From contig JAJRXC010000023.1 of assembly GCA_024276495.1 (NCBI GenBank), positions 129,484-193,483 on the forward strand: a DNA stretch of 64,000 bases. The letters are read 5' to 3'. The position numbers and the translations under genes were made by a program. Positions 1-64,000 of this stretch are shown here, piece after piece; position 1 is the stretch's first letter, and each line of letters starts with the position of its first letter. This DNA comes from Actinomycetes bacterium. Lineage in GTDB: Bacteria > Actinomycetota > Acidimicrobiia > Acidimicrobiales > Aldehydirespiratoraceae. Below the pieces are notes generated by a model that was given only the letters and a program-made list of their open reading frames with translations, made no database searches and had not been told where the DNA came from.

Positions 1-108
1 GTCGGCACGATGCCGGAACGTGCGGGTCAAGACGCCACCGTCGACTCGGAGCCGGACGTCGTAGCGGGCATCGCCACTCTGGATCGTGCGCTTGGAGATT
101 GACGCCAC
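1..108 (-). CDS. Tyrosine recombinase (phage-type integrase), N-terminus only
   Basis: Only the first 36 codons lie in the window and the gene continues past base 1. The GTG at 108-106 is preceded by GGGAGG at 120-115, a good ribosome site. The translation opens MASISKRTIQSGDARYDVRL and continues with a positively charged strand-turn-strand. This is the look of the small N-terminal SAM-like/AP2-like DNA-binding domain that opens many actinophage and integrative-element integrases (known family pattern). No catalytic residue can be checked here. The neighbour on the same strand is a decayed phosphotransferase gene, consistent with an integration scar. It could also be a stand-alone small DNA-binding protein, but the match to integrase openings is good. 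Confidence 0.6.
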   Translation of the reverse strand, partial: MASISKRTIQSGDARYDVRLRVDGGVLTRTFRHRAD

Positions 109-342
109 CGACGGCCTCCCGGTTGGGGGAATCCGGTTCAGCGGTGCTGGGGAGACCGCCGGCGCTGAGTGGGTCGCAGACTCATCCACCGCCTGAACAT
201 CGAGCCGGTTGGGCGGGACGATCCGACCGATCTCACCGGAAGTGCAGCATCGTCGACACCGACGGGGCTCACGATTGTCGAGCGGCACGCGGCGCCGCTC
301 TGGCCAGGTGGGCCCGTACCGAGCGGTTGGGTGAGCCCTCCT
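109..342. other. Non-coding stretch between integrase and pseudogene
   Basis: No convincing gene is visible on either strand, and no tRNA or clear direct repeat of an attachment core. A perfect 7-bp inverted repeat (GAGCGGC at 280-286, GCCGCTC at 294-300) is present. Attachment sites often lie within a few hundred bases of an integrase start, so this stretch is a candidate location, but nothing in the sequence proves it. Confidence 0.35.
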
Positions 343-866
343 CTACGAGACCGCCGGCTCGAAATGGCCCTTGTTCGTCGCCCACCAGCGACGCCGGCAG
401 TCGAAGCGTTCACTGCCACCCATTTCTTCCCACATCTTCACGAACCCCGGCTCTTCACGAACCCCGGCTCGCCGGCCTCGACCCGGCGCCGGACGAAGTC
501 CCCGCCGAGCTCGATCGAGCGGTCGAGGACATGCAACAAGAGGAGTCGGTCGTCGAGTCCGAGCCCGTATGCATCGGCGACGACACGTAGGCGGCCCGAC
601 CGGTCCATGGCCGACCATCCACGCCTTTGGGCGTTGATGTCGTCGTCGATGGGTACGCACATGCGTGCGAATGATGCCAGGTCGAACACTCGTCGCCCGG
701 GGGCGGCGAAGTCGAAGTCGAGCAGCGCCACCGCCTGGCCGTCTCTGGACACGACATTCTCGAGACAAACGTCGTTGTGGCACAGAACGGAGCCGCCGCG
801 GGGGTCCGCCATCTCTTTGCTCCAGCTTCCGCTGCTCAGGGACCAGAACGAACCCAGCCAGGGCAA
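343..866 (-). pseudogene. Aminoglycoside/choline phosphotransferase-family remnant
   Basis: The minus strand encodes the C-terminal half of an APH-fold kinase. It has the catalytic loop LCHNDVCLENVV (His-Asn-Asp in the Brenner motif), the metal-binding DFDFAAPG, then the helical C-lobe. The nucleotide-binding N-lobe (about 90-100 residues in the family) is missing: upstream of about 840 the reading frame enters unrelated hydrophobic sequence. Near the 3' end a perfect 17-bp tandem duplication (436-469) shifts the frame, so the protein ends early at 438. Removing one copy restores a tail reading GEPGFVKMWEEMGG... that ends at 343 and looks like the family's normal C-terminus. Two independent lesions make this a dead gene. 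Confidence 0.7.
436..469. repeat. 17-bp perfect tandem duplication
   Basis: The unit CTTCACGAACCCCGGCT occurs at 436-452 and again at 453-469 without mismatch. Seventeen bases are not a multiple of three, so the duplication breaks the frame of the phosphotransferase remnant that contains it. It looks like a single recent slippage or template-switch event. Confidence 0.9.
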
Positions 867-1006
867 CGCAGCCCGCGATCACAGCGGCCACGCATCCGCT
901 GCGGCGCTGCACCGCCACGGTCGCCGCGGCGAAGAGTTCGTCGGCGTCGGTAAACGAACCGTCGGGGCGGGGCGTGTGCATGATGTGAGCAGACGACGAG
1001 GAGGCA
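867..1006. other. Intergenic region with a possible hydrophobic fragment
   Basis: On the minus strand an ATG near 980 opens a frame starting MHTPRPDGSFTDADEL, followed by a hydrophobic stretch. That frame runs straight into the phosphotransferase remnant in another phase. It may be the start of an unrelated small membrane protein fused by deletion. No regulatory site is evident apart from the ribosome site of the following sigma-factor gene. Confidence 0.3.
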
Positions 1007-1573
1007 GTGCGCGAGGGCGAGACGGACCCGGTCGAGCTGCCGTCGGCGCGGCATCCCCGGCCCCGCTTCGAGGCGTTGTTCGTCGAGGAGTACCCGAAGA
1101 TGGTCGCACTCTCCGCCGCGGTGTCCGGCAGTCTCCTCCAGGCCGAGGACCTCGCCCAGGCCGCGATGTCACGCCTCGATCGCGAGTGGGACCATGTGCA
1201 AGGTCTCGATCGCCCCGGCGCGTGGCTCCGACGCGTGACCATCAACCTGGCTCTGTCCCATCGACGGCGCCTGGTGACCGAGGCTAGGGTGCGGCTCCGT
1301 CTCGTCGGGGCGCCGTCGACGATTCCGCCGAGTGGGGCCGAACACGAGCCGGTCTGGCGGGCGGTCGCGGCACTACCCGGCAAACAACGTGCCGCGATCG
1401 CGTTGCGGTATCTGGAGGACCGAAGCGTCGACGAGATCGCCGACATCCTCGGCATCGCCCCGGCCACCGCGCGGGTGCATCTGCACCGCGGGCACCGGGC
1501 GCTCCGGGAACACCTCGGCGACTTCGATCCGACCCCACCAACGCACGACGACAGGAGCAAGGAGAGGCCATGA
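1007..1573 (+). CDS. ECF-type RNA polymerase sigma factor
   Basis: The gene encodes 188 aa with a GTG start and an AGGAGG ribosome site just upstream. Region 2 lies at about residues 25-90 (ALFVEEYPKMVALSAAV... AEDLAQAAM... PGAWLRRVTINLALSHRRR). Region 4 lies at about 120-175 (ALPGKQRAAIALRYLEDRSVDEIADILGIAPATARVHLHRGHRAL), a clear helix-turn-helix. It should direct RNA polymerase to a small regulon. The stop overlaps the start of the next gene by ATGA, which encodes a membrane protein with an N-terminal cytoplasmic tail. That is the position where anti-sigma factors usually sit. The closest family is the SigE-like ECF group of actinobacteria; the target promoters are unknown. Confidence 0.9.
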   Translation: MREGETDPVELPSARHPRPRFEALFVEEYPKMVALSAAVSGSLLQAEDLAQAAMSRLDREWDHVQGLDRPGAWLRRVTINLALSHRRRLVTEARVRLRLVGAPSTIPPSGAEHEPVWRAVAALPGKQRAAIALRYLEDRSVDEIADILGIAPATARVHLHRGHRALREHLGDFDPTPPTHDDRSKERP

Positions 1574-3288
1574 TGGACGACGGCACCGATCCGGTCATGA
1601 ACGCGTTCGACGCGCTGCGCGACGACACCCGGAGGCTCGACGCGGCCGGGCCACTGCTCGCGCTCGGCGATCGGCGACGCCCCGCGGGCCGCCGCCCGCT
1701 GCTCGTCGGCGCGGTCGCGGTCGTGGCGTCGGTGATCGCGGGCATATTCGTTTTCGGGGGATCGAACGACGGAGATCTCCTCGTGGGACCCTCCGGCGAA
1801 CCCGGGGTCGACGACGCACAGGTCGATCTGTCGGCGGCCGATCCCGCCTCCCTCGTCACGTCGTCGTGGACGCTCGTGTCCGGTACCGGTCCGGCCGGTG
1901 ACGTGCCGATCGTCGATGGCTGGCCGATCACGCTCACCTTCGACACCACGCGGCTGGGCGGCGCCGCCGCGTGCAACGGCTACAGCGCGGACTACTCCCT
2001 CGACGGCTCACGACTCACGATCGACGCGCTCTCGACGACCCAGACGGCGTGCGACGGCGCGGTCACCGCGTCGGAGGCCGCGTTCCTCGCCGCGATCACC
2101 GACACCGACACCCTCGTTGCCCGCGGCGACGACCTCATCCTCGTGGGGCCGGCGACCGAGTTGCTCTTCCGCCCCGATCGTCCGGTTCCGACCGCCGAGT
2201 TGGTCGGCCCGCGGTGGCTCCTGGAGACGCTGGTGCAGGGCGACACGTCGTCCCCGGTCCGGGGGAATCCGGCCACACTCCTCCTCGACCCGGATATCGT
2301 CGCCGGGAGCGAGCCAATCATCAGCTTCCAAGCTGATGGAGCGGTGTCCGGGAATCTGTCGTGCAACAGCTTCCGCGCCGATGCCGCGTTCAACAACAAT
2401 CGATTCGCCGTCGCCGCTCTCGTTCAGACCTACCGGAGCTGCGTCGAGCCGGGAGTGATGGATGCCGAACTGGCGTTCGGTACCGCCCTCTCCGGCGTGT
2501 CCGAGTTCGCGATCGAGTCCGAAGGTCACCAGCTCGTTCTCACCGGCGCGTCGACGGAGCTCGTGTTCGACATCAGCGACACGATCAGCATCGCGGATCT
2601 CCTCGACGCCGAGTTTCGCGGCAGCTTCTCGACGGAGAGGGTGACGGTGAGAGGCGTCGCGATCGACACCGGCGGCGGCTGGATCCTGTGTGGGCGGACC
2701 GACGAGAGTCGACTCTCCGGTTGCGGCGGACGTTGGGTCACCGTCACCAACTTCGACCCGACGATCGATCCGACCGGTCCGGGATCGTGGACGGGGGTGC
2801 TGACCAACGACGGTCGATTCGCGCTCTCCGGGCGCGACCCGCAGACCACGCCGACCGCCGCGCAACAGGCGATCGCCGATGCGTTCGCGGACATCTCGGT
2901 CGAGGGAACGACGGTCGACGTCGGGGACCTCCGACTCGCTGACCGTGTCCTGATCGGCCTGGGCGACCAGCTCAGCGAGGAACGCACACCCACCCAGCTC
3001 ACCGACCCGGCCGGTTGGGTGCTGGCCCCGGAGTACTTCCGCGGCTACACCGGGCCGTTCTCCGCGCTCGATAGGCTCCGCAGAAGCGACGACGTCGACG
3101 TTCTCGTCGGACCCCACAACCATTGCGGGTCGCCTCCCCGACCGATCCCCGACGAGATCGAGTTCGCGACACACCTGAGCCTTCAGCCCACGGGCATCGA
3201 CTCCTGCCTCCGGTGGTTCACCGTCGACCTGTTTCTCGACGCCACCGACGCCGTGGTCGCCGTCACCCTCGATCTCTCGGAGCCGTGA
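1570..3288 (+). CDS. Membrane-anchored double META-domain protein, possible anti-sigma partner
   Basis: The gene encodes 572 aa. There is a cytoplasmic tail of about 45 residues, one membrane helix (LLVGAVAVVASVIAGIFVFG, about 48-67), then an extracytoplasmic part. Two META/HslJ-like domains are visible. The first is at about 95-200 (SSWTLVSGTG... AACNGYSADYSL... TQTACDG). The second is at about 210-340 (RWLLETLVQGD... LSCNSFRADA... YRSCVEPG). Both keep the family's paired Cys and the CN(G/S) turn. The C-terminal 230 residues are unrecognised. It is translationally coupled (ATGA) to the ECF sigma gene, so a role in sensing and holding the sigma factor is plausible. The short N-terminal tail shows no clear zinc anti-sigma motif, so that role is inference. 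Confidence 0.75.
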   Translation: MMDDGTDPVMNAFDALRDDTRRLDAAGPLLALGDRRRPAGRRPLLVGAVAVVASVIAGIFVFGGSNDGDLLVGPSGEPGVDDAQVDLSAADPASLVTSSWTLVSGTGPAGDVPIVDGWPITLTFDTTRLGGAAACNGYSADYSLDGSRLTIDALSTTQTACDGAVTASEAAFLAAITDTDTLVARGDDLILVGPATELLFRPDRPVPTAELVGPRWLLETLVQGDTSSPVRGNPATLLLDPDIVAGSEPIISFQADGAVSGNLSCNSFRADAAFNNNRFAVAALVQTYRSCVEPGVMDAELAFGTALSGVSEFAIESEGHQLVLTGASTELVFDISDTISIADLLDAEFRGSFSTERVTVRGVAIDTGGGWILCGRTDESRLSGCGGRWVTVTNFDPTIDPTGPGSWTGVLTNDGRFALSGRDPQTTPTAAQQAIADAFADISVEGTTVDVGDLRLADRVLIGLGDQLSEERTPTQLTDPAGWVLAPEYFRGYTGPFSALDRLRRSDDVDVLVGPHNHCGSPPRPIPDEIEFATHLSLQPTGIDSCLRWFTVDLFLDATDAVVAVTLDLSEP

Positions 3289-3294
3289 GCTGCG

Positions 3295-3966
3295 TCATCG
3301 AATCGGTGAGGCGGGAAGCACGCCGATCAACTCGCCGGTCGGTCGCGACACCGCGAGCACCGACACGTGGCGCGTCGCCATCCGCTCGCGTACCGCCACC
3401 GCTGGCTCGTCGGGCCGCACGGTCGTCGGACCGACCCGCATGATCTCGCCGATCGGCTGATCGTCGGGAGCGTCCACGAGCGTCGTTTCCCGGACGGTTC
3501 CGAGGATCACGTGGGCGTCGTTGACCACGATCACGAGGCCGTGGGCATCGGCCGCCACGACCGGGCGGACGTCACCGACCGTCGATTCGGGGCCCACGGT
3601 CGAGACGTCGGTCGACGTGTGGGCCAGCACCCGAGCGTCGAGATCGATCGTGCCGACCGTCGGTCGACCGCTGCCGATCCAGTAGGACTTCCCGTCGACG
3701 AAGTCGTGCACGGAGACCACACCGAGACGTTCGAGCTGCCACGCAGCCCGTTGACTCATGTCTCAAAGCGCGTCCCAGCAGTAGACGGCCACCGGGCACT
3801 CGGGGTCCACCTCGGCGACCCGCTCGGCGGTCAGGGTCTTGAGCGGCAGGTTGATCGCGCCGGGCAGGTGCTCCTCCTCGTACTCCCCCGCGGGGAGGAC
3901 TTCGATGAGGAGCGCGCCGTCGGCGAGGAGCCGATCGAGTGTCGACAGGCTGATGTCGGTGGGCAT
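3295..3966 (-). CDS. Rhodanese-CBS fusion protein with an in-frame TGA
   Basis: Read through the TGA at 3765-3763, this is one continuous 223-codon frame. The rhodanese domain spans about residues 1-100 and two CBS motifs follow, at about 110-160 and 170-220. The first half ends VAVYCWDAL; the TGA follows directly, then DMSQRAAWQLERLGVVSVHDF in the same frame. Related proteins, as I recall them, have YCxDxxCD followed by SPRAAWRLE at this point, so the TGA replaces a conserved Cys codon (TGC or TGT to TGA). A hairpin (GCTGC-GTG-GCAGC on the minus strand, 3747-3735) begins 15 nt behind the TGA. Either this is a nonsense mutation or read error, or a selenocysteine codon. If translation stops, a 67-aa fragment and a possible restart at 3759 result. 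Confidence 0.7.
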
Positions 3967-3972
3967 GCCAGC

Positions 3973-3978
3973 ACCGTA
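3973..3978 (-). promoter_or_regulatory. -10 box TACGGT of the rhodanese-CBS gene
   Basis: TACGGT on the minus strand ends six bases before the ATG at 3966, so transcription should start on the A of the start codon (leaderless mRNA). A TTGACC lies further upstream but about 20 bases from the -10, longer than usual. Confidence 0.6.
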
Positions 3979-4023
3979 GACCTTGATCCTTGGTACAGGG
4001 TCAAGTGGTTCCGTTCGGCTGAG

Positions 4024-4893
4024 CTACAGGGCGACCTCGATGGTCGAGCGGGTGCCGTCGAGGACCTCGACGTCGATCCGAAGCAGGCTCGGCCAGGGGC
4101 AACAATCGCCCGGGCCGAGCGTGATCACCGCCGTAACCCCGAGCACCTCGGCCACGGGAGCGTGCGGGGCCGACTCGACGATGAGGGGCGACTCGACCCG
4201 AGGGCCCTGGTCGCCGTAGTCGATCGTCTCGATGCCCCAGTGGACGCGCCGGCCCTCGTACCGCGAGGGGCATACGGTGGAGAGCACCACCGCCCGCGCC
4301 GCACCGACCGTGTCGACACCGCCGGTCCCGAACTCGTCATCGACGTCGACGTCGACGACCGTGTCGATCTCGATCGACGCATCGAGCACCCGGGCGAACC
4401 CGTCGGCGTCGTCCTTGTAGAGGGTGCTGGCTCCGCACGCGGGTTCACGGCCGAGCGTGTCGCCCCGGTACCAGAAGCCCGGTTGCTCCCGAGCCCAGTA
4501 CCCGTCGGACTCAAGCACCGGCACGAGCGGCGCATCGGTCTCGATCCCGGGCGCGGGGTCGGCCGACATGACGAAGAACGGATCGTTCGCGGTGTCGACC
4601 ATCAAGACACCGTTCGACAGGAACTCCCCGGCGACGGGATAGGAGACCGAGTAGCGGAACCGTCCGTCGGGCGTTTCGCCGAGATCGACCGGTTCGGGCG
4701 GTGGCAGGGAGGTCGTGGACGCAACGGGGATGGTCACTGGGGCGGTCGTCGATGACGACCCCGCGGTGGCCGACGCGGGCGGACCCGTTGTCGTTGTCGT
4801 CGTCACCGTGTCGACATCGGCCGACGGCGACGACGCGCATCCGGCCGCGATCACCGCCAGCACGAGACTTGTCGCGATCGGACCACGCCGCAC
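4024..4893 (-). CDS. Secreted lipoprotein of unknown function
   Basis: The gene encodes about 289 aa from the GTG at 4893; an ATG at 4911 would add six residues. It has a short charged N-terminus, a hydrophobic segment and the lipobox LAVIAAGC, so the mature protein should begin with a lipidated Cys. A Thr/Ser/Pro-rich linker of about 50 residues follows, then a globular domain of about 200 residues with no family I recognise. Several Cys (ACGAST, TVCPSRY, GDCCPW) may form disulfides outside the cell. It faces the dioxygenase gene divergently. The linker makes a surface-exposed, wall-spanning position likely. Confidence 0.75.
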   Translation of the reverse strand: MRRGPIATSLVLAVIAAGCASSPSADVDTVTTTTTTGPPASATAGSSSTTAPVTIPVASTTSLPPPEPVDLGETPDGRFRYSVSYPVAGEFLSNGVLMVDTANDPFFVMSADPAPGIETDAPLVPVLESDGYWAREQPGFWYRGDTLGREPACGASTLYKDDADGFARVLDASIEIDTVVDVDVDDEFGTGGVDTVGAARAVVLSTVCPSRYEGRRVHWGIETIDYGDQGPRVESPLIVESAPHAPVAEVLGVTAVITLGPGDCCPWPSLLRIDVEVLDGTRSTIEVAL

Positions 4894-4984
4894 CCCGCCA
4901 GTGTTCCACACGTCGCACGACGCGAGCCTTGTGGTGATCTACGGTCGCGGAATGGGTGGGACGATCGCCGACGATGAAGATCCG

Positions 4985-5851
4985 ATGATCGAGCTCACCG
5001 ATGCCCAGCGGCAGCGCTACGACACCGACGGCTATCTGCTCCTCGAGTCGTTCGTCGACGCGTCCTGGCTCGAGCGACTCGACGCGGCCATGACCGAGCT
5101 CATCGAGGCATCTCGCACCGCCGCGTTCGACGACCACCGTTTCGACCGCGAACCCGACCACCGCCCCGACGCCCCACGGCTCCGCCGGATCAACTCGCCG
5201 GTGGACCTCCATCCGGTGTTCGAGGAGTTCATCCTCGACGGTCCGGCCACCGACCTCGCTGTCGAGCTGCTCGGTCCCGACGTTCGCTTCCACCACTCGA
5301 AACTCAACATCAAGTGGAGCGGCGGGGGCGAAGAGGTCAAGTGGCACCAGGACATCCAGTTCTGGCCCCACACCGACTTCTCCCCGTTGACGATCGGGGT
5401 CTACCTGGCCGATGTCGACGACGAGATGGGGCCGATGGGAGTCGTACCGGGAAGCCACCGCGGCGAGCTCTTCGACCTCACGACCTCCGACGGACGCTGG
5501 ACGGGATCGATCCGCGACGACGCCATCGAACGGGCCGGGGTCGACGGGGCGGAGTTTCTTCGCGGACCGGCCGGCAGCGTGACCGTGCACAACTGTTGTG
5601 CCGTGCACGGCGCGGCCCCGAACCAGTCGCCGCGGATGCGGCCGCTGCTCCTGCAGACCTATTCACGGGCCGACTCGTATCCGCTCCTCGGGGTGGGGAC
5701 CAACGGCAAGAGCGGCCGGCTGGCCCATCGAGTGGTGCGAGGCCACGCGCCCCGTCGCCTCGAGATCGACGGCCGTCGCATGCCGGCCGCGCCTGACTGG
5801 TTTCGCGGCGACTACACGTCGATCTTCGAACACCAACAGCGCGGCGACTGA
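4985..5851 (+). CDS. Phytanoyl-CoA dioxygenase (PhyH) family protein
   Basis: The protein has 288 aa if started at MIELTDAQRQRYDTDGYLLL; an in-frame ATG at 4952 would add 11 residues. The fold is the Fe(II)/2-oxoglutarate double-stranded beta-helix. The HxD iron pair is in KWHQDIQFW (His and Asp at about 120-122), and the distal His is probably in VHNCCAVHGAAPN (about 210). The Arg-containing stretch after it should bind 2-oxoglutarate. Members hydroxylate acyl-CoAs, lipids or small metabolites; the substrate cannot be told from sequence. A TetR regulator lies eight bases downstream on the opposite strand. Confidence 0.85.
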   Translation: MIELTDAQRQRYDTDGYLLLESFVDASWLERLDAAMTELIEASRTAAFDDHRFDREPDHRPDAPRLRRINSPVDLHPVFEEFILDGPATDLAVELLGPDVRFHHSKLNIKWSGGGEEVKWHQDIQFWPHTDFSPLTIGVYLADVDDEMGPMGVVPGSHRGELFDLTTSDGRWTGSIRDDAIERAGVDGAEFLRGPAGSVTVHNCCAVHGAAPNQSPRMRPLLLQTYSRADSYPLLGVGTNGKSGRLAHRVVRGHAPRRLEIDGRRMPAAPDWFRGDYTSIFEHQQRGD

Positions 5852-5858
5852 CGGCCGG

Positions 5859-6353
5859 TCAGCGGAGAAGAGCGGCTGCCTGTTCGATGTGGGGTCGAAG
5901 CGAGGCGGCATCGTCGTCGTCGCGTCCGGGGGTGGCGGCCATGACCGCGATGCCCACGATCAGTCGCGAGGCGGCGGCGTCACCGGCGATCTTCTCGACC
6001 GTCGCGCCGAGCACCGTCACCGAGACCCGCGCGGCGAACGGAATCATCGCCGCGGCCTCGCCCGGGTGATCGACGAGATAGTCGGCCGCGGCGCGGAACT
6101 TCTCGGCCGGTCCGGTCCGCGTCGCCGCGACCCGGATCATCCCGTCGATTCCGATGCCGCCGATCTCCGCCTCCAGCTTCGTCTTGTCGGGGCAGTGGCG
6201 GTAGAGCGTCGCTCGGCTCATCCCGGATCGACCAGCCAGCGCCTTCATGTCGATCGCGCCGCTCTCGGCGAGAGGAGGATTGGACATGACGATGCGGGCC
6301 GACGCGATATACCCGCTACCGTCCCTGCGAGCTCGAACGTCATCGAGTCGCAC
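5859..6353 (-). CDS. TetR-family transcriptional regulator
   Basis: The protein has 164 aa. The HTH is clear at about residues 35-60 (IDMKALAGRSGMSRATLYRHCPDKTKLEAEI). The rest is a short all-helical ligand/dimer domain, rather small for TetR proteins (usually 190-220 aa). The first 20 residues are poorly conserved, so the true start may be an internal GTG or ATG. It is divergent from the TIGR03083 gene (ATG at 6377, 23 bases away) and convergent with the PhyH gene. Control of one or both neighbours is the simplest guess; no clear operator palindrome is seen in the 23-base gap. Confidence 0.8.
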   Translation of the reverse strand: MRLDDVRARRDGSGYIASARIVMSNPPLAESGAIDMKALAGRSGMSRATLYRHCPDKTKLEAEIGGIGIDGMIRVAATRTGPAEKFRAAADYLVDHPGEAAAMIPFAARVSVTVLGATVEKIAGDAAASRLIVGIAVMAATPGRDDDDAASLRPHIEQAAALLR

Positions 6354-6376
6354 CTCGGCCGCCAGGACCCCTCCCG

Positions 6377-7108
6377 ATGAGTTCCGATCTCGACATCACG
6401 TTGCGCACCATCGCCCGCGAGGGCGAGGCACTGCTCGCGGCAGCCGAGCGACGACCGGATGCGGCGGTGCGGGCGTGTCCGGGGTGGTCGACGACCGATC
6501 TGGCGATCCACATCACGAGCGTGCACCGCCGGGTCGCCCACTGGTGTGCGAACCGGCTGGCCGAACCGGCCCGCTGGCCCGACCACGAACCGCCCGACCC
6601 GTCGGTGCCGTGGGAGTGGTGCCGCGACGGTCTGGACCTCGTCGTCGCCGCGCTCGGCGGGATCGGCCCCGACGACGCCGTCTGGTCGTGGACCGATCGA
6701 CGCGACGGCGGCTTCTACCACCGACGGATGCTCCACGAGACGGTGATCCATCACTGGGACGTACAGGACGCGATCGGGACGCCCGGCCACATCGATGCGG
6801 AGATCGCCACCGACGGCGTCAACGAGTTGACGGAGGTCGGCCTGCGGTATCGCGGCGACGGCACCAGCATCGAGTATCCCGACGGCGACGTGTTGCTCGA
6901 ACGAAGCGACGGCACCGACCGGTGGCGGCTGCGGGCGATGGACGGCACCTTGCTGGTGGCCCGCAACGGAGACGCCGGGACCAGCGCCGACGCGACCGTG
7001 CACGGCCACGCCGAGGATCTGCTGTTGTACCTGTGGGGTCGCCGCGGTCATGTGACGGTGAACGGCGACACCGACGTCGCCGAAGCCTGGACCAGGGTCG
7101 CGCCCTAG
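6377..7108 (+). CDS. Maleylpyruvate isomerase-family protein (TIGR03083, mycothiol-dependent fold)
   Basis: The protein has 243 aa. The N-terminal DinB/MDMPI four-helix domain carries the family signature AVRACPGWSTTDLAIHITSVHRRVAHW (residues about 30-56), with the metal-binding His. Further conserved His occur in the motif LHETVIHHWDVQDAIG (about 123-138). The C-terminal domain of about 90 residues is the SCP2-like/MDMPI C-domain. Members use mycothiol or act as metal-dependent transferases in actinobacteria; the exact substrate is unknown. Its TAG stop is the same CTAG that provides the stop of the convergent HTH gene. Confidence 0.85.
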   Translation: MSSDLDITLRTIAREGEALLAAAERRPDAAVRACPGWSTTDLAIHITSVHRRVAHWCANRLAEPARWPDHEPPDPSVPWEWCRDGLDLVVAALGGIGPDDAVWSWTDRRDGGFYHRRMLHETVIHHWDVQDAIGTPGHIDAEIATDGVNELTEVGLRYRGDGTSIEYPDGDVLLERSDGTDRWRLRAMDGTLLVARNGDAGTSADATVHGHAEDLLLYLWGRRGHVTVNGDTDVAEAWTRVAP

Positions 7109-7353
7109 TCGTCGGCCCGTGGGCTGGAGGTGTCGGGGTAGAGGTGTGACATCGAGCCGGGTTCGACTCGGCAACTCTCGATGTAGGCGTCGACGTCGAT
7201 CTTCTTGAGCCGGATCACCCGGCCGAACTTGAACGCGGGGAGTTGTCCCTCGTTGATGAAGCGGTACAGCGTCCGGTTGGTGATCCCGAGGCGCTTGGCC
7301 GCCGCGGGTGTCGACAGCCACTCGAGGTCGTCGGATGCGGAGTCGTCGGGCAT
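7105..7353 (-). CDS. BldC/excisionase-like MerR-type HTH protein
   Basis: The protein has 82 aa and is a single winged-helix domain. LSTPAAAKRLGITNRTLYRFINEGQLPAFKFGRVIRLKKIDVDAYIE is the standard excisionase/BldC pattern: HTH, then a wing with the hydrophobic KFGRVIRL strand. It lies next to, and divergent from, the first Tad pilus gene, separated by 114 bases that hold the pilus promoter. BldC proteins are developmental regulators in actinobacteria, so control of the pilus genes is possible but not shown. It shares the CTAG at 7105-7108 as stop with the convergent gene. Confidence 0.85.
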   Translation of the reverse strand: MPDDSASDDLEWLSTPAAAKRLGITNRTLYRFINEGQLPAFKFGRVIRLKKIDVDAYIESCRVEPGSMSHLYPDTSSPRADD

Positions 7354-7432
7354 GGGGCGATTCTCGCGCGCTTTCCGTCACTTTGTGCTCATTCCGCCCC
7401 GAAACTCTCCCTGATCGCCGATCCCGGCGCAT

Positions 7433-7461
7433 TTGCAAGGTTACCTCGCTTCTTCTAGGGT
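7433..7461 (+). promoter_or_regulatory. Promoter 1 of the Tad locus with embedded palindrome
   Basis: The -35 is TTGCAA (7433-7438), the spacer 17 bases and the -10 TAGGGT (7456-7461). The ATG of cpaB follows six bases later, so the transcript should be leaderless. Spacer and -35 contain an imperfect palindrome GCAAGGT-T-ACCTCGC (7435-7449). The element is nearly repeated at 9513-9541 before tadA (23 of 29 bases identical). Confidence 0.75.
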
Positions 7462-7467
7462 CCTGCG

Positions 7468-8184
7468 ATGGCCGCGCACTCGACGAGCGAGACTCCGGCG
7501 TCCGCCGGGAATCGGCGGGCGTTCGCGGCCCGGCGTGGTCTGCCGACCGGACGGGCCGTGGTCGGGGCGTTGCTGATGACGATCGCCGCGGTCGGCTCGT
7601 TCTCGATCGCGACGGGCGCCGACCGCGGCCCCGACGCCGAGTATCTCGTGCTCGTCGACGACATCGAGCCCGGGGATCGCGTCGGCGCCGACGATGTCGA
7701 GTTCGCCCCCATGACCCTCGCATCCGACGTCGCGGCGAACGCCCTCACCTCCACGGTCGGGCTCGAGGGCGCGACGGCACTGCAGTTCCTGAGAGCCGGC
7801 AGCGTGCTGGACCGGCGCGACCTCAACGGGGCGAGCTTCGTCGCCGGAGCACCGGTCGTCGGGATGCACGAGCTGACCTTCCCGGTTTCGCGGGATCGGG
7901 CGCCGGCCGGGCTCCGCCGCGGCGACCGGGTGACCGTCCTCGCCTTCGACGAGCGTGCGTCCGTGCTCCGCACCGCCCTCGAGGATGCCCTCGTCCTGTC
8001 CTACGACGCCGAGGCCGCAGGAATCGGCCGATCCGACGAGGCCCGACTAACTCTCGCCCTTCCCGATGCCGAAGCGGTCGTGCGGGCCACGTTCTGGAGC
8101 TATCGCTCGCTGACGATCGTGCTCACCAGCCGAGCCCTCGACGACGAGTACCTCTCGCAGTACCGCGACACCGACCCACGATGA
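7468..8184 (+). CDS. cpaB: CpaB/RcpC-like SAF-domain pilus assembly protein
   Basis: The protein has 238 aa. One N-terminal membrane helix (about 28-48) is followed by a SAF domain (residues about 55-115: YLVLVDDIEPGDRVGADDVEF... GSVLDRRDL) and a RcpC-like beta domain (ELTFPVSRDRAPAGLRRGDRVTVL). In Tad/Flp systems the protein acts outside the membrane in pilus assembly or stability. It is the first gene of the locus, starts at a leaderless promoter, and overlaps tadZ by ATGA. With no outer membrane expected, its role may be binding to the cell wall. Confidence 0.85.
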   Translation: MAAHSTSETPASAGNRRAFAARRGLPTGRAVVGALLMTIAAVGSFSIATGADRGPDAEYLVLVDDIEPGDRVGADDVEFAPMTLASDVAANALTSTVGLEGATALQFLRAGSVLDRRDLNGASFVAGAPVVGMHELTFPVSRDRAPAGLRRGDRVTVLAFDERASVLRTALEDALVLSYDAEAAGIGRSDEARLTLALPDAEAVVRATFWSYRSLTIVLTSRALDDEYLSQYRDTDPR

Positions 8185-9485
8185 CCGATGATCGTTGGGT
8201 CGTGTTGGGCCTTGCCCATCCGCGGGCCGGTTGGTTCGGCGAACTGTCCCGCTGGTCGACGACCGCGGCGATTCCGGTCGACTTCGTCAAGTGCGTCTCA
8301 CCCGACGAGGTCCGGGCCCGCCTGACCGGCGGCCGGGCCTACTCGGCCCTGCTCGTCGGTTCCGATGTCGTGGGCCTCGACCGCGATCTGGTCGACCGGG
8401 TTCGCGAGAACGGCGCCGCCGTGATCGTGGTCGGTTCGATGGACGGCCGTGACTGGCAGGAGCTCGGAGTGGCCGCGGTCCTCCCCGCGATGACCGAACG
8501 GGGCGACCTCCTCACCGTGTTGCGAGAGCACGCGATGCCGGTCCCCCGCATCACTTCGGCTCTGTCCGACAACGACGCGGCCTCCGACGCGGACCCCGAC
8601 CCGGGGGGTCACCTCATCGCGGTCGCGGGACCGGGCGGCACGGGCACATCCATCGTGGCGATGAGCCTCGCCCAGGCATTCGCCGACACGGGCACCGGGC
8701 CTTTCTCCGTCGTTCTCGCCGATCTCGCGCTCGATGCCGATCAGCACGTGCTCCACGACTGCCGCGAGGTCATGCCCGGGATTCAGGAGCTCGTCGAGGC
8801 CCACCGGACCGGGACTCTGCCAGTCGACCAGGTGCGTTCGCTCACGTTCGACGCCATCGACCGAGGCTACGACCTCCTGCTCGGGCTTCGCCGTCATCGC
8901 GACTGGACGGCCATCGGACCCCGGGCGTTCACTGCGGCGCTCGACGGGCTGCGACGCTCGTATCAGGTGGTGGTCGCCGACATCGAGTCCGACCTCGAGG
9001 GCGAGGCGCTGACCGGCTCGATCGACGTGGAGGACCGCAACGCGATGTCCCGCACCACCGCCACCCGGGCAGACCTGGTCGTGGTCGTCGGGAGTCCGTC
9101 GACGAAGGGGCTCCACGCCTTGAGCCGCACGATCCGCCAACTCGTCGAGGCCGATGTCGATCCCGCGGCGATCGTTCCCGTCTGCAACCGGAGCTCCCGG
9201 CGTCCCCGGCGACGGGCCGGCGTGGTCGCCGCTCTCGCCACCCTGGTCGGCGCCGACCCGGCCGCCCGGATCGGAAACCCGGTGTTCTTGTCCGAACGCA
9301 GCGACATCGAAGACTCGATTCGCGACGGGGCGCGGCTCCCGCCGGCCTTCGGTCGCCACCTGCACGACGAGGTGCGCCGGCGACTTGACGACCGGGTTGC
9401 GGTTCCCCCGGCGAGCGGGTCGTCCACCGAACCACACCCGGTGACTGCGGGATCTCTCGCCCACTGGACCGAAACGGCGGACTGA
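8181..9485 (+). CDS. tadZ: TadZ/CpaE-like ParA/MinD-superfamily protein with an atypical P-loop
   Basis: The protein has 434 aa. An N-terminal receiver-like domain (about 1-125) precedes a MinD-like ATPase domain. TadZ proteins localise the pilus machine. The P-loop reads GPGGTGTS (about residues 150-157) where MinD-type proteins have KGGxGKT(T/S): both the signature Lys and the phosphate-binding Lys are gone. The rest is conserved enough to recognise (VVLADLALDADQHVLHD as the switch/Walker region, LVVVVGSPSTKGLHALSRT later). It may be a non-hydrolysing scaffold, as known for some TadZ proteins. It starts by ATGA overlap with cpaB. Confidence 0.8.
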   Translation: MTDDRWVVLGLAHPRAGWFGELSRWSTTAAIPVDFVKCVSPDEVRARLTGGRAYSALLVGSDVVGLDRDLVDRVRENGAAVIVVGSMDGRDWQELGVAAVLPAMTERGDLLTVLREHAMPVPRITSALSDNDAASDADPDPGGHLIAVAGPGGTGTSIVAMSLAQAFADTGTGPFSVVLADLALDADQHVLHDCREVMPGIQELVEAHRTGTLPVDQVRSLTFDAIDRGYDLLLGLRRHRDWTAIGPRAFTAALDGLRRSYQVVVADIESDLEGEALTGSIDVEDRNAMSRTTATRADLVVVVGSPSTKGLHALSRTIRQLVEADVDPAAIVPVCNRSSRRPRRRAGVVAALATLVGADPAARIGNPVFLSERSDIEDSIRDGARLPPAFGRHLHDEVRRRLDDRVAVPPASGSSTEPHPVTAGSLAHWTETAD

Positions 9486-9503
9486 GCCTCTCCGGATTCA
9501 GTC
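9480..9503 (+). terminator. Weak hairpin at the end of tadZ
   Basis: GACTGA (9480-9485, containing the stop) pairs with TCAGTC (9498-9503) over a 12-base loop. There is no T-run. It lies just ahead of the second Tad promoter and could separate the two transcription units. Confidence 0.3.
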
Positions 9504-9512
9504 GTGCCTACC

Positions 9513-9541
9513 TTGCAAGGTTACCTTGCCTTCGCTAGGTT
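9513..9541 (+). promoter_or_regulatory. Promoter 2 of the Tad locus with perfect palindrome
   Basis: The -35 is TTGCAA (9513-9518), the spacer 17 bases and the -10 TAGGTT (9536-9541). The palindrome GCAAGGT-T-ACCTTGC (9515-9529) has perfect 7-bp arms around one base. Position and sequence match the promoter before cpaB. The expected start point coincides with the GTG at 9549, which fixes the tadA start. Confidence 0.75.
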
Positions 9542-9548
9542 GGCCTTC

Positions 9549-10850
9549 GTGCCCGCAACCGCCGCGACCCCACTCGCCGAGATCGAGGCCCGCGTCCAGC
9601 AACGAGCCAAGCGCGACGCCGTCGATCTCGACACCGCGGATTCGTCGGAGGTGCTCGCCCATCTGGTCGACGAGGAGGTCACGAGATGGAACGACGACCA
9701 TCGAGACGGCACCCGCCCCTTCCCCATCGCCGATCCCCCACAGCTCGCGCAACGGGCACTGCGAAACCTCACCGGCTACGGCCCCCTGACGCCGCTGCTG
9801 GACGACGACGACGTTTGGGAGATCATGATCAACGCCCCGGACGCGGTCTTCGTCAAGCGGCACCGCGGCCCCTCGGGCTATCACGACGAGGTCTTCCACG
9901 ACGACGCCCACGTCACCCGGATCCTCACGAAGATCCTCGACGACTCCACCAGCTCCCATCGCAAGCTCGATCCGGCCGAAGGGCTCCAGGACGCACAGCT
10001 CGACACCGGCGCCCGCCTCCACATCGTCCATGGTGACATCGCCCGCGGCGGTCACACCATCGTCAACATCCGCCGATTCACCGGCGTCACGTTCCACCGC
10101 CTCGACCAGCTCGTCGACAACGCGATGCTCACCGCCCCGGCCGCGGATTTCCTCCGCTCCTGCGTGCGCGCCAAACAGACCATCGTGTTCGCCGGTGCGC
10201 CCGGTTCCGGCAAGACCACCATGCTCAACTGTTGCGCAGCCGAGCTCGACCCCGGCCTTCGAGTCGTCACCGCCGAAGAGGTCTTCGAGGCCGACATCGC
10301 CGTTCCCAACGTCGCCGCGATGCAGACCCGGGCCGCCCGAAACGACCGGCCGGAGGTCGATCTCCGCCGCCTCGTCGCAGGGTTCTTGCGGATGGCCCCC
10401 GACATCGCCGTCGTCGGCGAGGTCAGGGACCGCGAAGCACTGCCGTTGCTGCTCACCTTGTCCTCCGGCGTGAAGGGATTCACCACCATCCACGCGGGTT
10501 CGGCCCGACAGGCCCTGACCCGGCTGAGGTTCATCTGCCAGCTCTCCGACACCGGCAACGAGCTCCCGATGACCGCCCTGAACCATCTGGTCTCCGAGGC
10601 GATCGACGTGATCGTGCACTGTGTCCGGTCCGATGACGGCCCCCGGGTCGGGTCGATCATCGCGGTCGAGGATCTCGCCACCACGGCCGGGAGCAGCCAG
10701 TTCACCACGACCGACGTCTTTCGCCGCGAGCCCGGTCGACTGTTGCATAGGACCCCGGAGATGCCCGTTCGACTCGGCTGGGCGTTCTCCGACGCTGGTC
10801 TCGACCTCGGCACCGTCCTCGACCCGGGCCGCGTTCAGGCGGCCCGATGA
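9549..10850 (+). CDS. tadA: TadA/CpaF-family secretion ATPase
   Basis: The protein has 433 aa, a hexameric type IV/II secretion ATPase powering Flp pilus assembly at the inner face of the membrane. The N-terminal domain includes GYGPLTPLLDDDDVWEIMIN. The core holds Walker A GAPGSGKTT (about 215-223), the Asp box and GEVRD region (DIAVVGEVRDREALPLLLTL), and the His box (GFTTIHAGSARQALTRL). An ATG at 9504 would add 15 residues, but these overlap the promoter, so the leaderless GTG at 9549 is preferred. tadB overlaps the stop (ATGA). Confidence 0.93.
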   Translation: MPATAATPLAEIEARVQQRAKRDAVDLDTADSSEVLAHLVDEEVTRWNDDHRDGTRPFPIADPPQLAQRALRNLTGYGPLTPLLDDDDVWEIMINAPDAVFVKRHRGPSGYHDEVFHDDAHVTRILTKILDDSTSSHRKLDPAEGLQDAQLDTGARLHIVHGDIARGGHTIVNIRRFTGVTFHRLDQLVDNAMLTAPAADFLRSCVRAKQTIVFAGAPGSGKTTMLNCCAAELDPGLRVVTAEEVFEADIAVPNVAAMQTRAARNDRPEVDLRRLVAGFLRMAPDIAVVGEVRDREALPLLLTLSSGVKGFTTIHAGSARQALTRLRFICQLSDTGNELPMTALNHLVSEAIDVIVHCVRSDDGPRVGSIIAVEDLATTAGSSQFTTTDVFRREPGRLLHRTPEMPVRLGWAFSDAGLDLGTVLDPGRVQAAR

Positions 10851-11734
10851 TCCCCCTCCTGCTCGCCGCGCTCGGCGCGCTCGGCACCTTCTGGCTCTAC
10901 TCGGCGACCATTGTCGGCTGGACCGGCTTCGGCTTCGGTCCCCGACTCAGGGCGGATCCTCGCTCCCGCGGGTTCGACCTCGACGCATGGTTGCGACAGG
11001 CCGGGCTCGACGATGTCGACCGCCGGGAGTTCGTGGCGGTCGTCGCCGCGCTGTTCGTGGTGGGGTTCCTCGCGTCGTACGGCGCGTTCGGAGGCATCGT
11101 CCCGGCAGCATCGGTCGGGATCTTCGCCGCGTCGTTTCCGATCGCCTCCTACCGTCGACGCCGTCACGATCGCCGCCAACGGGCGCAGGAGGCGTGGCCC
11201 CGGATGATCGAAGAGATCCGGATCCAGACCTCCTCGCTCGGCCGGTCGATTCCCCAGGCCCTCTTCAAAGTCGGCCGCCGTGGCCCCGACGAGCTCCGAC
11301 CCGGGTTCGCCGCCGCCCAACGGGAGTGGCTGCTCACCACCGATCTCCGGGCGACCTTCGCCGTCCTGAAGGAACGGCTCGCGGATCCAACGGCCGATGT
11401 CGCGTGTGAGACGCTGCTCGTCGCCCACGAGCTCGGCGGATCGGATCTCGACCATCGGCTCGAGGCGCTCGCCGAGGACCGGCGCCACGACGTGCAGGGC
11501 CGCAAGGATGCGCGCAGCCGTCAGGCCGGGGCCCGCTTCGCCCGCGTCTTCGTGCTGTTGGTTCCGGGCGGAATGGCGCTCGCGGGAATGTCGATCGGCA
11601 ACGGCCGAGCCGCGTACCGGACCGGGTCGGGCCAGGTCGTCGTGATGGTGGCGTTGGCGCTCGTTGCCGCCTGTTGGTGGTGGGCGGGTCGAATCATGCG
11701 ACTGCCGGACCCGCAGCGAGTCTTCAAGGACTGA
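10847..11734 (+). CDS. tadB: TadB-like type II secretion F-domain membrane protein
   Basis: The protein has 295 aa. Membrane helices lie near residues 3-22, 65-105, and at the C-terminus (VFVLLVPGGMALAGMSI and VVVMVALALVAACWWWA). The cytoplasmic T2SF domain between them (about 110-235) has the usual EEIRIQTSSLGRSIPQALF helix and LVAHELGGSDLDHRLEALA. With TadC it forms the inner-membrane platform on which TadA acts. ATGA overlap with tadA and a 1-base gap to tadC indicate one operon. Confidence 0.88.
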   Translation: MIPLLLAALGALGTFWLYSATIVGWTGFGFGPRLRADPRSRGFDLDAWLRQAGLDDVDRREFVAVVAALFVVGFLASYGAFGGIVPAASVGIFAASFPIASYRRRRHDRRQRAQEAWPRMIEEIRIQTSSLGRSIPQALFKVGRRGPDELRPGFAAAQREWLLTTDLRATFAVLKERLADPTADVACETLLVAHELGGSDLDHRLEALAEDRRHDVQGRKDARSRQAGARFARVFVLLVPGGMALAGMSIGNGRAAYRTGSGQVVVMVALALVAACWWWAGRIMRLPDPQRVFKD

Positions 11735-11735
11735 C

Positions 11736-12641
11736 ATGGGCCGATCTGTCGCCCTCGTCGGCCTCATCTCCTTCGCCGGACTCACCCTGATCCTCTCCGA
11801 GCTGCGCTGGTTTCGACGACCTCGTCTCTCCGACCGCCTCGCCCCGTATGCCCCCGGCGCGCCGACGACGACCCGACACGGCGTGTTGTCGGTCGCGTCG
11901 TTTCGCGACGTCGTCGCCCCGCTGTCGACCTCGGTCGGCGAACGGCTGGCGCGGCTCGTCGGCGTGAGCGAGGAGCTCGGAACCCGCCTCCACCGGATCC
12001 ACTCCCCTCTCGACCCGGTGACGTTTCGGGTCCGCCAGGCCGGATGGGCCGGCGCGGGTCTCATGGCGGCCGCCTTGGCTTCGGCCGCGCTCGACCCTCC
12101 GGCCACGATCGCGATGTTCGCCGTGCTCGCGACCCCGATTCTCGTCTTTCTCGTTCTCGAGCAACGGATCGCGTCGGCGTCGGCGGCCTGGCAACGGCGG
12201 ATCTTCCTCGAGCTCCCCGTCGTCGCCGAACAACTGGGGATGCTCACGTCCGCCGGCTGGTCACTGGGTGCGGCCCTCAACCGGATCTCGACGCGCGGCG
12301 CCGGTGCCTGCGCCGCCGACCTCCGCCGCGTCAGCCAGCGCATCCGCCATGGCCGAAGCGAAGTCGATGCGCTTCGTGAGTGGAGCGATCTCGCCGATGT
12401 CGACGCGCTCGCCCGCCTCGTGTCGGTCCTCGCGCTGAACCGCGACACCACCGATCTGGGCCGTCTCGTATCCGAGGAGGCGAGAACGATTCGGCGCGAA
12501 GCCAACCGCGAAACCATCGAACGCATCGAGAAAAGCACCCAACAGGTGTGGGTGCCGGTCACCGTCGCCGCGCTCGTGCCCGGCGTACTGCTCATGGGCG
12601 TGCCGTTCCTGGACGCGCTCGCCCTCTTCTCTTCGTCATGA
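11736..12641 (+). CDS. tadC: TadC-like type II secretion F-domain membrane protein
   Basis: The protein has 301 aa, the second platform protein of the pilus machine. It has an N-terminal helix (VALVGLISFAGLTLILSE), two helices near 105-150, a T2SF domain (RRIFLELPVVAEQLGMLTSAGWSLGAAL... RLVSVLALNRDTTDLGRLV) and a C-terminal membrane helix (VPVTVAALVPGVLLMGVPFL). The ATG at 11736 follows the tadB stop by one base. A strong hairpin follows directly before the pilin gene. Confidence 0.87.
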   Translation: MGRSVALVGLISFAGLTLILSELRWFRRPRLSDRLAPYAPGAPTTTRHGVLSVASFRDVVAPLSTSVGERLARLVGVSEELGTRLHRIHSPLDPVTFRVRQAGWAGAGLMAAALASAALDPPATIAMFAVLATPILVFLVLEQRIASASAAWQRRIFLELPVVAEQLGMLTSAGWSLGAALNRISTRGAGACAADLRRVSQRIRHGRSEVDALREWSDLADVDALARLVSVLALNRDTTDLGRLVSEEARTIRREANRETIERIEKSTQQVWVPVTVAALVPGVLLMGVPFLDALALFSSS

Positions 12642-12664
12642 GCCCGCCGCGCCCGCCGGCGGGC
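12642..12664 (+). terminator. Strong hairpin between tadC and the pilin gene
   Basis: GCCCGCCG (12642-12649) pairs perfectly with CGGCGGGC (12657-12664) over a 7-base loop, immediately after the tadC stop. A short CTTTTC lies about 15 bases on. It could attenuate transcription, or act as a processing and stabilising structure that sets pilin mRNA level apart from the machine genes. Confidence 0.55.
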
Positions 12665-12706
12665 CTCGACGCAACTTTTCGTCACTCACAACCAGAGGAG
12701 CACATC

Positions 12707-12940
12707 ATGAGCCGAGCCACCGTGTCGTGGACAGAGATCCAGATGGTCGTCAGCATCATCAATCGCCGGACCGGCCGCCTGGTCGGCGACCGTGGAGAGG
12801 GAGTGATCAGCACGGCGATCGCCGTCTTGATCGTGTCCTTCATCGGTGCCGCCATGTGGGTGGCGTTCAACAGCATCTGGGCCGACGCCGAAGCGAACAT
12901 CTCCCGCGAAGTCGGCACGATCGGTGGAAGCGGACCGTGA
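12707..12940 (+). CDS. Flp/Tad-type pilin (major prepilin candidate)
   Basis: The protein has 77 aa with a charged leader of about 30 residues. Then GDRGEGVISTAIAVLIVSFIGAAMWVAF combines a Gly-x-x-Gly-Glu cleavage region with a hydrophobic helix, and a short polar tail follows (ADAEANISREVGTIGG). Actinobacterial Flp pilins have this size and order. AGAGGAG at 12693-12699 gives a good ribosome site, and a strong hairpin precedes it. The next gene overlaps by GTGA. No prepilin peptidase (TadV) gene is in the window, so processing must rely on one elsewhere. Confidence 0.8.
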   Translation: MSRATVSWTEIQMVVSIINRRTGRLVGDRGEGVISTAIAVLIVSFIGAAMWVAFNSIWADAEANISREVGTIGGSGP

Positions 12941-13341
12941 GGGCCCGGCCCGAGCGTGGCGCCGGCACGATCGGGACCGCCACCGGACTCCTCGTCTTCA
13001 TGTTGTTGATGTTCACGGCGGTGCAGATCCTCTTCAACCTGTATGCCACCTCGCTCGTCACCACCGCGGCGTACGACGCGGCCCGTGAGGTGGCCGGCTT
13101 TCGTTCGGTCGACGACCGCTGCGGGGCCACGACCGCGGCCGACACCGCGTTCGTCGAGCAACTCGGCGACTACGGTCGCGCCGGCTACGCCCGACTCGAG
13201 TGGGTTTGTGCCGATCCCGACACGGTGCGGGTGCGGGTGACCGCGTCGCACCCATCGGTTCTTCCTCGCCTCCTCGTCGGTCTCCTGTCGCTGTCCGAGC
13301 TCGACCGGACGATCGAGGTGAGAGTCGAGCGGCTTCGTTGA
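12937..13341 (+). CDS. TadE-like pseudopilin
   Basis: The protein has 134 aa from a GTG that overlaps the pilin stop (GTGA). The N-terminus RARPERGAGTIGTATGLLVFMLLMFTAVQIL is a charged leader plus hydrophobic helix. It is followed by YDAAREVAG and a small extracytoplasmic domain with two Cys (DDRCGATT, EWVCADPD). TadE-type minor pilins have this design and act with Flp in the fibre or its base. Confidence 0.75.
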   Translation: MRARPERGAGTIGTATGLLVFMLLMFTAVQILFNLYATSLVTTAAYDAAREVAGFRSVDDRCGATTAADTAFVEQLGDYGRAGYARLEWVCADPDTVRVRVTASHPSVLPRLLVGLLSLSELDRTIEVRVERLR

Positions 13342-13811
13342 GCCCCGACCCACTCCCGTCTCACCGGCGCGCCCGTGGCGACCGGGGCCAGGTCGGTGGG
13401 ATCGAGGTGTTGCCGTTCGGATTCCTCGTGTTCGTCGGCGCCACCCTGCTCTTCGTGAACGTGTGGGGGATCATCGACGCCAAGTTCGCGGTGACGGCGG
13501 CCGCCCGCGAAGCGGCACGGGCGTTCGTCGAAGCCGACACCGAAGCCGCCGCGGTGCAGGCCGCGCATCGACGGGGGACCGAGACCCTCCGCGCCTTCGG
13601 CCGCGACGGGGAACGGTCCTCGGTGGGTTCGCCGACCCTCGACGAGCCGTTCAGCCGGTGCGCCAGGGTGACGATCACCGTCACCTATCAGCTTCCCGCG
13701 TTGACCATCCCCTTCATCGGCGGGCTCGGATCGCTCGCCCCGGTCGAGGCGACCCACACCGAGATCGTCGACCCGTTCCGCAGCGGACTCGCCGGCGCGA
13801 CGACATGCTGA
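13338..13811 (+). CDS. TadE/TadF-like minor pilin
   Basis: The protein has 157 aa. The TTG start at 13338 overlaps the previous stop (TTGA), the same coupling seen through the operon. The N-terminal charged segment RGQVGGIEVLPFGFLVFVGATLLFVNVWGIID is leader plus membrane helix; AAAREAARAFVEADTEAAA follows as an amphipathic helix, then a small domain of about 80 residues. It should sit outside the membrane as a minor pilus component. Confidence 0.72.
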   Translation: MSPDPLPSHRRARGDRGQVGGIEVLPFGFLVFVGATLLFVNVWGIIDAKFAVTAAAREAARAFVEADTEAAAVQAAHRRGTETLRAFGRDGERSSVGSPTLDEPFSRCARVTITVTYQLPALTIPFIGGLGSLAPVEATHTEIVDPFRSGLAGATTC

Positions 13812-14260
13812 CGTCGATCACCCTGTCACCCCGCCCCGCCCGCGGAACGGTGCTCCTGCTGTTCCCGGCCGCGATCACGATCATGTTCGTGCTCGGCGCG
13901 ATCGTCGTCGACGTCGCCCTCGCGCAGCTCCGAGCCCGAGAGCTCGAAGCCGTCGCCGCGTCGGCGGCCAACGATGCGCTCGCCGCGCTCGACATCGCCG
14001 CGCTCCGGGCCGGAGACGGCATCGTGATCGACGAGACCGAAGCCCGGGCCGACGTGGTCCGTTCGGTCGCCGCCGGTCCCCTGCCCGGTGCCCGCGTCAC
14101 CGCTGTCGATGTCGGGCGAGACGTCGCCGGCCGAACCGTGATCACGGTGTCGCTTCGCCTCGACGTCGACCTGGTGATGGCCCCGAGCATCGGCGATCTC
14201 GGCCGTGTCACCCTGCGCCGAACCGAGCGGGCGGTGATCCTCGGATCCGCGCCGCCCTGA
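13805..14260 (+). CDS. TadG-like pilus/Flp assembly protein
   Basis: The protein has 151 aa. RGTVLLLFPAAITIMFVLGAIVVDVALAQL is the N-terminal membrane anchor; AVAASAANDALAALD and the region behind form the extracytoplasmic part. It is shorter than typical TadG (300 aa or more, with a VWA domain), so it is either a TadE-size relative or a reduced form. The ATG overlaps the previous stop. It is the last gene of the locus; the cysteine synthase gene converges ten bases downstream. Confidence 0.65.
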   Translation: MLTSITLSPRPARGTVLLLFPAAITIMFVLGAIVVDVALAQLRARELEAVAASAANDALAALDIAALRAGDGIVIDETEARADVVRSVAAGPLPGARVTAVDVGRDVAGRTVITVSLRLDVDLVMAPSIGDLGRVTLRRTERAVILGSAPP

Positions 14261-14269
14261 CGAGGCCGT

Positions 14270-15226
<957 letters not shown>

Positions 15227-15307
15227 GAGCGCTTCCCGGATTGAATCACGAGTGAATTGATCGGAATTGTAGTGCTTTTCGGCCCGACACCAAACCCCGG
15301 AGTTGCC

Positions 15308-15313
15308 TAGGGT
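15308..15313 (+). promoter_or_regulatory. -10 box TAGGGT of the acyl-CoA synthetase gene
   Basis: TAGGGT ends six bases before the ATG at 15320, the same spacing as at the cpaB gene, so a leaderless mRNA is expected. No good -35 is seen (CGACAC at the expected place). Confidence 0.6.
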
Positions 15314-15319
15314 CACGAG

Positions 15320-17125
15320 ATGTCATCATCCGCGGGTTCCGCCGGCCGCCTCAGCATCCGCGAACGTATCGAGAGCGACCTCCGAATCGTCCAGGCCTTG
15401 GCCCGGATCGGACCGTCCGCGGCCAAGAACCGGGCCGGGTCCACCTCGACGGTCGCCGACCGGCTGGAAGAACGAGCCGACGCCCACCCCGAACGGGTCG
15501 CGATCATCGATGCCCACGACGACGGCCACCGCACCACCTACGGCGAGCTCGACGAACAGGCCAACCGGGTCGCCCACTGGGCTCTCGCCAACGACATCGG
15601 CCGAGGATCCGTCGTCGCGTTGCTCATGGGCAACCGGCCCGAGTTCGTGGCCACCTGGCTCGGCCTGGCCAAGGTCGGCGCAATCACCGCCCTGATCAAC
15701 ACCAACCTGACCGGCGAACCCCTGCGCCACTCGATCCGCATCTCCGACGCCGAACACCTCATCGTCGACCACGAGCTCGCCGCGGTGTGGACTGACGCCC
15801 GAGAAGACGACGGGCCCACCGAATGGACGACCGGACGCGACGACGACCCGCTCGATGTCTCCCTCGCCGAGCAATCGACGCAGCGCCCGGCCGGCGCCGT
15901 ACGGGCGGGCCTGCACAATCGCGACCCGTTGTTCTTCATCTACACCAGCGGCACGACCGGGCTGCCCAAAGCGGCCCGGTTCAGCCACGGCAAGTTCCTC
16001 AACGTCGCCGCCGGTCTCAACGCCTTGATCAACATCCGCACCGACGACCGGATGTACATCACCTTGCCGCTCTACCACACCGCCGGCGGGGTCATGGCCC
16101 TCGGCGGACCGCTGCTCAACGGCTCCTCGGTCGTCCTCGCCCGCCGCTTCTCGGCCAGTCGGTTCTGGGACGACTGCACACGCCACGAGGCCACCACGTT
16201 CCAGTACATCGGCGAGCTCTGCCGCTACCTGGTCAACAGCCCGACCCATCCACTCGAACGGTCCCACCGACTCCGCGTGTGCATCGGCAACGGCCTTCGC
16301 CCCGACGTGTGGCCGACCTTCCAGGATCGTTTCGGGATTCCCCGGATCGTCGAGTTCTACGGCGCGACCGAAGGCACCACCTCACTTTTCAACCTCGACA
16401 ATCGGGTCGGGGCCATCGGCCGTCTCCGACCCGGTGTGGCCAAACGGCTCGGCATCCACCTGGTCGAGTACGACATCGAGGCCGACGAGATCCGACGTGA
16501 CGATCGAGGTCGCGTCATCGACGTGCCCCTCGGCACACCGGGCGAGGCGATCAGCCGGATCACCAACGTCACCCCGTTCGAGGGCTACTCCGACGAGGAG
16601 GCGACCGAACGCAAGATCCTGCGCGACGCGTTCAGCGACGGCGACGCCTACTTCCGCACCGGCGACCTTCTCCGCCAAGACGCCGACGGCTACTACTACT
16701 TCGTCGACCGGATCGGCGACACCTTCCGCTGGAAGGGCGAGAACGTGTCCACCGCCGAGGTCGCCCAAGTGCTCGGCGAATGCGCCGGCGTTCGCGATGC
16801 GAACGTCTACGGCGTCGAGATCCCCGGCGCCGACGGCCGGGCCGGAATGGCAACCCTTGTCGTCGACGACGACTTCGACATCGACGACGTCCGCGCCCAT
16901 GTCATCGCGAACCTCGCGGCCTACGCCCGCCCCCTGTTCCTGCGAATCCAATCCGAGGTCGTGATCACCGCGACGTTCAAGCACCGCAAGGTCGAAGCCG
17001 TCGCCGAGGGCTTCGACCCGACGATGGACGACCCGCTCTGGTTCCTCGATCCGGCCGAGGCCCGCTATGTCCCGCTCGACGAGACGCTCCACCAGCGCAT
17101 CGTCGACGGAGAGATCCGGTTCTAG
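15320..17125 (+). CDS. Long-chain (FATP/FadD6-type) acyl-CoA synthetase
   Basis: The protein has 601 aa of the ANL adenylating superfamily. The P-loop motif FFIYTSGTTGLPKAARFSH lies at about 208-226, VEFYGATEGTTS (A5) at about 345, YFRTGDLL (A7, with the ribose-binding Asp) at about 445, and FRWKGENVST (A8) at about 470. The C-terminal Lys of A10 is probably in TATFKHRKVEA. The order and the ending (DPLWFLDP, YVPLD) are those of the FATP/FadD6 group, which activates long- or very-long-chain fatty acids and some sterol acids. Its stop shares CTAG with the convergent Mec-like gene. Confidence 0.9.
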   Translation: MSSSAGSAGRLSIRERIESDLRIVQALARIGPSAAKNRAGSTSTVADRLEERADAHPERVAIIDAHDDGHRTTYGELDEQANRVAHWALANDIGRGSVVALLMGNRPEFVATWLGLAKVGAITALINTNLTGEPLRHSIRISDAEHLIVDHELAAVWTDAREDDGPTEWTTGRDDDPLDVSLAEQSTQRPAGAVRAGLHNRDPLFFIYTSGTTGLPKAARFSHGKFLNVAAGLNALINIRTDDRMYITLPLYHTAGGVMALGGPLLNGSSVVLARRFSASRFWDDCTRHEATTFQYIGELCRYLVNSPTHPLERSHRLRVCIGNGLRPDVWPTFQDRFGIPRIVEFYGATEGTTSLFNLDNRVGAIGRLRPGVAKRLGIHLVEYDIEADEIRRDDRGRVIDVPLGTPGEAISRITNVTPFEGYSDEEATERKILRDAFSDGDAYFRTGDLLRQDADGYYYFVDRIGDTFRWKGENVSTAEVAQVLGECAGVRDANVYGVEIPGADGRAGMATLVVDDDFDIDDVRAHVIANLAAYARPLFLRIQSEVVITATFKHRKVEAVAEGFDPTMDDPLWFLDPAEARYVPLDETLHQRIVDGEIRF

Positions 17126-17565
17126 CGAACCGTGTCGGTCCCACGTTCGGGCGCGAGGATCGTGACCGGCTCCTCGGCGATGTCGGCATCGAGGATTCGG
17201 AAGCTGCGAAGGGACGGATCGGGATGTTTCAACGACACGATGACGAACCGCCACGTGCCGAACGGATCGAAGCGGGCCGCGTCGGCCACGTCGGTCGGCG
17301 ACGGATAGTTCGTCGTGTGGGTGTGTGAGTGCATCACACCGAGGAGCGCGAGCCCCGCATCGTCGGCTGTGCGTTCCACGTCCATCAGCTCCTGGGCGTC
17401 GAGCTCGTAGAGCCGGCTCGATTTCGCCGTGTTCGTCATCGGGAAGAAGCGATCGACCCGATCGGTGCCGAACACGCCGGCGAACAGGCCGCAGGCCTCG
17501 TCGGGCAGGCCGAGAATCGCGTGACCGACCATCTCGGCGTGGATCGATGCGGGAATCTCGAGCAC
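17122..17565 (-). CDS. mec: Mec-like JAMM metallopeptidase (CysO-cysteine hydrolase family)
   Basis: The protein has 147 aa, GTG start. The JAMM zinc motif is complete: Glu in the N-terminal helix region (DEACGLFAG), then HSHTHTTNYPSPTD with the two His, Ser and Asp. The order DEACG... PMTNTAKSS... MHSHT... YPSPTD... LRSFRILD... EEPV follows mycobacterial Mec closely. Mec releases cysteine from the CysO-cysteine adduct made by CysM. A cysM-type gene lies 1.9 kb away, but no cysO (a small MoaD-like carrier with Gly-Gly end) is seen between them. A TACCCT -10 lies eight bases upstream of the GTG. Confidence 0.82.
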   Translation of the reverse strand: MLEIPASIHAEMVGHAILGLPDEACGLFAGVFGTDRVDRFFPMTNTAKSSRLYELDAQELMDVERTADDAGLALLGVMHSHTHTTNYPSPTDVADAARFDPFGTWRFVIVSLKHPDPSLRSFRILDADIAEEPVTILAPERGTDTVR

Positions 17566-17612
17566 GACGCGCCAGGGTAGCGCTCGAGAGGTGGCGTCGA
17601 GCCGCCGACCGG

Positions 17613-17618
17613 TACCGT
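17613..17618 (+). promoter_or_regulatory. -10 box TACCGT of smpB
   Basis: TACCGT ends seven bases before the ATG at 17626, fitting the leaderless pattern of the window. It also argues against the upstream GTG at 17617, which would overlap the box. Confidence 0.5.
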
Positions 17619-17625
17619 GACGAGG

Positions 17626-18126
17626 ATGGCGAAGTCACAAAAGCGGCGAGACATTCCGGCCGGGGCAACCGCGGTGGCCACCAACCGCGCCGCCCGTCGC
17701 GACTACGACATCCTCGACACGTTGGAGGTCGGCATCCAGCTTCGCGGCAGCGAGGTGAAATCGCTGCGCGAGAGCAAGGTGCAGCTCGCCGACGCCTTCG
17801 CGATCATCTACCAGAACGAGCTCTGGCTGGTCGGCCTCCACATCTCGGCCTACTCCCACTCGGCGGCCGCGTTCGCCCACGAACCCGACCGGCGCCGCAA
17901 GCTGCTCGCCCATCGCGCCGAGATCGAACGCTGGGCATCACGCGTCGATCGGGAGAAGCTCACCATCGTCCCGCTCTCCCTCTACTTCAAGGACGGTCGG
18001 GCCAAGCTCGAGATCGCCCTCGGCCGGGGCCGAAGCAGGGCCGACCGTCGCCACGAGATCGCCAAACGCGACGCCGAGCGCGAGACCCGACGAGCGGTTT
18101 CGCGGGCCCGCAGCGGCAAGTACTGA
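17626..18126 (+). CDS. smpB: SsrA-binding protein SmpB
   Basis: The protein has 166 aa. It is the partner of tmRNA in rescuing stalled ribosomes. Family motifs are all present: NRAARRDYDILDTLEVGIQL (about 20-39), RGSEVKSLRESKVQLADAFA (about 41-60), the GLHISAYSH strand, and the basic C-terminal tail (SRADRRHEIAKRDAERETRR) that enters the mRNA channel. The usual DWD-like C-terminal signature is replaced by RHEIAKRDAER, typical of actinobacterial forms. Its RNA partner is encoded 1.4 kb downstream on the same strand, separated by an opposing P450 gene. Confidence 0.96.
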   Translation: MAKSQKRRDIPAGATAVATNRAARRDYDILDTLEVGIQLRGSEVKSLRESKVQLADAFAIIYQNELWLVGLHISAYSHSAAAFAHEPDRRRKLLAHRAEIERWASRVDREKLTIVPLSLYFKDGRAKLEIALGRGRSRADRRHEIAKRDAERETRRAVSRARSGKY

Positions 18127-18132
18127 GCGCCG

Positions 18133-19368
18133 TTACCGGGCCCGACCGGCCGGGAACGACATCGGCATCACCCGTGGGCCCCGGACCTGCCCGCCGGCCC
18201 ACTTCATCGCCTCACGGTCGCTGACGTGGAACTCGGGAATGCGTTCGAGCCACACCTGGAGCGCAGTGGTCATCTCGAGGCGGGCCAGGTTGGATCCCGC
18301 GCACCGGTGGATTCCCGAACCGAACGCGACGTGACGGTTGCGCTGCCGGTCGATGATGAACTCGTCCGGATCCTCGAAGTGCTCGGGATCGTGGTTGGCC
18401 GCCGGAAAGTTCATCAGTATCTTGTCGCCCGCCTTGATCTCGACACCCGCGTAGTTGACATCGACCTCGGCGATCCGAGCCATGGTAACCGGCGAGTAGT
18501 AGCGCAGGAACTCCTCCACCGCCGTCGGCAGGAGCTCGGGCTCGGCGACGAGCCGGCTCAGGTCGGACGGGTGGGTTCCGAGGTGCCACAGCGCCGCGCC
18601 GATCGAGCTCCAGGTCGTGTCGATTCCCGCCACCAGCAAGAGGTTGGAGATGCCGACGACGACCTCGGTGGTGATCTGCGCGTCGTCGCTGTCGATCTCC
18701 ATGTGAATCAGTTCGGAGATCAGGTCGTCCTTGGGGTTCTCGATGCGGGCCTCCACCTCTGAGGTGAGGAACTCCCGAATCGATTCCCGGGCCGCCATCC
18801 GCTTCTCCGGGGAGAACAACGCGTCGCCGAGCACGGCATTGACCCAGCCGACGAAGGTGTCGGCCATCTCCGGATCGACACCCAGCATGTGGGCGATGAC
18901 CCGCGGCGGAATCTGCTGGGCGTAGTCGACCGCGCCGTCGCATCGCCCGTCGGCGATGAAGCCGTCGATCAGGGAATGGCAGAGCTCCTCGGTGTAGCCC
19001 GTGTAGCGGGTGGCGACCGTCTTGGGCGCGAACGCCGGCAACAACATGCGCCGCGTCCATGTCTGGATCGGCGGATCGGCGGTGATCGGTGCCGCCGCGA
19101 TCTGTTGTTCGTAGACGGACAGCTCCGGGAAGTCGGGCGGCGGCGGCATGACCAGCGGCTGGCGCGAGGACAACTCGGGCACCATCTTGGCCAGCTCCCG
19201 GATGTCGTCGAAGCGCGTCGGGTTCCATGAGCCACCGAGCCGCTCGGTGTGGGCGATCGGACAGCGCTCGCGCATCTCCTTCCAGATCGGAACCGGGTTC
19301 TCGATGTAGGCGGGATCGCTGATGTCGTAGTCGGTGGTCCAGTCCTCGACCGGGGTGTTCTGCGTCAT
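18133..19368 (-). CDS. Cytochrome P450
   Basis: The protein has 411 aa, a soluble bacterial P450. The heme-binding loop FGSGIHRCAGSNLARLE has the axial Cys at about residue 356. The I-helix oxygen-activation motif is AGIDTTWSSI, and the K-helix ExxR is in EEFLRY. The start MTQNTPVEDWTTDYDISDPAYIENPVPIWKEMRERCP resembles CYP families acting on terpenes or steroids. Substrate and redox partner are unknown; no ferredoxin gene adjoins it. It converges with smpB (6-base gap) and has a leaderless-type promoter. Confidence 0.93.
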   Translation of the reverse strand: MTQNTPVEDWTTDYDISDPAYIENPVPIWKEMRERCPIAHTERLGGSWNPTRFDDIRELAKMVPELSSRQPLVMPPPPDFPELSVYEQQIAAAPITADPPIQTWTRRMLLPAFAPKTVATRYTGYTEELCHSLIDGFIADGRCDGAVDYAQQIPPRVIAHMLGVDPEMADTFVGWVNAVLGDALFSPEKRMAARESIREFLTSEVEARIENPKDDLISELIHMEIDSDDAQITTEVVVGISNLLLVAGIDTTWSSIGAALWHLGTHPSDLSRLVAEPELLPTAVEEFLRYYSPVTMARIAEVDVNYAGVEIKAGDKILMNFPAANHDPEHFEDPDEFIIDRQRNRHVAFGSGIHRCAGSNLARLEMTTALQVWLERIPEFHVSDREAMKWAGGQVRGPRVMPMSFPAGRAR

Positions 19369-19374
19369 CCCGCC

Positions 19375-19380
19375 AGATTA
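19375..19380 (-). promoter_or_regulatory. -10 box TAATCT of the P450 gene
   Basis: TAATCT on the minus strand is separated from the ATG at 19368 by CCCGCC's complement (six bases), so a leaderless start is expected. Confidence 0.6.
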
Positions 19381-19515
19381 TCCTGCCGACACCACCCTGA
19401 TCGACAGGGCCCGGGGCCGCTCATGGGAACCGAGGTCACGCCGAAGCTGTACGATGAAGACAATCCCCCGCCGGTTCGGCGAGAGACGCTGCTTGACAAT
19501 CGACACGCAGCACCC

Positions 19516-19901
19516 GGGGCTGATCGGTTTCGACGTCGGGACCAGGATGCAACGACGTGCGACCGGAGTTGCTCAGACTCCCTAAACGGGGCACACACAG
19601 AGACGCCGATACGGACGATCTCGCTCTCGCCGCCTGACCTCGTCAGTAGGTAGAGAGTCATCGCGACCAGCAATGGCACGCGGGGCCTGACCATCGCAGC
19701 CTGTCACCAGAAGCGGTGGTGGACCGTAGGGAAAGACCACTGACAGCCGGCAAAGACCGCTGACCCCGGGGAAAGACCCGGTGGATGAGCTTCGGCTCAC
19801 CTGACCCGGCAGGGTGGCAGCCACAAGCCACACGCTCGGGAATGGTCGTAACGCGGCGTTCAACCACCTGACGGACGAGGGTTCGATTCCCTCCAGCTCC
19901 A
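19516..19901 (+). ncRNA. ssrA: tmRNA (SsrA)
   Basis: The 386-base gene begins GGGGCTGATCGGTTTCGACG, the standard tmRNA 5' end. It closes with the T-arm GGGTTCGATTCCC and acceptor strand CAGCTCC plus A; GGGGCTG pairs with CAGCTCC including one G-U. CCA is not encoded (ACGCC follows), so it must be added. The central part contains the tag frame (19590-19637) and stretches that can form the pseudoknots. A 5' leader is probably removed by RNase P; TACGAT at 19450-19455 is a possible -10. Its protein partner SmpB is encoded upstream on the same strand. Confidence 0.95.
19590..19637 (+). other. tmRNA proteolysis-tag reading frame
   Basis: From a proposed GGC resume codon the frame reads G-T-H-R-D-A-D-T-D-D-L-A-L-A-A and stops at TGA (19635-19637). 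The end LALAA is the conserved ClpXP/FtsH-type degron. CTAAAC just upstream fits the usual bases before a resume codon. The exact first codon could be shifted by one triplet. Confidence 0.8.
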
Positions 19902-19938
19902 CGCCCACTCGCGCTGGGTTCGCCGCGCCCCACTGCCC

Positions 19939-19944
19939 TAGGCT
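19939..19944 (+). promoter_or_regulatory. -10 box TAGGCT of the acetyltransferase gene
   Basis: TAGGCT ends six bases before the GTG at 19951. It lies 38 bases after the tmRNA 3' end, so the gene has its own leaderless promoter. Confidence 0.55.
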
Positions 19945-19950
19945 CTCGGG

Positions 19951-20400
19951 GTGACGACGGTTCCCACGGACATCACGGTCGGCGACTACACGGTCTCCAC
20001 CGAACCGCTGCGTGTCGATGTCGATGTCGTCCACCGGTACCTGAGCCACCAGTCCTACTGGGCCGCGGGTCGAAGCCGCGAGGTCGTCGCTCGCTCGATC
20101 GACAACAGCGCGTTGGTGGCCGGCGCCTACGACCCGGCCGGCGAGATGGTGGGGTTCGCCCGCATGGTCACCGACCGGGCGACCTTCGCGTGGCTCTGCG
20201 ATGTGTTCGTGCTCGATCAACACACCGGGCACGGCCTCGGCGTCGCGCTGGTCGCCGCCCTCGTCGAGCACCCTGATGTGGTTGATGTCAAGCGACAACT
20301 CCTCGCCACGGGTGACGCCCACGAGCTCTATCGCCGCTTCGGCTACGCCGCGCTCGACGACCCGGCCCGGTGGATGGCCCGCCCGGGCACCACCAACTGA
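19951..20400 (+). CDS. GNAT-family N-acetyltransferase
   Basis: The protein has 149 aa, GTG start. The acetyl-CoA-binding core is AWLCDVFVLDQHTGHGLGVALVAALVEH (about 85-112), with the loop HTGHGLG in place of the usual Q/RxxGxG/A. The end YRRFGYAALDDPARWM is the typical strand and helix after it. The pattern matches small-molecule acetyltransferases related to YjdJ/ElaA types; the substrate is unknown. Its TGA and the opposite gene's stop abut in TGATCA. Confidence 0.85.
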   Translation: MTTVPTDITVGDYTVSTEPLRVDVDVVHRYLSHQSYWAAGRSREVVARSIDNSALVAGAYDPAGEMVGFARMVTDRATFAWLCDVFVLDQHTGHGLGVALVAALVEHPDVVDVKRQLLATGDAHELYRRFGYAALDDPARWMARPGTTN

Positions 20401-21303
20401 TCACGGCGACGCGTCGCGCATCCGGGCCCGTCGCTCGTTCATCTCCTCCTCACTGAGTCGGCCCGACAGATACTCGACCGCCCAGTCCGGCAACGGCCAC
20501 CGCTCGTTCCAGCGTTCGTCGTCGAGCCACACGACCTCGGCGCCGATCGACCCGTCCGCACGAAACTCGTAGCGCCGGTATCCGGGTGGCATGAGCCGAG
20601 AGGCCTCGAAGTCGATGCAGACGCCCGTCGATGGGCAAAAGAAGACCGGAACATCGGCGATCACTCCCTCGACGCCGGTGTGGACGTGGCCGGCGCCGAT
20701 GGCCCGCAGCGGCGTCGCCGTCGATGTCGTCGTGTCGCACAGGGCCGTGATCTGCGCATCGAACTCGAGCTGGGTGAACATCCCCGGGGCCGCGGGCGGA
20801 TGATGCAACCACAGCATCGCGTGGGCGGCCGCGCCCAGCTCGAGTTGCCGTCGGAGCCAGGCCAGCTCGTGGTCGTGGATTCCTCCCCGGGCGAGCTCCA
20901 TCCTGTCGGGATGGTCGACCCATCCGTCGCTCGGGTCGAAGACGAGACCTCCGTCGTTGCTGTCACCGAACAAGAACAGCCACTCCCCGATCCGCAGCGA
21001 ACGGACTGCCACGATTCCCGGCCGGGGCAGGTGGGCATGGAACGCGTCGGTGAAGTCGTGGTTGCCGGACAGGCAGAAGACCGGCACGTCGAGCGCCTCG
21101 AGCGCCGCGCCCGCCAACTCGTACTCCTCGGGTCTTCCCTCGTTCGCGATGTCGCCGGTGACGACGACGAGATCGGGGGGATCGTTGCGCACATCGGCCG
21201 CGATCGCCGCGAACGTCTCGGACGTGTCGCGCAGGCCGTATCCGCCCGGCGCGGTGCTGAAGTGGAGATCCGAGAGCTGCACGACACGAAGCGGAGCGGT
21301 CAT
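20401..21303 (-). CDS. CpdA/Icc-type metallophosphoesterase
   Basis: The protein has 300 aa of the calcineurin-like fold, class III cyclic-nucleotide phosphodiesterase group. All metal motifs are present: DLHF (about 11-14), GDIANEGRPEEY (about 50), GNHDF (about 80), LHHPP (about 165) and GHVHTG (about 205). A class III cyclase is encoded 8.5 kb away, so cAMP hydrolysis is a reasonable but unproven role. The last 60 residues form an extra domain beyond the catalytic core. A -10 TAACGT lies seven bases before the ATG. Confidence 0.85.
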   Translation of the reverse strand: MTAPLRVVQLSDLHFSTAPGGYGLRDTSETFAAIAADVRNDPPDLVVVTGDIANEGRPEEYELAGAALEALDVPVFCLSGNHDFTDAFHAHLPRPGIVAVRSLRIGEWLFLFGDSNDGGLVFDPSDGWVDHPDRMELARGGIHDHELAWLRRQLELGAAAHAMLWLHHPPAAPGMFTQLEFDAQITALCDTTTSTATPLRAIGAGHVHTGVEGVIADVPVFFCPSTGVCIDFEASRLMPPGYRRYEFRADGSIGAEVVWLDDERWNERWPLPDWAVEYLSGRLSEEEMNERRARMRDASP

Positions 21304-21310
21304 GTCCTCG

Positions 21311-21316
21311 ACGTTA
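21311..21316 (-). promoter_or_regulatory. -10 box TAACGT of the phosphoesterase gene
   Basis: TAACGT on the minus strand ends seven bases before the ATG at 21303, placing the transcript start on or next to the start codon. Confidence 0.5.
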
Positions 21317-21326
21317 CCCGTCGGGT

Positions 21327-22778
21327 TCAGGGTGAACTGAGCCGGTAGACATCGACCCCGTCGACGATGATCGGGGGGTCATAGTTCTCCCGGATGAACG
21401 CCTCGAGCTCGGGGAACAGCGCGATCGGATAGTCGCCGTAGCCACGAAGCTCACTGGGCTGCGTGTCGATGATGAGCGCGGGAGGTTCGGTCTCGATCGA
21501 CGCGAGAAGGTGCGGGTACCCCCGGTTCGGGGCGTCCCGAATCGTTTGCGGCCCGTTCTCGCGGGCCCCGGAACGTCCGGTCACGAAGTCCATGCTCACG
21601 AAGCCCGCGGCCGGAGCCCGCTCCGCCGTCCAGTAGACCTCCGGGAAGTTCCCCCAGATCAGCACCGTGTCGTCCTCGTCGGTGAGGTCGGCGACGGCGT
21701 TCGCCAGGGGTTTCGGGTCGGGCAGCGATCGTACGAGACCGGGCGCCCACGCCAACGCGAAGGCCGCGATCGCGGTGATACCGACGATGTTGCGGGCTCG
21801 CCGCTGCACCTCGTCGGCGCGCGTCCGCAACTCCGACGCGGCGAGCAGGGCCAGCGGCGGCACGACCTGCAACCAGTAGTGGCCATAGAAGCGAAACCCG
21901 GCAGCGACGGCGATCAGGCCCGTCGCCACCCACACCCAGAGGTCGAGGTCCCGCTCGATCGAGTCGCGACCGCCGGCCAGCGCGAAACGAACGGCGACGA
22001 AGTGCAGCGCCCCGAACAGCAACGCGGCGGACAGGCCCCGCACGACGATCGAGCTCAGCTGGGCCCCCCCGAGCACGAAACTACCGTTGCTGATGAACGT
22101 CCAGTAGTAGAAGTCGTCCCACCGCACCGCCGCGGCGACGACGAGGATGGGCAACACGCCGCCGACGAAGGCGATCGGGAGATGCCGGCGCCAGTTGCCG
22201 TACCGATGGATCGCGATCGCCGCGGGAATGACACCGATCGCCCACGTCTGGCGGGTCAGGGTGGCGATGGCCAGTGCGAGACCAGCGACGAACGCGGCGC
22301 GGTCGGTACCGCGGCGGGCCGCGACCATCGCCACCGCACCGAACGGGAGCGCGAAGTGGCCGTAGTTGGCAGCCTGGGCATCGACGGGCACCATGGCCAA
22401 CGCGCCGGTGAGCATCAGGGCACCGCCCCACCACATGGCGACGCGGCCACCGTCTCGTCTCGCCTCCGCGGCGACCACGACGACCGCACCCAAAAGGAGA
22501 AGGCCGACCAGCACATGCAGCGGACGCAGATCCGTGTCGCCGGTCAGGCGGTGGGACCACTCGTAGATGAACGGCGCCAGCGGTGGTTTCCGATCGATGC
22601 CGTCGATGTACATCTCGCCACCCCGCCACAGTCCGATGCCCTGCGCGGAAACCGCGGCCTCGTCGGGGTCGAACAGCTGGCCGACGAAGCTGGGCAGCCG
22701 CAGCACGGCGACCGATCCGGCGAACACGGCCAACGGCGCCCACGGGCGAGCCAGCTTGTCCGAGAGAGCCGAATGCAT
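21327..22778 (-). CDS. GT39/PMT-like membrane glycosyltransferase
   Basis: The protein has 483 aa with about 10-12 hydrophobic helices and a soluble tail of about 120 residues. The acidic loop after the first helix, FDPDEAAVSAQGIGLWRGGEMYIDGIDRKPPLAPFIY, has the Asp-Glu pattern of the GT-C active site. The PPLAPFIY motif is shared with the PMT/ArnT group. Such enzymes transfer sugars from polyprenyl-phosphate donors on the outer face of the membrane, to proteins or to cell-envelope glycans. It has its own leaderless promoter and no linked glycan genes. Confidence 0.82.
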   Translation of the reverse strand: MHSALSDKLARPWAPLAVFAGSVAVLRLPSFVGQLFDPDEAAVSAQGIGLWRGGEMYIDGIDRKPPLAPFIYEWSHRLTGDTDLRPLHVLVGLLLLGAVVVVAAEARRDGGRVAMWWGGALMLTGALAMVPVDAQAANYGHFALPFGAVAMVAARRGTDRAAFVAGLALAIATLTRQTWAIGVIPAAIAIHRYGNWRRHLPIAFVGGVLPILVVAAAVRWDDFYYWTFISNGSFVLGGAQLSSIVVRGLSAALLFGALHFVAVRFALAGGRDSIERDLDLWVWVATGLIAVAAGFRFYGHYWLQVVPPLALLAASELRTRADEVQRRARNIVGITAIAAFALAWAPGLVRSLPDPKPLANAVADLTDEDDTVLIWGNFPEVYWTAERAPAAGFVSMDFVTGRSGARENGPQTIRDAPNRGYPHLLASIETEPPALIIDTQPSELRGYGDYPIALFPELEAFIRENYDPPIIVDGVDVYRLSSP

Positions 22779-22784
22779 CGGGAC

Positions 22785-22790
22785 AGCGTA
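22785..22790 (-). promoter_or_regulatory. -10 box TACGCT of the GT39-like gene
   Basis: TACGCT on the minus strand ends six bases before the ATG at 22778. The divergent amidohydrolase promoter (22835-22840) lies only 44 bases away. Confidence 0.55.
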
Positions 22791-22834
22791 GGCCCCGTGT
22801 TCGCTGAGACAGGAACGCGCTCCCGGTCATGCTC

Positions 22835-22840
22835 TAGCCT
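22835..22840 (+). promoter_or_regulatory. -10 box TAGCCT of the amidohydrolase gene
   Basis: TAGCCT ends six bases before the ATG at 22847. A GGAACG lies at the -35 distance (22812-22817). Leaderless start expected. Confidence 0.55.
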
Positions 22841-22846
22841 CGGGCC

Positions 22847-24454
22847 ATGACGAGCCAGTGGCGTCGAGCACGGGATCGGGAACCCGAGCGACGACCGGCG
22901 CTGCCGATCTGGCCCGTGTCGGTGTCGAACGGTGAGTTCCTCCCGGCACCACCGACGGCTCGCGACCGGGAGATCGTCCGTCGAGTCGTCGAGCGAATCG
23001 ACATCGCGGCGGCCCGCACCGGTCTCGATCGTCGGCGTTTCCTGACTCGTTCCAGCGCGCTCGCCGCCACCCTCACCGTGCTCAACGGCTGTGCCTCGGG
23101 TGACGACGCCGGTCCCCCCGTGACCACGGCGAGCACCACGACCGCACCACCCACGACCTCGACCACGATCCCCGCCACCACGACGACGCTCGGCGAACCC
23201 GGCGGCGAGTTCGTCGTGCCCGAAGCCGAGGACGTCGAAGCGTGCGAGATCGAGCTCGGTGATCGGGGCGAGTTCATCTTCGACGTCCACACCCACCACG
23301 TCATGCCCGAGGGGGTGTGGCGGTACAACGCTTCACGCATCGAGATGATGCTGCGCCGGCTGGTGCCGGCGGGGTGCCGCGAGGCGGAGAAGCTCGAGTG
23401 TCTGAATCGCGTCGCGTACCTCACCAACATGTTCCTCGGCTCCGACACCACGATGGCGCTGCTCAGCGATGTGCCGAACTCCGGCCCGATCGACGCACCG
23501 CTGCCCTTCGATGCCAAGGTCGGCACCGCCGAGCTCATGGAGGCGCTCACCGTGGCCGGTCAGCGCCGGGTGATCCTCCACGACGTCATCGCGCCCAACT
23601 ACGGCGACCTGGAGATGCGTCTCGACGACATGTCGCGCACCGCCGACACGGGCCGCGTCGCCGCGTTCAAGGTCTACACGGCCTGGGGGCCGGGTGGGCA
23701 GGGCTACTCACTGGCCGACCCGTCGATCGGGGTACCGGTCGTCGAACGCGCCCGCGACCTCGGCATCGACATCATCTGCGCCCACAAGGGCCTGCCCCTC
23801 CAGGAGTTCGATCGACGGTTCAACGGTCCCGAGGACATCTGCGAGATGGCGGCCCGCTTCCCCGACATGCGCTTCGTCGTCTTCCACGCGGCCTACGAGA
23901 TCCAGACGACGGAGCGGGCCTACGATCCCGGCCGGGCCACCGTCGGTGTCAACTCCATGATCAACGCGATGGACGACTTCGGCATTCCCGCCAACGGCAA
24001 CGTCTGGTGCGAGCTCGGCACGACCTGGCGGGAGGTGATGCGCGACCCGACCCAGGCCGCACACGTCATCGGCAAGCTGGTGTCGCGGATGGGCGAGGAC
24101 CGCGTGATGTGGGGGACCGACGCGATCTGGTTGGGCTCACCGCAGGGCCAGATCGAATCGTTCCGGGCGTTCGAGATCACCACTGCGTTCCAGGAGCAGT
24201 ACGGCTACGGCGCGCTCACCCCCGAAGTCAAGGCGAAGATCTTCGGGTTGAACGCGGCCGAGCTCTTCGGGGTCGACCCGGAGGCCCACACCTGCGCGAT
24301 CGACACCGAGCTCCTGGCCGCGTCGAAGGGCGAGCTGCAGGTCCTCGTCGACGACGGGCTCGTGCCGAGCCCCTACGAACCCATCGGCTACATGACCCGG
24401 CGCGAGGTCCTCGCCTGGTGGCGTTCGATGAAGGAACCGTTCCTTCCGGTCTGA
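22847..24454 (+). CDS. Tat-exported amidohydrolase-2-family lipoprotein
   Basis: The protein has 535 aa. A cytoplasmic tail of about 60 residues precedes the twin-arginine motif DRRRFLTRSS and the hydrophobic AALAATLTVLNGC, which ends in a possible lipobox Cys. A Thr/Pro-rich spacer follows. The catalytic TIM barrel begins with FDVHTHHVMP (metal-binding His pair, about 145-155). Further His lie in CAHKGLP and VVFHAAYE, and a late Asp in MWGTDAIW (about 424). This is the layout of decarboxylase/lactonase-type amidohydrolases. Tat export suggests the metal is loaded in the cytoplasm. The substrate is unknown. Confidence 0.85.
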   Translation: MTSQWRRARDREPERRPALPIWPVSVSNGEFLPAPPTARDREIVRRVVERIDIAAARTGLDRRRFLTRSSALAATLTVLNGCASGDDAGPPVTTASTTTAPPTTSTTIPATTTTLGEPGGEFVVPEAEDVEACEIELGDRGEFIFDVHTHHVMPEGVWRYNASRIEMMLRRLVPAGCREAEKLECLNRVAYLTNMFLGSDTTMALLSDVPNSGPIDAPLPFDAKVGTAELMEALTVAGQRRVILHDVIAPNYGDLEMRLDDMSRTADTGRVAAFKVYTAWGPGGQGYSLADPSIGVPVVERARDLGIDIICAHKGLPLQEFDRRFNGPEDICEMAARFPDMRFVVFHAAYEIQTTERAYDPGRATVGVNSMINAMDDFGIPANGNVWCELGTTWREVMRDPTQAAHVIGKLVSRMGEDRVMWGTDAIWLGSPQGQIESFRAFEITTAFQEQYGYGALTPEVKAKIFGLNAAELFGVDPEAHTCAIDTELLAASKGELQVLVDDGLVPSPYEPIGYMTRREVLAWWRSMKEPFLPV

Positions 24455-24554
24455 TCGTCCCTCACGAATCACCGCCCACTCCAGAAGCGATCCCCGCACC
24501 ACCGGCGAAGCCGTGCCGGCGGACTCGCTGCTCCACCGACCAGCCCGGTAACTT

Positions 24555-24570
24555 GTGAACGATCGCTCAC
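24555..24570 (+). promoter_or_regulatory. TetR-type operator palindrome
   Basis: GTGAACGATCGCTCAC is a 16-bp palindrome with one mismatched pair around a CGATCG core. It sits 14 bases before the ATG of the acyl-CoA dehydrogenase gene, overlapping the likely promoter or start point. TGAnCGATCGnTCA-type sites are common targets of TetR repressors of fatty-acid and sterol genes in actinobacteria (known pattern). Confidence 0.65.
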
Positions 24571-24584
24571 TTCCTGGAGAAGAG

Positions 24585-25811
24585 ATGTCCGACGCTGTGT
24601 CCACCGCCCCTGACAAAGACGAATTCCGCGCCCGTTGTCGGGCCTTTCTCGACGAACACGCCGTCGGGATGAACCTGGGGGGCGACGCCGATGCCGGCGG
24701 CACCCGCCGCCTCGAGGCCGGCCGGAAGTTCCAGGCCGCGCTCGCCGATGCCGGCCTCGCCGGACTGACCTATCCGTTGGAGTACGGCGGTCAGGGACTC
24801 GACAAGACCTACGAGAAGATCTGGCGCGAGGAATACGCCAACTACCCGAACATGACATTCGAGTTCACGATCTCCCACGGCATGTGCCTGCCGATGCTGG
24901 CCGAGTACGGGACCGACGAGCAAAAGGCGAAGTATCTCGCCGACAACATCCGCGGCGACAAGCTCTGGTGCCAGATGTTCTCCGAACCCGGCGCCGGCTC
25001 CGACGTCGCCAGCCTTCAGATGAAGGCCGAACGCGACGGCGACACCTGGGTCCTCAACGGCCAGAAGGTGTGGACCACGCTGGCCCACGTCAGCGACTAC
25101 GGCGTCGTCATCGCCCGCACCGACCCGGAGGTGCCGAAACACGCCGGGATCTCCATGTTCGTCGTTCCCATGGACACGCCGGGGATCGAGGTTCGCCCCA
25201 TTCATCAGATCGACGGCGGTCGCCACTTCAACGAGGTGTTCTTCACCGACGTCAGCATCCCGGCCGAGAACCTCCTCGGCGAGGTGAACAACGGCTGGAA
25301 CATGGCCACCGCGATGTTGATGTACGAGCGCGTCGCCATCGGATCCGGTTCCACCAGCGGGATCCAACACGAACGGGCCGACGCCTTGATCGAGGAAGCG
25401 AAGAAGCGGGGCCTGATCGATGATCCGACCCTCCGCCAGAAGCTGATGCGCATCTACGCGATGGAGACCTGCCAATCCCTGGTGTCGATGCGCACGCGGG
25501 CCGAGATGCAGGCCGGCAAGACCCCGGGCCCCGGCGGGTCCATCGGCAAGCTCGCCGGCACGATGATCATGAACTACGTCCGCGACGTCTCGATGGAGAT
25601 CGTCGGCGCCGGCGGCGTCGCCTGGGAGGGCGAGAGCGGTGGTGGCTGGGCCCGTGCCGCCCTCACCGGCCTGCAGGGCGGAATCGCCGGCGGCACCAAC
25701 GAGATCCAAAAGAACATCATCGGTGATCGGGTTCTCGGTCTCCCCCGCGACATCAGCGTCGACAAAGGCGTGCCGTTCAAGGACCTGAAGGTCGGTACCC
25801 AGACGAGCTGA
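24585..25811 (+). CDS. Acyl-CoA dehydrogenase
   Basis: The protein has 408 aa of the FAD-dependent ACAD fold. WCQMFSEPGAGSDVASLQMKAERDGDTWVLNGQKVWTT (about 125-165) is the family signature for FAD and substrate. RVAIGSG and the late GGIAGGTNEIQKNIIGDRVLGLPRD (about 370-395) match the C-terminal FAD-binding helix. The catalytic Glu lies in the C-terminal region in this group, but I cannot place it by eye. CTGGAGAAGAG gives a ribosome site for the ATG at 24585, and a TetR-type palindrome lies just upstream. It probably serves fatty-acid or sterol side-chain oxidation. Confidence 0.93.
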   Translation: MSDAVSTAPDKDEFRARCRAFLDEHAVGMNLGGDADAGGTRRLEAGRKFQAALADAGLAGLTYPLEYGGQGLDKTYEKIWREEYANYPNMTFEFTISHGMCLPMLAEYGTDEQKAKYLADNIRGDKLWCQMFSEPGAGSDVASLQMKAERDGDTWVLNGQKVWTTLAHVSDYGVVIARTDPEVPKHAGISMFVVPMDTPGIEVRPIHQIDGGRHFNEVFFTDVSIPAENLLGEVNNGWNMATAMLMYERVAIGSGSTSGIQHERADALIEEAKKRGLIDDPTLRQKLMRIYAMETCQSLVSMRTRAEMQAGKTPGPGGSIGKLAGTMIMNYVRDVSMEIVGAGGVAWEGESGGGWARAALTGLQGGIAGGTNEIQKNIIGDRVLGLPRDISVDKGVPFKDLKVGTQTS

Positions 25812-25824
25812 GCACCGTCAGCTC
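25805..25824. terminator. Bidirectional hairpin at a convergent gene end
   Basis: GAGCTGA (25805-25811) and TCAGCTC (25818-25824) form a perfect 7-bp stem with loop GCACCG. The stop codons of both converging genes are inside the arms, so it could end transcription in either direction. No T-run is present. Confidence 0.5.
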
Positions 25825-26978
25825 ACGCAGGCCTTCACCGCGTCCGTCAGACCCTGGGTGCGAGGATCACCGACCAGCGAACCCGACATCTGGTTCATGA
25901 CATAGCCATAGCCGATCCCCAGATCCGGATCAGCGAATCCGATCGACCCGCCGGCTCCGGCGTGCCCGAACGAGTTGGGTCCGCTGAGCGGAAGAATCCC
26001 ATCCGGGCACATGAATCCCATTCCGAACTTGGTCTCCATGACCAGGCACCGGTCGCTTCCCGACGTGACGGCCGTGGTGGTCCGTTCCCGGGTGGCGTCG
26101 TCGAAGAGACGCACCCCGTCGACCTCGCCGATCGTCGCGGCGTACAACCGGGCCAACGACGCCGCGGTCGTGATGCCATTGGCGGCGGGGATCTCCGACG
26201 CGTGGACCTCCCGGGTGTTGAACACATTGTCGTCGCCGGTGAAGGAGAACGTGCCGTCGAGCGAAAGGGCTCGGCCACCGAGTGTGCCCGGCCCCATCAC
26301 CGCGAGCATCATCTCGATGACTGCGGGATCATCGGGTACGGGAGAACCGAGCAACGGGGAAACCCGGGGTTCTTCCGCTTCGGGAAGCCCGATCCAGAAA
26401 TCGAGATCAAGCGGACGGGCCACGTTCTCCTGGAACCAGTCGCCCAGCCGCTGACCGGTGATCCGGCGAACGACCTCGGCTACCAGCCAGCCATAGGTCA
26501 GCGCGTGGTAGCCGTGGCTCCCGTCGGGCTCCCACAGGGGGGCCTGGCCGGCCAGCGCCTCGACGATCGGGTCGACGCGCAGCACCTCTTCGAGCGAAGG
26601 CGGATCGTCGACGCTGATCAGCCCGCCCTGGTGACTCATCATCTGACCGACCGTGAGACCGCCCTTTCCTTCGGCCTCGAACTCCGGCCAGTACTGCGCC
26701 ACCGGCGCGTCGTAGTCGAGTCGGCCGGCCTGATGCAGCATCGCCGCGGCGATCGCGACCGCGCCCTTCGTCGTGGAGAAGACCAGCTGCAACGTCGTCT
26801 CGTCGTAGGGCCGACCGGTGGAGCGATCGGCGACACCACCGGTGATGTCGACGACCGCCCGTCCGTCGACATAGAGGCAAAAGCCCGCCCCGACATCGCC
26901 GTGGTCGCGAAAGTTCGCAGCGAACGCATCGGCGATCGCACCGAATCCCTCGTCGACATCCCCTTTGATCTCAGTCAT
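25818..26978 (-). CDS. Beta-lactamase-fold serine hydrolase (EstB/class C-like)
   Basis: The protein has 386 aa from the ATG at 26978, with GGGAG as ribosome site. The catalytic S-x-x-K is in LVFSTTKGAVAIA (about 73-85), and the Tyr motif is in HALTYGWLVAEV (about 155). A late GHAGAGGSIGFADP (about 345) replaces the KTG box with HAG, usual for esterase or D-aminopeptidase members. No signal peptide is seen, so it is probably a cytoplasmic esterase or lactamase-like hydrolase. It converges with the acyl-CoA dehydrogenase gene. Confidence 0.87.
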   Translation of the reverse strand: MTEIKGDVDEGFGAIADAFAANFRDHGDVGAGFCLYVDGRAVVDITGGVADRSTGRPYDETTLQLVFSTTKGAVAIAAAMLHQAGRLDYDAPVAQYWPEFEAEGKGGLTVGQMMSHQGGLISVDDPPSLEEVLRVDPIVEALAGQAPLWEPDGSHGYHALTYGWLVAEVVRRITGQRLGDWFQENVARPLDLDFWIGLPEAEEPRVSPLLGSPVPDDPAVIEMMLAVMGPGTLGGRALSLDGTFSFTGDDNVFNTREVHASEIPAANGITTAASLARLYAATIGEVDGVRLFDDATRERTTTAVTSGSDRCLVMETKFGMGFMCPDGILPLSGPNSFGHAGAGGSIGFADPDLGIGYGYVMNQMSGSLVGDPRTQGLTDAVKACVS

Positions 26979-27036
26979 CTCACTCCCCTGGTGCAGACGG
27001 ACACCCGCGACTCTCCCACATTCGGGGTCGAAGAAT

Positions 27037-27954
27037 TCAACCCGACCCGTCGACCAGTTCGTCGGGGTGACGCTCGGCAACCATGCGGCGAAACCCCTCA
27101 CGCCACTCGACCCGGGGCCGATAGCCGAGCGCCCGCAATCGGGAGACGTCGACGACGCCGGGGGGCGGCGCCGACGGGCAACGCTCGACGCGCGGCTCAC
27201 GCCCGACCAGACGGCCGAGCTCTCGGCACCAGTCCTCGGCGGCGACCGGACATGGATCTCCCCAGTTGACCACCGCCGCGGGGATGTCCGCGGCATCGAG
27301 CAGGATCGGCAGGCCGGCCACCAGGTCGTCCTCGTGGATCAGGTTGAAGAGGTTCGGCGCGGTTGGATGCAGCGTGACGGGCTGATCGGTGAGGATCGCC
27401 TGGAGGTGATACCACGGGAGCCCACCGTGACCGCCGTAGGGAGTCGCCAGCCGGGCGATCGTCGTCGGGATTCCCCGGGAGTGGGCGAGGTAGCGGGCCA
27501 TCGACTCACCGGCGATCTTGCTGATGCTGTAGGTCGGCATCAGCGCCGTGTTCGAATCGCCCAGGCCGTCGGACTCGAGATGGGGTTCGACGCCCGACGC
27601 GTAGACCCCCATCGACGAACAGTGCAGCATTCGCTCCAGCCGGGGCAGATGATCGACGAGATGCCCGAGGCCCTCCGCGTTGACGGCCAGCGCCTCGCCC
27701 CAGTCGCCCGAGAACGACACGGCGAAGTTGAGGAGGATGTCGACGTCGCGCGGAACCGCCGACAGATCGCCGGCCAGGTCACCCGTGACGCAATCCACGC
27801 CCAGCGCGGCGAGACGGGCGCGAGCCGACGGCGCACGGAATCGGGCAACGGCGACAACGTCGTGGGCCAGAGCCAACTCCCGGGCGATGACACCCGCGAC
27901 CCGGCCCGTCGCGCCGGTGATGAGGATGCGTTTGCCGTCGAACTCGAACGTCAT
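27037..27954 (-). CDS. NAD-dependent epimerase/dehydratase (extended SDR)
   Basis: The protein has 305 aa from the ATG at 27954. The Rossmann motif is GATGRVAG (about 13-20). The active site has SSMGVYAS (about 112) and the catalytic YSISK (about 140). The substrate region includes PYGGHGGLPWYHLQAIL and NLIHEDDLVAG. It resembles sugar-nucleotide epimerases and dihydroflavonol-type reductases. It lies in the same direction as the serine hydrolase with a 58-base gap, so co-transcription is possible. The substrate is unknown. Upstream (27955-28196) I see no gene. Confidence 0.85.
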   Translation of the reverse strand: MTFEFDGKRILITGATGRVAGVIARELALAHDVVAVARFRAPSARARLAALGVDCVTGDLAGDLSAVPRDVDILLNFAVSFSGDWGEALAVNAEGLGHLVDHLPRLERMLHCSSMGVYASGVEPHLESDGLGDSNTALMPTYSISKIAGESMARYLAHSRGIPTTIARLATPYGGHGGLPWYHLQAILTDQPVTLHPTAPNLFNLIHEDDLVAGLPILLDAADIPAAVVNWGDPCPVAAEDWCRELGRLVGREPRVERCPSAPPPGVVDVSRLRALGYRPRVEWREGFRRMVAERHPDELVDGSG

Positions 27955-28196
27955 CGGGACAGCCACACCCTCATCTCGCCCGCGGGCCGCGCGGTCGGCC
28001 GTGGGACCGTCGCGGCCCCGCGCTCGCTGCCGGTTTCGAATCCTCGATGTCGACGCATCCGCCGCAGCTTTCCACAACGGCGGGAGAACGGCGATGCGCC
28101 GCCGGCCCGATCACTCGGAGCCGACGGCGCGTTCAACCTGGAGGGGTTGGTCTGTCCCTATCGGACGCCGCGCCCACGATGTGAGCGCTCGCGGCA

Positions 28197-29591
28197 TCAG
28201 CCGATGGGCTCGATCGTCACGGTCAGATAGCCGGCGAGATCCAGGTCCACCGGCCGGATCTCGGAGTTCTCATCCGCGGCGCCGGTGTTCGGCGCGCCCT
28301 GACGGGGCGCCTGATCCGGTCCGGCGCCCAGTGCCTGCTCGGCCTCGGTGCCGGCGTCGTAGACGCCGAGGGCCGATGTGATGTCGCCCGACGCGGCCAT
28401 CCCGTCGTCGAAGAGCGCGAAGTCCTTCAGCGCCACGAACCAGTCGTTCGACTGCACGAACATCGACGCGAGGTTCAGGTAGCCGCTCGACGCGGTGAAC
28501 TCGAATGTGTAGCGGCTGCCGGGGAACGCCGGGCCCGCCTCGTCGCCGTCATCGGGGTTCGTGGCGGCACCTGCGTTCTCGTGACCGGCCGCTACGAGCT
28601 CGTCGACGAGACCGCCCGGACCGCCGTCCTCGGCCAGACCCTCGAGCCCCGGCGTCGCTGTGCTGCCGGCGACGACGAAGCTCGCCGGATCGTCACTCAC
28701 GACCCAGGCGACCGGAGCGAAGGGAGTCGCGGTCCCCGTCGCTGGGCGGAGCGCATCGACGATCCCGGCCGGGCTGCCGTCTTCCGCGAGCATCTCGAAG
28801 CCGGCCGGCGCCGACTCGCCCGGCACGAAGAACGTGACCTCGTCGTCGTGGACCGCCCACGCGACCGGGGCGATCGGGCCGGGCACCGCGGCATCACCGC
28901 TTGTGTTCTCGACTCGGACAGTTGTCGAACCGTCGTCGTTGGGAGTCAACGTCACGCGGAGATAGTCCGTCGCGTCGAATCCGGTGACGGGTCGCAGCAT
29001 CGTGTCGGGGTCGGCGTCGCCGGTGTCGGGTCCAGCCTGCCGAGGGGCCTGATCCGCACCCTCGCCCGGGGTCTGATCGGCTTCGGTGCCGGCATCCCAC
29101 AGGCTGATCCGGTCGGTGACCTCTCCGGCGACGGGATTGCCGTCGGCATCGCTCAGGGGGAGCCCGTCGGGTCCCGGCGACCAGAACCAGTCGTTGCTCT
29201 GCACGAACATCGTCGCGAACGACAGGTTCTCGGCGGCCCGAGGGACCGTGAACTCGTAGCCGCTGCCGGGAACGGCCGGTCCGGGCTCGTCGGCGTCGAA
29301 CGGGATCGCCTGGGCCCCGCTCGCCGCGATCTCGAAGTCTCCGGAGGTGTTGGTGATCGTCACCCGGAAGGTCTGGGGCTCATCCGTCATCATCTCGTCA
29401 TCGGCCATCTCGTCATCGACCATCTCGTCGTCGGCCATCTCGTCGTCGACCATCTCGTCATCGGCCATCTCGTCATCGACCGCGATCGACTCATCGGATC
29501 CGGTCTGCGTGTCCGGCTCGTCGTTGCTGCATGCCGCGGCGAGCAGCGCGAGCGCCATCGCGCCCGCAACGACTCGGGGGGTTCGTCTCAT
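28197..29591 (-). CDS. Spondin-N-domain lipoprotein with acidic repeats
   Basis: The protein has 464 aa. The signal peptide ends in lipobox LLAAACS. Next comes an acidic spacer of six [AV]DDEM repeats. Two spondin-N-like domains follow, one at about 75-330 and one at about 350-460. Each contains SYEF/RYTFEFT-type strands and the motif [17 protein letters not shown] or [34 protein letters not shown] and [20 protein letters not shown] close the repeats, and a related middle section reads APVAWAVH and APVAWVVS. Bacterial spondin-domain proteins are surface or secreted and probably adhesive. It is divergent from the cyclase gene. Confidence 0.82.
29391..29480. repeat. Six 15-bp tandem units (three 30-bp super-units)
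   Basis: Units alternate CATCTCGTC(A/G)TCGGC and CATCTCGTC(A/G)TCGAC, six in a row, encoding alternating ADDEM and VDDEM on the minus strand. The middle pair differs only by silent A/G changes. Being multiples of three, copy-number changes keep the frame. Confidence 0.9.
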
Positions 29592-29761
29592 GTCGTGGTC
29601 CTTCCGGGAATCGTGCCCGCGGCGTCTGCTGCGGGACGTACCGACAACGGCCGGCCCGGCGCGGTCGGTTCCCGGTCACATTTCACGGACCAATTCGCGG
29701 CCTCGGCGGGTTCGCGCCGGGTTGACCCGCGCCGACGGTCGGCGCCGGCGTCGCGACGGGT

Positions 29762-29767
29762 TACGTT
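29762..29767 (+). promoter_or_regulatory. -10 box TACGTT of the cyclase gene
   Basis: TACGTT ends six bases before the GTG at 29774, matching the leaderless pattern seen across the window. Confidence 0.55.
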
Positions 29768-29773
29768 CTCGGG

Positions 29774-30811
29774 GTGCGCGACGCCGACCACCGACAGGAG
29801 ATGATCGAGGTCCTCGTCTCGCTCGGAGTCGACGAGAACGACGTCCCCGACTCGTTGGCCGACGCGGCGGCCATGGCCAGCGATGTCGTCTTGGCCCGGG
29901 GCGACACCCACAGTCTCCGCGACATCGCGCGCCGGATCGGAGCGCCACTCGACCAGGTCACCGACAACTTCCTACACCTCGGGAGCCAGGCATCGAGCCC
30001 CGACCCCGTGATCTTCAACGACGACGACGTCGCCCTCGCGGAGTTCCTGATCCGAGCGATCCAACAGATCCTCACCGAGGACGAGGGTCAGGAGATCCTC
30101 CACGTCGCCGGCACCGCGCTGAGCTCGATCGCCGAGGCGGCCGTCGCCGGTCATGTCCAGGGACCGGAGAGCCGCACCCGTGACCATGTCGAGAACGCGA
30201 AGCTCAACGCGACGATCGCGGAGCTCGGCCTCGAGCTCTCCCGTCACCTCACCGTCGCCTTTCGCCATCACCTCCGCCAGTCGTCATTGAGCAACCGCGC
30301 CGCCCAGAACCTCGAGAATCGGGCGCTGGCGACGCTGACCGTGGGCTTCCTCGATCTCGTGGGGTTCACATCGCTCAGCCAGGCGCTCTCCGTCGAGGAT
30401 CTGGTCGGGCTGGTGAAGGGATTCGAGAGCCGGGCCCACGAGCTGGCCCACACCCACGGCGTTCGGATCGTGAAGCTCATCGGCGACGAGGTGATGATCG
30501 TCGCGGAGAAGCCGAGTGCCGCCGCGGAGTTCGTCGCGGGAATGATCGCGTCGTTCGAGGCCGACCGTGTCGTACCCCGGGGCGGTCTCGCCCACGGCGA
30601 TCTCGTCAACGTCCACGGCGACTACTTCGGTCCGATCGTCAACCTCGCGGCCCGCCTCACCGACGCCGCCGTGCCCGGCGAGGTACTGGTCGACGACGCC
30701 GTCGCCGCCCAGGTCATGACCGAGCCGGCCGGCCGACGCATGCTCAAGGGCTTCGACGAACCGGTGCGGGTGCACACGCTCGCGACCCCCGGCGTCAACT
30801 CCGACGAATGA
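29774..30811 (+). CDS. Class III adenylate/guanylate cyclase with N-terminal regulatory domain
   Basis: The protein has 345 aa, GTG start. Residues 1-155 resemble the adenylate-cyclase regulatory domain of mycobacterial Rv1264 (SLRDIARRIGAPLDQV..., DDDVALAEFLIRA). The catalytic domain (about 190-330) has the first metal Asp in VGFLDLVGFTSLSQ, the second in KLIGDEVMIVAE, and the transition-state Asn/Arg in GPIVNLAARLTD, so it should be active. It makes cAMP or cGMP in the cytoplasm, probably in response to pH or fatty acids as in Rv1264-like enzymes. Its 3' end overlaps the convergent phosphotransferase gene by 17 bases. Confidence 0.88.
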   Translation: MRDADHRQEMIEVLVSLGVDENDVPDSLADAAAMASDVVLARGDTHSLRDIARRIGAPLDQVTDNFLHLGSQASSPDPVIFNDDDVALAEFLIRAIQQILTEDEGQEILHVAGTALSSIAEAAVAGHVQGPESRTRDHVENAKLNATIAELGLELSRHLTVAFRHHLRQSSLSNRAAQNLENRALATLTVGFLDLVGFTSLSQALSVEDLVGLVKGFESRAHELAHTHGVRIVKLIGDEVMIVAEKPSAAAEFVAGMIASFEADRVVPRGGLAHGDLVNVHGDYFGPIVNLAARLTDAAVPGEVLVDDAVAAQVMTEPAGRRMLKGFDEPVRVHTLATPGVNSDE

Positions 30812-31853
30812 TCGAGGCGGCCTTCGCGAAGAGGCTCAGCGTCGTCGCGTGGAGCAGGTCACCGAACGATGTCGGCGCCATGCCGGCAATCGCCCGGGCA
30901 TGGGTTCCCTCCAAGATGATGCCGGTCTTGTAGCACGCGAGCACGCCGTACCAGTCGATCGCCGACAGGTCGCGGGCGCTGCCTTCGCCGTATCGCTGCA
31001 CCATCTCGTCGATCCGAGGGAATCCCTCCCATGGTGCCACCGACACGGCGGTCGGTGCCTCGCCGGCTTCGGGCCAAAACGCCATGATCAGTCCGAGGTC
31101 GATCAGGGGATCACCGATCGTGGCCAGTTCCCAGTCGACGACCGCGGCCAGCTCCGGACTTTCGTGACGGTACATGACGTTGCCGAGGTGAAAGTCGCCG
31201 TGGATGATGCCGGGCACGAACGAAGAGGGTCGATTCCGTTCGAGCCACTCGCCGACCTCGTCGAGATGCACGATGTCGGGCTTCCAGCCGCCGCCGAGCT
31301 CACCGTACGAATCGAGCTGGGCCCGCCACCGGGGAACCTGACGCTCGAGATAGCCATCGGGCTTTCCGAAATCACCGAGACCGACCTCGACATGATCGAC
31401 TCGGCCAAGCGCGGCCGCGGCGTCCGCCAGCTCGAGTCCCATCGCTCGACGGACCCGTGGATCTCCCGCGTGCAGAGCCGGGAGACCGGTTGTCGGCGTG
31501 AACCCGTCGACCGACTCCATGAGATAGAACGCCGCGCCGAGGACAGCCACGTCGGGCTCGGCCGCGACGAGGCGGGGGTGAGGGACATCGCTTCCCGTCA
31601 GCGCGGCCAACACCCGCGCCTCGCGGCGCATCGTCTCATCGCTGTTCTTCCGCTTGTGCTCGGGCGGTCGGCGCAGCACATAGGTGCGACCGTCGCGGAT
31701 GAAGCGAAGCAGGAGGTTCTGGGTCCCGCCGGCAAGCGGTGTCGGCGCGGTCAGCGGACCTGCGCCGAGACCCCGCTCGTCCATCCACACCCGGAGCGCC
31801 TCGATGTCGACCACACCGGGGTCGACCGGGTTCTCTCTCGACGGGTCGGGCAT
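30795..31853 (-). CDS. ACAD10/11-type phosphotransferase (APH family)
   Basis: The protein has 352 aa. The N-lobe has LAGGTQNLLLRFIRDGRTYVLRRPP (about 41-65). The catalytic loop is IIHGDFHLGNVMYR (about 218) and the metal motif VVDWELATIGDPLIDLG (about 240). This group phosphorylates hydroxyacyl-CoAs before dehydration, as known for human ACAD10/11. It starts eight bases after the stop of an acyl-CoA dehydrogenase gene, so the two probably work together in oxidation of 4-hydroxy or branched acids. The ATG at 31853 is chosen for this tight spacing. Confidence 0.88.
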   Translation of the reverse strand: MPDPSRENPVDPGVVDIEALRVWMDERGLGAGPLTAPTPLAGGTQNLLLRFIRDGRTYVLRRPPEHKRKNSDETMRREARVLAALTGSDVPHPRLVAAEPDVAVLGAAFYLMESVDGFTPTTGLPALHAGDPRVRRAMGLELADAAAALGRVDHVEVGLGDFGKPDGYLERQVPRWRAQLDSYGELGGGWKPDIVHLDEVGEWLERNRPSSFVPGIIHGDFHLGNVMYRHESPELAAVVDWELATIGDPLIDLGLIMAFWPEAGEAPTAVSVAPWEGFPRIDEMVQRYGEGSARDLSAIDWYGVLACYKTGIILEGTHARAIAGMAPTSFGDLLHATTLSLFAKAASIIRRS

Positions 31854-31860
31854 CGCCCGC

Positions 31861-33099
31861 TCAGACCGGCAGGTCGCCGGTCGCGCGCCGGGTCGTCCCG
31901 TGATCCTTGTACGCCGCGATGGTCCGCTGGGCGATGCGGAACTGGTGGACCTCATCGGCACCATCGGCGAACCGGGCCCAGCGGGCCTGCTGGTACATGT
32001 GGGCGAGCGGCGTGTCCGTCGAGTAGCCGAGCGCGCCATGCACCTGGATCGAGCGATCGATGATGCGGTTCAGCGCGTTCGCCACGAAGTGTTTGGTCAT
32101 CGACACCTCCGACTTGAAGTCCTCCTGGGCGTCGATCTTCGATGCGGCATGGAGCACCATCAGCTTGCTCTGGTACAGCTCCATCGCGGAATCGGCGATC
32201 ATCCACTGGATCCCCTGCTTCTCGGCGAGGATCGAGCCGTGGCTGAACCGCTCGAGGGAACGGGCCACCATCATGTCGAGCGCCGTCTCGGCCTGGGCGA
32301 TCCATCGCATGCAATGGGCGAGCCGAGCCGGGCCGAGCCGGTACTGCCCCAACATGTGGCCTTGTCCACGCCCACCGAGCATCTGGCGTTCGTGGACTCG
32401 CAGGTCCTCGATCAGGATCTCGCTGTGACCGGTCGACCCGTGCATCGTCTCGATCTGGCGGACCTCGTTCCATCCCTCGTGCGGGAGATCGATGATGAAC
32501 GCGGTGTTCGCCGCCTGCGGAAGCTCCGGATCGTCCTCGGTGCGCACGATCAGGATCGCGAAGTTCGCGCGATGGGCGTTGGAGATGAACCACTTGTGGC
32601 CGTTGAGGACCCACTCCTCGCCGTCCTGGTAGCCGCTCGTCTGGATCAGGGTCGGGTCCGACCCGGCCACCTCCGGTTCGGTCATCGCAAAGCACGACCA
32701 GACCTTTCCCTCGCACAGCGGGCGGAGGTACTTCTCGGCCTGTTCCGGGGTTGCCCAGTGCAACAGGGTGTGCATGTTGCCCTCGTCGGGCGCCTGGCAG
32801 TTGAGGACCCAGGGCCCGTAATACGACTTGGCCGCCTCCGCCTGCACCATCGCGAGCTCGACATGACCGAGCCCCATGCCACCCCACTCCTCGGGCATGT
32901 GGGGGAGCCAGAGACCCGCGGCAGCGGCCTTCTTTCGCATGTCGATGAGCATCTCGACGCGATCCCGGCCCTCCAGCGGTTCGTTGTCGCCCGCGCCCTC
33001 GATCGCGGCTTCCCCCGGCTTGACCACCTCGTTGATGAAGGTGCGCACGCGGTCGCGGATTGCCTCGAGCTCGGGACTCAGGGTGAAGTCGATGGCCAT
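31861..33099 (-). CDS. Acyl-CoA dehydrogenase (ACAD10/11-like)
   Basis: The protein has 412 aa. Typical signatures are FAMTEPEVAGSDPTLIQTSGYQDGEEWVLNGHKWFISNA (about 140-178) and the C-terminal QVHGALGYSTDTPLAHMYQQARWARFADGADEVHQFRIAQ. The Gly-Ala-Asp-Glu-Val near the end carries FAD and substrate contacts in this subfamily. A GAGGAG ribosome site precedes MAIDFTLSPELEA. It is paired with the APH-type kinase downstream, an arrangement that parallels the fused human ACAD10/11 enzymes. Confidence 0.93.
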   Translation of the reverse strand: MAIDFTLSPELEAIRDRVRTFINEVVKPGEAAIEGAGDNEPLEGRDRVEMLIDMRKKAAAAGLWLPHMPEEWGGMGLGHVELAMVQAEAAKSYYGPWVLNCQAPDEGNMHTLLHWATPEQAEKYLRPLCEGKVWSCFAMTEPEVAGSDPTLIQTSGYQDGEEWVLNGHKWFISNAHRANFAILIVRTEDDPELPQAANTAFIIDLPHEGWNEVRQIETMHGSTGHSEILIEDLRVHERQMLGGRGQGHMLGQYRLGPARLAHCMRWIAQAETALDMMVARSLERFSHGSILAEKQGIQWMIADSAMELYQSKLMVLHAASKIDAQEDFKSEVSMTKHFVANALNRIIDRSIQVHGALGYSTDTPLAHMYQQARWARFADGADEVHQFRIAQRTIAAYKDHGTTRRATGDLPV

Positions 33100-33140
33100 G
33101 GCTGCTCCTCGGTGATGGTCGGGCCGAGGTTAGCGAGCGT

Positions 33141-33245
33141 TCACATGTCGAGCACGCCGGGACCGCGGCTCACGGACGACCGGCACCGGGGGCCTTCGCC
33201 GAAATCGACGCCGGTGTGGACCGTGGTCGAGGCCGGCACCGTCAT
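33141..33245 (-). CDS. Possible 34-aa peptide after the flavin oxidoreductase gene
   Basis: An ATG overlapping the stop of the upstream oxidoreductase (ATGA at 33245-33242) opens a short frame, MTVPASTTVHTGVDFGEG..., that ends at 33141. Overlap of this kind marks real genes elsewhere in the window, but the peptide resembles nothing I know and may be chance. Confidence 0.2.
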   Translation of the reverse strand: MTVPASTTVHTGVDFGEGPRCRSSVSRGPGVLDM

Positions 33246-34117
33246 CGACACATCGCCGCGATGTCGGAGAGGTGGTCGGGGTCCGTCGTCGTGGGGACCA
33301 GATAGACCTCGTCGCAGCCGGCCGCGTCCAACCGGGCCAACCCCTCGGCGATCCGGTCGGGGCCGGCCGCGGTGCACATCGAGGCCATCAGCTCGGCCCC
33401 CTCGGCCCCGAAGACCCCGAGGTAACGGAGGGCGTAGTCGTGCAGCACCGCCTCGGCGTCGGACTCCAGCGAATACCAGAAGCTGGTGCTCAGCCGCGGC
33501 CGTTCGGTCCGCCCCGCCGCCTCCCAGGCGTCGCGAATCGCGCCGAACGTCGTCGCATGATCGTCCGTGTCGGGCGCCAGGGTGAATCCCATGTTGCCGT
33601 CGGCCCAACGGGCTGCCCGAGCGGTCGACTTCGGCCCCATCGCGCCGGCGAACACCGGCGGGCCCCCCGACTGAACCGGCGCGGGACCGACGGGCGGTGC
33701 GTCATCGTCGGCGTCACCGCCGGTCCACAGTCGCCGCAGCTCGTCGACCTGCCCGTCGAGGGTCTGGTGCCGGCGGCGAAACGGCCGCTCGGCGGCCCGA
33801 TAGTCCTGGGCACGACCGCCGACGCCAACCACGACCTCGAGCCGTCCGCCGGACAGCACGTCGAGCGTCGACAACTTCTTCGCCATCAACGCCACGGGAT
33901 GCATCGGCAGGATCACCAGAGTGGGAGTGATCCGCACCCGATCGGTGCGGGCCGCGGCGTACGCCAGCGTCGTGTGCATCTCCAGATTGTCGAAGGTGAT
34001 CCGCTCACCGACCGCGAGGCTGCGAAACGGACCCTCGTCGATCGCCGCGCACCACTCGTCGACGAGGGCCCGGTCCAGACCGGAACGCATGGTCGGCAGG
34101 GTCATCGAGAGGTCCAT
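33242..34117 (-). CDS. LLM-class flavin-dependent oxidoreductase
   Basis: The protein has 291 aa of the luciferase-like (beta/alpha)8 barrel. The N-terminus MDLSMTLPTM... is followed by the strand VRITPTLVILPMHPVALMAKKLSTLDVLSGGRLEVVVGVG (about 62-102), the family signature. GPPVFAGAMGPKSTARAARWADG (about 150-172) matches the F420/FMN phosphate-binding area. Members use F420 or FMN to reduce or oxidise varied substrates. It precedes the acyl-CoA dehydrogenase/kinase pair in the same direction (142-base gap). Confidence 0.87.
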   Translation of the reverse strand: MDLSMTLPTMRSGLDRALVDEWCAAIDEGPFRSLAVGERITFDNLEMHTTLAYAAARTDRVRITPTLVILPMHPVALMAKKLSTLDVLSGGRLEVVVGVGGRAQDYRAAERPFRRRHQTLDGQVDELRRLWTGGDADDDAPPVGPAPVQSGGPPVFAGAMGPKSTARAARWADGNMGFTLAPDTDDHATTFGAIRDAWEAAGRTERPRLSTSFWYSLESDAEAVLHDYALRYLGVFGAEGAELMASMCTAAGPDRIAEGLARLDAAGCDEVYLVPTTTDPDHLSDIAAMCR

Positions 34118-34144
34118 GGGACCGGTTGCTAGCGCACGGACTCG

Positions 34145-35041
34145 TCAGGTGTCGAGATAGCGGGTGACGGCCACCATCGAGCCGATGCCCGACACGACGA
34201 CCGCGATTCCGAGCACGAGCAGGCTCGTCGACAGGTATTCGCTGTCGGAGACCCGGAACCCCTGCATCAACTCGAGCGCGTCCCGGTCGCCGAGCCCCTC
34301 GATCACCCGCGTGTTCAGGAAGTAGAGGCCGACCCAGGCACCGAGCGCACCCAACACCGCTTGTGACAGGCCCTCGAGCATGAACGGAATGCGGATGAAC
34401 CAGTTGGTCGCCCCGACCACCTTCATGATCTCGATCTCCGCGCCACGGCTGCGGATGGCGCTGACGACGTTGGTGAGGATGAGCAGCGTGGCGGCGAGCA
34501 ACAAGATCACCGAACCGATCAGGAACACCTGGCTGATCTCATCGGCTTGTTGCTGGATGCTCCGGATCGTCTCGTCGGCCGAGACGACGTCACGCACTCC
34601 CGGTCGACCCTCGAACTGGGAGACCAGCTCCTGTACGACATCGGCGTCGGGATCCGACGGCACGACCCGGTACGACGGAGGCAGGACATCGGGCGTCACC
34701 ACCTCGATCATCTCGGGCGTGTCGGCGAACAGCTCCTTGAACTCCTCGAACGTGGCGTTCTGATCGATGTAGGTCGAGCGTTCGACACCGGGGTTGTCGT
34801 CGAGGCCGGCCCGGATCGCCGCGTCCTGTTCGGGCGTGGCGTCGGGATTCATCCACACGACGAACTCGATGCCCCCCTCCCAGCGCGCGGTGGCGTTGTC
34901 GACGGCGTAGTTGAAGAGGAAAAAACCGCCGAACAGCCACAACGACACCCCGATGGTGATGATCGTCGCGAACGACAACATGAAGTTGCGGTAGAGGTTC
35001 TGACCGGTTTCCCGAAGGGCGTAGATGGGGCTGATTGCCAT
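34145..35041 (-). CDS. ftsX: Cell-division permease FtsX
   Basis: The protein has 298 aa. The N-terminal cytoplasmic SPIYALRETGQNLYRNFMLS precedes the first membrane helix. A large extracellular domain of about 130 residues follows (EFVVWMNPDATPEQDAAIRAGL...), and then three helices with the conserved RSRGAEIEIMKVVGATNWFIRIPFMLEG loop between them. With FtsE it forms the ABC-type complex that controls peptidoglycan hydrolases at the septum. It starts eight bases after ftsE. No hydrolase gene follows, unlike in some relatives. Confidence 0.95.
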   Translation of the reverse strand: MAISPIYALRETGQNLYRNFMLSFATIITIGVSLWLFGGFFLFNYAVDNATARWEGGIEFVVWMNPDATPEQDAAIRAGLDDNPGVERSTYIDQNATFEEFKELFADTPEMIEVVTPDVLPPSYRVVPSDPDADVVQELVSQFEGRPGVRDVVSADETIRSIQQQADEISQVFLIGSVILLLAATLLILTNVVSAIRSRGAEIEIMKVVGATNWFIRIPFMLEGLSQAVLGALGAWVGLYFLNTRVIEGLGDRDALELMQGFRVSDSEYLSTSLLVLGIAVVVSGIGSMVAVTRYLDT

Positions 35042-35049
35042 GGTGCGCC

Positions 35050-35727
35050 CTACTCGTAGACGCCGCGGGCCTGATCGCGCACGATCACACCCCGGTCGAG
35101 TTCGATCACACGACGACGCATCGTGTCGACGATGCCCCGGTCGTGGGTGGCCATCACCACAGTGGTGCCGGTGCGATTGATGCGGTCGAGCAGCTTCATG
35201 ATGCCAACGGAGGTCTGCGGGTCGAGGTTGCCCGTCGGCTCGTCGGCCAAGAGGATCAACGGCCGATTGACGAACGCCCGCGCGATCGACACTCGCTGCT
35301 GCTCACCACCCGAGAGCTCGTTCGGATAGTTGTCGATCTTGTCGGCCAAACCGACGAGCTCGAGGATCGCCGGCACCTGCTTGCGGATCACATGTCGGGG
35401 CTTGCCGATCACCTCGAGGGCGAAGGCGACGTTCTCGGCGACCGTCTTCTTCGGAAGGAGCTTGAAGTCCTGGAATATGTAGCCGATGTTGCGACGCAGG
35501 TACGGAACCTTCCACGCGCCCAGACTGCTGATGTCCTTTCCGGCCACGAAGATCGTCCCGTGCTCGGGACTCTCCTCGCGGTTCAGCAGACGGATGAACG
35601 TCGACTTGCCCGAGCCGGACTGGCCCACGAGAAAGACGAACTCGCCTTTCGCGATGTCGACGGTGGCGTCGCGAACGGCGACGACATCACCCTTGAAGAC
35701 CTTGGTGACGTTCTCGAGTTTGATCAT
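35050..35727 (-). CDS. ftsE: Cell-division ATP-binding protein FtsE
   Basis: The protein has 225 aa. The Walker A is GQSGSGKST (about 34-42), the Q-loop lies in [23 protein letters not shown], the signature is ELSGGEQQR (about 137-145), Walker B is [13 protein letters not shown] (about 155-167), and the H-loop is ATHDRGI. It is the cytoplasmic ATPase partner of FtsX. FtsE-specific features such as [16 protein letters not shown] are kept. It follows prfB with a 91-base gap and overlaps nothing. Confidence 0.96.
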
Positions 35728-35818
35728 GCCGATCCTGTGGAGAAGCGGGTCGCCCGATCCAAGAAGCTATCAGCGCGAACCTCCGAATCAGCGGCATGGG
35801 CCCGTCGTTCGGTCGAGT

Positions 35819-36931
35819 TCACGAGTCGTCGAACCGTGCCCTCGACCAGCGAAGCCACGCCTCCATGAACGGTTCGACCTCGCCGCCGAGCACCTGCTCG
35901 ACCTGGGCGGTCTCGTACTCGGTCCGGAGATCCTTGACCATCTGGTAGGGCTGCATGACATAGCTGCGAATCTGACTGCCGAACCCGACGTTTTGCTGCT
36001 CGCCGGTGATCCCCGCGATCTCGTCCCGTTGCTTCTTGCGTTCGAGATCGAGCAGCTTGGCGGCCATCATCTTCATCGCACGATCCTTGTTCTGATGCTG
36101 GCTGCGCTCGTTTTGACAGCTCGTCACGAGCCCGGTCGGGAGGTGGGTGATGCGCACGGCCGAGTCGGTGACGTTCACATGCTGGCCGCCGGCACCCGAC
36201 GAACGGTAGGTGTCGATGCGAAGATCCTTCTCGTCGATCTCGATCTCCTCGGAGACCTCCTCGAAGAAGGGGGCGACCTGCACCGCCGAGAAGGCGGTCT
36301 GCCGCTTGCCCTCGTTGTTGAACGGTGAGATGCGGACCAGCCGGTGCACACCGTGCTCGGCCTGCATCAGGCCGTACGCGTGTCGGCCCTTGAGAATGAA
36401 CTCGACATTGTTCAGCCCCGCCTCGGTTCCTTCCGACACCGCGGTGACCTCGATCGTGAACCCTCGCCGGTCGGCCCAGCGGTTGTACATCCGCATCAGC
36501 ATCTCGGCCCAGTCCTGGGCGTCGGTGCCGCCTTCGCCCGACTTGATCTGAGAGACCGCATCTCCCTCGTCGAACTCGCCGGTGAACAGTGAGCGCATCT
36601 CCAACTCGTCGAGTCGGGCCCCGAGGCCCGCGATCACCTCGGCGATCTCCGACTCGAGCGACTCGTCGCCTTCCTCGCGGGCCATCTCGTGAAGCGTCTC
36701 GGCATCGTCCAACTCGGTGCACAGCACCTCGTAGAGCTCCAGGTCCTCGGTGACCGACGCCAACTCCGACGTGACCTTGCGCGCGACGTCTTGGTCGTCC
36801 CAGAGATCCGGGCGTGACGCCTCGGTCTCCAACTGAGGCCGACGGGCCTCGAGCTCTTCGATCCGCAGATAGCCGGCCGCCTCCTCGAGACGACCGCGGA
36901 TCGCGGCGAGTTGATCGGTGAAGTCCTGCAT
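35819..36931 (-). CDS. prfB: Peptide chain release factor 2
   Basis: The protein has 370 aa. It has the stop-recognition tripeptide SPF at 202-204 and GGQ at 248-250 in SSGAGGQHVN, which defines RF2 (reads UGA and UAA). The frame is continuous from MQDFTDQLAAIRG, with no internal UGA, so this gene lacks the programmed +1 frameshift of Escherichia coli prfB. It lies 30 bases after secA, in the usual actinobacterial secA-prfB-ftsE order. Confidence 0.97.
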   Translation of the reverse strand: MQDFTDQLAAIRGRLEEAAGYLRIEELEARRPQLETEASRPDLWDDQDVARKVTSELASVTEDLELYEVLCTELDDAETLHEMAREEGDESLESEIAEVIAGLGARLDELEMRSLFTGEFDEGDAVSQIKSGEGGTDAQDWAEMLMRMYNRWADRRGFTIEVTAVSEGTEAGLNNVEFILKGRHAYGLMQAEHGVHRLVRISPFNNEGKRQTAFSAVQVAPFFEEVSEEIEIDEKDLRIDTYRSSGAGGQHVNVTDSAVRITHLPTGLVTSCQNERSQHQNKDRAMKMMAAKLLDLERKKQRDEIAGITGEQQNVGFGSQIRSYVMQPYQMVKDLRTEYETAQVEQVLGGEVEPFMEAWLRWSRARFDDS

Positions 36932-36961
36932 TGACCTGGCGTTTCGCGGTTCGCGCCGAGG

Positions 36962-39679
36962 CTACCCGGCCGCGCCGGGTCGGCCGTGACAGACCTTGTA
37001 CTTCTTTCCGCTCCCGCACGGACACGGTTCGTTGCGGCCGACCTTCTCCAGTTCGCTCTTCACCACCGGGGTTCGCGACGCCGTCTGGTTGGGTTGAACG
37101 ACGGGCGGCGCCCCGGCGTCGGGAATCGCCGACGCCGCGGTCCCCGCGCCGGCGTCCTGCTTTTGTTCGGTGACCCCGGCCAGCTGTTGCCCGTCGTCGG
37201 CCGACTCGGTCTTCACCGCGACCTGGACGTGCATCACGTACTTGACGAAATCGCGGGCGATGCCGGTCATCATCATGCCGAACATGTCGAAGCCCTCGCG
37301 TTGCCACTCGGTGGCGGGATCCCGCTGGCCCATCGCCCGCAGGTGAATGCCCTCGCGGAGCAGATCCATCTCCTTGAGGTGCTCGCGCCAACGCTGATCG
37401 ATGATCCGCAACATCACCTGCCGCTCGACCTGGCGCATGACCTCCTCACCGAGCTCCTTCTCCCGAGCCTCGTAGATCTGCACCGCCTCGGCGTAGAGCA
37501 TGTCCTCGAGCTCGTCGATCGAGCGGGCCGTACCGAGGTCGTCGACGCTGACCTCCCCGGGCCACAGCGTGGCCACCTCCGTCGCGAGCCCTTCGAGATC
37601 CCATTCCTCGAAGATCTCCGAGACGCAATAGGTGCCCACCGCCGCCTCGATGGCGTCTTCGAGATACTCGAGCGCTTCCTCCCGCAGGTCGGCACCGTCG
37701 AGGATCTGGCCGCGGCGCTTGTAGATCACCTTGCGCTGCTCGTTCATCACCTCGTCGTATTTGAGAACGTTCTTGCGGGTCTCGGCGTTGCGGGCCTCGA
37801 CGGTGTTTTGGGCCCGCTCGATCGCCTTCGTGACCATCTTCGCCTCGATCGGGACGTCGTCGGGGAGCGCGCGATCCATCACCCAGTTCATGGCGCCGGT
37901 GGCGAACAGCCGCATCAGCTCGTCTTCGAGGGACAAGTAGAACCGGCTCGCCCCGGGATCCCCCTGACGTCCCGCACGACCACGAAGCTGATTGTCGATC
38001 CGACGGCTCTCGTGACGCTCCGTTCCGAGAACGTAGAGACCCCCGAGCTCCAACACCTTCTGCTTCTCGGCCTCGGTGATCCGCCGATGGAACTCGAGCC
38101 GTTCCTCGTAGCGGGCCCGGCCCTCTTCACTGTCGAGATCGAGACCTTCGGCCCGCACATCGCGCTCGGCGAGCCCCTCGGGGTTGCCCCCGAGAAGGAT
38201 GTCGACACCTCGGCCGGCCATGTTCGTCGCCACCGTGATCGAGCCCAACCGGCCGGCCTGGGCGACGACCTCCGCCTCCCGGGTGTGCTGCTTCGCGTTG
38301 AGGACCTCGTGGGGAATGCCCTGCTTCTCGAGCTCACGGGAGAGCTTCTCGGACTTCGCGACGGAAACCGTGCCGACGAGCACCGGCTGACCGGTGGCGT
38401 GCTTTTCGGCCAGATCCTGGACACAGGCCGCGAACTTGGCGTCCTCGGTCTTGTAGATCAGATCGCCGTCGTCGATCCGGGCGAGCGGACGATGGGTCGG
38501 CACCGGGATCACATGGAGGCCGTAGGTGCTGACGAACTCCGACGCCTCGGTCTCCGCGGTACCGGTCATTCCCGCCAGCCGCTCGTAGAGCCGGTAGTAG
38601 TTCTGCAACGTGATGGTGGCCAGCGTCTGGTTCTCTTCCTTGATCGACACGCCCTCCTTGGCCTCCACCGCCTGGTGGAGCCCGTCGGACCAACGACGAC
38701 CCTCGAGCACCCGGCCGGTGAACTCGTCGACGATCTTCACCGCACCGTTCTCGATGATGTAGTCCTTGTCGCGGCGGTAGAGCTCCTTGGCCCGCAACGA
38801 CGCCTGGAGTTGATGGACGAGGTTGGCGGAGACCTGGTCGTAGAGGTTCTCGATGCCGAGCGCCCGCTCGACCGCGTGAATGCCCTCCTCGAGCGGGGCA
38901 ACCGTTCGCTTCTCCTCGTCGACCTCGTAGTGCACGTCGCGGCGGAGGCCCCGGGCGATCGAGGCGAACTTCACGTAGAGCTGCGCCGCATCCGCGACCC
39001 GACCGGAGATGATCAGCGGAGTTCGGGCCTCGTCGATGAGGATCGAGTCGATCTCGTCGACGATGCAGTAGTGGTGACCCCGCTGAACCTGCTTGTCGCG
39101 CGACATCGCCATGTTGTCGCGCAGATAGTCGAATCCGAACTCGTTGTTCGTCCCGTAGGTGATGTGACGGGCGTACTGCTCGCGCTTGAACGCGGCGTCG
39201 CGATTGCCCGGCACGATCAAACCGACATCGAGCCCCAACCAGTTGTAGAGCTGCCCCATCCACTCCGCGTCGCGGGTGGCCAGATAGTCGTTGACCGTGA
39301 CGACATGGACGCCCCGGCCCGTGATCCCGGTGAGATAGATCGGCAGGGTCGAGGTGAGGGTCTTGCCCTCGCCGGTCTTCATCTCGGCCACCCACCCGAG
39401 ATGCAGGGCGGCGCCGCCCACCAGCTGCACGTCGTAGTGCCGTTGACCGAACACCCGACTCGCGGCCTCGCGGACGACGGCGAACGACTCGATCAACAGA
39501 TCGTCGGGTTCCTCGCCCCGATCGAGCCGTCCACGAAACTCGTCGGTCTTTCCCTTCAGCTCGTCGTCGCTCAAAGCCTGCATCTCCGGCTCGAGCGCGT
39601 TGATGTCGGGGACCAGCGCCTGGATGGCTTTCAGCTTGCGGCCCTCGCCACTACGGAGGACTCGATCGAAGACACTCAT
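36962..39679 (-). CDS. secA: Preprotein translocase ATPase SecA
   Basis: The protein has 905 aa. The DEAD motor has Walker A MKTGEGKTL (about 100-108) and DEIDSILIDEARTPLIISG. The helicase C-domain reads ATNMAGRGVDILLGGNPEG, and RGRAGRQGDPG is the conserved late motif. The C-terminus carries the zinc SEC-C motif RNEPCPCGSGKKYKVCHG. It drives protein export through SecYEG. It is preceded by a LuxR-type response regulator instead of being directly behind hpf. Confidence 0.98.
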   Translation of the reverse strand: MSVFDRVLRSGEGRKLKAIQALVPDINALEPEMQALSDDELKGKTDEFRGRLDRGEEPDDLLIESFAVVREAASRVFGQRHYDVQLVGGAALHLGWVAEMKTGEGKTLTSTLPIYLTGITGRGVHVVTVNDYLATRDAEWMGQLYNWLGLDVGLIVPGNRDAAFKREQYARHITYGTNNEFGFDYLRDNMAMSRDKQVQRGHHYCIVDEIDSILIDEARTPLIISGRVADAAQLYVKFASIARGLRRDVHYEVDEEKRTVAPLEEGIHAVERALGIENLYDQVSANLVHQLQASLRAKELYRRDKDYIIENGAVKIVDEFTGRVLEGRRWSDGLHQAVEAKEGVSIKEENQTLATITLQNYYRLYERLAGMTGTAETEASEFVSTYGLHVIPVPTHRPLARIDDGDLIYKTEDAKFAACVQDLAEKHATGQPVLVGTVSVAKSEKLSRELEKQGIPHEVLNAKQHTREAEVVAQAGRLGSITVATNMAGRGVDILLGGNPEGLAERDVRAEGLDLDSEEGRARYEERLEFHRRITEAEKQKVLELGGLYVLGTERHESRRIDNQLRGRAGRQGDPGASRFYLSLEDELMRLFATGAMNWVMDRALPDDVPIEAKMVTKAIERAQNTVEARNAETRKNVLKYDEVMNEQRKVIYKRRGQILDGADLREEALEYLEDAIEAAVGTYCVSEIFEEWDLEGLATEVATLWPGEVSVDDLGTARSIDELEDMLYAEAVQIYEAREKELGEEVMRQVERQVMLRIIDQRWREHLKEMDLLREGIHLRAMGQRDPATEWQREGFDMFGMMMTGIARDFVKYVMHVQVAVKTESADDGQQLAGVTEQKQDAGAGTAASAIPDAGAPPVVQPNQTASRTPVVKSELEKVGRNEPCPCGSGKKYKVCHGRPGAAG

Positions 39680-39711
39680 GACCGCGCAACTCTACCGAGC
39701 GCTTTCGCCCA

Positions 39712-40389
39712 TCAGGGGTCGACGAGCCGGCTGCGCACCGCATAGAGAACCGCCTCGGTGCGCGAGGCCAGCTGGAGCTTCTCCAGGATGTTTCGCACAT
39801 GATTGCGCACGGCATGCGCCGACATCCCGGTCGTGGACGCGATCGCCGCGTCGTCGGCGCCGTCGGCCATCGCCTGCAGCACATCGATCTCACGGGTCGT
39901 CAGCAACGCCGGGGCGGCCTCGACACGCGGTTCGGCGTCGAGCCGACGGGCCATCGCCGCGAACTCCGCCAACAGACGACCGGCCAACTCGGGTGACACG
40001 AAGCAGTGACCGCGGGCAACTCGTCGCGCCGAGTCGCTGATCTCGGCGATCGACGTCTCCTTGAGCAGGTACCCGGCCGCGCCCGCCTTCACCGCGTCGA
40101 GCAGGTCATCGGTCTCGTCCGACACCGACAGCATCAGGACCCGGGCGGTCGGCGTCGCCTCCATCAGCCGCCGAGTCGCCTCGATGCCCCCGATGCCGGG
40201 CATGTGCACGTCCATCAAGATGACATCCGGGGCCAACGACACCGCCTGCTCGACCGCCTCCTCACCACTCGCGGCCTCGGCGACGACCTCGAGATCGTCC
40301 GACTCCTCCAACTCCATCACCAACCCGCGTCGGTACAAGGCGTGGTCGTCAGCCACGAGCACACGGAGATCCTCGAGCGGGACGGGCAT
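39712..40389 (-). CDS. NarL/LuxR-family response regulator
   Basis: The protein has 225 aa. The receiver domain has the acidic pocket DDH (about 14-16), the phospho-acceptor Asp in VILMDVHMPGIGGIEA (about 60), and the conserved Lys in AAGYLLKE. The C-terminal HTH LuxR domain is LLTTREIDVLQAMADGADDAAIASTTGMSAHAVRNHVRNILEKLQLASRTEAVLYAV (about 162-218). No histidine kinase adjoins it. It stands between hpf and secA, and a strong hairpin (40400-40417) separates it from hpf. Confidence 0.92.
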   Translation of the reverse strand: MPVPLEDLRVLVADDHALYRRGLVMELEESDDLEVVAEAASGEEAVEQAVSLAPDVILMDVHMPGIGGIEATRRLMEATPTARVLMLSVSDETDDLLDAVKAGAAGYLLKETSIAEISDSARRVARGHCFVSPELAGRLLAEFAAMARRLDAEPRVEAAPALLTTREIDVLQAMADGADDAAIASTTGMSAHAVRNHVRNILEKLQLASRTEAVLYAVRSRLVDP

Positions 40390-40399
40390 CCGTTCCTGT

Positions 40400-40417
40400 C
40401 GGCCGCGAAGGCGGCCG
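40400..40417 (-). terminator. Stable hairpin between hpf and the response regulator
   Basis: CGGCCGC and GCGGCCG form a perfect 7-bp stem with a 4-base loop, 14 bases after the hpf stop (minus strand). There is no U-tract, so it may attenuate or merely stabilise the hpf end. Confidence 0.45.
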
Positions 40418-40430
40418 CTGAAGGGGCCGC

Positions 40431-41000
40431 TCAGTCGGCCTCGTCGATCAGCCCGACATCACCGTCGTCGCGGCGGTAGACGACCGCGCTTCGGCTGGTC
40501 TCCTTGTTGATGAAGAAGAAGAAGCCATGTCCGAGCTCCTCCATCTTCTCGACCGCCTCGATCGGATCGAGAGGACCGAGATGGAACCGCTTCGTCTTCA
40601 CGATCTGCGGCATCACGTCGTCGTCGGCGTCGGCATCGACGTCGACCGCCAGCACCTCGCCGTCGGACGACGTACGAATCGTCGCACCGTCGCCGTGTTG
40701 GCGGCGCTGAATCTTCGTGCGGAGCTTGCGGATCTGCCGCTCCAGCTTCGCCTCGGCCAGATCGATCGCCGTGAACGGATCGGGCGCGTGGACCTTGCAA
40801 CGCAGATGATGTCCGTTCCCGCGCAGATGAACCTCGCAGAACTCCTTCTCGGCGATTCGAGGATTCTGCGCCTCGTCGAAATGAACGCCCGCAAAATCGA
40901 GACCCTCGAGGTACCGGTCGAGTTGCCCGATCTTCTCGTAGATCACCTCCTCCAGTCTCGGCGTGATGACCACATGCCGTGCGCTGATGGAGACGTCCAT
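40431..41000 (-). CDS. hpf: Long-form ribosome hibernation factor HPF
   Basis: The protein has 189 aa from the ATG at 41000, with GGAGG six bases upstream. The N-terminal beta-alpha-beta domain MDVSISARHVVITPRLEEVI... reaches EAKLERQIRKLRTKIQRR (about 110). A linker and the C-terminal dimerisation domain follow (PQIVKTKRFHLGPLDPIEAVEKMEELGHGFFFFINKETSRSAVVYRRDDG). The long form joins two 70S ribosomes into inactive 100S dimers. It begins two bases after the comF stop. Confidence 0.95.
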   Translation of the reverse strand: MDVSISARHVVITPRLEEVIYEKIGQLDRYLEGLDFAGVHFDEAQNPRIAEKEFCEVHLRGNGHHLRCKVHAPDPFTAIDLAEAKLERQIRKLRTKIQRRQHGDGATIRTSSDGEVLAVDVDADADDDVMPQIVKTKRFHLGPLDPIEAVEKMEELGHGFFFFINKETSRSAVVYRRDDGDVGLIDEAD

Positions 41001-41002
41001 TC

Positions 41003-41557
41003 CTAACCTCCGATTGTGTGCGTTGACCGTCGATCGTAGACGCCACGGGCACGCCGCGCGGCAGCGGACACCGGCTGCGCGCTCGTCGCCACGAGACCCG
41101 AGACCGACCCCGCGCCGCGACGCCGCAACAGCGCACCGGCCGCCCGAAGCGTCGAACCCGTCGTCGTGACGTCGTCGACCACCAGCACCGTCGGCCCCCA
41201 CCGCAGACGACGACCGACCGGAGAGAACGAAGGACCCCGCCGTCGACCCTCGAGATCGCGAGCCGTCTGCGCGACATCGTCGACCCGAACCAGGAGCCGC
41301 CGCACCGGAATCCGCCGACGACGGCCGATCGCGCGGGCCAACAACTCCCCCTGATCGAACCCCCGCCGACGGCGCCGGGCCGGCGACGCCGGAACCCACG
41401 TGATCAGATCGACCCCCCGGCCGACATGAACCGCCATCGCCTCGGCCAACTCGGTCACCACCGAGGTCGCCCGGCCGTACTTCAACTCACGAACCAACTC
41501 CGCCGGACGGCCCGAATGGGACCACACCGCGCGCACATCGACCCGTTCGTCATCCAC
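41003..41557 (-). CDS. ComF-family phosphoribosyltransferase, short form
   Basis: The protein has 184 aa, GTG start. The PRPP-binding loop is TVLVVDDVTTTGSTLRAAGALL (about 120-141). The preceding WVPASPARRRRRGFDQGELLARAIG is the ComF signature. Typical ComF proteins are 220-250 aa and open with a Cys4 zinc finger, which is absent. A TAGTCT -10 six bases before the GTG supports this short start as the real one. Members act in DNA uptake or nucleotide metabolism. It is co-oriented and almost contiguous with hpf. Confidence 0.85.
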   Translation of the reverse strand: MDDERVDVRAVWSHSGRPAELVRELKYGRATSVVTELAEAMAVHVGRGVDLITWVPASPARRRRRGFDQGELLARAIGRRRRIPVRRLLVRVDDVAQTARDLEGRRRGPSFSPVGRRLRWGPTVLVVDDVTTTGSTLRAAGALLRRRGAGSVSGLVATSAQPVSAAARRARGVYDRRSTHTIGG

Positions 41558-41563
41558 GATCCG

Positions 41564-41569
41564 AGACTA
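41564..41569 (-). promoter_or_regulatory. -10 box TAGTCT of comF
   Basis: TAGTCT on the minus strand ends six bases before the GTG at 41557. It supports a leaderless comF-hpf transcript and the short comF start. Confidence 0.6.
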
Positions 41570-41609
41570 CGACGCAACTGTGACACCCGATCCGGCGAGG
41601 ACGCCCCCC

Positions 41610-42632
41610 TCACACCTCGGCGAGGACGCCGATGTCCCGGGCCTCGACATGGCCGGCCTCGTACATCCACAGGAACGTGTCGCGGAAGGTCTCCACCAAC
41701 GGACGGAACTCGACCCCCGTCGCCGCGACCGTCGGCGAGTCGTCCCCCGCCACCGAATGGAACAGATAGTCGTAGCCGTCGCTGGGCATCACGATGTCCC
41801 GACCGAACCGACGGGTCACGTCGCCCAGCCGGCCCCACAACCACATCACCGGCTGCGGCGTCGGCAGCTTCTTCGCCCTCCGACCGATCGCCTCGCTGAT
41901 CGTCGCGAGATGCTCCGCCGCCGTCACGTAGGTCCCCATGGCGAGATGGCGACGAGGCCCCTGCCCCGGAACCATCGACGCCGAGATGATCGCCGCGAGA
42001 TCCCGCACATCGACGTAACTCCCGCTGATGTTCCTCGCCGTCGGAAATCCCTTCGACAACCAGAGCGCGACAGCCGAGAGGTTGATCGACTCCGTCCAGT
42101 CGTCGGGCCCGAGAATGCCCGACGGGTAGACGATGACTACCGGCTTGCCGTCGTCTTGATGACGTCGGGCCACGAGATCGCACGCAGCCTTCGAACGACC
42201 GTAGGCCTCGTCGTTCCCGACCACCGGATGATCGGCGGTGACCGGATCGGTGCGGAACGGGAACAGCGCCGAGACCGACGACACGTGCACGATCGGGTCA
42301 CACCCCTCAGCCAACGCCGCATCGAACACGTTCGAGGCGCCGGCCAGGTTCGTCGCGTCGACTTCGGCTTCCATCGTCGGATCGAGGGCGACCACCGCGG
42401 CGGAATGGAGCACCGCGTCGCAGCCCCGCACCGCCGCGACCACCGAATCGGAATCGGTGATGTCGCCCTTCACGACATCGAGGCGGCCGTCGTCGACCCC
42501 CATCTTCGCCATGAGCGGCGCGACCTTGGCGGGAGTGCGTGCCAGCAACCGCAGATCGTGGCCGTCGGCCAGCAGTCTCCTCACCGAATGACTCCCGAGG
42601 AACCCCGTTCCCCCGGTCACCAGCACCCTCAT
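41610..42632 (-). CDS. NAD-dependent epimerase/dehydratase (dihydroflavonol reductase-like SDR)
   Basis: The protein has 340 aa from the ATG at 42632, which overlaps the upstream SDR stop (ATGA). The Rossmann motif is GGTGFLG (about 7-13), and the active site has SSVSALFPF and YGRSK (about 148-152, Tyr-Lys). IVYPSGILGPDDW is the substrate-loop signature of the 3beta-HSD/dihydroflavonol reductase group. It is the last gene of a five-gene operon with two enoyl-CoA hydratases and an F420-type oxidoreductase, which points to breakdown of a cyclic or steroid-like acid (inference). Confidence 0.87.
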   Translation of the reverse strand: MRVLVTGGTGFLGSHSVRRLLADGHDLRLLARTPAKVAPLMAKMGVDDGRLDVVKGDITDSDSVVAAVRGCDAVLHSAAVVALDPTMEAEVDATNLAGASNVFDAALAEGCDPIVHVSSVSALFPFRTDPVTADHPVVGNDEAYGRSKAACDLVARRHQDDGKPVVIVYPSGILGPDDWTESINLSAVALWLSKGFPTARNISGSYVDVRDLAAIISASMVPGQGPRRHLAMGTYVTAAEHLATISEAIGRRAKKLPTPQPVMWLWGRLGDVTRRFGRDIVMPSDGYDYLFHSVAGDDSPTVAATGVEFRPLVETFRDTFLWMYEAGHVEARDIGVLAEV

Positions 42633-43519
42633 CGGCCGTCTCCGGGTGCGAGCATCAACTCGATGAGGTGGGACCGTCGACCCGGCGTGGACTTCGACTC
42701 GATGTCCGCGTGTCGTTCGCGGATCAAGTCGTCGGCGAGCCCATCGGTGAAGAGCCAGAACCGGTTCTCCCGGATCGCGAGCAGGACCATCTCCGCGACG
42801 ACGTCGGGCGACAACTGGGCCGCGTAGGCGTCGGCGATCGCCGAGCCGCTCCCGGCCAACGACGGCGCCTCGACCCGCGGTTCCGGCGCCGCCCCCGCCC
42901 GACGGTGGGGTTCGGGTCGGTTCCGGTCGCTCGAGATGATGTTCGTCGCGACGAATCCGGGGCACAGGCACGTCACCCCCACCCCGGTGTCGCCCTCGAT
43001 CATCTCCTGTTGGAGCGTCTCGGTGAAGGCCGACACCGCATGTTTCGACGTGTTGTAGGCCCCCATGCCGGTGGAGGCCAGGTGACCGGCGATCGACGCG
43101 GTGTTGACGATGTGGCCGCGACCCCTCTCCAGCATCGCCGGGAGGAACGCCTTCACCCCGTGGATCACTCCCCAGAGGTTCACCCCGAGCGTCCATTCCC
43201 ACTCCGCGAGGTCGACCGCCCCGATCGCTCCCCCACCGGCGACGCCGGCGTTGTTCATGACGATGTCGGCCGGGCCGAACTGCGCGACGACCCGGTCCCG
43301 TAGCGCCTCCACCGAAGCCCACGACGCGACATCGCACACGATGCCGACCGCCTCACTCCCCGCCGCGGCGATCGCCGACACCGCCTCATCGAGCGGCGGT
43401 TGCTCGATGTCGGCCGCGACGACCCGGACCCCCTCGGCGGCGAGCGCCGTGGCAACCGCTCTCCCGATGCCGCTGGCCGCGCCGGTCACGACCGCGACCG
43501 TCCCCCTCAGCTCACGCAC
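42629..43519 (-). CDS. Short-chain dehydrogenase/reductase
   Basis: The protein has 296 aa from the GTG at 43519 with GAGGAG upstream. The cofactor motif is TGAASGIG (about 12-19). The active site has NNAGVAGGG (about 88), Ser in NTASIAGHLASTG (about 138), and YNTSK (about 152-156). The acidic ADIEQ after strand 2 suggests NAD preference. The C-terminal 80 residues are longer than in minimal SDRs. It overlaps the epimerase gene (ATGA) and follows the enoyl-CoA hydratase with a 17-base gap. Confidence 0.9.
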   Translation of the reverse strand: MRELRGTVAVVTGAASGIGRAVATALAAEGVRVVAADIEQPPLDEAVSAIAAAGSEAVGIVCDVASWASVEALRDRVVAQFGPADIVMNNAGVAGGGAIGAVDLAEWEWTLGVNLWGVIHGVKAFLPAMLERGRGHIVNTASIAGHLASTGMGAYNTSKHAVSAFTETLQQEMIEGDTGVGVTCLCPGFVATNIISSDRNRPEPHRRAGAAPEPRVEAPSLAGSGSAIADAYAAQLSPDVVAEMVLLAIRENRFWLFTDGLADDLIRERHADIESKSTPGRRSHLIELMLAPGDGR

Positions 43520-43536
43520 ACGCGCTCCTCTCCCGG

Positions 43537-44331
43537 TCAACGACCCTGGAACTTCGGGGGACGCTTCTCGATGAACGACCGCAGACCCTCCTGGAAGTCG
43601 TCCGTCGAAGCCAGGGCCGACTGGGTCGCCGAGAACGCGGCCCGGGCCGCCTCGTGCCCCTCCAGGACGTACCGCCACGACGACGCCTTCGTCGCCTGAA
43701 CCGCCTTCGGGGCTCCTTCACAGATCAGCCGGGCCAACTCGAGCGCCCGGTCGTACTCACGGCCCACCTCGACGACCTCCTGCACGAGCCCGATCCGGTG
43801 GGCCTCCGCTGCGGTGAACTCGTCGCTCGTCAAGAGGTGGTACATCGCGTTGCCCCATCCGCCCCGCTCGACGAAACGGATCGTCGCGCCGCCCGTCGCG
43901 TGGATGCCCCGCAGCGGCTCGTGTTGGCGGAAACGACAGTCGTCGGCCGCCACCGCGATGTCACCCCCGAGCATCAGCTCGATCCCGACCGTGTAGGTGA
44001 TGCCCTTCACCGCGTAGACGACGGGCTTGCGGCAGGTTCGACCGAGCGACGTGGGGTCGACCAGCCCGACACGATCCATCGACCGCTCCCCTGCCTGCAT
44101 CCGTTCCTGAAAGCGGGGCAGGTCGAGTCCGGCGGTGAAGTGAGGCCCGGCGGCATGAACGACCCCACACCACAGGTCCTCGTCCTCGTCGAGCCGGGTG
44201 AAGGCATCGACGAGGCCATCCATCATCTCCGGCGTGAAGCCGTTGAGCTTGGCCGGGCGATCGATCTCCATCGTGAGGATGTGATCGTCGACGATGCCGA
44301 CGTTGATCGCGCCGAGCGCGGGATCGGTCAT
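43537..44331 (-). CDS. Enoyl-CoA hydratase/isomerase family protein (1)
   Basis: The protein has 264 aa of the crotonase fold. CoA-binding and oxyanion regions are AAGPHFTAGLDLPRFQERM (about 63-81) and GITYTVGIELMLGGDIAVAADD (about 110-131). The usual catalytic Glu pair near 115-140 is not clearly present (GIELML has one Glu), so isomerase, hydrolase or lyase activity is as likely as hydration. ATGA overlap with the second crotonase gene shows translational coupling. Confidence 0.88.
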   Translation of the reverse strand: MTDPALGAINVGIVDDHILTMEIDRPAKLNGFTPEMMDGLVDAFTRLDEDEDLWCGVVHAAGPHFTAGLDLPRFQERMQAGERSMDRVGLVDPTSLGRTCRKPVVYAVKGITYTVGIELMLGGDIAVAADDCRFRQHEPLRGIHATGGATIRFVERGGWGNAMYHLLTSDEFTAAEAHRIGLVQEVVEVGREYDRALELARLICEGAPKAVQATKASSWRYVLEGHEAARAAFSATQSALASTDDFQEGLRSFIEKRPPKFQGR

Positions 44332-45167
44332 CTCCCGTCGTTCCCGGGCTCGACATCGGCATAGACCGGAGGCCGCTTCTCGAAGAACGCCCGGACCGAC
44401 TCGACCTGGTTCGGTGTCCCGATGAGGGCCGCGATCTCCTCGCGTTCGGCCGCGAAGCCCCGGTCGTGGTCCTCCGCGGCCGCCTGGTTGATCAGCCGCT
44501 TCCCGGCACGGATCGCGTGTGGGCTCTTCGCGGCGATCGCCGCGGCGAGCGCCATCGCCTCCGCGTGGGGGTCGTCGGCCATGTGCGTCGCCAGACCGAT
44601 CCGGACGGCCTCCTCCCCGTGGACCTCGCGGCCGGTCCACAACAGCTCCTTGGCCCGGTCGGCGCCGACCAGACCGGGAAGCAGTTGGGTGATGGTCATG
44701 TCGGGGCTCAACCCCCAGCGGATCTCCAGCACCGACAGCCGCACCTCGGGGTGCACGAAGCGGATGTCCGCCCCGACCGCGAGCTGGCAACCGGCGCCGA
44801 ACGCCACACCGTGGACCGCCGCGATCACCGGAACCTCCAGCTCGTGCCAACCCCAGACGGCCTGCTGCCCGCGATGGGTCACATGGCGACGTCCCTGCTC
44901 GAGCCGACCGATTCCATCGGTGGCGGCCTCCTCCCCGTCGGTGGCGCCGGCCATCGCCTGAAAGCCGGAGAAGTCCAACCCGGCGCAAAACGACGGCCCG
45001 TTGCCGGACAGAACCACTGCCCGCACCGACGGCTCCACCGACAGCGAGTCGGCGGCTTCGACGAGCGCGGTGAACATCGCTCCGTCCATCGCGTTCATCT
45101 TCTCGCCGCGGTTCAGACGGACATCGGCGACACCGTCTTCGATCTCGATCACGACCCGTTCGCTCAC
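44328..45167 (-). CDS. Enoyl-CoA hydratase/isomerase family protein (2)
   Basis: The protein has 279 aa, GTG start overlapping the upstream stop (GTGA). The crotonase motifs are SGNGPSFCAGLDFSGFQAM (about 55-73) and AVHGVAFGAGCQLAVGADIRFVHPEVRLSVLEIRWGLSPDM (about 120-160). The E in VLEIRWGL is the common catalytic Glu position for isomerases. The middle holds an extra loop (ATDGEEAATDGIGRL). It shares about the same layout as the following crotonase, suggesting an old duplication or successive steps. Confidence 0.9.
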   Translation of the reverse strand: MSERVVIEIEDGVADVRLNRGEKMNAMDGAMFTALVEAADSLSVEPSVRAVVLSGNGPSFCAGLDFSGFQAMAGATDGEEAATDGIGRLEQGRRHVTHRGQQAVWGWHELEVPVIAAVHGVAFGAGCQLAVGADIRFVHPEVRLSVLEIRWGLSPDMTITQLLPGLVGADRAKELLWTGREVHGEEAVRIGLATHMADDPHAEAMALAAAIAAKSPHAIRAGKRLINQAAAEDHDRGFAAEREEIAALIGTPNQVESVRAFFEKRPPVYADVEPGNDGR

Positions 45168-46045
45168 GACACGACTCCCGGTGCGAGGGCCACGAGGACC
45201 TCCTCGTCGATCGCCGCCTGACCTTCCCGCGGGTGCAGCGGGTGGACACACACGTGGGTGGCGCCCGCTTCGGCGTGCTCGGCCAGCCTCGCCTCGATCG
45301 CGTCGGCGTCGCCCCACGCGATCAGGCCGTCGACCAGCTTCTCGCTGAGACCGTCGATGTCGTCGTCGGTGAACCCCATCTTCAGCCAGGCGTTTCGGTA
45401 GCCGGGGGCCCGGGAGTAGAACCTGAGCACCTTGGCGCCGGTTGTGCGGGCGAGCGCGGCGTCGTCGGTCAACATCACCTTCTGCTCGACGAACAACCCG
45501 GCGTCCGGGCCGATCACCGATCGGGCCATGGCCGTGTGCTCGGGTGTCGTGTTGTAGGGGTGGGCTCCCGCAGTTCGTTCGGCGGCCAGCTCGAGCATCT
45601 TGGGACCGAGGGCGGCCAACACCCTCGGCACCGGCTCCGGCGGCGGCACCGACGTGTAGAGCGCCCGGTCCATCGCATCGAGATAGGACCGCAGGAACGA
45701 CAGGGGCTTGTCGTACTCGATGCCGCGGACCTTGTTGACGATCGCCGGGCTGGACACGCCGAGGCCCAGCAGCATCCGGCCCCCGGTTTGCTCCGCGACG
45801 GTGTTGGCCCCCTGGACCATGACGCCGGGGTGACGGTTGTAGATGTTCGCGATTCCCGTGGCGAGGGTCAGTGACGACGTCGCCGCGCCGATCGCCGCGA
45901 GCTGGGCGAACGGGTCGCGACCGAAGGTCTCACCGACCCACAGGGTCGAGTAGCCCAGTCGTTCGATCTGTCGGCCACAGGCCTGCACCTCCGAACCGGT
46001 CAGCCCCTCCGGCGCGAACCACACTCCCCGATCACATGAGTCCAT
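45164..46045 (-). CDS. F420-dependent LLM-class oxidoreductase (TIGR03620 type)
   Basis: The protein has 293 aa. It opens with a short strand (GVWFAPEGL), then IERLGYSTLWVGETFGRDPFAQLAAIGAATSSLTLATGIANIYNRHPGVM (about 28-78), the typical F420/luciferase pattern. GGRMLLGLGVSSPAIVNKVRG follows at about 88-108. The rest, with ALGPKMLELAAERTAGAHPYNTTPEHT, matches the TIGR03620 subfamily. It heads the operon with two crotonases, an SDR and an epimerase, and has its own TACGGT -10 after the ahcY terminator. Confidence 0.88.
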   Translation of the reverse strand: MDSCDRGVWFAPEGLTGSEVQACGRQIERLGYSTLWVGETFGRDPFAQLAAIGAATSSLTLATGIANIYNRHPGVMVQGANTVAEQTGGRMLLGLGVSSPAIVNKVRGIEYDKPLSFLRSYLDAMDRALYTSVPPPEPVPRVLAALGPKMLELAAERTAGAHPYNTTPEHTAMARSVIGPDAGLFVEQKVMLTDDAALARTTGAKVLRFYSRAPGYRNAWLKMGFTDDDIDGLSEKLVDGLIAWGDADAIEARLAEHAEAGATHVCVHPLHPREGQAAIDEEVLVALAPGVVS

Positions 46046-46051
46046 GCGCGC

Positions 46052-46057
46052 ACCGTA
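46052..46057 (-). promoter_or_regulatory. -10 box TACGGT of the F420 oxidoreductase operon
   Basis: TACGGT on the minus strand ends six bases before the ATG at 46045. It lies 40 bases beyond the strong ahcY terminator, so it should start the five-gene operon as a leaderless mRNA. Confidence 0.65.
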
Positions 46058-46096
46058 GTCCTCGCGCCTCGCCCACCAGAACCCGTGGACGGATGT

Positions 46097-46127
46097 CGGG
46101 TGCCGGTCGCCCGTCGACCGGCACCCG
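46097..46127 (-). terminator. Strong terminator hairpin after ahcY
   Basis: CGGGTGCCGGTCG (46097-46109) pairs perfectly with CGACCGGCACCCG (46115-46127), a 13-bp stem with a 5-base loop, 12 bases beyond the ahcY stop. It has no U-run, as is common in high-GC actinobacteria. It separates ahcY from the following promoter. Confidence 0.75.
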
Positions 46128-46138
46128 CCGGCCGCCGA

Positions 46139-47584
<1,446 letters not shown>

Positions 47585-47702
47585 CGGGGCGCTCCTCGTT
47601 CGATTTCGGAAAGGAGCGGGCCGGGGTCGGCTGACACCATCTCGGAACAGCCCGCGCGACGAAGTGTACGGCGTCGCGGCGTCGACCCGCCGGGATCGTC
47701 GG

Positions 47703-48866
47703 TCAGCGCGCCGCGCCGGGAGACGCCCGGAAGATCGTCGCGTGGCCGACGAGCTCCGCCGGTTCGTCGACGGCCGGGATCCACGCGGCCGCACCCCGAT
47801 CGAGGAGGTGACGGCCGCACTCCGCCCGACCCGACGTGCACAACACGATCGCGGGGCCGGGTCCGAGGATCTGCCGGCCGCGGACCTCGATGCGTTCGAG
47901 CGCGAACTCCGGCACGGGGGCCGAGTAGCCGGCGACCCCGTCGACGACCGGGGGCCGCTGGATTCGCGGCTCGACCGGGACCGGGTCGACCACGTCGAGA
48001 AGCGCGGGGACATCGACATGTTTCGAGGTGAGCCCGCCGCGCAGGACGTTGTCGCTGTTGGCCATGACCTCCACGCCGGTCCCCCGGAGGTAGGCATGGA
48101 TGTTTCCCGCCCCGAGGAAGAGCGCGTCTCCGGGGTGCAACGTGACGAGGTTGAGAAGCAGGGCGGTGACCACCCCCGCGTCACCCGGGTACCGGCGACC
48201 CAGCACGCCGGCCATTCGTCGCTCCGCTGCGAAGGGCCCCGGGCTATCTGCCTCGCAGGCCGCGATCACGGGTTCGCTCAGCGCCGCCGCGTCCGCCTCG
48301 TCGAGGGTCAGCAGCCAGCCGAGCAGACGCCGGAGACCCGCGGGACTCGGATCCTCCCGCAACATCGCGCCGACGGTGTCGAGCGCGGGGGCACCGACCG
48401 ATGCCAGCACCTCGAGGGTGACCGCCGGATCGCGGAAACCGCAGAGCGCATCGAACTCGGTGAGGGCACAGATCAGCTCTGGTTTCGGGCGCGGATCGCG
48501 AAACGACCGGGTGGGTGAGTCGATCGGTACTCCCGCCGCCTCCTCGCGGGCGAACCCGGCCTCGGCCTGACGGGCCGAAGGGTGGGCCTGCAGCGACAGC
48601 GGCTCGGCGGCCGCGAGCACCTTCAACAGGAAGGGCAGCGACCCGAAACGACGGCCGACCTCGGCGCCGAGCGTCGCGACCGGGTCGGCGGCGATCAGCC
48701 GATCGAGCGGCACCCGGTCGCCGCCGACCAGGGCCGGGGCGCTCGGATGGGCGCCGAACCAGGCCTCGGCGACGGGACGGCCGGTCGCGGGGCGGCCGAG
48801 CAGGTCGGGGATCGAGGTCGTCGAACCCCAGTCGTAGTCGCGCAGGGCACCCTCGATGAGCTGCAC
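47703..48866 (-). CDS. manA: Mannose-6-phosphate isomerase, class I
   Basis: The protein has 387 aa, GTG start. [24 protein letters not shown] opens the cupin fold. Zinc-site motifs are [15 protein letters not shown] (about 94-108), [20 protein letters not shown] (about 125-145) and [42 protein letters not shown] (about 245-286). It interconverts fructose-6-P and mannose-6-P for mannan and GDP-mannose synthesis. It starts five bases after the SIS-domain gene and precedes ahcY, the usual actinobacterial order. Confidence 0.93.
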
Positions 48867-48870
48867 GGTC

Positions 48871-49818
48871 TCAGTCGTCGGTTCGTCGCACCAGGGCCGC
48901 GGCGACGGCATCGGCCAAAAGAACGAGGTCGAGGAGTTGGGCGAGCGGCCCGTCGCCCTCGGCGACGAAGGTGTGGATGTCGTCGAACGCGTCGTCGAGC
49001 AGGGCCACCCCACCGTCGAGACCCTCGGGCTCGAAGTCGTGGCGAAGCACGATCAACACGACGCCGTCGCGGGTGGCCTCGGACAGCCGCACCCCCGTCG
49101 CGACATCGGCCGGTCCGGTCGGGAGTCGGCGGCGGACCGCGGCGACCCCGCCGACCCGGTCGATCTCCTGGACCCACCGCCGGGCCGCGTGCTTGCCGAC
49201 CGCGCCGGCACCGGTGACCAGAGCGACACGGCCGGGCAGCACCGCGGCAAGTTCGTCGACACGGGAGAGGTCATGGTCGAGGGCGGCGTGGCGGGCCTCG
49301 AGCTGTGTCGCGACACCGGAGATCGCCCGGCTCATCCCGGCGGCGAGCCCGAGCCGTTCGAGCAGCACCAGGACCGGCACGATCGACACGCCGAGACCGG
49401 CCGCCGGTCCGGCTTCGGCGTCGACGGGGACCACCGTCACTCCCCACTCGACGCAAGCTGCCCGGAGGGGACCGCCGGAGGTGACCGCGACGAGGCGGGC
49501 ACCCGCCTCCCGGGCCTCGTGGGCCGCGGCGAGCATCGCCGCCTCTTCGCCCGACGGCGACAGCAGGATCGCCAACGTCGACTCGTCGACCCAGGCCGGG
49601 CAGCGGGCGCCGGTGGCGATGATCGGCACGGACCCGCGCAGTTCCCCCAGCGTCTCGATGACATCGGCGGCGACCCGTCCACCGCCCACGCCCAGAACCG
49701 CGACCGCCGCGAGACCCTCCCGGTCGGGCAGGTCATCGGTGTCGGCCGCGGCCACCGCGGCGTCGCGCACCTGATCGGGCAGGTGCCGCAGCGCCTCGAG
49801 CAGTTCCTCGGCAGACAT
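48871..49818 (-). CDS. SIS-domain phosphosugar isomerase (PGI/PMI-like)
   Basis: The protein has 315 aa. The first SIS half (VAVLGVGGGRVAADVI, about 39-54, then VPIIATGARCPAWVDESTLAILLSPSGEEA) and the second half (VALVTGAGAVGKHAARRWVQEIDRVGG, about 195-221) follow bacterial bifunctional phosphoglucose/phosphomannose isomerases. Active-site residues are only partly kept, for instance Ser in SPSG where others have S(G/Y)SG. In Mycobacterium the corresponding gene lies between manA and the phosphomannomutase, as here, so a role in mannose-phosphate metabolism is well supported by context. Confidence 0.8.
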   Translation of the reverse strand: MSAEELLEALRHLPDQVRDAAVAAADTDDLPDREGLAAVAVLGVGGGRVAADVIETLGELRGSVPIIATGARCPAWVDESTLAILLSPSGEEAAMLAAAHEAREAGARLVAVTSGGPLRAACVEWGVTVVPVDAEAGPAAGLGVSIVPVLVLLERLGLAAGMSRAISGVATQLEARHAALDHDLSRVDELAAVLPGRVALVTGAGAVGKHAARRWVQEIDRVGGVAAVRRRLPTGPADVATGVRLSEATRDGVVLIVLRHDFEPEGLDGGVALLDDAFDDIHTFVAEGDGPLAQLLDLVLLADAVAAALVRRTDD

Positions 49819-49827
49819 GGCGGTGGC

Positions 49828-50067
49828 TCAGACCTCGAAGGTCGGGGTGATTCCGTCGGCCTCCGCCTTGGCGAGCAGCCTCGCGTGCTCCTCGTCGTCG
49901 ACATCGTCGGCCTCGTCGGGAAGCATCACCGGGATGTCGCCTTCGTGGATCGAGTAGCGCTTCTGCAGGCGCGGGTTGTAGAGCGAGTCCTCGTCGCGGA
50001 AGTAGAGCAACGGACCCTTGTCGATCGGGCAGGCGAGAATCTCGAGAAGGCGGATGTCGAGAGCCAT
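49828..50067 (-). CDS. Trm112-like zinc protein (UPF0434)
   Basis: The protein has 79 aa. LDIRLLEILACPIDKGPLLYF opens the Trm112 fold and EEGDIPVMLPDEAD-type residues follow (here YSIHEGDIPVMLPDEAD). Of the usual four zinc Cys only the first is visible (ACPIDKG), so the metal site is reduced. Trm112 proteins activate methyltransferases. In this gene cluster a small Trm112-like gene is commonly found beside the phosphomannomutase. Nine bases separate it from the SIS gene. Confidence 0.82.
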   Translation of the reverse strand: MALDIRLLEILACPIDKGPLLYFRDEDSLYNPRLQKRYSIHEGDIPVMLPDEADDVDDEEHARLLAKAEADGITPTFEV

Positions 50068-50140
50068 GGGACGTCCTCGTTGCTGGGCGATGGTCGGGTG
50101 GGTGTTGACAACAGTCAACCAGGTACGGGCGACGATGGGG

Positions 50141-51484
50141 TCAGGCGAAGTGGGCCCGGACCTCCTCGACGCGGCGTTCGACCTCCTCGGCCGTGGCCGC
50201 TTCGAGGTTGAGCCGCAGCAACGGTTCGGTGTTGGACGGGCGCAGATTGAACCACCAGTCGCCGAAGTCGACGGTGAGACCGTCCATCCGGTCCTGTTCG
50301 GCGTCGCCGTACGCGGCCGCGACCCGGTCGATGACCGCGTCGGCATCGTCGACGGTGGTGTTGATCTCCCCGGAGGCGGCGTAGCGGTCGAGGGTGGAGA
50401 CCAGGTCGGCGAGGCCGGCCGGATGGTTGCCGAGCGCTTCGAGCACGACCAGGGCGGCGATCAGGCCGCTGTCGGCCCGATAGTTGTCGCGAAAGTAGTA
50501 GTGGCCGGAGTGCTCTCCTCCGAACACGGCGCCGGTGTCGGCCATGACCTGCTTGATGTAGGAGTGGCCGACCCGGGTTCGCACCGCGACCCCACCGTTC
50601 TCGGTGATCACCTCGGGAACCGTCTTCGAACAGATCAGGTTGTGGATCACCGTCGCGCCGGGCTCGCGTTGGAGGATCGAGCGGGCGACGAGGGCGGTGG
50701 TGAGCGAGCCGGAGATCGCCCGAGCGGTCTCGTCGACGAGAAACACCCGGTCGGCGTCGCCATCGAAGGCCAAGCCGATGTCGGCACCGGTGGCCAGAAC
50801 ACGATCCATGAGGTCCCTCTGGTTCTCGGGCTGGATCGGGTCGGCCGGATGGTTCGGGAAGGTTCCGTCGAGCTCGGGATACAGGTGGTCGAGCTCGAAC
50901 GGCAACGCGGCCATGACGGCCGGGAGCACCAGCCCGCCCATTCCGTTGGCGGTGTCGGCGACGACCCGCAGGGGTTTCAGCGAACCGAGATCGACGAAGG
51001 AGTGCACGTGGGCGACGTAGCCGTCGAGCATGTCGCGAGTGGTTCTCGTGCCGACCGAACCGCTCGGGTCCGGGCCGGCCCTGGCCATCTCCTTGATGGC
51101 GTCGAGGCCGCTGTCGGCACCGATCGGGGCCGCCTTCGCGAGGCACATCTTGATCCCGTTGTAGCCGGCCGGATTGTGCGACGCGGTGAAGACCGCGCCG
51201 GGCATCTCGAGCGCGCCGGAGGCGTAGTACATCATGTCGGTCGCACACAGGCCGACATCGACGACATCGATGCCGTGGGCGAGGGCCCCGTCGCCGAACG
51301 CCTCGACGAACTCCTCACCGTCGGGTCGCATGTCGCGTCCGACGACGATGGACGATTCGCCCTGGGCGGCAACGAAACGGGCGAAGGCGCCGCCGATCGC
51401 CCGGGCGCCGTCGACGTCGAGTTGGTCGGGCACGGTCCCCCGGACGTCGTAGGCCTTGAAGATCGCGTCGAAGTCGGTCGTCAC
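50141..51484 (-). CDS. manB: Phosphomannomutase/phosphoglucomutase
   Basis: The protein has 447 aa, GTG start. FKAYDVRGTVP opens the fold. The catalytic Ser loop is VFTASHNPAGYNGIKM (about 97-112), the metal loop AFDGDADRVFLVDE (about 238-251), the sugar loop GGEHSGHYYFRDNY (about 318-331), and the phosphate loop RPSNTEPLLRLNLEA (about 415-429). It makes mannose-1-P for GDP-mannose and polyprenyl-mannose. A TAGATT -10 lies six bases before the GTG, so it can be transcribed separately from the glycosyltransferase gene ahead. Confidence 0.95.
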   Translation of the reverse strand: MTTDFDAIFKAYDVRGTVPDQLDVDGARAIGGAFARFVAAQGESSIVVGRDMRPDGEEFVEAFGDGALAHGIDVVDVGLCATDMMYYASGALEMPGAVFTASHNPAGYNGIKMCLAKAAPIGADSGLDAIKEMARAGPDPSGSVGTRTTRDMLDGYVAHVHSFVDLGSLKPLRVVADTANGMGGLVLPAVMAALPFELDHLYPELDGTFPNHPADPIQPENQRDLMDRVLATGADIGLAFDGDADRVFLVDETARAISGSLTTALVARSILQREPGATVIHNLICSKTVPEVITENGGVAVRTRVGHSYIKQVMADTGAVFGGEHSGHYYFRDNYRADSGLIAALVVLEALGNHPAGLADLVSTLDRYAASGEINTTVDDADAVIDRVAAAYGDAEQDRMDGLTVDFGDWWFNLRPSNTEPLLRLNLEAATAEEVERRVEEVRAHFA

Positions 51485-51490
51485 GCCTCG

Positions 51491-51496
51491 AATCTA
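51491..51496 (-). promoter_or_regulatory. -10 box TAGATT of the phosphomannomutase gene
   Basis: TAGATT on the minus strand ends six bases before the GTG at 51484. It is the best match to the TATAAT consensus among the boxes of this type here. Confidence 0.6.
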
Positions 51497-51526
51497 CTTT
51501 CTGATGGTGGTCGGGCCGTCGGATGC

Positions 51527-52744
51527 TCAGTCCGCGGCTCCGTCGGGATCCACATCGCCGGCCGGCACCACATCGTCGTCGAGCGCGGGATAGCCGCCGC
51601 GGCTCGCGATCCGGCGGATGCGCAGGATGTCGCGGCCCACGCCGATGCCGTCACGAATCGCCCGGACCGTCGACGTGTCGCTGTTCACGACCTCGACCGG
51701 CACTTCCTTCAGCGAGAACCCGTATCGCTCCACGAGGTGGAGGATCTCGATGTCGAACGCGAACCCGTCGATCCTCCCGGAACCGAGCAGCACCCGCGCC
51801 ACGTCGGACCGGAACGCCTTGCATCCACACTGGGTGTCGCGATAGTTGCCGAGCAACATGATGTTGGTGGCCATGTTCACCAGTCGGCTCCCGAACGACC
51901 GAAGCGCCGACGTCCCGACCAGGGTCTCGGACTCGTTGTCGTGGCGGTTTCCGATGACCACGTCCCAGCCGGCCTCCACCGCTTCGAGCATCGGGAGGAT
52001 CTGACGCGGGGCGTAGGCCAGGTCGGCGTCGGTGAACGCGACGGTCCGTCCGCCGGCGGCGGCGACACCGGTTCGAACGGCTGCTCCCTTCCCGCGGTTC
52101 TCCGGCTGCACGACCACCCGGTCGGCGCCGGCTTCGCGGGCCGTCGCGGCGGTGGCATCGGTCGATCCGTCGTCGACGACCACGATCTCGAGGTCGCCGG
52201 CGGCGTCGAGCTCGCCCAGTTCGCGGCGGATGGCCGCCACTGTCGCGGCGATGCGGGCTTCTTCGTGAAAAGCGGGCACGACGACCGACAAGCGCACCCG
52301 GCCCGGCGAAGGGGGGCGCGAGACGGCCATGTCCTGTTCACGGCGCACCGCCCGGAACAAGACGAGACGATGGGCGGCCGCCCGCAGCGTCGCCGCGGCG
52401 ACGAGGGCGGGGATCTTGGCGGCCAGCGGTGAGACACCGCCGAGCGACACGAAGATCGCGAGGTCGACCGTGCCGGCGACGAGCGCGACCGCGGCGAAGA
52501 CCGGTGGCTGCCGTATCCAGCGATCCAGGGTGTCGCCCCTCAGGGTCACCCGGCCGTGCAACGACAGTGAGATGACCGCGGCGGCCGCGAGGGCGAAGAC
52601 GTCGGCCGGGGCACGGGGAAGACCCCACTCGACGAGCCCGACCGCCAACCCGATGTCGACCGCGGTGGCGACCGCGCCGACGATCGCGAAGCGCCCGGGG
52701 GCCGGCCCTCTCCCACCGGTCGACGAGCGGGTCGAGTCGTTCAC
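51527..52744 (-). CDS. GtrA-like/GT2 fusion glycosyltransferase
   Basis: The protein has 405 aa, GTG overlapping the previous stop (GTGA). Residues 1-135 hold four membrane helices of the GtrA/DPMS type (FAIVGAVATAVDIGLAVGLVEW, VFALAAAAVISLSLHGRVTL). Residues about 155-390 are a family-2 transferase: LSVVVPAFHEEARIAATV, VVVDDGSTDATAATA, FTDADLAYAP (the DxD region), GNRHDNES and TQCGCKAFRSDVARVL. This resembles dolichol/polyprenyl-phosphate mannose or glucose synthases, often found with GtrA domains. It should make a polyprenyl-linked sugar for the large membrane protein next door. Confidence 0.88.
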   Translation of the reverse strand: MNDSTRSSTGGRGPAPGRFAIVGAVATAVDIGLAVGLVEWGLPRAPADVFALAAAAVISLSLHGRVTLRGDTLDRWIRQPPVFAAVALVAGTVDLAIFVSLGGVSPLAAKIPALVAAATLRAAAHRLVLFRAVRREQDMAVSRPPSPGRVRLSVVVPAFHEEARIAATVAAIRRELGELDAAGDLEIVVVDDGSTDATAATAREAGADRVVVQPENRGKGAAVRTGVAAAGGRTVAFTDADLAYAPRQILPMLEAVEAGWDVVIGNRHDNESETLVGTSALRSFGSRLVNMATNIMLLGNYRDTQCGCKAFRSDVARVLLGSGRIDGFAFDIEILHLVERYGFSLKEVPVEVVNSDTSTVRAIRDGIGVGRDILRIRRIASRGGYPALDDDVVPAGDVDPDGAAD

Positions 52745-55700
52745 CGGACCGGATCGTCGTCGACCGTGTCCGTCTGCTCGTCCGCGTTGATCACGTCGGC
52801 CAGCAGCTCGGCGGGGCGGATCACGCTCGATCGGTAGATCATCGTCTCGATCAGGATCGGAAGCGACACGAAGAACAAGACGATCAGCGCGACCACGGCC
52901 GGGCCGAGCACGACGATCGACGCCCACGGTTTGTCGCCTCCGGGGACGAGCCCGGCGCTCCACGTCTTCGCGCCCGCGTAGAGCATCGCCGACCAGCCGA
53001 ACGCCAACAGCGCGCTCCCGAGCGCGAGCAGGCCCTTGCGGTGCCGGGACTCCACCTCCTCGCTGATCTCGGCGACCGCGGCCGCGCCGACGACCCCGGC
53101 TCTCACATCGTCGAGCAGCGTGTCGCGGGCCGGAAGCGCGGGACCCGGATCTCCGAAGTCCCACAGGCGGCCACGAAGCGACGCCACCGGGACCCGGACG
53201 GACAGGAACGCGGCGACGACTCCGAGCAGGGTCAGCGCGGTCGCCACCAGCTCGATGTTGGATCGGCTGTAGGTGAGCTCGACGTCGGTGGCGGTCGGTA
53301 CGACGACCATGAGGTTGGGCGCGACCCGGTAGGGACCGTCGGCGCCGGAGACCTCCCAGTTCGGGAAGTAGCTCGTTCTGACGAGCACGGGGGAACCGAT
53401 CCGGTCGACCTCGAAGGAGATGGACGCGACGTCGACCACGACATCGCTGACCTGGGCCGGGTCGACGTCGACTGGTTCGAGCCACTCCGGCGCCAGTTCG
53501 GCGAGGCGACGCATCACCTCGACCCGGTCGCCCGACTCGACTGCGGCGGCGTAGGCGGGTTCGGTCGCGAGGAGGTCGTCGAGCGACGACCGCGGCCAGC
53601 TCGCCGGGCCGTCGGCGGCGACCAACTGCGTGTCGGGGCCGGCCTCCCACCACGCGACGGTCGGGACGAGCCACTCCTCGCCGCCCGCGTCGACCCCTTC
53701 GACCACGACCGGCTGCCGGTCGAGGCCTTCGACGACGGATTGGCCGTCGACCATGAAGATGACCCAGGGGCCGCTCGTCGCGATCTCGGTGAGCCCCGCC
53801 TGGGCGCGGGCCTGGGTGATGGCCTGGTCGGTGGCGGCCATGTAGTAGCGCACCCCGAGGGTACGGAGTCCGTCGATGCCCTTCTCGACCGACAGCGGCG
53901 AGTAGGGCATGTCGCGCATGGCCCGGGACGGGCCGGCGGAGAGCTCGGATTGCAGCAGGAAGTGGTAGGGGGTCGTGGCCGACGCCTCGAAGTAGAGCCC
54001 CTCCATCGAGCCGATGCAGCCGTCGGTCCAGTGGGGCAGCAGCATCGGGGCCATCGGCGTGCCGTAGCCGCCCAGACGGTCGCCGTCGTACTCCCACAAC
54101 GACTGTCCGCACCCGAACGTCTGCCCGACGCGATCCATGGTCGCGACCAGGTTGCGGTACTCCTCGGCGGTGGCCCGCTGCTCGTAGCCGGTGTAGTTGT
54201 AGCGCATCCAGCCCGGCCCGAGGTTGAGCTCCTGGGTTCCCTGGTTGCCGAGCCAATCCCAGTCGAGGCCGTATTCGGTGACGCCGTCGTCGACATAGAG
54301 CGAACCGAACGGGAGGGAACGCAGCGGGAACGCCAACACGGTCAGGATCACGACCGTCGCGAAGATCGCCGGGATGCCGGCGGTCCAGGTCGGTTGCCGC
54401 AGCCGGATCTGGTCGGGCGTGCGCAGGAAGTCGGCCACCAGTCGGGCCGTTTCCGCGATGGCGATCCCGGCCAGCAGATAGATCGACAGGTAGTAGAACG
54501 GCAGGATCCGCACGTTCCACAGGCGGGTCTCGGGCAGCAGGAAGAACGCGACCGCGAACATCCCGGCGACGAGGGTCAGCGCCATCCCCAACCGCACCCG
54601 CCGGATGCCGCTGATGATCGCGCCGACGACCGCCGCCACGACGAAGACCTGCAGCGGGAGCTCGTTGACCAGGAACTCGTGGCCGCCGAAGTTGCCGCTG
54701 CGACTCCACAGCGCGGCGACATAGTCACGCTCCTTGCCCCAGCCCATGTCGTTCAGGTACTTCACGTTCCAGGCGAACGGCAGCACCCAGAACGCGGCGA
54801 GGAGACCGCCGAGCGGTGCCGCGACCGCCAACCACGAGATCTCTCGTCGGCCGGGACGGACCGCCACGAGGGCGACGGTCGCCACGATCGCGAAGAACGC
54901 GGCGAACAAGTGGGTCAGCCCGGCGAGCGCCAGCAGGCCACCGGCGAGCGCCCGGTGCCGCCTGGTGCGCAGGCCCCGGGCCGCAACCCCGACATAGAGC
55001 ACCGCGACCGACAGGCCGATCGAATAGGCGAACTCGCCGGCCATCGTCGACATCACGTTGCCGCCGTAGATGTTGTACGAGCGGTCGAAGAGGAACGGCA
55101 GGGTCATGACCGACATGAGCGCCGGCCCCGGATAGGCGAGCCCGCCGAGACGTCCGGCGGCGTAGGCCGCGACCGGCAGGGTCACGATTCCCGAGATCGC
55201 CACGAGCTTCATGGCCACCCCGTAGGGAACCGGGACGATCAGGATCGTCGCGACGACGGCTCCCGCCGTGATCAGGCCCCGCCACCGTCCCTGATCACGG
55301 GCCAGGCGATGGACGAGGGATCCGACGGCGAAGGGAAGCACGATGCCGGCGATCGCGAGGTCCATCGACGCGTCGTTGTAGGTGAAGGGTTCGACCGGGG
55401 ACCAGGGGAGGATCCGGCCGGGGTCGAGGAGACGTCCGTCGTAGCGCCACGACATCGCCACGCTCAAGGCGGCGGCACCGACCATGGCTGCCCGGCCCAC
55501 GCTCGCGTCCTTGCGCAGCCGTCGGGCGATCTCGCCGGCGGCGAGGACGAGGCCGACCAGCGAGTAGAAGTCGGCGTCGACCTGCAGCGGTCCGAGGTCG
55601 AAACCGATCCCCACGTTGACCATGACGATCGCCAGCGACGGGAGCACCATGTAGAACGTGAACGCCGGGAACCCGGCGTACCAGTCGGGCGACCAGCCGG

Positions 55701-55941
55701 TGAGTCGGAAGTTCGGCAGCAACTCGTCGCGAAGGAATGCCGGCGACCAGACGTGGGCGCCCATGTCGCCGCCGGTCGGAGTCGTGTCGAGGAACCAGGT
55801 CCACGGCGACATCGTCCACACCACGAAGATCGTGGCGGCGGCGACGATGCCACCGGTGATGACGGCGCGGCGATCGCGACGGGCCGGGGCATCCGTCTCG
55901 TCGCTGGTCGGTTCGGTCCGCGCGGCACTGGGCAGGGTCAT
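52741..55941 (-). CDS. Large membrane protein of the 6-pyruvoyl-tetrahydropterin-synthase-related family
   Basis: The protein has 1066 aa with about 13 membrane helices in the first half. GDMGAHVWSPAFLRDELLPNFRLTGWSPDWYAGFPAFTFYM (about 60-100) has the acidic loop typical of GT-C and of the PTPS-related membrane family. A large outer domain follows (about 570-870: GLDWDWLGNQGTQELNLGPGWMRYNYTGYEQR...), then three more helices at the C-terminus. It probably builds or exports envelope glycans using polyprenyl-linked sugars from the adjacent GT2 enzyme (inference). The GTGA overlap couples the two genes. Confidence 0.8.
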   Translation of the reverse strand: MTLPSAARTEPTSDETDAPARRDRRAVITGGIVAAATIFVVWTMSPWTWFLDTTPTGGDMGAHVWSPAFLRDELLPNFRLTGWSPDWYAGFPAFTFYMVLPSLAIVMVNVGIGFDLGPLQVDADFYSLVGLVLAAGEIARRLRKDASVGRAAMVGAAALSVAMSWRYDGRLLDPGRILPWSPVEPFTYNDASMDLAIAGIVLPFAVGSLVHRLARDQGRWRGLITAGAVVATILIVPVPYGVAMKLVAISGIVTLPVAAYAAGRLGGLAYPGPALMSVMTLPFLFDRSYNIYGGNVMSTMAGEFAYSIGLSVAVLYVGVAARGLRTRRHRALAGGLLALAGLTHLFAAFFAIVATVALVAVRPGRREISWLAVAAPLGGLLAAFWVLPFAWNVKYLNDMGWGKERDYVAALWSRSGNFGGHEFLVNELPLQVFVVAAVVGAIISGIRRVRLGMALTLVAGMFAVAFFLLPETRLWNVRILPFYYLSIYLLAGIAIAETARLVADFLRTPDQIRLRQPTWTAGIPAIFATVVILTVLAFPLRSLPFGSLYVDDGVTEYGLDWDWLGNQGTQELNLGPGWMRYNYTGYEQRATAEEYRNLVATMDRVGQTFGCGQSLWEYDGDRLGGYGTPMAPMLLPHWTDGCIGSMEGLYFEASATTPYHFLLQSELSAGPSRAMRDMPYSPLSVEKGIDGLRTLGVRYYMAATDQAITQARAQAGLTEIATSGPWVIFMVDGQSVVEGLDRQPVVVEGVDAGGEEWLVPTVAWWEAGPDTQLVAADGPASWPRSSLDDLLATEPAYAAAVESGDRVEVMRRLAELAPEWLEPVDVDPAQVSDVVVDVASISFEVDRIGSPVLVRTSYFPNWEVSGADGPYRVAPNLMVVVPTATDVELTYSRSNIELVATALTLLGVVAAFLSVRVPVASLRGRLWDFGDPGPALPARDTLLDDVRAGVVGAAAVAEISEEVESRHRKGLLALGSALLAFGWSAMLYAGAKTWSAGLVPGGDKPWASIVVLGPAVVALIVLFFVSLPILIETMIYRSSVIRPAELLADVINADEQTDTVDDDPVR

Positions 55942-55998
55942 GGCGTCACCATCGTGCCACCCGGCCACCGGCTGGCGGTGACGGGTCGTCGCCGTCGG

Positions 55999-56199
55999 TC
56001 AGGGGCGATACCGGACCCGGGGTGGGTCGAGCTGACCGAGATCGTGGATGACACCTTCGAGGTTCGTGAGCCGTCCGTCGACCTGCCACCATCGCCGGTC
56101 GCACTTGGCGCAGCTGCACAACACCCGCTCGCCTGCACCCACGTTGATCGTGATCGTCACCAGAGGTGCCCCGCAGCCGGGGCATTCCGTGCTCGCCAT
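55999..56199 (-). CDS. Small zinc-ribbon protein
   Basis: The protein has 66 aa. Two CxxC knuckles, TECPGCGAP and CSCAKCDRRWW, should hold one zinc. A Trp-rich strand and DLGQLDPPRVRY follow. It resembles no named family I can place; nucleic-acid or protein contact is usual for such ribbons. GGGAAAGAG lies about 10 bases before the ATG. It stands between the CAAX protease and the large membrane protein in the same direction. Confidence 0.65.
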   Translation of the reverse strand: MASTECPGCGAPLVTITINVGAGERVLCSCAKCDRRWWQVDGRLTNLEGVIHDLGQLDPPRVRYRP

Positions 56200-56305
56200 C
56201 TGTCTCTTTCCCCACGTCGTTTGTCGCCACTCCTTCGGCGCAGAGAGTGGGAATCTGAGGCAAAGACCCGAGAAATACCACGTAGCGTGGTGAACGGGAC
56301 CGCAC

Positions 56306-57115
56306 TCAGTAGATCTCTCGGAGGAGCAGCACCACCGTGGTGGCGTTGAAACCGGCATGGATCCAGATCGCGGTGCCGAGACGACCGGTGCGTTGCAGCC
56401 CGAGCGCCGAGATCGCACCGATCAGGAACAGGCCGGGGAACTGCAACAGCTGGAAATGGGTGCTCGCGAAGATCGCGGACGACGCGACGACCGCCGCGAC
56501 CGGGCCGAACCGTCGATCGGCCCACATGCCCGCGAAACCACGAAAGAGAACCCCACGGAAAAGGATCTCCTCGGCGAGCGGTGCGCCGATGATGGTGAGC
56601 ACGACCAGGGCCACGACACCGATCGGCGATGTCGCACCGGCGATCAGATCTCTCGCCGGCCCCTCCAGATCGGCATCGTCGAGCAGGCGAAGGATCGGCC
56701 AGTAGACCGCCGGCAACACCACCGCCTGGGTCACGACACCGATCAGCAACCCCACCGGCACATCGATCGGGGCCATTCCCCATCCGAGGTCGCGGCGCCA
56801 GTGGAGGCCCCGGCTCCGCCCCGCCAACCAGGGGACGCCGACGAAACCGGCCCACAGCGGAAGGTTCAACAAGGTCGAGACGACCAGCGGAACCCGATTG
56901 TGGTCGAGTGGCGCCCCGATCCCCCACTGTCCGACGACCCGACCGAAATCGCTGCCGTTGGCCGAGGGCACGTCGAAGTCCCAGCCACCCGCCGCGATCA
57001 CCGCGGCGCCGACGAAGGTGGAGACGATGAAACCGATGCCGAGGGAGACGATCGCGAGCATGGCCCGCCATCCCGGCGCCGGGCCGTGACCCGGTGCGGC
57101 GACTCGCTCATCCAT
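56306..57115 (-). CDS. CPBP-family intramembrane metalloprotease (CAAX/Abi)
   Basis: The protein has 269 aa, about eight hydrophobic helices. The catalytic motif EEILFRGVLFRG (about 185-196) gives the paired Glu and Arg. The His of motif 2 is in FASTHFQLLQFPGLFLIGAI (about 223) and motif 4 is in IWIHAGFNATTVV (about 252-264). These membrane proteases process prenylated or small peptides, or act in immunity and regulation; the target is unknown. Confidence 0.88.
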   Translation of the reverse strand: MDERVAAPGHGPAPGWRAMLAIVSLGIGFIVSTFVGAAVIAAGGWDFDVPSANGSDFGRVVGQWGIGAPLDHNRVPLVVSTLLNLPLWAGFVGVPWLAGRSRGLHWRRDLGWGMAPIDVPVGLLIGVVTQAVVLPAVYWPILRLLDDADLEGPARDLIAGATSPIGVVALVVLTIIGAPLAEEILFRGVLFRGFAGMWADRRFGPVAAVVASSAIFASTHFQLLQFPGLFLIGAISALGLQRTGRLGTAIWIHAGFNATTVVLLLREIY

Positions 57116-57147
57116 CAGGACGCGGCGCTCATCGGGCCGGGCCTCGG

Positions 57148-57384
57148 CTAGCCGGCGTAGCGCAGCTGGTGCACCGGTCCGACCGAGCGTCGATCACGCA
57201 GCTCCCAGCCCCTCGGCGCGTTGGTCCGGTCGCCGTGGTGGCCGCACAGGTCGTGGTTGGCCGGCGAATCCTCGGCCCGGAGATCGTCGAGCCAGACCGT
57301 TCGCTGGGCATACACGTACGACAGGGTCGCAGTGGCGGGACGGCCACAACCGGGACGGGCACAACGACGATTCACGAATGGCAC
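57148..57384 (-). CDS. DUF3499 zinc-binding protein
   Basis: The protein has 78 aa, GTG start. RRCARPGCGRPATATLSYVYAQRTVWLDDL and HDLCGHHGDRTNAPRGWELRD give a treble-clef-like site (three Cys and His) unique to actinobacteria. In Mycobacterium and Streptomyces the gene adjoins phosphomannomutase and whiB genes. Here ftsH and a thioredoxin-like gene follow on the opposite strand. Function unknown. Confidence 0.85.
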   Translation of the reverse strand: MPFVNRRCARPGCGRPATATLSYVYAQRTVWLDDLRAEDSPANHDLCGHHGDRTNAPRGWELRDRRSVGPVHQLRYAG

Positions 57385-57445
57385 CGTACCGTCCGATGGA
57401 GTGCGAGTCGGGGATCACTGCGACCGTTCCCGCCCCTCACAGGTC

Positions 57446-57451
57446 TACCCT
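57446..57451 (+). promoter_or_regulatory. -10 box TACCCT of ftsH
   Basis: TACCCT ends six bases before the ATG at 57458. It gives the same leaderless geometry as at many other genes in the window and supports the start of the interrupted ftsH frame. Confidence 0.6.
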
Positions 57452-57457
57452 CTAACC

Positions 57458-59383
57458 ATGGCGTCAAATCCTCCTCCGCCCCCTCCCCCGCCGCCCCGCG
57501 GCGACGACAAGTCGACGCGGGCGCTGCGCCAGGACGGGAGCGGCTGGTCCCGCTACGCCGTGTGGATCCTCATCGGATCCGTGTTGGCCATTTAGCTGGT
57601 CACCGCCCTGCTCCCCAGCGAGAGCCGCGAGTCGGTCGACTACTCCGACTTCCTCGAACGGGTCAACCGGGGGGAGGTCGTCGAGGCGGTCTACGACAAC
57701 ACCGATGGTGGCATCGAGTTCTCCACCGCGACCACCGAGTTCCGCACCGTCGGCCCGACCCCACTTCCCGACGACGACGTCGCCAACATCAGTGCCCAGA
57801 CGACGCTGGAGTTCAAGACGCCCCGGCCGGGCTTTCTCACCTCGATGCTCCCTCTGCTGCTGCCGGTCGGTCTGCTGATCCTCTTCTTCGTCTGGATGCA
57901 GCGCCGGGCCCAGGGCCAGATGGGCAACATCATGTCGATCGGGAGAAGCAAGGCGAAGACCTACTCCACCGAACGACCGGGCACGACCTTCGACGACGTC
58001 GCCGGGTACGAAGGGGTCAAACGGGAGATCACCGAGGTCGTCGACTTCCTCAAGCATCCCGATCGCTTCGCCGAGATCGGCGCCCGGATCCCGAAGGGTG
58101 TTCTGCTCGTGGGCCCCCCCGGCACCGGCAAGACCCTCATCGCGAAGGCGGTCGCCGGAGAGGCCGGCGTGCCGTTCCTGTCCGTCACCGGCTCCGATTT
58201 CATGGAGATGTTCGTCGGTGTGGGCGCCAGCCGGGTGCGCGACCTTTTCGATTCGGCCCGCAAGATGGGAAAGGCGATCATCTTCATCGACGAGATCGAT
58301 TCCATCGGCCGAAAGCGCGGCGCCGGGCTCGGCGGCGGCCACGACGAGCGCGAACAGACGCTCAACCAGATGCTGGCGGAGATGGACGGTTTCGAGGCGA
58401 CCGAGGGCATCGTCATGATGGCGGCCACCAACCGGCCCGACATCCTCGATCCGGCCCTGTTGCGTCCCGGCCGATTCGACCGACAGGTCATCGTGCCGCT
58501 CCCCGAGCTGGAGGATCGCAAGAAGATCCTCGCGGTGCACCTGAAGGGAAAGCGCTCGGCCGACGATGTCGACATCAACGTCATCGCCCGCGGCGCCCCC
58601 GGCATGAGCGGCGCCGACCTCGCGAACCTCGTCAACGAAGCCGCCCTGTTCGCGGTCCGTCGGGGCAGCGACGTCATCGCCGCCACCGACTTCGACGCCG
58701 CCCGCGACCGCGTGCTGCTCGGCATCGAACGGAAGTCGATGGTGCGCACCCAGGCCGACCTCGAACGAACCGCCTACCACGAGGCGGGCCACGCCCTGTG
58801 CGCGGCCGTGCAGGAAAACCATGACCCGGTCCACAAGGTGTCCATCATCGCGACCGGGATGGCCCTCGGCGTCACGATGACCCTTCCCGCCGAGGACCGC
58901 CACACGATGGACAAGGCCGAGGCCCAGGCCCGCATGATCATGGCGATGGGCGGCCGGGTCGCCGAGTCGCTGGTCTTCAACGAGTACTCCTCCGGCGCGG
59001 CGAACGATCTGCAGCAGGCGACCACCATCGCCCGGCGGATGGTGACCGAGTGGGGGATGAGCGAGGCCGTCGGCCCCATGTCGCTGGCCGACAACGGCCC
59101 GGTGTTCCTCGGCGAGGACATGATGCAGACCAAGGCGTACTCCCCCGCGACCGCCAAGCTCGTCGACGACGAGATCCGTCGAATCCTGGTGGAGATGGAG
59201 GACCGCTGTCGTGATCTCCTCACCGAGTACCGGCACGGCCTCGATCTCGTTGCCCGTGCGCTGCTCGAACACGAGACGATCTCCGGCGCGGAGGTCTCCC
59301 GCTTGATCGACGTCTCGCGCTCCGGTCCGATCGCCGAGTCCGACGCCACACCCGCCGAAGTCCCAGGCCTCGAAGACGCCTGA
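57458..59383 (+). CDS. ftsH: FtsH membrane protease with an in-frame TAG in the first membrane helix
   Basis: The frame has 642 codons. A proline-rich start is followed by the first helix ([13 protein letters not shown], then TAG at 57593-57595, codon 46, then LVTALLPS in the same phase). The outer domain and second helix ([14 protein letters not shown]) lead to the AAA domain with Walker A GPPGTGKT (about 219-226), Walker [10 protein letters not shown] and the SRH. The zinc site is HEAGH (441-445). All later motifs are intact. The natural codon was probably TGG. Without readthrough only the first 45 residues are made; the next ATG (57845) would give a protein lacking helix 1 and the outer domain. 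ftsH is usually important for growth, so a read error or mutation needs checking. Confidence 0.85.
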
Positions 59384-59385
59384 TC

Positions 59386-59844
59386 ATGGACCGGGTGCTC
59401 CTGGTTCTCGGAGGACTGGCCATCGCCGGGGCTGTCGCCGCGCTCCTCGGTCGTCGACCCGACGCGCCGGCGGTGAACACCACCCACGTTCCTCGTCAAC
59501 TCGACCGCGCCGACTTCACCCGGCCCGACGCGCCGTGGCTCGTCGCCGTCTTCACCTCGGCGACGTGCCACTCGTGCGCCGCCGTTTGGGACCGCGCCCG
59601 CCAACTCGAGAGCGATCAGGTCGCGGTGGCCGAGGTCGAGGTCGGGCGGGATGCGACGCTCCACGAGCGGTACCGGATCGATGCCGTCCCGACCCTCGTC
59701 ATCAGTGACGCGGCCGGTGTCGTTCGGCGGGCGTTTCTCGGAACCGTGTCGGCGCCGGATCTGGGTGCCGCGATCGACGACGTGCGACGGACCGGGTCGT
59801 CGGCCGCCGAAACGGCAGCCGACGAGGGCGACCACGGCATCTGA
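59386..59844 (+). CDS. Membrane-anchored thioredoxin-like protein
   Basis: The protein has 152 aa. The N-terminal helix VLLVLGGLAIAGAVAALLG anchors it. The thioredoxin fold has the active site TSATCHSCAAVW (CxxC as CHSC, about 62-69) and the cis-Pro in RIDAVPTLVISD (about 103). It faces outside if the helix is inserted N-in, or is a cytoplasmic-side redox protein if not. It follows ftsH by two bases, so it is probably co-transcribed. Partner unknown. Confidence 0.82.
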   Translation: MDRVLLVLGGLAIAGAVAALLGRRPDAPAVNTTHVPRQLDRADFTRPDAPWLVAVFTSATCHSCAAVWDRARQLESDQVAVAEVEVGRDATLHERYRIDAVPTLVISDAAGVVRRAFLGTVSAPDLGAAIDDVRRTGSSAAETAADEGDHGI

Positions 59845-59858
59845 GGCGGCGCCGACCG

Positions 59859-61292
59859 TCAGTCGACCAGCGCGGTCGGAGGGTCGGCCATGATCGCCAT
59901 CGCCAGTCCGTGGACCGAGACATCGGCGAACTCCCGTCCGACCACCACCGGCGACGTCGACTCGATGATCGCGATCGGTCGGTCGCCGCCGAGCTCCGCC
60001 GCGGTGATGACCGACCGGTGACCGGCACCGATCTCTACCTCGGCGATCTGTTCGAGCCCGCCGTCGACCACCACCGAGACGGTCGCGGTCGCGATCGTCG
60101 ATGACGACGGGTTGAAGATCACGACCGATCCGTCGTCGGACTCCGCCGGCGCGATCCACCTCGTCGACGCGGCGTCGGAGCCGACCATGGCCGAGAGATT
60201 CGAGACAGGTCCGTCACCGAAGGGCAGTTCGCTCTCGACCATCACCGCGACCGGTTGCCCCCCGAGAGACCGGGCGACCATCGACAGCACGCCGACCCCT
60301 TCCAGCCTGCTCTCGTCGGCGATCGCCACCGCCACGCCCCGACCGGGGCGCACCGTCAGCTGGATCGGGTCGAACTCGAGCTCGCCGTCGGCGATGATCT
60401 CCAGATCGACCTCGGCCGTCTCGGTCGTGGACGGGTTCACGACCGTGACGACGTCGTCTCGCGTGCCCCGCCGCACCGTGGGGAGATACCAGATCGGTGC
60501 CGCGTCGGCGCTGGCCGGGGTGACCGCGAGGCCGTGCCGCTGCTCGTTCTCGACGATCTGGAGCCGGGACACGGCCACGCTTCCGGTCACCACGTCGATG
60601 ATCGCGCTCACCCGCGACGCGACGGTCACCTCTTCGGTGATGTCGATCGCGACGACCCGACGGGCCGGGACCACCACGCCCGAGCGCGAATCGATGCCGA
60701 CATCGGAGTCGAAACGAATGTCGAGCACCGCGTCGTCGAGGAAGGGGTTGAGGACGAGCAACATCATCTCCTCGCCGAGCTCCCGCTTCCGGGTCGCGCC
60801 GGACGCCGCGAGCCACGTGGTCGCCGTGCGGGTGTGGCAGGGCGCTCGATCCGAACCGCGGGCGGCATCTTCGGCGTTGACCTCACCGACATATGTCTGC
60901 TCGACGACGACATCGGCCGAGTCGACCTCGACCACGGCACCGAGCCACGCGGAGTCGGGCACGAGATCGGCGAGGCGGACCAGTCGGCGTTCGCCCGCGT
61001 CGAGGAGCTCCTCGACCGACCGGGGTTCGGCGCCGGTGCCGCTGCGCACCCCGGTGACGATCGCGGTGGCCGGCTCCGACCCGGCGTTGATCAACTCGAG
61101 CGCGACCTCGGCGACACCACCGGGCGCGGACCCTCCCGGGCAGAACCAGACACCACCGCCGCCGGTGAAAGGGACGGACCCGGCGAGCTCGACCGGGACG
61201 TCGGCGGACGGGCGATCGCGGCGATCCGCGACGAAGCCCCCGACCAGCGCCGCGACGACGACGGCGACGACCAACAGCCGGGCGGGTCTCAC
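59859..61292 (-). CDS. DUF5719-family surface protein
   Basis: The protein has 477 aa, GTG overlapping the upstream glycosyltransferase stop (GTGA). An N-terminal helix (LLVVAVVVAALVGGFVA) precedes an extracellular part made of repeated Ig-like beta modules (VVIFNPSSSTIATATVSVVVDGGLEQI, VTVVNPSTTETAEVDLEII, LLVLNPFLDDAVLDI), each built around a VxNP turn. Single Cys pairs lie in WFCPGGS and APCHTRT. In other actinobacteria DUF5719 follows the same large GT2 membrane gene, as here, so the two act together at the cell surface, probably in glycan export or attachment. Confidence 0.82.
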   Translation of the reverse strand: MRPARLLVVAVVVAALVGGFVADRRDRPSADVPVELAGSVPFTGGGGVWFCPGGSAPGGVAEVALELINAGSEPATAIVTGVRSGTGAEPRSVEELLDAGERRLVRLADLVPDSAWLGAVVEVDSADVVVEQTYVGEVNAEDAARGSDRAPCHTRTATTWLAASGATRKRELGEEMMLLVLNPFLDDAVLDIRFDSDVGIDSRSGVVVPARRVVAIDITEEVTVASRVSAIIDVVTGSVAVSRLQIVENEQRHGLAVTPASADAAPIWYLPTVRRGTRDDVVTVVNPSTTETAEVDLEIIADGELEFDPIQLTVRPGRGVAVAIADESRLEGVGVLSMVARSLGGQPVAVMVESELPFGDGPVSNLSAMVGSDAASTRWIAPAESDDGSVVIFNPSSSTIATATVSVVVDGGLEQIAEVEIGAGHRSVITAAELGGDRPIAIIESTSPVVVGREFADVSVHGLAMAIMADPPTALVD

Positions 61293-64000
61293 CGGCGGAC
61301 CCCGATGCGACGACGAAGGACGGTGCTGAACGCGACGGCGAACCCGGCGAGTTGGATCACCATCGCGCCCTGGCGCCACAGGGGTGTGTCGTAGCTCAGC
61401 ACCGCCTGGCCGGCCCGGTCCGGGAGGAACGCGGTCGCCCATTCGAGGCTCCGCCGCCGCCCGGTGCGCTCCCCGTCGACCACGAGACGCCAACGGGTGT
61501 CATGGGTCTGGGCCAGGTACATCTCCGTGCCCTCCGGGAGCAGTCCGGTGAGTCGGTCGCCGCGACCGGCGAGAACACCGACCGTGCCGGTCAGGGGGTT
61601 CCGGGCGAGATCGGCGATCGTGGCGCGACCGTCGTCGAATCCCTCGGTCGCCGCGGCCCGCACGCTGGTCCACTCGGTGTTGACGTAGATGTCCATCGCG
61701 GTGTTGACCCCGACCAGCCGTCGGAGATCGAGTTGCCGTCCGAGCGCATCGGAGATGCTCGGCGGCACGGCCCGACCCTCGGCGCTGAACGGCGCCGGCG
61801 CCAGCCGGTCGAGTACGACCACATAACGGATCGCGAGACCGCCGAGCGTGCGGCCGAGCCGCATCGTCTCGCCGTCGAGCGCGCTCGCCATGGTGTCGGT
61901 CACCAACGCGGCAGCGCCCTCGTCGGCCGCCACTCCCCGGTCGGTCAGAATCGGCAGGCCGTCGAAGGTCAGACTCCACGCCAGCGAGTCGTTGAGCACC
62001 CGGCCCCCGCCGGGCACATCGGCGGGAGCACCGATCCACAGCACCCGGAAGCTCCCGTCGACGTCGGGGTCGGCGAACGGCACGACCCGGGTGAAGTCGC
62101 CGCGGGGCATGCCCCAGCGACCGCTCTCCATCAGGGAGAGGGTCGGGAGGGCGGCGAGGAACGAGGCCACCAGCGCCAGTGGGAGCAGCGCCTGACGCCA
62201 ACCGAAGCCCGCCCGCCGCATGTCGTGTTCGGCAACCGACACCGCGGCGCCGGCGATGAGGGCGACGGCCGCCCCGGCCGGGGCGAGGATCAGCGCCGGG
62301 TCCGGGAGGCCGAACGGAAACACGCCCCACGCCATGCCCCACGCCACCCCCCACGAGACGAGGGCCACCATCCAACCACGGGCCGCCAGGCCGAAACGCC
62401 ACGACCGTCCGACGAGCAACGGCAAGGCGAGCGGGACGACGAGGAGCAGCGACAACGCGCCCAGCGACCGAGGCCCGACCGCGAACCCGACGATGTCGAC
62501 GAGACGGAGATCGGACGCCGCCCCGCTGCGCCCGTCGGCAAACGGCGCCCAGGTGAACCCGACGGCGACCTGATCGAGAAGTTGTGGCAGCACCAGGGGT
62601 GCGACGACGCCGGCGCCGATGACCAACACGGCGAGCAGGCGCAGGGTGCCGTCGGGTCGACCGGTGAGAAGGGCGGCGACGAGCAGGCCCACGACCATCG
62701 GCACGAGGAGCACGATGACTGCCGGTTCGAAGACCGCGGCCGTTCCGAGCGACAGTCCGAGCCCCGCTCCCGCCGACCAGATTCCCCGCCACGGTCCGGT
62801 CGTCGAACGAAACGGCGACGCGGCCTGACCGTGCAGCAAGGCGGCCAGCAGCCACGGTGCGACCGCGTAGGCGTAGAGCCCGGCGATCGAGGCCGAGGCC
62901 ACCGCTGCCCACGGCAGCGGCACGATCGTGTAGGCGAGCAGGGCGCCGATCTGCGCGCGCCGCGACCCCGTCACCGAGAGCATGCGCCATGCCCCGACCA
63001 GTCCCGCCACGATCGGCGCGGTCACCCACAGGAGCCGAACGAAGCCGAGGGAGCCCCCGAGCAGCCACGCGAGGCTTCCGAGCACGACGGGCGCCGACAT
63101 TCCGACCCCGGGACTCCCGAGATCCCGGTGGCGCCATCCGCTCCACCACTCGCCGACGAGGGCCCCCGAAGAATCGCCGAAACCGAGGAAATCGCCGACT
63201 GCCGGGATTCCGTCGGTGATCAGGGCCCGGCTCCCGAACAACACGAACAGCCCGACGACCGCCACGACCACGGCGGAGATCCTGGCGGTGCCGGTGCGGG
63301 CGAACGAGCTGCGCTCCCGGGTGTCGCGCCGTCCGATCTGGCCCCGTACGAAGGCGTTGATCCGCACACTCCCCGTCTCCTGCATGGCGCGGACGTCGGC
63401 GTGACGGGCCCGAACGAGTGGTCGGAGCTGCCGGCGGCGGGCTCGGATCTCCGGGAGGCGACGGAGGTTCCACGTCCACGCGGCGACGATGTCTCGCACA
63501 TGGGTCATCCGTCCGGTGACCAGCGCGACGGACGCCTCTCCCGCCGCCAGCACGAGCATCAGCGGAATGGTCACCAGCAGCGACAACCTGCTCCCGGTGA
63601 CGGCGACAGTACGGAGCTGGTGCCGGGCCCGACTGCGACGGATGTCGTCGACCCCGGTCCGCTCGACCAGCCGCTCCTTGTGCCGCACCCGGGCATCCGG
63701 GACGACCATCACCCGGGCGCCGACCAGGTGGGCCCGCCAACAGAAGTCGATCTCCTCGCCCCGTCGCGTGATGCCGGGATCGAAACCGCCGAGGGCACGG
63801 AACAGGCTCGTGCGGACCAGCAGACATGCCGACGGCAACGCGAACACGTCGCGCACCGCGTCGAACTGCTCCTGATCGAGCTCGCCGACGTCGACCACGT
63901 CGGCGGCCACGCCGAATCGGTCGACGGTGTAGGCGACGTGTTGCAACTGCTCGGGGCGGTCCCAGTCGACCAGCTTCGGACCCGTGACACCGGCGTTCGA
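61289..64000 (-). CDS. GT2-domain membrane glycosyltransferase, partial (5' end outside window)
   Basis: More than 900 aa lie in the window and the start is beyond base 64000. The first part is the C-terminal half of a GT2 domain: FALPSACLLVRTSLFRALGGFDPGITRRGEEIDFCWRAHLVGARVMVVPDARVRHKE has the ED-type catalytic region and the RxxRW-like end. About 12 membrane helices follow, then an outer domain of about 250 residues (VVPFADPDVDGSFRVLWIGAPADVP...) and a last C-terminal helix. It matches the large actinobacterial glycan transferases next to whiB, DUF5719 and the mannose genes. Substrate probably a wall or capsule polymer. Confidence 0.85.
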   Translation of the reverse strand, partial: SNAGVTGPKLVDWDRPEQLQHVAYTVDRFGVAADVVDVGELDQEQFDAVRDVFALPSACLLVRTSLFRALGGFDPGITRRGEEIDFCWRAHLVGARVMVVPDARVRHKERLVERTGVDDIRRSRARHQLRTVAVTGSRLSLLVTIPLMLVLAAGEASVALVTGRMTHVRDIVAAWTWNLRRLPEIRARRRQLRPLVRARHADVRAMQETGSVRINAFVRGQIGRRDTRERSSFARTGTARISAVVVAVVGLFVLFGSRALITDGIPAVGDFLGFGDSSGALVGEWWSGWRHRDLGSPGVGMSAPVVLGSLAWLLGGSLGFVRLLWVTAPIVAGLVGAWRMLSVTGSRRAQIGALLAYTIVPLPWAAVASASIAGLYAYAVAPWLLAALLHGQAASPFRSTTGPWRGIWSAGAGLGLSLGTAAVFEPAVIVLLVPMVVGLLVAALLTGRPDGTLRLLAVLVIGAGVVAPLVLPQLLDQVAVGFTWAPFADGRSGAASDLRLVDIVGFAVGPRSLGALSLLLVVPLALPLLVGRSWRFGLAARGWMVALVSWGVAWGMAWGVFPFGLPDPALILAPAGAAVALIAGAAVSVAEHDMRRAGFGWRQALLPLALVASFLAALPTLSLMESGRWGMPRGDFTRVVPFADPDVDGSFRVLWIGAPADVPGGGRVLNDSLAWSLTFDGLPILTDRGVAADEGAAALVTDTMASALDGETMRLGRTLGGLAIRYVVVLDRLAPAPFSAEGRAVPPSISDALGRQLDLRRLVGVNTAMDIYVNTEWTSVRAAATEGFDDGRATIADLARNPLTGTVGVLAGRGDRLTGLLPEGTEMYLAQTHDTRWRLVVDGERTGRRRSLEWATAFLPDRAGQAVLSYDTPLWRQGAMVIQLAGFAVAFSTVLRRRIGVRR

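Follow-up and report, generated by a model that had tools for sequence, protein, structure and literature searches.

Two units of one pathway that carry a common palindromic operator over the −35/−10 region, so that a split operon stays co-regulated, make up the textbook repressor regulon, and a palindrome centred 26–27 nt upstream of the transcription start lies in a position that favours a repressor. Promoters of the MerR type likewise have a palindrome overlapping the −35/−10 interval, and the abstract openings on this class give a spacer of 19–20 bp. The leaderless TANNNT signal of Actinobacteria is described, in an excerpt of PMC3160421, as lying about 12 nt before the start codon and as common in the phylum. 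BldC gives protected tracts that are one helical turn apart, and its molecules line up head-to-tail on repeats (excerpt of PMC5859096). The proteins Xis Gp37 and RdfS, which are compared and grouped with BldC as HTH-17 proteins (excerpt of PMC11963761), belong to a class described as oligomerising head-to-tail on DNA, not as binding it in symmetric dimers.

The Tad pilus locus considered here lies in the window, by which we mean the whole stretch of 64,000 nucleotides that was analysed. Its features are as follows.

7105–7353, minus strand: 82-aa HTH_17/excisionase-family protein, divergent to cpaB; the earlier candidate regulator
7360–7394, minus strand: (C/G)AA-type repeats phased at about 10 bp over the HTH promoter, with cores starting near 7394, 7385, 7375 and 7366
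7433–7461, plus strand: cpaB promoter; −35 TTGCAA at 7433–7438, 17-bp spacer, −10 TAGGGT at 7456–7461, 6 nt to the ATG at 7468; leaderless layout
7435–7449, no strand assigned: cpaB palindrome GCAAGGTTACCTCGC, one arm mismatch; centre 7442, 26 nt 5′ of the inferred start site at 7468
7468–8184, plus strand: cpaB; SAF domain, RcpC/CpaB models matched below cut-off
8181–9485, plus strand: cpaE/TadZ-like gene, named by position alone; relatives have a counterpart in the same place
9486–9548, plus strand: 63-bp spacer between the cpaE stop and the tadA start, holding a promoter
9510–9521, no strand assigned: overlapping second palindrome ACCTTGCAAGGT, 12 bp, at tadA only, its upstream bases making a third half-site
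9513–9541, plus strand: tadA promoter; −35 TTGCAA at 9513–9518, 17-bp spacer, −10 TAGGTT at 9536–9541, 7 nt to the GTG at 9549; leaderless layout
9515–9529, no strand assigned: tadA palindrome GCAAGGTTACCTTGC, perfect 7-bp arms around a central T; centre 9522, 27 nt 5′ of the inferred start site at 9549
9549–10850, plus strand: tadA ATPase; T2SSE, TadA model TIGR03819 matched below cut-off

Judging from the sequence, we consider it probable that cpaB and tadA have twin leaderless promoters with a common operator, through which one dimeric repressor, distinct from the adjacent HTH_17 protein, keeps a recently split tad operon in step.

Direct reading bears out the first-pass annotation in its account of two near-identical promoters (TTGCAA, a 17-base spacer, TAGG(G/T)T), whose 29-mers are identical at 23 of 29 bases, and of a palindrome common to both, which is perfectly symmetric at only one tad site, that of tadA. 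The consensus upstream of both genes reads TTGCAAGGTTACCT(C/T)GC-N6-TAGG(G/T)T. Relative to the −10 element and the start codon, the palindrome stands at the same position in the two promoters to within 1 nt. It is alike at 14 of 15 bases, the stretch from the palindrome to the −10 element agrees at 2 of 6, and the flanks are unlike.

Leaderless layout is common in this genome. In a rough gene set, 286 long open frames drawn from 464 kb (the window plus 400 kb), TAnnnT lies 6–8 nt before candidate starts in 59 cases over 1,091, versus 3 over 2,814 internal out-of-frame controls, the control count being back-calculated from rates per 1000. This resembles the leaderless actinobacterial promoters described in an excerpt of PMC3160421, in that TAnnnT lies about 12 nt before the start and is frequent in the genome. 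Gaps of 6 and 7 nt place the −10 elements of cpaB and tadA in the same class (TAnnnT ending 6–8 nt from the start); transcription of both genes therefore most likely begins at the start codon. Within a control set of 61 matches at gaps of 5–8 nt (60 distinct, some of which may be false sites), the tad promoter pair is a clear outlier: upstream of the −10 element its members are alike at 18 of 24 bases, and the next best of the 1,770 pairs that 60 promoters allow is alike at 14 of 24. TTG at the −35 position (spacer 16–18) is found in 4 of the 60 leaderless-type promoters; unlike the 56 that lack it, cpaB and tadA have one, placed within the palindrome. A perfect inverted repeat with 7-bp arms occurs once among the 60, at tadA.

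The genome search for the 15-bp palindrome that the first-pass annotation had proposed returned exact copies at two sites only in 4,331,422 bp, those before cpaB and tadA. The 29-base promoter at up to 3 mismatches is likewise confined to these two sites (reversed-pattern control, 0). Looser searches bring in background. With 2 mismatches allowed, the 15-mer occurs at seven extra places, and the 12 matches over both strands compare with 13 for the reversed-pattern control, i.e., chance level. At 3 mismatches the promoter form was matched 6 times, with 3 of the matches at the tad sites and 3 elsewhere, versus 5 in the control, and within the window the palindrome at up to 3 mismatches was found at both tad sites and at one 3-mismatch site at 36766. 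Six of the seven extra places lie inside open frames of at least 217 codons and are or could be coding. No open frame longer than 104 codons covers the seventh (G000:C54:1170–1184; L005 1170–1184), where a perfectly palindromic stretch of 13 bp, CGAGGTTACCTCG, stands 10–11 bp in front of a minus-strand tRNA-Ser gene; the 15-mer itself ends 10 bp before that gene. This site is either a matter of chance or a possible third target, in a different position and without a link to tad; if it is real, the regulator would not be confined to Tad. Elsewhere in the genome, two divergent promoters of the leaderless type flank a single CCCGCATGCGGG palindrome (L176 18735–18746).

Relatives were compared in a set of 61 genomes (this one and 60 others), from which 54 loci around cpaB or HTH genes were retrieved. 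CpaB (E 0.001) and TadA (E 1e-90) are each matched in 39 of the 61. The palindrome was not found in the tad gaps of 38 relatives, where the best match had 4–7 mismatches of 14; scoring covered the HTH–cpaB gap where it was shorter than 600 bp and the 150 bp leading up to the tadA match, at least one of the two being scorable in each relative. A family-wide scan for the promoter at up to 2 mismatches found it in 1 of 51 genomes, the present one, and not in the other 50. An order-wide scan at up to 1 mismatch found it in 2 of 397 genomes; the second match (G188, 1 mismatch) was rejected as a tad-linked site, as it lies in a 1,883-bp locus without a tad or HTH gene. The exact pattern occurs at five loci across the genome contigs of 84,980 species, a collection from which records very near this genome may be excluded; none is actinobacterial, and by title they belong to Methylobacter (3), Desulfobacterales and Cyclobacteriaceae. 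Zero-mismatch matches to GCAAGGTNACCTYGC in at least six relatives (L008, L014–L017, L034) were also set aside: all lie inside open frames of at least 188 aa and are thus a matter of chance or protein constraint. Four of the GCAAGGTNACCTYGC matches listed are in one gene, rplE-like by eye, and that in L034 is hisS-like by eye. A literature search for AAGGTTACCTT found, to judge by titles and abstract openings, no paper on a bacterial operator, and none of the papers searched contains both “Tad pil” and “Acidimicrobi”. The first-pass annotation had named absence of the palindrome before tad genes in relatives as an outcome that would refute it. The palindrome is indeed absent there in the relatives compared, which makes the element lineage-private but is not proof that it is inert; as the nearest relative's CpaB is 57% identical, an element shared only by closely related species would escape this comparison.

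These data bear on the possibility that a promoter was simply duplicated and that the likeness reflects the common ancestry of a strong −35/−10 pair, with no operator involved. The overall promoter identity and the restriction of the element, within the family, to this genome both agree with such copying. Fresh copying, however, would be expected to leave a matching spacer too, whereas the flanks and the 6-nt inner spacer differ while the palindrome agrees, a pattern that points to selection acting on the palindrome. Moreover, a TTG −35 is rare among the leaderless-type promoters, and the −35 hexamer alone leaves GGTTACCT(C/T)GC unexplained. We regard copying without an operator as possible but doubtful.

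The junction between cpaE and tadA suggests how two promoters came to serve one cluster. The cpaE/TadZ-like gene itself has no Pfam match at E 0.01. The junction could be read in 35 relatives, and 26 of these have a candidate start of tadA that would overlap the stop codon of cpaE by 4 nt; within the genus, the overlap is 4 nt in three of four genomes and 1 nt in the fourth. A leaderless −10 element was found before tadA in none of the 35 relatives, and before cpaB in 1 of 36 (L131). The 63-bp spacer with its promoter is thus a private change among the genomes compared.

We therefore return to the twin promoters with a common operator, as the reading under which the pieces would fit together. 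The cpaB and tadA sites would be leaderless promoters of the housekeeping type, each carrying a predicted operator over the −35 element and the upstream part of the spacer for the same symmetric, dimer-binding regulator. The putative regulator would most likely repress by blocking RNA polymerase, and the cpaB–cpaE unit and the unit consisting of tadA and what follows it would switch together. In a recent event, the ancestral overlapping junction would have been opened by the 63-bp spacer with its second promoter, the common operator keeping both halves of the split operon in step. The 17-bp spacer is of normal length, so there is no MerR-type untwisting or activation to invoke; MerR-type promoters have, by the abstract openings mentioned above, 19–20 bp, and the 82-aa neighbour shows no Pfam domain besides its HTH. 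With the textbook repressor regulon the locus shares two units of one pathway, a near-identical operator position and a symmetric site on the promoter. It differs in that the regulator is putative, that exact sites number two only and that they occur in one species among those compared; conservation of the site before orthologous genes was not found in these relatives. A search for the palindrome's owner through further sites yielded no regulator gene bearing the palindrome, which is unusual for a self-regulating repressor and counts against our preferred explanation. As a type, such a system is nothing unusual; what is new is this particular case.

The first-pass annotation had proposed a dedicated regulator binding over the −35 element and spacer, and had named the adjacent BldC/excisionase-like gene as the nearest candidate. 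A predicted operator common to both promoters is well supported by the sequence; the nominated protein is probably not its regulator, and we consider its binding to the palindrome as a dedicated Tad regulator unlikely. The proposal draws on position, the HTH_17 gene lying divergent beside cpaB in the window, and on membership in a DNA-binding family: the 82-aa protein exceeds the curated cut-offs of PF12728 (54.7 v 27 bits) and TIGR01764 (51.9 v 28.8 bits). A relative of the gene is also present in 35 of 38 tad loci (L096–L133), the exceptions being L107, L120 (where cpaB is at a contig end) and L125; in L121, L126 and L131 it lies 1.7–2.4 kb away. Yet none of the 38 relatives has the palindrome in its scored tad gaps, although the protein is 51–87% identical across 30 aligned relatives. 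Its distribution is also wider than that of Tad. It is matched at E 1e-18 or better in 53 of the 61 genomes, and of the 22 without a TadA match at E 1e-90, 16 retain it (E 1e-21 or better), two of these 16 not being clean cases (G033 has a CpaB match beside HTH_17, and G011 a weak cpaE-like match). A dedicated Tad regulator would be expected to accompany Tad, so its retention without TadA does not support the nomination. In the tad-less loci the gene often adjoins phoH-, hinT-, ybeY-, ispH-, cysK- or smpB-like genes (names by eye). HTH_17 relatives in other families of the order (L142, L145–L149) adjoin phoH/ybeY/hinT-like genes, again by eye.

The kin of the protein point the same way. By profile, the nearest solved structures are Pukovnik Xis Gp37 (4J2N) and RdfS (8DGL), members of the class described above as assembling head-to-tail. 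BldC structures were not among its sequence or profile matches up to E 10, and the single-sequence structure model of the protein was poor (pLDDT 54.7).

A separate repeat array over its own promoter, absent from the twin promoters, tells further against the HTH_17 protein as owner of the palindrome. The phased (C/G)AA repeats listed above accompany a −10-like GAGAAT at 7365–7360, 6 nt before the HTH ATG. In the 60 bp upstream of the HTH start, 30 sequences contain 35 (C/G)AA pairs at 9–11 bp, versus a shuffle mean of 14.1 and a largest value of 25, so that 0 of 500 shuffles reach 35; these repeat statistics overstate the strength of the signal, since the motif was picked after inspection and the sequences are related. 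Taken by genus, the observed pairs were reached by 0 of 500 shuffles in g1, 2 in g3, 4 in g9, 7 each in g8 and g10, 9 in g6, 70 in g4 and g5 together and all 500 in g2, which has no pair at all. The spacing spectrum over the 30 sequences is not clean, 12 bp being commonest (17 pairs) versus 13 pairs each at 9 and 10 bp. With a wider motif, 14 chosen HTH upstream sequences gave 30 versus 10.2 in shuffles (0 of 1,000). The array is present upstream of the HTH gene in L096, L097, L098, L103, L105, L109 and L134, the last from a genome without a TadA match (G002). The phased-repeat score at the twin promoters is 0 on both strands for cpaB, and 0 or 1, depending on strand, for tadA. Members of genus g2 (L099, L100, L101, L102, L104), which lack phased repeats, have other conserved blocks in the HTH–cpaB gap, e.g., CCCTGTAAATT.

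The phased (C/G)AA repeats are, on this evidence, a likelier operator of the HTH_17 protein than the palindrome is. Cores about one helical turn apart recall the smeA-sffA promoter and the winged-HTH oligomers of BldC, Xis and RdfS in the excerpts of PMC5859096 and PMC11963761; BldC itself is not matched by sequence to the 82-aa protein, and the putative oligomer analogy does not describe the palindrome.

Another neighbour is a TetR-type gene (5859–6353, minus strand). Dimeric binding to short palindromes is frequent among TetR proteins, and this one shows TetR_N similarity, albeit below cut-off, about 1.1 kb from cpaB; in the genus, its orthologues in G002, G004 and G005 stand about 1 kb away from the HTH gene. 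That it owns the palindrome is nevertheless very improbable: G002 retains the gene with no TadA match, G004 and G005 retain it without the promoter element, and near the gene the palindrome does not recur at up to 3 mismatches. The window at 5859–7108 holds the TetR-type gene and an MDMPI-like gene beside the HTH gene. Chance resemblance of the twin promoters is scarcely credible, for although by our own arithmetic an exact repeat of 14 bp would in itself be no rarity in 64 kb, both copies stand at nearly equal spacing from leaderless-type starts of one cluster and are the sole exact copies in the genome.

A broader picture, which we offer tentatively and as no more than possible, joins the twin promoters and their predicted common operator with the repeat array. 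The HTH_17 protein, widespread in an order that is by inference Acidimicrobiia-like, would form a head-to-tail filament on the phased (C/G)AA repeats of its own leaderless promoter, beside tad or phoH-type genes, and in one species Tad would have moved to a private palindromic switch that coordinates the split pilus operon. The locus offers a clean sequence example of how a pilus operon can be split and rewired, probably without losing its co-regulation. It also turns attention to a small, widely conserved DNA-binding protein with a predicted repeat-array operator, and away from the palindrome.
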